The notes under the pieces are model-generated. The model saw only the letters and a list, made by a program, of their open reading frames with translations, made no database searches and was not told the DNA's origin. Below are positions 1-14,471 of a stretch of DNA of 14,471 nucleotides, piece by piece. The position numbers and the translations under genes were made by a program. Each line of letters begins with the position of its first letter. Position 1 is the first letter of the stretch. The DNA is taken from positions 1 through 14,471 of the forward strand of contig DFJP01000113.1 in the NCBI GenBank assembly GCA_002373085.1, read 5' to 3'. The DNA is from Caryophanales bacterium UBA3668. Its GTDB lineage: Bacteria > Bacillota_I > Bacilli_A > RFN20 > CAG-826.

Positions 1-1119
1 CATATTTTCAATTAAAATTGAAAGGTGTAATTCACCTCTACCAGAAACGATCCAACTTTCAGTGTTTGGAATTCTTTCCACTCTTAAGGCGACATCTCTT
101 TGAGTTTCTCTAAAGAGTCTCTCTTCAATCTTACGAGCAGTTAAGAGTTTTCCATCTTTTCCACTGAAAGGAGAAGAGTTAGTACCAAAAGTCATTTGTA
201 AGGTTGGTTCATCAAGTCTAATAAGTGGGAGAGGTTCTACGTGTCCACTTTGACAAATAGTTTCTCCAACGTTGATATCAGTTAAGCCTGCGACTGCGAC
301 GATGTCTCCAGCGTGAGCTTCTTCAATTTCTAATCTCTTTAAGCCTTGGAAACCAAAGAGTTTCAAAACTCTAAAGTTTGTAGTGCTTCCATCTAATCTA
401 GAAACAGTAACGTTATCGTTAACTTTGATAGTTCCTCTTTTGATTGTGCCGATACCAATACGACCGACAAAGTCGTTATAGTCTAAAAGGGCAACTTGTA
501 ATTGAAGTGGGGAATCTTTGTCCATATTAGGAGCAGGAATTTCATCGATAATTGTTTGAAGGACAGCGTCCATTCCTTCTACTTGTTTAGCAGGATCTTC
601 ATCATAAGATGATGTACCTTTTAACGCGGAGGTATAAACAGTTTTGAATTCTAAGAATTCATCAGGGGCTCCTAATTCAATAAATAGAGTTAAAACTTCA
701 TCCAAAGTTTTTTGAACATCGATATTTGCTCTATCGATTTTATTAATAACAACGATTGGCTTTACATGTGCTTCTAATGCTTTCTTTAAAACGAATCTTG
801 TTTGTGGCATGGTGCCTTCAAAAGCATCCACTAATAGTAAGCAGCCATCCACCATGTTCATAATTCTTTCCACTTCACCACCGAAGTCAGCGTGGCCTGG
901 AGTGTCTAAGATATTAATCTTAGTGTCGTGATAAATAATCGAAGTAGTTTTGGCTAAGATAGTAATGCCTCTTTCTCTTTCGATATCATTAGAGTCCATT
1001 GCTCTATCTGATAATTCTTCGTTTGCTCTAAATGTGGAGGATGATTTTAATAATTGGTCTACGAGTGTAGTTTTGCCATGGTCAACGTGTGCGATGATTG
1101 CGATGTTTCTTGTTTCCAT
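1..1119 (-). CDS. typA: Translational GTPase TypA/BipA, C-terminal part outside window
   Basis: This is a ribosome-associated GTPase of the translation-factor superfamily, linked in other bacteria to ribosome assembly at low temperature and to stress adaptation. The visible 373 residues start [20 protein letters not shown]. All G motifs are present: AHVDHGKT (residues 10-17), RERGITI (about 48-54), DTPGH (72-76), NKID (126-129) and a G5-like TSALKG. They are followed by the beta-barrel domain II and the start of domain III. TypA proteins are about 610 aa, so roughly 40% lies beyond base 1, including the TypA-specific C-terminal domain. The RBS AAGGAGG lies just upstream of the ATG and fixes the start. 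It is preceded by its own promoter and by a hairpin that separates it from the rsmI operon. EF-G and LepA were considered, but the overall sequence pattern fits TypA best. Confidence 0.96.
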
Positions 1120-1135
1120 ATTTCTTCCTCCTTAA

Positions 1136-1162
1136 TAAAAAATCTTTTCTAGTTTAGAAAAG
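1136..1162 (-). terminator. Hairpin plus T-run after rsmI, overlapping the typA promoter
   Basis: A perfect inverted repeat, CTTTTCTA-N3-TAGAAAAG (1144-1162), is followed in minus-strand sense by ATTTTTT (1136-1143). It lies about 60 bp past the rsmI stop, so it can end the dnaX-rsmI transcript. The stem has few GC pairs, so termination may be partial and leave some read-through into typA. The proposed typA -10 hexamer lies inside the hairpin, so it could instead be an operator. Confidence 0.55.
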
Positions 1163-1179
1163 TAGAGACATTATTTCAA
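1151..1179 (-). promoter_or_regulatory. Putative sigma-A promoter of typA
   Basis: Minus-strand TTGAAA (1174-1179), a 17-bp spacer, then TAAACT (1151-1156). Both hexamers are near consensus and the spacing is ideal. Transcription would begin about 25 nt upstream of the typA ATG. The -10 box is embedded in the 8-bp inverted repeat at 1144-1162. Confidence 0.45.
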
Positions 1180-1222
1180 GAAGATATTTAAGAAATAAAA
1201 AGGAAGTCGATTATAACTCCCT

Positions 1223-2062
1223 CTATTTCACTAAATCTTTGATTCGATTTTTTCTTATCTTATAGATGTCAGAGACAACATCAATTGCGTCTCTTTTAGA
1301 CATCCCTTTATTTATAAAATAATTGACCTTATTTAAGACATCTTCATCGGTGAATTCTTCTTCACTTTTATTGCCTTCAACAATAATGACCATCTCTCCT
1401 TTAAGAGTGGATTCATCAATATTAGTTAATTCGCTTAATGAAGCATAAATCTTTTCTTCATTTAGTTTAGTTAGCTCTCTTTGTAGAGACACTTTTCGAT
1501 CTCCTAAGACATCTAACATTACTTTTAATGTAGTTTTGATTCTATGAGGACTTTCATAAAAACAAAGGGTTTCTTGCTTGTTTTTAAGTGTTTCTAATTC
1601 GCTTCTTGCTTCGTTTTCTTTGCTAGAAAGGAACCCATGGAAATAAAAATGTCCAGTATCTAATCCAGAAGAGACTAAAGCGTTAATAAAAGCACTGCTA
1701 CCAGAGATAACAGAAACTGCAATGTCATTTTCCACACACATCTTTGTGAGTATATATCCAGGATCGCTTATACCTGGGTAACCCGCATCAGACATATATG
1801 CGACTTTTTTACCAGCTTTGATTTCTTCAATTAGTTTTGTGGATGCTTCGACTTCATTATGCTCTCTTAAAGAGACGAAATTCTTTTTGATATTAAACTT
1901 GTGAAGCAAATCAGAAGAATTTCTTGTATCTTCTGCAGCGATTAAATCCATCTCGTTAATTATTTCAGTTGCGCGTGGAGAAAATTCTCCAAGATTTCCA
2001 ATTGGAGTAGCAATTAAATATAAAACTGGATGAGTGTTATTGAATGATTTAACGCGCTTCAT
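1223..2062 (-). CDS. rsmI: 16S rRNA (cytidine(1402)-2'-O)-methyltransferase
   Basis: RsmI uses SAM to methylate the 2'-OH of C1402 in the 16S rRNA P-site region, supporting decoding fidelity. It belongs to the tetrapyrrole-methylase fold. Visible family signatures are LYLIATPIGNL (from residue 14), AAEDTRN, the SAM-site loop SDAGYPGISDPG, FYESPHR, LQRELTKLNEE and KGEMVIIVEG. I start it at ATG 2062 (279 aa), not at the upstream in-frame ATG 2125. The extra 21 residues are a Lys/Thr-rich read-back of the ricT tail and are not family-like, while MKRVKSFN followed by LYLIATPIGNL is the usual beginning. The ATG overlaps the ricT stop by 14 bp and has no strong RBS, so translational coupling to ricT is likely. 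It is the last gene of the operon. Confidence 0.95.
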   Translation of the reverse strand: MKRVKSFNNTHPVLYLIATPIGNLGEFSPRATEIINEMDLIAAEDTRNSSDLLHKFNIKKNFVSLREHNEVEASTKLIEEIKAGKKVAYMSDAGYPGISDPGYILTKMCVENDIAVSVISGSSAFINALVSSGLDTGHFYFHGFLSSKENEARSELETLKNKQETLCFYESPHRIKTTLKVMLDVLGDRKVSLQRELTKLNEEKIYASLSELTNIDESTLKGEMVIIVEGNKSEEEFTDEDVLNKVNYFINKGMSKRDAIDVVSDIYKIRKNRIKDLVK

Positions 2063-2969
2063 TTTTGTTATTGTTCTTTTGCTTGTTGTTTTGATTGTTT
2101 TGAGGTTTATTATTGTCCTTATCATCTTTTGGTGGACGTGGACGATAATGAGTTTGTTTCATAAACTCTTCAAGCGATAAAAATTTAGAGTCATCTGGGT
2201 TATCAATTTTAACCATCTTTGACACTACATTAACAGCGGTAACTTCATACTCAACTTTATCGATAAAAACTTTAGTGCCAACAGGTGGGAAACCCTTCTT
2301 TAATTCAGTATATGCATCGTCTTCATATTTAAGGCAGCATAAGAGCTTTCCACAGTGACCTGAGAGTTTAGGAATATTAATGGCGAGCATTTGGTTTTTA
2401 GCCCTATTGATTGAGATTCCATCAAACTCATTTAAGAAGGTTGCACAGCAAAGTGGAAGGCCACATAAACCAACTCCTCCAATGAGTTTTGCCTTATCTC
2501 TACTACCGATTTGTCTAAGTTCAATTCTGGTGTGGAGTTTAGCCGCTAAAATCTTTAAGAGTTCACGGAAATCTACTCTTTCATCAGCGACATAAGAGAA
2601 GATAACTTTGCTCTTGTCTAAAGTGTATTCACATGAGATTAGATTCATGTCTAATTTCATATTATTTACTTCATTTTTACAGATTTCTAAGGCAATTTTG
2701 GCGTCTTTTATATTATTTTCATGTAAACGTAAATCAACGTCATTTGCCTTTCTTAAAATAGGTTTTAATCCAAGTTCACGATGATATTGTGAGATATCAA
2801 TTGGATCAAAACAAATCTCTCCAAGTTCTGGTCCGTGAGTAGTTTCTACAACTACCTTATCACCAGGTTTTACTTCGAGATCTGAGAAGCCAAAAAAGTA
2901 TGCGTGAGTGGAGTAGTGAAACTTAACTCCAACATAACCTTTGAATTTATTTAATGAATTTTCTTCCAT
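2049..2969 (-). CDS. ricT: PSP1-domain protein RicT (YaaT), Fe-S subunit of the Ric/Y-complex
   Basis: In B. subtilis, RicT with RicA and RicF forms an Fe-S protein complex that helps RNase Y mature mRNAs and affects competence, sporulation and biofilm formation. Here 306 aa carry the PSP1 domain. It has an N-terminal GYVGVKFHYS followed by PGDKVVVETTHGPELGEI, and then the two cysteine clusters CGLPLCC (C169, C174, C175) and CGKLLCC (C206, C211, C212), which can ligate Fe-S clusters. The C-terminal tail (about 279-306) is low-complexity, rich in Asn, Lys and Asp, and probably disordered. The RBS AAGGAG lies in the end of holB, 10 bp before ATG 2969. The holB-ricT order matches Bacillus, but yabA, which usually follows, is absent. 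RicA and RicF are not in this window. Confidence 0.93.
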   Translation of the reverse strand: MEENSLNKFKGYVGVKFHYSTHAYFFGFSDLEVKPGDKVVVETTHGPELGEICFDPIDISQYHRELGLKPILRKANDVDLRLHENNIKDAKIALEICKNEVNNMKLDMNLISCEYTLDKSKVIFSYVADERVDFRELLKILAAKLHTRIELRQIGSRDKAKLIGGVGLCGLPLCCATFLNEFDGISINRAKNQMLAINIPKLSGHCGKLLCCLKYEDDAYTELKKGFPPVGTKVFIDKVEYEVTAVNVVSKMVKIDNPDDSKFLSLEEFMKQTHYRPRPPKDDKDNNKPQNNQNNKQKNNNKNEAR

Positions 2970-2975
2970 AGAGTT

Positions 2976-3968
2976 TTACTCCTTCATGAGATTGATAATT
3001 AAGTGGTCAATTAATAGACCAATATTGACGTTGAGATTGATAACATTTCTTGTTTTTAATATCTCCACAAGTGAAGTTTGAACATGAGGCAATTTAGTGG
3101 ATAAATTCCTTAAAATTTCCTCATAGAATTTTAGGCTGATTTCTCGATTTAGTTGAACGTTAAGAACATCTTCGTAAACTTGTGATAATAAATCGACAAA
3201 AAACCTTAATTCTTCTTTAGTTTTGATAAGCGGAACGATGTTAGTTTGAGAGTAATAGACAACGTCTTTTCTATTACCACCACTCATAACATCTAATAAA
3301 CCATTAAGAGCCTTTTTAGCTTCTTTATAGTTGTCGCTTTCTTCCTCATCCATAAGGAAGTCATAGATGAGTTCTCCATCGTTATAGAAATAAGATAATA
3401 ATTCTGCATCATCTTGTTCGACTAATAACCCTTGAGCGTCTCTAATGACTTTATCTCGAGGCATACTAATTAATGGCAAGACTTGGCAACGACTAACGAT
3501 GGTTGGGAGGATGTTATTAACATTGTTAGTAGTTAAGAATGCATAGATTTCACTTTCAGGTTCCTCTAAGAATTTAAGCATTGAGTTAACTGCTTCCACT
3601 CTCATGTTTTCAACCTGGTTTACAATGTAAATCATAATGCCTTTGGTTTCAAAGGCGGTCTTTTCAAATCTATTCTCAATGTTAAGAACATCTTCTTTTT
3701 TAATGATAGCTTTGCTACCATCTAGTTTGATGATATCTGGATAGTTGTCACTATCTATGCGCATACATGTAATACAGTTATTACACGCAAGGGGAGATGG
3801 ATCATCACATAGAATTGACTTTGCTAAATATTGAGCGACCTCATATAAGGGAGTACCTGGATTACCTACCAATAAATACGCATGCGAAAGAGTGTGGTTT
3901 TTAAACGCATTAACAAATGTTTTGTATATTATTGGTTGATTCTCTTCTAAGTACTTTCCTATTTGCAT
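2976..3968 (-). CDS. holB: DNA polymerase III subunit delta prime
   Basis: This is the delta-prime stator of the clamp loader, which with DnaX (tau/gamma) and delta opens the beta clamp and places it on primed DNA. The 330-aa protein has the AAA+ layout. The P-loop region GNPGTP (35-40) lacks the GKT needed for ATP binding, as is normal for delta prime. A four-cysteine zinc module follows (C54, C62, C65, C68), then AVNSMLKFLEEPE and the SRC arginine-finger motif (159-161) that acts on the neighbouring DnaX ATP site. The ATG overlaps the tmk stop by 10 bp and ricT follows after 6 bp. The tmk-holB-ricT linkage and the missing P-loop separate it from dnaX, which is encoded further upstream in the same operon. 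Confidence 0.94.
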   Translation of the reverse strand: MQIGKYLEENQPIIYKTFVNAFKNHTLSHAYLLVGNPGTPLYEVAQYLAKSILCDDPSPLACNNCITCMRIDSDNYPDIIKLDGSKAIIKKEDVLNIENRFEKTAFETKGIMIYIVNQVENMRVEAVNSMLKFLEEPESEIYAFLTTNNVNNILPTIVSRCQVLPLISMPRDKVIRDAQGLLVEQDDAELLSYFYNDGELIYDFLMDEEESDNYKEAKKALNGLLDVMSGGNRKDVVYYSQTNIVPLIKTKEELRFFVDLLSQVYEDVLNVQLNREISLKFYEEILRNLSTKLPHVQTSLVEILKTRNVINLNVNIGLLIDHLIINLMKE

Positions 3969-4579
3969 AGTCTATTCATAATTGCCTCTAAAGTAGCTTT
4001 AGCTACTTCATCTCTAGATTGAGAGGCATCAATAATTACATAACGGTCCGGATATTTCTTTGCTAAAGCGAGGAATGTATCTCTAACCTTGTTATGGAAT
4101 TCAAGTTTTTCTAAATCTAAACGATTAACTTCTCTAGAGGCATTACTAGCAATCCTTGCTAGTCCTACTTCTGGTTTGATATCAAAGAGTAAGGTCAAAT
4201 CTGGCCAAGTGTTTTCAGTAGCGAATAAGTTAACATTTAAAACTTCATCCACTCCTAATCCTCTAGCGCCTCCTTGATACGCTAAAGAGGAATCTAAGTA
4301 ACGGTCACAAATAACAATCTTGCCTTCTTTAAGTGCAGGCCAGACTTTCTCTACTAAATGTTGACGTCTACTTGCAGCATATAAAAGTGCCTCAGTACGT
4401 GGGTCCATACTTGTATTTGCTTTATCAAGGATGACATTACGAATTTGTTCAGCGATAGGTGTACCACCTGGTTCACGTGTACGAACAATTTCATATCCTT
4501 TTTCTTGTAAAGCTTTCACTGCAGCTTCAACTGCGGTAGTTTTTCCTGATCCTTCAGGTCCTTCAAGAGTGATAAACAT
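3959..4579 (-). CDS. tmk: Thymidylate kinase
   Basis: Phosphorylates dTMP to dTDP with ATP, the step common to salvage and de novo dTTP synthesis; cytosolic. The 206-aa length is typical. It shows the Walker A EGPEGSGKTT (6-15), the TREPGGTP motif that binds dTMP, the DRY motif (D92, R93) followed by LDSSLAYQG, and a LID-region arginine-containing segment. The start has a G-rich ribosome site (GGGGG, about 10 bp upstream) that begins within the recR stop codon. It overlaps holB by 10 bp. The recR-tmk-holB arrangement is a compressed form of the Bacillus order, without yaaQ and yaaR. Confidence 0.97.
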   Translation of the reverse strand: MFITLEGPEGSGKTTAVEAAVKALQEKGYEIVRTREPGGTPIAEQIRNVILDKANTSMDPRTEALLYAASRRQHLVEKVWPALKEGKIVICDRYLDSSLAYQGGARGLGVDEVLNVNLFATENTWPDLTLLFDIKPEVGLARIASNASREVNRLDLEKLEFHNKVRDTFLALAKKYPDRYVIIDASQSRDEVAKATLEAIMNRLCK

Positions 4580-4591
4580 ATAAGAAACCCC

Positions 4592-5188
4592 CTAAATCTT
4601 ATGACGTCCTTCTAATGCTTTGGATAATGTTAATGGATCTACATAATCGAGATTTCCTCCGATTTGTAGACCATACGCTAATCGAGTGACTTTAATGTTA
4701 TATTGTTCGATTAGCTTTGCTAAATACATTGATGTTGTTTCTCCATCAACAGTTGGATTAGTAGCGATAATCACTTCTTCGAAATGACCTTCTTCTAATC
4801 TTTTTAAAAGTGCATTGATATTGAGTGCTTCTGCATTCATTCCTTTGGATAAAGATAATTCACCATTAAGGACATGATATTGTCCGTGGAATGAATCGCT
4901 CTTTTCAATTGAGATAACATCTTTTGGATAAGAAACCACCATGATGATGTTTTCATCTCTATTTTTGTCATCACATATATAGCAGCCATCAATATCTGTA
5001 ATCATTCCGCATGTTGGGCAGAAATGAATATTCTTTTTTAAGTCTTTTAGTGATTGGGCAATGGAGTCTAAGTCTTCTTCAGAGAAATCTAAAAGAGAAT
5101 ACGCCATCCTTTCAGCGCTCTTTTTACCAACTCCTGGGAGTTTATAAAGATTCTCTATTAAATTATCTAAAGACTTCAGTCTTTCCAT
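4592..5188 (-). CDS. recR: Recombination mediator protein RecR
   Basis: RecR works with RecO (and RecF) to load RecA onto SSB-coated DNA during gap repair. The 198-aa protein contains an N-terminal helix-hairpin-helix (LPGVGKKSAERMAY, 17-30), a C4 zinc finger (C57, C60, C69, C72), and a Toprim domain from about residue 79 with VVSYPKDVISIE, HGQYHVLNGE and NPTVDGETTSMY. The loop after HVLNGE reads LSLSKGMNAE instead of the common SPLDGIGPE, a modest lineage difference. It sits between ybaB (2-bp gap) and tmk (12-bp gap), as in the conserved dnaX-ybaB-recR cluster. It ends with TAG, so UAG is a true stop here. Confidence 0.97.
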   Translation of the reverse strand: MERLKSLDNLIENLYKLPGVGKKSAERMAYSLLDFSEEDLDSIAQSLKDLKKNIHFCPTCGMITDIDGCYICDDKNRDENIIMVVSYPKDVISIEKSDSFHGQYHVLNGELSLSKGMNAEALNINALLKRLEEGHFEEVIIATNPTVDGETTSMYLAKLIEQYNIKVTRLAYGLQIGGNLDYVDPLTLSKALEGRHKI

Positions 5189-5190
5189 AA

Positions 5191-5511
5191 TTAGAAACCG
5201 AATCCGCCTTTACGACCGGTAATTCTTTCTTCGATTGCGTCTTTCTCTTCGTCAATCTTTTCAAAGAGTTCGTTTAAACCAGAGACGATTAAATCTTCAA
5301 TCATCTCTTTGTTATCTGGATCTAAGCCATCTTTTTCGATATCAATCTTTTGGATTTGTCTATTTCCTAAGACGACAATTTCCACTAAGCCAGCTTTGCT
5401 GACTTTGAATTCTTTTTTATCGAGTTCATCATAAGCCTTTTGAAGTTCTCTTTGCATCTTTTGGGCTTGAATCATCATTTGTTGCATTTGGTTCATAAAA
5501 TTATTCTCCAA
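5191..5511 (-). CDS. YbaB/EbfC nucleoid-associated protein
   Basis: A small DNA-binding protein of the YbaB/EbfC family, 106 aa, whose members form dimers that bind DNA and influence nucleoid organisation and gene expression. The N-terminus MNQMQQMMIQAQKMQREL is the Met/Gln-rich helix typical of the family. The core has KEFKVSKAGLVEIVVLGN and the acidic helix DPDNKEMIEDLIVSGLNEL. The short glycine-rich C-terminus GRKGGFGF is also typical. It is encoded immediately after dnaX (11-bp overlap) and before recR, the most conserved neighbourhood for this family. In Bacillus the gene is yaaK. Confidence 0.95.
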   Translation of the reverse strand: MENNFMNQMQQMMIQAQKMQRELQKAYDELDKKEFKVSKAGLVEIVVLGNRQIQKIDIEKDGLDPDNKEMIEDLIVSGLNELFEKIDEEKDAIEERITGRKGGFGF

Positions 5512-7195
5512 TAAAATCTAAAGTAATGTCTTTTGCCTTTGGTAGTCTTCCAATTTGCAAAAGGTTCATATATAGGGATTGTAGGTCCACTGATTTATTT
5601 CTACTGACACCATAGATGAACATTTTCCTATGGAAAATATGTTCGATGACAGTTTGTAACTCTGCTTGCATATCTTTGCTATTAACTTTTTCAGCAAGTT
5701 TAGGCATTGCGTATTCTAAGACAACAATATTTTTAGAGGCCACTAATGGTCGGCCATCAATTAATAAGGTTGCTGCTTTGCCTGCTACTGGGTGAGTGGC
5801 TAAACGTTTGATGTTTTTCCAACCATCAAGTAACTCTGCTTTGATTTCTTTTTTAGAAACCACCATAACGTTAACCATTAAGGAATCATCGATTTCAAAA
5901 CTATCTTCTTTTTCTGCGTCTTTAAGGTAGATAACGTTGTCATTAATAGTGATATCACCTTCTAGTTGTGGAGATTCTTCTTTCTTTTCTTCTACAACAG
6001 GTTTTGCTACTTCTTTTATAGGTTCTGGAGTAGAAATATATGTAGGTTCTTGCTTCTTTTGCTCAACAACAGGTTCAGCTTTTGTCACTTTTGGAGTGGT
6101 CATAACTGGTTTGACTACTGTATCTAAAGAAGTAAGTTTGATTAATGTGATTTCAAAGATTGGATTGATAGAAGTGACGTTCTTATAATCCTTGACTGTG
6201 TTCATTAATATATCAATCATTTGGATTGCTAAGTCACTAGGAATGTTTCTAGATAATTCAGTAGCTTCTTCTTCGTTTAATGCTTCTAAATAATCCTTAT
6301 TAGCGGAAGAGTTAAATATAACAATATCCTTAAGGATAAGAAGAAGATCTTCGGTTAGTCTTTTGATATCTGTTCCTTTGCTAACATAGTTATTAAGTCT
6401 AGAAAGGACATCGCTCATATCGTGATTGATAATGGAATGAATCAATTTGATTTTTTCTTCCTTGCTCTCAAGAGCAAATATAGAAAGAATGTCATTAACA
6501 TTAAGTGTATTGCCAGAGAACGCTAAAACTTTTTCTAATATAGAAAGAGCGTCTCTCATTCCTCCGTCAGCGAGTTGAACAACGAGTTCAACAGCCTCTT
6601 CGTTATACTCAACTCCTTCATTTTGAAGGACTGCTCTTAATCTCTCTTTAATATCTTTTTCGCTGACTTTGTTAAAGTCATATCTTTGACATCTACTTAA
6701 GATAGTTGGAAGAATCTTATGAGGTTCTGTAGTTGCTAAAATGAAGATAACATGTTCTGGTGGTTCCTCTAATGTCTTTAATAAGGCATTAAATGCACCT
6801 GTAGATAACATATGAACTTCATCGATAATATAAACCTTGTATTTACCTAAAATGGTTCCGTATTTGACTTTGTCAATTAATTCACGGATTTCATCAACAC
6901 CGTTATTGGATGCAGCGTCTAGTTCTAAAACATCTGGGTGACTACCTTCGGTGATAGCGACACAGTTCTTACATTCGTTACATTGACAACCTAAACCATG
7001 TTCACAGTTAAGTGCTTTGGCAAATAATTTTGCCATTGTGGTTTTTCCAGTTCCACGAGGACCTGCAAAAAGATATGCGTGAGCGATTTTTCCAGTTGCT
7101 AACGCATTTTTTAAAGTTTTAACAATATGTTCTTGTCCAGCGACCTCTTCAAAAGTCTGAGGACGATAAGTTCTATATAATGCTTTATACGCCAT
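5501..7195 (-). CDS. dnaX: DNA polymerase III subunit gamma/tau
   Basis: The ATPase of the replicative clamp loader, which also links the loader to polymerase and helicase. The 564 aa show AAA+ domains I-II at the N-terminus: RTYRPQTFEEVAGQEH, Walker A GPRGTGKT (45-52), a zinc module (C64, C72, C75, C78, with an extra C70), Walker B DEVH (125-128), and SRC (167-169) in LSRCQRYDF. The collar domain follows to about 370. Next comes a Pro/Lys/Glu/Val-rich flexible linker (about 370-420), and then a C-terminal tau-like domain. I saw no A6G-type slippery site that would signal a programmed gamma frameshift. It is the first gene of the minus-strand operon, with a promoter 18 bp upstream of its ATG. 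The RBS is weak (CAGGTAAA). Confidence 0.97.
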   Translation of the reverse strand: MAYKALYRTYRPQTFEEVAGQEHIVKTLKNALATGKIAHAYLFAGPRGTGKTTMAKLFAKALNCEHGLGCQCNECKNCVAITEGSHPDVLELDAASNNGVDEIRELIDKVKYGTILGKYKVYIIDEVHMLSTGAFNALLKTLEEPPEHVIFILATTEPHKILPTILSRCQRYDFNKVSEKDIKERLRAVLQNEGVEYNEEAVELVVQLADGGMRDALSILEKVLAFSGNTLNVNDILSIFALESKEEKIKLIHSIINHDMSDVLSRLNNYVSKGTDIKRLTEDLLLILKDIVIFNSSANKDYLEALNEEEATELSRNIPSDLAIQMIDILMNTVKDYKNVTSINPIFEITLIKLTSLDTVVKPVMTTPKVTKAEPVVEQKKQEPTYISTPEPIKEVAKPVVEEKKEESPQLEGDITINDNVIYLKDAEKEDSFEIDDSLMVNVMVVSKKEIKAELLDGWKNIKRLATHPVAGKAATLLIDGRPLVASKNIVVLEYAMPKLAEKVNSKDMQAELQTVIEHIFHRKMFIYGVSRNKSVDLQSLYMNLLQIGRLPKAKDITLDFIGE

Positions 7196-7212
7196 AAATT
7201 TACCTGTTAATA

Positions 7213-7241
7213 AGTATACATTAGAGTTTCAAGAGTTTGAA
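7213..7241 (-). promoter_or_regulatory. Putative promoter of the dnaX-rsmI operon with inverted repeat
   Basis: Minus-strand TTCAAA (7236-7241), a 17-bp spacer, then TATACT (7213-7218). The -35 region is overlapped by the inverted repeat TTCAA-N4-TTGAA (7228-7241), a possible operator. The transcript start would lie close to the dnaX ATG, giving a very short leader. Confidence 0.5.
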
Positions 7242-7283
7242 GAACTTAATAGAATATTAACGAATAATTTTTTCGTTCTTCTT

Positions 7284-7307
7284 ATAATATTAATATTATG
7301 GTATAAT
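7284..7307 (+). promoter_or_regulatory. Extended -10 promoter of prfA with AT palindrome
   Basis: TG-G-TATAAT (7299-7307) is a consensus extended -10 element 22 bp upstream of the prfA ATG. No good -35 hexamer is seen, as is common for extended -10 promoters. It is abutted by a perfect 16-bp palindrome, ATAATATTAATATTAT (7284-7299), which may be an operator or simply AT-rich chance. The RBS AAAAGAGG (7317-7324) is almost at the transcript start. Confidence 0.55.
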
Positions 7308-7329
7308 CTACCAGGCAAAAGAGGTATTT

Positions 7330-8406
7330 ATGGAAGAAAGCATGTTTCAACGACTCACAGTCGCAACTAAAAGATTAGAAGAAATCGATCAAGAATTACT
7401 TGATGAAAACACTGTTAAGGATATTAAACACTTTAGAGAAATTTCTAAAGAAAGAGCAGTCTTAGAACCTCAAGTTGAGGCTTTTAATCGTTACCAAAAA
7501 TACCAAGCCGAATTAGAAGAAGCTATCGAAATGGGAAATGATAGTGATCCAGAATTATCCGAAATGGGTAAAGAAGAGGCTAAAAGACTAACTAAAGAAT
7601 TAGAAAACCTTGAAGCAGAACTTAGAGAACTTCTTTTACCAAAAGATCCTAATGATGATAAAAACATCATTGTTGAAATTAGAGGTGCTGCTGGTGGAGA
7701 TGAAGCCAATATCTTTGCAGGCGACTTATTTAGAATGTATACAAGATACGCAGAAGCACAAGGATGGAAAATTCAAATGATGGATCAATATCCTTCTGAA
7801 GCTGGTGGTTTCTCCCAAGTATCATTCATGATTAAAGGCAAAATGGTGTATTCCAAACTTAAGTTTGAATCTGGAGCACATCGTGTTCAAAGAGTTCCTA
7901 AAACTGAAGCTAGTGGAAGAATTCACACAAGTACCGCAACCGTTTTAGTTATGCCTGAGGCAGAAGAAATTGATGTTGAAATCAATCCAAACGACTTACA
8001 AGTTGATACATATCACTCTCAAGGTGCTGGCGGACAAAACGTTAACAAAACTGAGTCCGCTGTCCGTATTACACACATTCCAACTGGTATTGTTGTTGCG
8101 TGCCAAACTGAAAAGTCTCAAATTCAAAACCGTGAAATCGCTATGCAAATGTTAAGAGCAAAGATGTATTCCACAATGCTTGAAAAACAACAAGAAGAAA
8201 TTGGAAACGAAAGAAGACTTAAAATCGGTACTGGTGAGAGAAGTGAAAAAATTAGAACTTATAACTATCCACAAAACCGCGTTACCGATCATAGAATTGG
8301 TTTCACTATCCAAAAATTAGATAGAGTCATGGAAGGGGATTTAGAAGAAATTATTGAAGCCTTAATCCACTATGACCAATCTCAAAAAATCGCAGGTGAG
8401 AACTAA
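7330..8406 (+). CDS. prfA: Peptide chain release factor 1
   Basis: RF1 recognises UAA and UAG in the ribosomal A site and triggers peptidyl-tRNA hydrolysis. The 358-aa length is typical. It has the N-terminal helical domain with a long charged coiled-coil stretch (about 10-105), the codon-recognition PxT tripeptide PKT (190-192) in RVPKTEASGRIHTS, and the catalytic GGQ (234-236) in QGAGGQNVNKTESAVR. The PxT, instead of the SPF of RF2, identifies RF1. Several genes here end in UAG (tmk, recR), so RF1 is needed. It leads the operon with prmC, whose product methylates the GGQ glutamine. The prmC ATG overlaps its TAA by one base. Confidence 0.98.
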   Translation: MEESMFQRLTVATKRLEEIDQELLDENTVKDIKHFREISKERAVLEPQVEAFNRYQKYQAELEEAIEMGNDSDPELSEMGKEEAKRLTKELENLEAELRELLLPKDPNDDKNIIVEIRGAAGGDEANIFAGDLFRMYTRYAEAQGWKIQMMDQYPSEAGGFSQVSFMIKGKMVYSKLKFESGAHRVQRVPKTEASGRIHTSTATVLVMPEAEEIDVEINPNDLQVDTYHSQGAGGQNVNKTESAVRITHIPTGIVVACQTEKSQIQNREIAMQMLRAKMYSTMLEKQQEEIGNERRLKIGTGERSEKIRTYNYPQNRVTDHRIGFTIQKLDRVMEGDLEEIIEALIHYDQSQKIAGEN

Positions 8407-9266
8407 TGACTTACCGTGAACTTTATTTCAATTTACAAAAAAGAAAATCTAAATATTTAAATAACACTGCAATAAAAACTCTCCTTCAAGACGATGGAAA
8501 TTTTTCTGATTTTTTTAACCTTATAAATCATTTTGATGAACAAGTTAAAAACATAGATAAAATTGAATCCAGTATTGTTAGAATTGAAGCTGGTGAACCT
8601 CTTCAATATGTCCTTGGATATGCGTTTTTTGTTAACTCAAATTATGTTGTAAGTAAAGATGTACTAATTCCTAGACAAGAAACAGAAGAGCTTGCTGTTG
8701 CTACCTTAAAAACGATCGTGAAGATGTTTGGAAAAGAACCAAAAATTAAGATTGTTGATATCGGAACTGGCTCAGGAATTCTCGGTATCTATCTTAAAGA
8801 GTATTTTCCAAATTCAAGTGTGATTTGCACCGATATTAGCGAAAATTCACTACAAATTGCAAAAATTAACGCAAAAAATCACCACGTAGAAATAGATTTT
8901 AGACAAGGTGATATGCTAGAGCCAATTAAAGATGAAAAAGATGTTGCAGTCATAATTTCAAATCCTCCTTATATTGGAGACGAATCCACTGTTGATCCAC
9001 AAACTTTGAAGTACGAACCACACCTTGCTTTATTTGCTACACCTAAAACTAAATACTATGAAATCATTATGTCTACTATCGATTCGCAAATCCTTGCAGA
9101 TAAGTATTTGTTAGCTTTTGAAATAGGTGAAGATATGGAAGAAGAACTAACCCACTTAATTGAAACAAAATATAAGGGAATTATGTACAAGTTTGAAAAA
9201 GATATTTATGGTAAAACAAGATTCCTATATATCATTAAAGATGAAGGTATTACTTATGTTGCGTAA
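8406..9266 (+). CDS. prmC: Release factor glutamine methyltransferase
   Basis: Methylates the glutamine of the GGQ motif in RF1 and RF2 with SAM, which raises termination efficiency. The 286-aa protein has an N-terminal helical substrate-binding domain with EPLQYVLGYAFF (about 64-75) and VLIPRQETEEL, then a Rossmann methyltransferase domain with VDIGTGSGILG (117-127). The active-site NPPY is at 186-189 in IISNPPYIGDEST. Its start overlaps the prfA stop as TAATG, so translation is probably coupled. The prfA-prmC pairing is near universal. Its last 11 bp overlap the start of tsaC. Confidence 0.97.
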   Translation: MTYRELYFNLQKRKSKYLNNTAIKTLLQDDGNFSDFFNLINHFDEQVKNIDKIESSIVRIEAGEPLQYVLGYAFFVNSNYVVSKDVLIPRQETEELAVATLKTIVKMFGKEPKIKIVDIGTGSGILGIYLKEYFPNSSVICTDISENSLQIAKINAKNHHVEIDFRQGDMLEPIKDEKDVAVIISNPPYIGDESTVDPQTLKYEPHLALFATPKTKYYEIIMSTIDSQILADKYLLAFEIGEDMEEELTHLIETKYKGIMYKFEKDIYGKTRFLYIIKDEGITYVA

Positions 9267-9852
9267 AGAATTTGAACTTGCTAAAAACGCATTAGATAAA
9301 TCACAAGTTATTGCGTTCCCAACTGAAACTGTAATGGGTTTAGGAGTCTATTATAACGACTTTGAAGCATATAACTTATTAAACAAGATTAAATGCCGTC
9401 CAGAAGACAAGCCATATACTTTAATGCTTGGAGATGTTAATGACATTTCTAAATATGCTTATATTGATGAAAGAGCAGAAAAAGTAATTAGAGCTTTTAT
9501 GCCTGGAGAGATTACAATCTTACTCAGAAGCAAAAATGTTCCTGATTATGTTACTCATGAAACAGGAATTATTGGTATTAGAGTTCCTAATTTAAAAGAA
9601 TTACAAGAGTTCTTATGCTATATCAAGACTCCACTACTTGTTCCTAGTGCGAATAAAAGTGGTGAGAAACCAGCGTTAAATAGTGATGAAGTAAAACACA
9701 TATTCTTAAATGAATTAGGATATATATTTGAAGGAACTGCTAAAGGGGGAGTGCCATCTACCTTAGTTGACCTTACAAATAAAGAAGTTAAAATTTATAG
9801 AGAAGGGAATATCAAACTAAAAGATATTCTTGATGTTATTGAAAAGGAGTAA
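9256..9852 (+). CDS. tsaC: L-threonylcarbamoyladenylate synthase, short YrdC form
   Basis: Makes threonylcarbamoyl-AMP from threonine, bicarbonate and ATP, the first step of t6A37 tRNA modification. The open frame extends back to 9160, but I start at ATG 9256 (198 aa). A GAAGGT ribosome site lies 8 bp upstream, and the extra 32 residues only read through prmC in another frame. Motifs are FPTETVMGLG (21-30), the KxR-containing KIKCRPEDKP, and PSANKSGEKP (130-139). It consists of a YrdC domain alone, lacking the C-terminal Sua5 domain of Bacillus YwlC, so TsaC is the better name. The gene order prmC-tsaC-rpiB matches the Bacillus prfA-prmC-ywlC...ywlF block. Confidence 0.93.
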   Translation: MLRKEFELAKNALDKSQVIAFPTETVMGLGVYYNDFEAYNLLNKIKCRPEDKPYTLMLGDVNDISKYAYIDERAEKVIRAFMPGEITILLRSKNVPDYVTHETGIIGIRVPNLKELQEFLCYIKTPLLVPSANKSGEKPALNSDEVKHIFLNELGYIFEGTAKGGVPSTLVDLTNKEVKIYREGNIKLKDILDVIEKE

Positions 9853-9859
9853 AACAACT

Positions 9860-10297
9860 ATGAAAATTGCAGTCGGAAGTGATCATGGCGGATTAGAATA
9901 TAAGAACGCTATTAAAGAACACTTAGAAAAACAAGGACACGAAGTTATTGATGTTGGAACATATTCAAAAGATAGTTGCCACTATCCAATTTATGGAGAA
10001 GGTGTTGCTAGAAAAGTAGCTTCTAAAGAATGTGATTACGGTGTGGTTGTTTGTACTTCTGGAGAAGGCATTTCCATCGCCGCTAATAAAGTTAAAGGCG
10101 TTAGATGCGGAATCGCATATAACGATGATGTTGCTAGATTAATGAGACAACATAATAACGCTAATGTCATCTCATTTGGACAAGCCTTTATGTCTTTAGA
10201 AGATGTTCTTAGAAGAGTAGATATATTCTTAAACACCGAATTTGAAGGTGGAAGACATCAAACTAGAGTCGACATGATTTCTAATATCGAAAAGTAA
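9860..10297 (+). CDS. rpiB: Ribose-5-phosphate isomerase B
   Basis: Interconverts ribose 5-phosphate and ribulose 5-phosphate in the pentose phosphate pathway. I start at ATG 9860 (145 aa) because AAAGGAG lies 10 bp upstream and MKIAVGSDHGG is the canonical beginning; the upstream in-frame ATG 9830 is inside tsaC. Seen are SDHGG (7-11), the likely catalytic Cys65 in VVVCTSGEGISIAANK, and HNNANV (98-103). The loop after Cys65 is TSGEG rather than the common GTGxG, a mild substitution near the anion hole. LacA/LacB of galactose-6-phosphate metabolism belong to the same family, but no lac genes are nearby. It closes the prfA operon. Confidence 0.94.
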   Translation: MKIAVGSDHGGLEYKNAIKEHLEKQGHEVIDVGTYSKDSCHYPIYGEGVARKVASKECDYGVVVCTSGEGISIAANKVKGVRCGIAYNDDVARLMRQHNNANVISFGQAFMSLEDVLRRVDIFLNTEFEGGRHQTRVDMISNIEK

Positions 10298-10320
10298 TAA
10301 CGATAAAAAAATATAAAATT

Positions 10321-10345
10321 AGACCTATTATATAGGTCTTTTTTT
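10321..10345 (+). terminator. Rho-independent terminator of the prfA-rpiB operon
   Basis: An 8-bp stem AGACCTAT/ATAGGTCT (10321-10339) with a 3-nt loop is followed by a run of seven or eight T. It lies 24 bp after the rpiB stop. Confidence 0.9.
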
Positions 10346-10397
10346 GTATGAAATTTTCTCAATTAAAAAAATCAGTTTTTCTTCCTCTTTATTAATA
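10346..10397. other. Short AT-rich spacer
   Basis: AT-rich sequence between the rpiB terminator and the first comFA fragment. No convincing promoter, RNA or open frame is visible. Confidence 0.4.
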
Positions 10398-10496
10398 TGT
10401 AGGGATTTTAATGGAAAGCCATACATTAAAGCCCGCAACAAAAAAGATAGTTTAGTTTTTGTGGTGTGCGGATCCCCGGAAACACGAAATCTATAA
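10398..10496 (+). pseudogene. Internally deleted comFA fragment (zinc finger joined to broken Walker A)
   Basis: One open frame reads CRDFNGKPYIKAR, then NKKDSLVFVVCGSPETRNL and a stop. The intact ComFA downstream has LNGKPYCRRC (20-29) and KKGIDSLVFAVCGSGKTE (71-88). The two matches sit in the same order and frame, but about 40 residues between them are missing. The Walker A lysine is lost (GSGKT became GSPET) and the zinc-finger cysteines after NGKPY are gone. At DNA level the Walker A half is identical over 17 bp (from 10446, matching 11771) and similar beyond. It has no start codon or RBS. It lies directly upstream of the RBS of the 107-aa gene, so it may have been left when that gene entered. 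Confidence 0.75.
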
Positions 10497-10511
10497 CAGA
10501 AAGGAGTAATT

Positions 10512-10835
10512 ATGAGCAAGAAAAAGATTTATAACAAACATTTAGAAAGAGGAAGATTTTATATACATAGTGACGGACATGGTGGACATCCAGCACTTCT
10601 TTATAAGAAGAGCGATAAGAAAAATATCTATTTTATAGTAGTATTTACGTCTTCTTCGGGTCCAAAAAGAAAACAGCTAAAACACAGCATTGAACCTATT
10701 AAGATAAAAGTGTCTTTTGTACATAATACACCAAAGATTAGTTCTAGGCGTGAACTAGGTAGAAATCCAATGAAGGGATTAAAAATAGACAAAGAAGACA
10801 AGCCTCTTATTGAGACTATAAAAAGAAAAAAATGA
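10512..10835 (+). CDS. Unrecognised small basic protein, 107 aa
   Basis: I do not recognise this protein. It has a good RBS (AAGGAG, 10501-10506) 5 bp before the ATG and codon use like a real gene. The sequence is Lys/Arg-rich. The N-terminal half has RGRFYIHSDGHGGHPALLYK followed by a hydrophobic strand, YFIVVFT, as in a small beta-barrel; the C-terminal half is basic (SSRRELGRNPMKGLK, ending KRKK). No signal peptide or membrane segment is visible. It stands alone between two decayed comFA pieces, and its last codons begin the segment that is repeated upstream of the intact comFA. Such isolated small genes are often mobile or accessory cargo. A nucleic-acid-binding role or a toxin-like SH3-barrel role is possible but only speculation. 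Confidence 0.7.
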   Translation: MSKKKIYNKHLERGRFYIHSDGHGGHPALLYKKSDKKNIYFIVVFTSSSGPKRKQLKHSIEPIKIKVSFVHNTPKISSRRELGRNPMKGLKIDKEDKPLIETIKRKK

Positions 10836-10945
10836 TTCACAAGACCACTTAATGATCTCCATATGCGAATCACTACATATATTAAACCAAAAGGAAGGAG
10901 ATGATGCAATATAGAAACTTGTAAATGTCCAATACGTGGCAAATA
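10820..10945 (+). repeat. Diverged direct repeat, copy 1, of the comFA leader and 5' end
   Basis: By hand alignment this segment matches 11459-11583 at about 79% over about 120 bp with one 1-bp gap; the first 20 bp are identical. It includes the leader stem arms (TGATTC and GAATCA), the RBS and the first comFA codons. The left edge falls within the last codons of the 107-aa gene. Confidence 0.85.
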
Positions 10946-10958
10946 TTATAAAAACGTA
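10911..10958 (+). pseudogene. Decayed start of a second comFA copy
   Basis: In the frame of comFA this reads I-E-T-C-K-C-P-I-R-G-K where the intact gene reads M-E-S-Y-K-C-P-I-C-G-N. The ATG has become ATA and the second zinc cysteine has become Arg, while the RBS (GGAAGGAG) survives. Similarity fades after about 15 codons, where the GC-rich non-coding block begins. It is not translatable as ComFA. Confidence 0.75.
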
Positions 10959-10959
10959 A

Positions 10960-10985
10960 AAATAAAAAGCCCCGTTAATGGAGCT
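10960..10985 (-). terminator. Strong minus-strand terminator
   Basis: In minus sense AGCTCC-N6-GGGGCT (10968-10985) forms a 6-bp stem with one G-U pair, followed by TTTTTATTTTT. It marks minus-strand transcription, although no minus-strand protein gene lies here. Confidence 0.7.
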
Positions 10986-11034
10986 GCACAGTTTCCTGTG
11001 AGTCGGCATCAAACTAGTGATGGCCACGACCATA
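10963..11034 (-). ncRNA. Candidate small structured RNA, minus strand
   Basis: In minus sense this stretch folds into successive hairpins. The first is ATGG/CCAT. The second is GG(C)CATC pairing with GATGCC and a bulged C. The third is CACAG-GAAA-CTGTG with a GNRA tetraloop (10987-11000). The last is the terminator stem at 10968-10985. Hand-counted GC is 52% at 10981-11040, against about 22% in a comparison line of comFA. A modest promoter, TTGCTT-17-TTAAAT (11040-11068), would start it near 11033. It could instead be the 3' part of the larger RNA encoded just upstream on the same strand. I recognise no family. Confidence 0.45.
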
Positions 11035-11076
11035 GTCACATTTAACCAAAAACATACAAAATAAGCAAGAAGCAAA

Positions 11077-11101
11077 TAAAAAAACAAGGATAAACCTTGT
11101 T
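11077..11101 (-). terminator. Minus-strand terminator of the candidate ncRNA
   Basis: In minus sense AACAAGG-N5-CCTTGTT (11083-11101) is a perfect 7-bp stem followed by a run of T (11078-11082 and beyond). In plus sense no T-run follows the stem, so the direction is clear. Confidence 0.8.
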
Positions 11102-11412
11102 AGTTGTTTTGGACTCCATCGACACATTATGTTTCCCTCTAGTGTTCTAGGCGGGTGTCATCACTGCTTTAGTTGAGTTTATTAAGCAGCTGGTGTTCTG
11201 TGGTCATTAATCACAAGTTGCCTTGTTCGCCATGTCTGGTGCCGGTCCTTACGCATACAAGTCCTAACTCTGCAACTGGTAATATCGATTGATATCAGTG
11301 AGGCTATTACCATTGAATCTATGATTCATAAATAAGCGATCTAAACATAGATTTATTTAACAATCCCGACTAGGTAATCAACGTCCCTATGATCGCTTGC
11401 CATACGGCTGTC
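11077..11412 (-). ncRNA. Candidate large structured ncRNA with pseudoknot, minus strand
   Basis: About 330 nt with no credible reading frame, GC about 46% by hand count over 11101-11280, and a promoter and terminator on the minus strand. Perfect helices (plus coordinates) are 11316-11323 with 11346-11353 and 11334-11341 with 11391-11398, 8 bp each and crossing, hence a pseudoknot. Further helices are 11278-11284/11305-11311 (7 bp), 11216-11221/11272-11277 (6 bp) enclosing 11222-11226/11257-11261, 11164-11169/11184-11189, 11121-11125/11155-11159 enclosing CTAG/CTAG, and a small 5' hairpin at 11399-11408. Family unknown. The comF-secA neighbourhood recalls the raiA-motif RNAs reported near raiA in Bacillota, but I cannot match the sequence to that consensus. 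Confidence 0.55.
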
Positions 11413-11416
11413 TATT

Positions 11417-11445
11417 ATTAAAACAAAACAAAAGAATTAATGCAA
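11417..11445 (-). promoter_or_regulatory. Putative promoter of the minus-strand ncRNA
   Basis: Minus-strand TTGCAT (11440-11445), a 17-bp spacer, then TTTAAT (11417-11422). The -10 is 5/6 and the -35 3/6. Transcription would begin near 11410, just before the first predicted helix and divergent from comFA. Confidence 0.4.
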
Positions 11446-11458
11446 TATAAAGTCTATT

Positions 11459-11583
11459 GAAAAGAAAAAAATGATTCACCAGACCAACAATGGATCTCAC
11501 CTGCGAATCATTGCATATATTAAAGCAAACGATAGGAGATAAATCAATATGGAATCTTACAAATGTCCTATTTGTGGCAACAC
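11459..11583 (+). repeat. Direct repeat copy 2: functional comFA leader and 5' end
   Basis: This is the copy linked to the intact comFA and partner of 10820-10945, offset by 638-639 bp. The two copies flank the ncRNA block, so recombination between them could delete it. Confidence 0.85.
11470..11512 (+). promoter_or_regulatory. comFA leader hairpin
   Basis: Perfect 8-bp arms AATGATTC (11470-11477) and GAATCATT (11505-11512) enclose a 27-nt loop, 37 bp upstream of the comFA ATG. The inner six pairs are kept in the decayed copy 1 (10833-10838 with 10867-10872) although the loop has changed. This suggests a conserved leader structure. No clear plus-strand promoter is seen; TATAAA at 11446 is a weak -10 candidate. 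Confidence 0.45.
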
Positions 11584-12715
11584 CGATATACATTCTATTG
11601 GCTACTTAAATGGCAAACCTTACTGCCGTAGATGTGTCTCTTTTCGTGGTGAAGAAGTAGAACATAAACCATCATATCCTAAGAAAGCACCTATCCATCT
11701 TGAATATGAACTATCCTCAGAACAAAAAGAATTATCAGATAAACTTGTTGAGAACTATAAAAAGGGAATAGATAGTTTAGTTTTTGCTGTGTGTGGATCT
11801 GGCAAAACAGAGATTGTTTTAAAACTGATTAAATATGTAATAAATTGTGGCGAAAAAATAGCGTTTGCGTTGCCTAGAAGAGACGTATGTATTGAATTAT
11901 ATAATAGGTTAAGAAATGTATTTAAGTTTAACAAGGTAATAAGTCTATATGGTGGTCACACAAAAGAAAAAGAAGGCGACATTATTGTTTTAACGACGCA
12001 TCAATTATATCGATATAAAAATTACTTTTCTTGCATTGTTCTTGATGAGATAGACGCTTTCCCATTCAAGGATGATCCTGTACTGCACTCTATGTTTTTT
12101 AATTCTCTTAATGGCCATTATGTAATGATGAGCGCAACTCCATCAGAAGAAGTAATAAAACATTTCTCAAAAACAGGGAAAGATATATTGAGATTAGAGA
12201 CGAGATTCCATCGCCACCCTCTACCTGTTCCTAAGATAGTTATTGGCAATGAATTCACTATGTTTTTAAAGCTCATCTATTACATTAATAAATATAAAAA
12301 GAGCAATAAACCTGTCTTCATATTCGCTCCAACTATCAAAGAATGTGAATCGCTTTACAAATTAATTTCTATATTTGATAAAGGTGGTAATTATGTCCAT
12401 TCGAAAAGACAAAATCGAAAAGAAATTATTCAAGGGTTTCGAGATGGAATATATCGATTCTTGGTTACTACTTCAGTTTTAGAAAGAGGCGTAACGGTGA
12501 AGGATTTGCAGGTAATTGTGTATAAATTTCACACTTTTGTATACGATAAAGGCACTTTAATTCAAATAGCAGGACGTGCCGGAAGAAAACTAGATGCCCC
12601 AGAAGGAGAGGTGATTTTCATTGGCAAAGAATTTACTAGAGAAGCTCAAGGAGCAATCGATAGCATTAACTCCAGCAACAAGGCATTGCAAGATATGCTT
12701 CAAGGAAATAAATGA
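11549..12715 (+). CDS. comFA: Competence DNA-uptake helicase/translocase ComFA
   Basis: ComFA is a DEAD-box-like ATPase on the cytoplasmic side of the membrane that helps pull transforming single-stranded DNA through the ComEC channel. The 388 aa begin with a four-cysteine zinc finger (C6, C9, C26, C29), followed by the first RecA-like domain with Walker A CGSGKT (82-87) and DEID (166-169), and then SATP (195-198). The second RecA-like domain has TTSVLERGVTV (307-317) and QIAGRAGR (339-346). It is shorter than the roughly 460 aa of Bacillus ComFA. The RBS AGGAG (11534-11538) is 10 bp from the ATG. comFC overlaps its 3' end. Decayed pieces of the same gene lie at 10398-10496 and 10911-10958. 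PriA-like helicases are larger, so ComFA is the best call. Confidence 0.94.
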   Translation: MESYKCPICGNTDIHSIGYLNGKPYCRRCVSFRGEEVEHKPSYPKKAPIHLEYELSSEQKELSDKLVENYKKGIDSLVFAVCGSGKTEIVLKLIKYVINCGEKIAFALPRRDVCIELYNRLRNVFKFNKVISLYGGHTKEKEGDIIVLTTHQLYRYKNYFSCIVLDEIDAFPFKDDPVLHSMFFNSLNGHYVMMSATPSEEVIKHFSKTGKDILRLETRFHRHPLPVPKIVIGNEFTMFLKLIYYINKYKKSNKPVFIFAPTIKECESLYKLISIFDKGGNYVHSKRQNRKEIIQGFRDGIYRFLVTTSVLERGVTVKDLQVIVYKFHTFVYDKGTLIQIAGRAGRKLDAPEGEVIFIGKEFTREAQGAIDSINSSNKALQDMLQGNK

Positions 12716-13298
12716 TCATTCACTTTATAATTCCTTTAATCCAAAAAGCATTATATGTGAGAACTGTTTCCGAGAGTTCAAAGCAAAGTTCAAAAGTTTT
12801 AGAATTGGATCTATAAAGTGCTTATCTATCTATGATTATGATGAGACCATTAAGAAGATACTTTATACATTCAAAGGCTGCTATGACTATGAACTCAAAG
12901 ATGTGTTTTTATCTAGGTATCTTACATATTTAAAACTGCTATATCGAGGATACATAGTTGTCCCTGTTCCTTCTAATAAAATTGATGATACAAAAAGAGG
13001 CTTCAATCATGTGGTGGAAATCTATAAAAGTCTAGGACTACCTATGGTGGATGCTTTAATAAAAGTGAAGAATGAAAAGCAATCGTCTAAATCTAAAAAG
13101 AATAGGTTAAATATTGATACAGTTATTGTCGGACAAAACCTTGAAAAACTATATGGGAAAAAAGTATTGATTGTCGATGATGTTTATACGACTGGAGCAA
13201 CAATGCACAAGGCAATTTCAGTGATAAAAGAAGCATCTCCAAAACAAATAAAGGTGCTTGTTATAGCGAAAACTATAGATCTAAAAGAAAGAAAATAA
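12621..13298 (+). CDS. comFC: Competence protein ComFC, phosphoribosyltransferase-like
   Basis: ComFC is a cytosolic PRTase-fold protein that partners ComFA in natural transformation. The 225 aa carry a zinc finger (C23, C26, C46, C49), then VPVPSNKIDDTKRGFNH, and the PRPP-loop motif LIVDDVYTTGAT (183-194). The start is uncertain: I use TTG 12621 because AGAAGGAGAGG lies just upstream and no ATG or GTG exists before the zinc finger in this frame. This gives a 95-bp overlap with comFA and about 15 more N-terminal residues than usual ComFC. A start at an ATA or other rare codon after AAGGAG (12649-12654) cannot be excluded. The overlap implies coupled translation with comFA. No hpf gene follows. 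Confidence 0.88.
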   Translation: MAKNLLEKLKEQSIALTPATRHCKICFKEINDHSLYNSFNPKSIICENCFREFKAKFKSFRIGSIKCLSIYDYDETIKKILYTFKGCYDYELKDVFLSRYLTYLKLLYRGYIVVPVPSNKIDDTKRGFNHVVEIYKSLGLPMVDALIKVKNEKQSSKSKKNRLNIDTVIVGQNLEKLYGKKVLIVDDVYTTGATMHKAISVIKEASPKQIKVLVIAKTIDLKERK

Positions 13299-13313
13299 GA
13301 ATATTGGTCAAAT

Positions 13314-13348
13314 TGTATTAGGTAAATCTAATACATAGATGGTATATT
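13314..13348 (+). promoter_or_regulatory. secA promoter region with 22-bp inverted repeat
   Basis: TG-G-TATATT (13340-13348) is an extended -10 resembling that of prfA. Alternatively, TTGGTC-17-TCTAAT (13304-13332) could serve. Immediately upstream lies the perfect inverted repeat TGTATTAG-N6-CTAATACA (13314-13335), with the size and position of a repressor operator. It is not followed by a T-run, so a comFC terminator is less likely. Confidence 0.5.
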
Positions 13349-13403
13349 TATTAACGGACACTAAAATTCTTTTAAAAAAGAAAAGAAATCGGAGGTATAT
13401 CAG

Positions 13404-14471
13404 ATGGGATTTTTTGACAAGATGGCCATTAAACGCTACGCCAAAATAGCAGATAAAGTAATGGCACTCGAAGAAACCATGAAAGCTTTAAGTGATGAAG
13501 ACTTAAGAGCGAAAACCGTTTATTTTAGAGAACAACTTTCGCAAGGAAAGACTCTCGATGATATTAAAGTTGAAGCATTTGCTGTTGCTAGAGAAGCAGC
13601 AAGAAGAACAATTGGGGAATTCCCATATAAAGTTCAAATTATTGGTTCATTAGCGTTACATGCTGGTGATGTTGCAGAAATGAGAACTGGTGAAGGTAAA
13701 ACCTTAACCGCAACCATGGCTGTTTATCTTAATGCACTTGCAGGTAATGGTGTGCACGTTGTTACCGTTAACGAATACTTAAGTGAACGTGACGCTAACT
13801 GGATGGGCCAAATTTATAGATTCTTAGGACTCACCGTAGGTGTTAACCTTAGAACAAAAACCACAAGTGAAAAAAGAGAAGCATATTTATGTGATATCAC
13901 ATACACCACTAACTCTGAATTAGGATTTGACTACTTAAGAGATAACATGGCAACCGAAATGGCCTATCGTGTCTTAAGAGGTCTTAATTTCTGTATCGTC
14001 GATGAAGCCGACTCAATTTTAATTGATGAATCTCGTACCCCACTTATTATTTCCGGTGGCGCACGCGCTAGTGCCTCACAATATACAGTCGCGGACCGTT
14101 TCGTTAAAGCATTAAAGAAAGACGTTGATTTCTCTGTTGATGTTAAAGAAAAGACTGTTAACTTAACTGATTCAGGTAACGCTAAAGCGGACAGAATGTT
14201 TGGTATCAAAAACTTATATGATCCAGAATACGCTGATTTAGTTCATAGAATTCATAACGCTCTTAGAGCGAACTATATTATGGCTAGAGACGTCGATTAT
14301 TTAGTCGATGCTGAAGGACAAGTTCAAATCATTGACCAATTTACTGGCCGTGTTCTTCCAGGAAGAGAATGGTCTGATGGTTTACATCAAGCTGTTCAAG
14401 CCAAAGAGAACGTTGAAATCAAACAAGAAACCGTCACAATGGCGACTATTACATATCAAAACTTCTTCCGT
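13404..14471 (+). CDS. secA: Preprotein translocase ATPase SecA, N-terminal part
   Basis: SecA drives Sec-dependent protein export through SecYEG using ATP. The visible 356 residues start [19 protein letters not shown] and include [23 protein letters not shown] (71-93), Walker A RTGEGKT (94-100), [32 protein letters not shown], the DEAD motif [20 protein letters not shown] (199-218), and the beginning of the preprotein cross-linking domain. SecA is about 800-900 aa, so more than half lies past the window end. The frame is open to base 14471. The RBS GGAGG (13391-13395) is 8 bp from the ATG. The comFA-comFC-secA order is the Bacillota one, minus hpf. Confidence 0.98.

Follow-up and report, generated by a model that had tools for sequence, protein, structure and literature searches.

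Introduction

The cow-rumen-1 motif (RF02946) is an orphan 61-nt Rfam motif that reportedly goes back to a study of 2017, and a search of the open-licence literature for its name or accession found no paper. Integron gene cassettes are small one-gene units that stand in a row before a fixed gene and differ between species; integrons are marked by an integrase gene and attC sites. The raiA motif RNA, or ModT (RF03072), is a structured Bacillota RNA that contains two pseudoknots and is often found next to comFC (PMC11706538). Type III toxin–antitoxin systems (ToxIN, CptIN, TenpIN) combine a small protein gene and a structured RNA with a terminator between them, the RNA type follows the protein subgroup, and the antitoxin RNA lies upstream on the toxin strand as tandem repeat units of 34–36 nt (PMC5086642). 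ROOL, GOLLD and OLE are described as large ornate RNAs (PMC12286853).

The RNA described here lies in a window of 14,471 nt, the whole stretch of DNA that was analysed. It shares with cow-rumen-1 the complete 61-nt motif, the same hairpin and the same conserved 3' strand, but has one domain rather than three and a location in a probable mobile cassette, and its P1 helix, pseudoknot and 3' hairpin fall outside the Rfam model. Like raiA, it is a structured RNA of Bacillota; unlike raiA, it occupies the strand opposite comFA and gave no RF03072 match at E up to 1. Searches for raiA in 20 relatives found none, with the controls equally silent. As in type III systems, the cassettes considered below join a small protein gene to a structured RNA whose type tracks the protein subgroup; however, the cassette RNA runs convergent with the gene, whereas theirs precedes the toxin gene on one strand and is parted from it by a terminator, a direct-repeat search found no tandem short repeats in 11077–11412, and the cassette protein shows no recognisable homology to toxins. 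Like integron cassettes, the units that have gathered before comFA are small, hold one gene each and vary from species to species, although their repeats carry the comFA 5' end and no attC-like site was seen by eye. Finally, the three-domain relatives of this RNA resemble ROOL, GOLLD and OLE in being ~1 kb long, richly structured and stand-alone, yet they string homologous domains in tandem along what is predicted to be one chain, and the array that was tested matched none of these families in Rfam.

Identity and Boundaries of the RNA

Judged by comparison with its relatives, the block at 11077–11412 (Table 1) is a real structured minus-strand ncRNA and a one-domain, divergent relative of cow-rumen-1, and we regard its identity and structure as reported here as close to certain. 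As originally predicted, the block holds no credible gene: no ORF of at least 60 aa lies inside it, and the minus-strand ORFs of 102 and 68 aa that touch its ends have no Pfam match at E 0.1. Its GC content, once put at about 46%, measures 40.5%, compared with 34.3% for the window and 29%–32% for the flanks. The minus-strand terminator was found where expected (11101–11083, with a T-run), whereas a consensus scan reported no promoter near 11417–11445; read by eye, the pair TTGCAT-N17-TTTAAT nevertheless makes one plausible. Promoter spacing would place the 5' end near 11410, and transcription as a separate RNA is predicted with high confidence. A leader similar to that of the window was found beside other cassette RNAs.

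The Rfam scan that had been proposed, with raiA, tmRNA, ROOL and OLE foremost, was run on 10900–11600 (701 bases); at E up to 1 it found none of these, and cow-rumen-1 was the sole match of any kind (11221–11282, 40.4 bits, E 7.2e-8). The alignment covers the motif at full length and its hairpin, in which two pairs are non-standard (four v signs in the helix line). Since the score stays below the gathering cut-off of 53.4 bits, at which level the window has no family match at all, we file the RNA as a divergent relative of cow-rumen-1 and not as a member. The earlier statement that it matches no known family was thus half right. The dense helices, previously taken as the mark of an ncRNA, do not serve as such, because the minimum-energy fold of the block is ordinary (z −0.68; 22 of 100 shuffles do equally well), so the argument has to be comparative. 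It is homology and covariation that support the structured, bounded minus-strand RNA of the original prediction, which foresaw neither the three-domain relatives nor horizontal transfer nor cassettes with a convergent ORF.

Table 1. Positions of the features discussed, in window coordinates.
Feature	Position	Strand	Basis or remark
Copy of comFA codons around Walker A	10442..10474	+	87.9% identical to 11767-11799
orf107, a cassette ORF from a large unnamed family	10512..10835	+	205 homologues; no Pfam, NCBIfam or PADLOC match
Type a element, hairpin and T-run, convergent with orf107	10829..10880	-	
Type b element (segX), second structured RNA candidate	10968..11051	-	85-93% identical DNA at 8 other comFA loci
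Intrinsic terminator, 7-bp stem and T-run	11076..11101	-	terminator scan
Single-domain cow-rumen-1-like ncRNA (type c), ~330 nt	11077..11410	-	R1 covariance model; 97% identical copy in G445
Remnant of lost ORF105, last codons K-N-K-D-K-P-C-stop	11080..11103	+	overlaps RNA terminator; homologue P0142 ends NKDKPC
Hairpin presenting the pseudoknot loop, 11184-11189 with 11164-11169	11164..11189	-	three both-side-changed pairs in singletons
Pseudoknot, GUUGA 11378-11382 with UCAAC 11172-11176	11172..11382	-	invariant in 4 aligned singletons; compensation in domain C
Cow-rumen-1 (RF02946) core, below Rfam cut-off	11221..11282	-	model 1-61 complete
P1 helix, 11391-11398 with 11334-11341	11334..11398	-	two compensated pairs in singletons
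Putative promoter TTGCAT-N17-TTTAAT in leader-like repeat	11417..11445	-	read by eye; not flagged by scan
Type a element without its ORF, adjoining intact comFA	11468..11518	-	direct repeats D1 and D3; fold
Intact comFA	11549..12715	+	helicase domains

Three-Domain Relatives

A scan yielded 25 loci as comFA relatives, 24 of them in records of Erysipelotrichaceae, Bacillales or Bacilli and one in Lachnospiraceae; several come from rumen or reticulum. RF02946 was matched in 15 of the 21 genomes of these relatives, in 26 of 116 genomes from the family of G011 (23 with arrays, 3 with a singleton only), in 4 of 395 from its class and in none of 14 controls, the family and class searches having used stricter filters that lose weak matches. 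Single motifs number six in all (the window, G002, G014, G435, G445 and G465). Elsewhere the motif is tandem with a spacing of 291–343 bases and forms the centre of a ~300-nt domain. Three motifs are present in 29 of the 33 arrays read and five in another three; the remaining array, which stops at a contig end, has two. Profiles of the positions A, B and C separate all 87 units, the same units from which they were built, and the five-motif arrays run A-B-A-B-C (L095), A-A-A-B-C (L089) and B-A-B-C behind a cut first unit (L074); a second, three-unit array of L095 was left uncounted because it is the L026 array itself. Of the 29 arrays, 22 have a promoter-like pair ahead of A and one has such a pair inside, 19 have a strict terminator after C (27 a T-run) and none has one inside, and each array is therefore read as one ~1.1-kb RNA. 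The usual form of cow-rumen-1 in this bacterial family is predicted to be a single three-domain (A-B-C) RNA of this length with homologous domains, whereas the window has only one motif. One array scanned against Rfam gave nothing but cow-rumen-1 at a meaningful score. Some genomes, namely G013 (L026, L088, L095), G002 (L096) and G463 (L064, L079), hold two or three such arrays, each of three or five domains and apart from the others; two arrays lie ~1.1 and ~1.7 kb apart in G002 and G013. No conserved neighbour gene is common to the 12 three-domain loci compared, the most widespread cluster occurring in four, so an ORF partner is not a feature of the whole family.

Covariation and Structure

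Covariation across homologues, a check set beforehand, proved very strong. The alignments of domains B and C comprise 26 of the 29 three-unit arrays (L056, L064 and L066 were left out). For domain C the RNAalifold consensus has 57 pairs, 37 with changes on both sides. Counted separately, 97.9% of cells are paired and 218 differ on both sides (54.5 in shuffles), and covariation scores 0.425, compared with 0.159 for shuffled and at most 0.109 for slid alignments. The consensus of domain B has 34 pairs, 24 of them with both-side changes. In domain C, the loop of the last hairpin pairs with an element of the GUUGA type that follows the 5' strand of P1, at all five positions in 22 of the 26 rows and at four in the other 4. 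The variants AUUGA/NCAAU and ACUGA/NCAGU (6 rows) and GUUGN/NCAAC (3 rows) amount to compensation at two positions, with compensatory changes in 9 of 26 rows, U-G intermediates in four and no mismatches there; as both strands were located by loose patterns, only these two variable positions are informative.

The whole ~178-nt domain is recognised in the window by R1, a 178-nt covariance model made from 22 domain B sequences without any singleton (22 of 29 arrays, leaving out L056, L064, L066, L087, L090, L091 and L094). The match spans model positions 1–178 and runs on the minus strand from 11400 to 11218 (35.9 bits), although several inner-hairpin pairs do not form. All six singletons are matched end to end with internal skips, at E-values (54.5 kb searched) of 1e-13 for G465, 1e-9 for G002, 4e-9 for G445, 9e-9 for G014, 9e-8 for the window and 3e-7 for G435. 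With RF02946 the other five score 48.2–58.6 bits; four of them reach the cut-off (54.0–58.6) and G445 stays below it at 48.2. The G002 singleton has TTGCAT-N17-TATAGT, which is like the putative promoter of the window.

Two crossing 8-bp helices had been proposed for the window RNA. One of them, P1, exists and is largely kept in the singletons, where G465 has a single mismatch and G002 one mismatch as well as two gapped pairs, and the helix equivalent to it by alignment covaries in domains B and C. The other (11316–11323 with 11346–11353) is not conserved, losing 2 of 8 pairs in G445, 6 of 8 in G002 (5 of these 6 by deletion) and 3 of 8 in G465. The RNA has a pseudoknot, as claimed, but the supported one joins 11378–11382 to 11172–11176. 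The singleton alignment behind these comparisons has four rows, two of them nearly identical. The hairpin that presents the pseudoknot loop is absent from the shorter singletons G435 and G014.

Horizontal Transfer

The RNA and leader of the window (11079–11448) are 97.0% identical to G445 over 371 bp, a match that ends at the leader beside comFA, whereas the flanking genes are only 75.3% (rpiB), 67.8% (comFA) and 72.1% (secA) identical. The names rpiB, secA and xpt are our assumed assignments, made by recognition of the sequences; those of comFA and comFC agree with Pfam domains. This contrast between the cassette and its neighbours implies that the RNA moves horizontally. Mis-binning is no explanation because the flanks lie on the same G445 contig, whereas a chimeric assembly of that contig is a possible source of the identity. 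The remaining singletons are 70%–77% identical to the window RNA over the matched stretches, so the 97% does not reflect ultra-conservation. By this comparison the one-domain RNA has moved horizontally, and we consider it likely that the window copy is part of a mobile cassette. RNA of the window type was found in 3 of 26 comFA loci (the window, G014 and G445), some loci beginning inside comFA. Phage and plasmid records, as well as two exact patterns in a viral collection, gave no matches. R1 also matched other comFA loci (best 24.0 bits, E 0.0005, in L021); these matches, which in six loci lie at one offset ~1255–1263 bases behind the start of the secA match, were judged by their position to be chance in coding sequence.

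Cassettes in Front of comFA

Upstream of comFA, several genomes carry rows of small units with a copied comFA leader and first codons. In the window such rows are seen at 10442–10474, 10821–10942 and 11460–11800, and others occur in L004, L013, L015, L018 and L022. The duplicated leader reported on both sides of the block is indeed there (10821–10942 and 11460–11580), and the codon copy at 10442–10474 was probably left by cassette accretion. Among 17 partial comFA copies the protein match stops at codons 84–88 in 13 and at codons 79, 73, 36 and 21 in the others, one further copy being cut by its contig; the common stop looks like an attachment site in Walker A.

The small cassette ORFs encode about 98–146 aa, are lysine-rich by eye and have 205 and 542 homologues for two members. 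Eight representatives gave no match in Pfam, NCBIfam or PADLOC, no PDB sequence match was found, and the structure models (mean pLDDT 39.3 and 45.9) are too low in confidence to predict a fold, be it the ToxN/MazF-like endoribonuclease fold or another. When the four longest ORFs between rpiB and comFA were surveyed at 17 loci, only three ORFs in all exceeded 150 aa: a YhcG/DUF1016 PDDEXK nuclease (L006, 4853–5845, within the comFA array), an ORF that starts alike (L017) and an unnamed 474-aa ORF (L013). Another nuclease gene of this kind lies at 2120–3160 of L085, beside a singleton RNA.

The small ORFs are often followed by convergent structured elements that end in T-runs and have a common leader, TATTAAAYCAAA, a leader pattern being present near 41 of 64 ORFs, not always at the expected place. 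From its arrangement, the window RNA can be assigned to these cassettes of a small ORF and a head-on structured element, whose terminator overlaps or abuts the end of the ORF. The type b element is convergent with an ORF of ~134 aa where the cassette is complete, and this ORF is absent from the window. Elements of types a and b form conserved hairpins in which compensated pairs are scarce (1 of 15 for a and 2 of 22 for b). Element type and ORF subfamily go together (of 60 ORFs, 31 are typed), a correlation as strong being reached in none of 10000 permutations, in which kinship was not controlled; it may come from shared descent only. The patterns behind this count were strict and missed two type a elements, one type b that was counted as d, and one type c just beyond the distance limit; ORF fragments were kept in the table.

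L018 (~4888–5100) and the window (10943–11100) have the same type b element and a ~28-nt remnant, followed by type d in the former and type c in the latter. RNA elements thus appear to have been swapped at this junction. The G435 singleton adjoins xpt; there, cassettes of ORF105, the RNA and orf107 (L083, 6576–6782 and 7286–7867) stand beside xpt, whose 3' end is duplicated, and accretion is consequently not limited to comFA.

ORF105 and the Convergent RNA

ORF105 stands head-on with the cow-rumen-1-like RNA and abuts its terminator in G435 and G002 and, in a broken form, in G445; in all three its last codons form the terminator stem. It was not seen beside the other three singletons, namely the window, where just those last codons remain and also encode the terminator of the RNA, G465, and G014, where the contig ends. 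Among the matches listed, 36 of 120 ORF105 relatives have an NK[DGAV] C-terminus (41 of 120 have NK and one further residue), which are the residues expected if the last codons are an AACAAGGNY terminator stem, these relatives being known as proteins only. ORF105 was matched in 21 of 146 genomes; in these 21 most matches have other C-termini, and only 2 have the type c RNA beside the ORF by R1, which speaks against a general pairing.

Proposed Function and Alternatives

The function proposed as most likely for the window RNA is to act as the partner of a small protein of the defence or addiction type. As a whole, the best explanation is a mobile one-domain RNA paired with a convergent ORF as a defence or addiction cassette, to which we give a probability of about 50%. 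Transcription would start at the promoter within the repeated leader, and the RNA would fold through P1 and the GUUGA/UCAAC pseudoknot and might, like an RNA antitoxin, bind or restrain the product of the convergent ORF, which is of the ORF105 family. The pair would persist as a cassette for defence or addiction. The window would have lost the ORF save for its terminator-forming last codons and retained the RNA, as expected of a harmless or protective partner. For the parts taken separately, a functional RNA–protein pair has slightly less than an even chance, and an antitoxin-like action is rather doubtful. The neighbourhood suggests a defence or addiction role: the G002 singleton adjoins a TIR-domain gene with a weak ThsB match, that of G465 a YhcG PDDEXK nuclease gene matching PDC-S02, a candidate family of PADLOC, and a nuclease of this type also occurs in the array of L006. 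Other findings speak against the proposal: few comFA loci carry the RNA, it seldom accompanies ORF105, the shorter singletons are without the pseudoknot loop, and the three-domain RNAs have no constant neighbour at the 12 loci compared.

The strongest competitor, which we take to be quite possible if somewhat under an even bet, is that the RNA acts in trans on its own and hitch-hikes in comFA cassettes, the convergent ORF being an unrelated neighbour. The three-domain RNAs, which stand alone at 12 loci, must act in trans, and half of the six singletons have no ORF105 alongside. Yet the other half have it, broken in one case, with the same convergent geometry at the terminator, the ORF105 end fits the terminator stem in many relatives, and the geometry recurs between different RNA elements and ORFs of other subfamilies. 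Replacement of tmRNA was rejected because tmRNA scored above the cut-off in 18 of 20 relatives. Replacement of 6S RNA is conceivable; Rfam found 6S RNA in none of 20 relatives but in only 5 of 14 controls, and RF02946 itself is matched in only 26 of the 116 family genomes under filters that miss weak matches.

That the RNA regulates comFA or the cassette genes in cis or as an antisense RNA from a divergent upstream position is improbable: it does lie in the comFA leader region with a putative promoter pointing away from comFA, but it is absent from most comFA loci, and the examined stretch holds no comFA for three of six singletons (G002, G435 and G465). A decayed, non-functional copy of the three-domain RNA is more improbable still, for although the window has the lowest Rfam score of the singletons and has lost the ORF, P1, pseudoknot, 3' hairpin and terminator are all intact, the near-identical G445 copy points to recent spread, and about equal scores with the B and C profiles, at only 20 bits, argue against a fresh single-domain fragment.

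Conclusions

A broader and rather speculative reading is that the cassettes represent a new class of mobile pairs of a small protein and a structured RNA, in which the RNA terminator is written into the last codons of the protein. Such sub-kilobase cassettes would integrate at gene ends, regenerating a piece of the target gene at comFA and, in G435, at another gene, and the cow-rumen-1 lineage would also exist as a stand-alone chromosomal RNA of three or five domains.

The comFA cassette array offers a natural laboratory for the gain, swap and loss of protein–RNA pairs. With a large three-domain form, a one-domain form that is mobile and a candidate protein as its partner, what was an orphan Rfam motif is now a defined RNA family whose function can be tested by simple co-expression.
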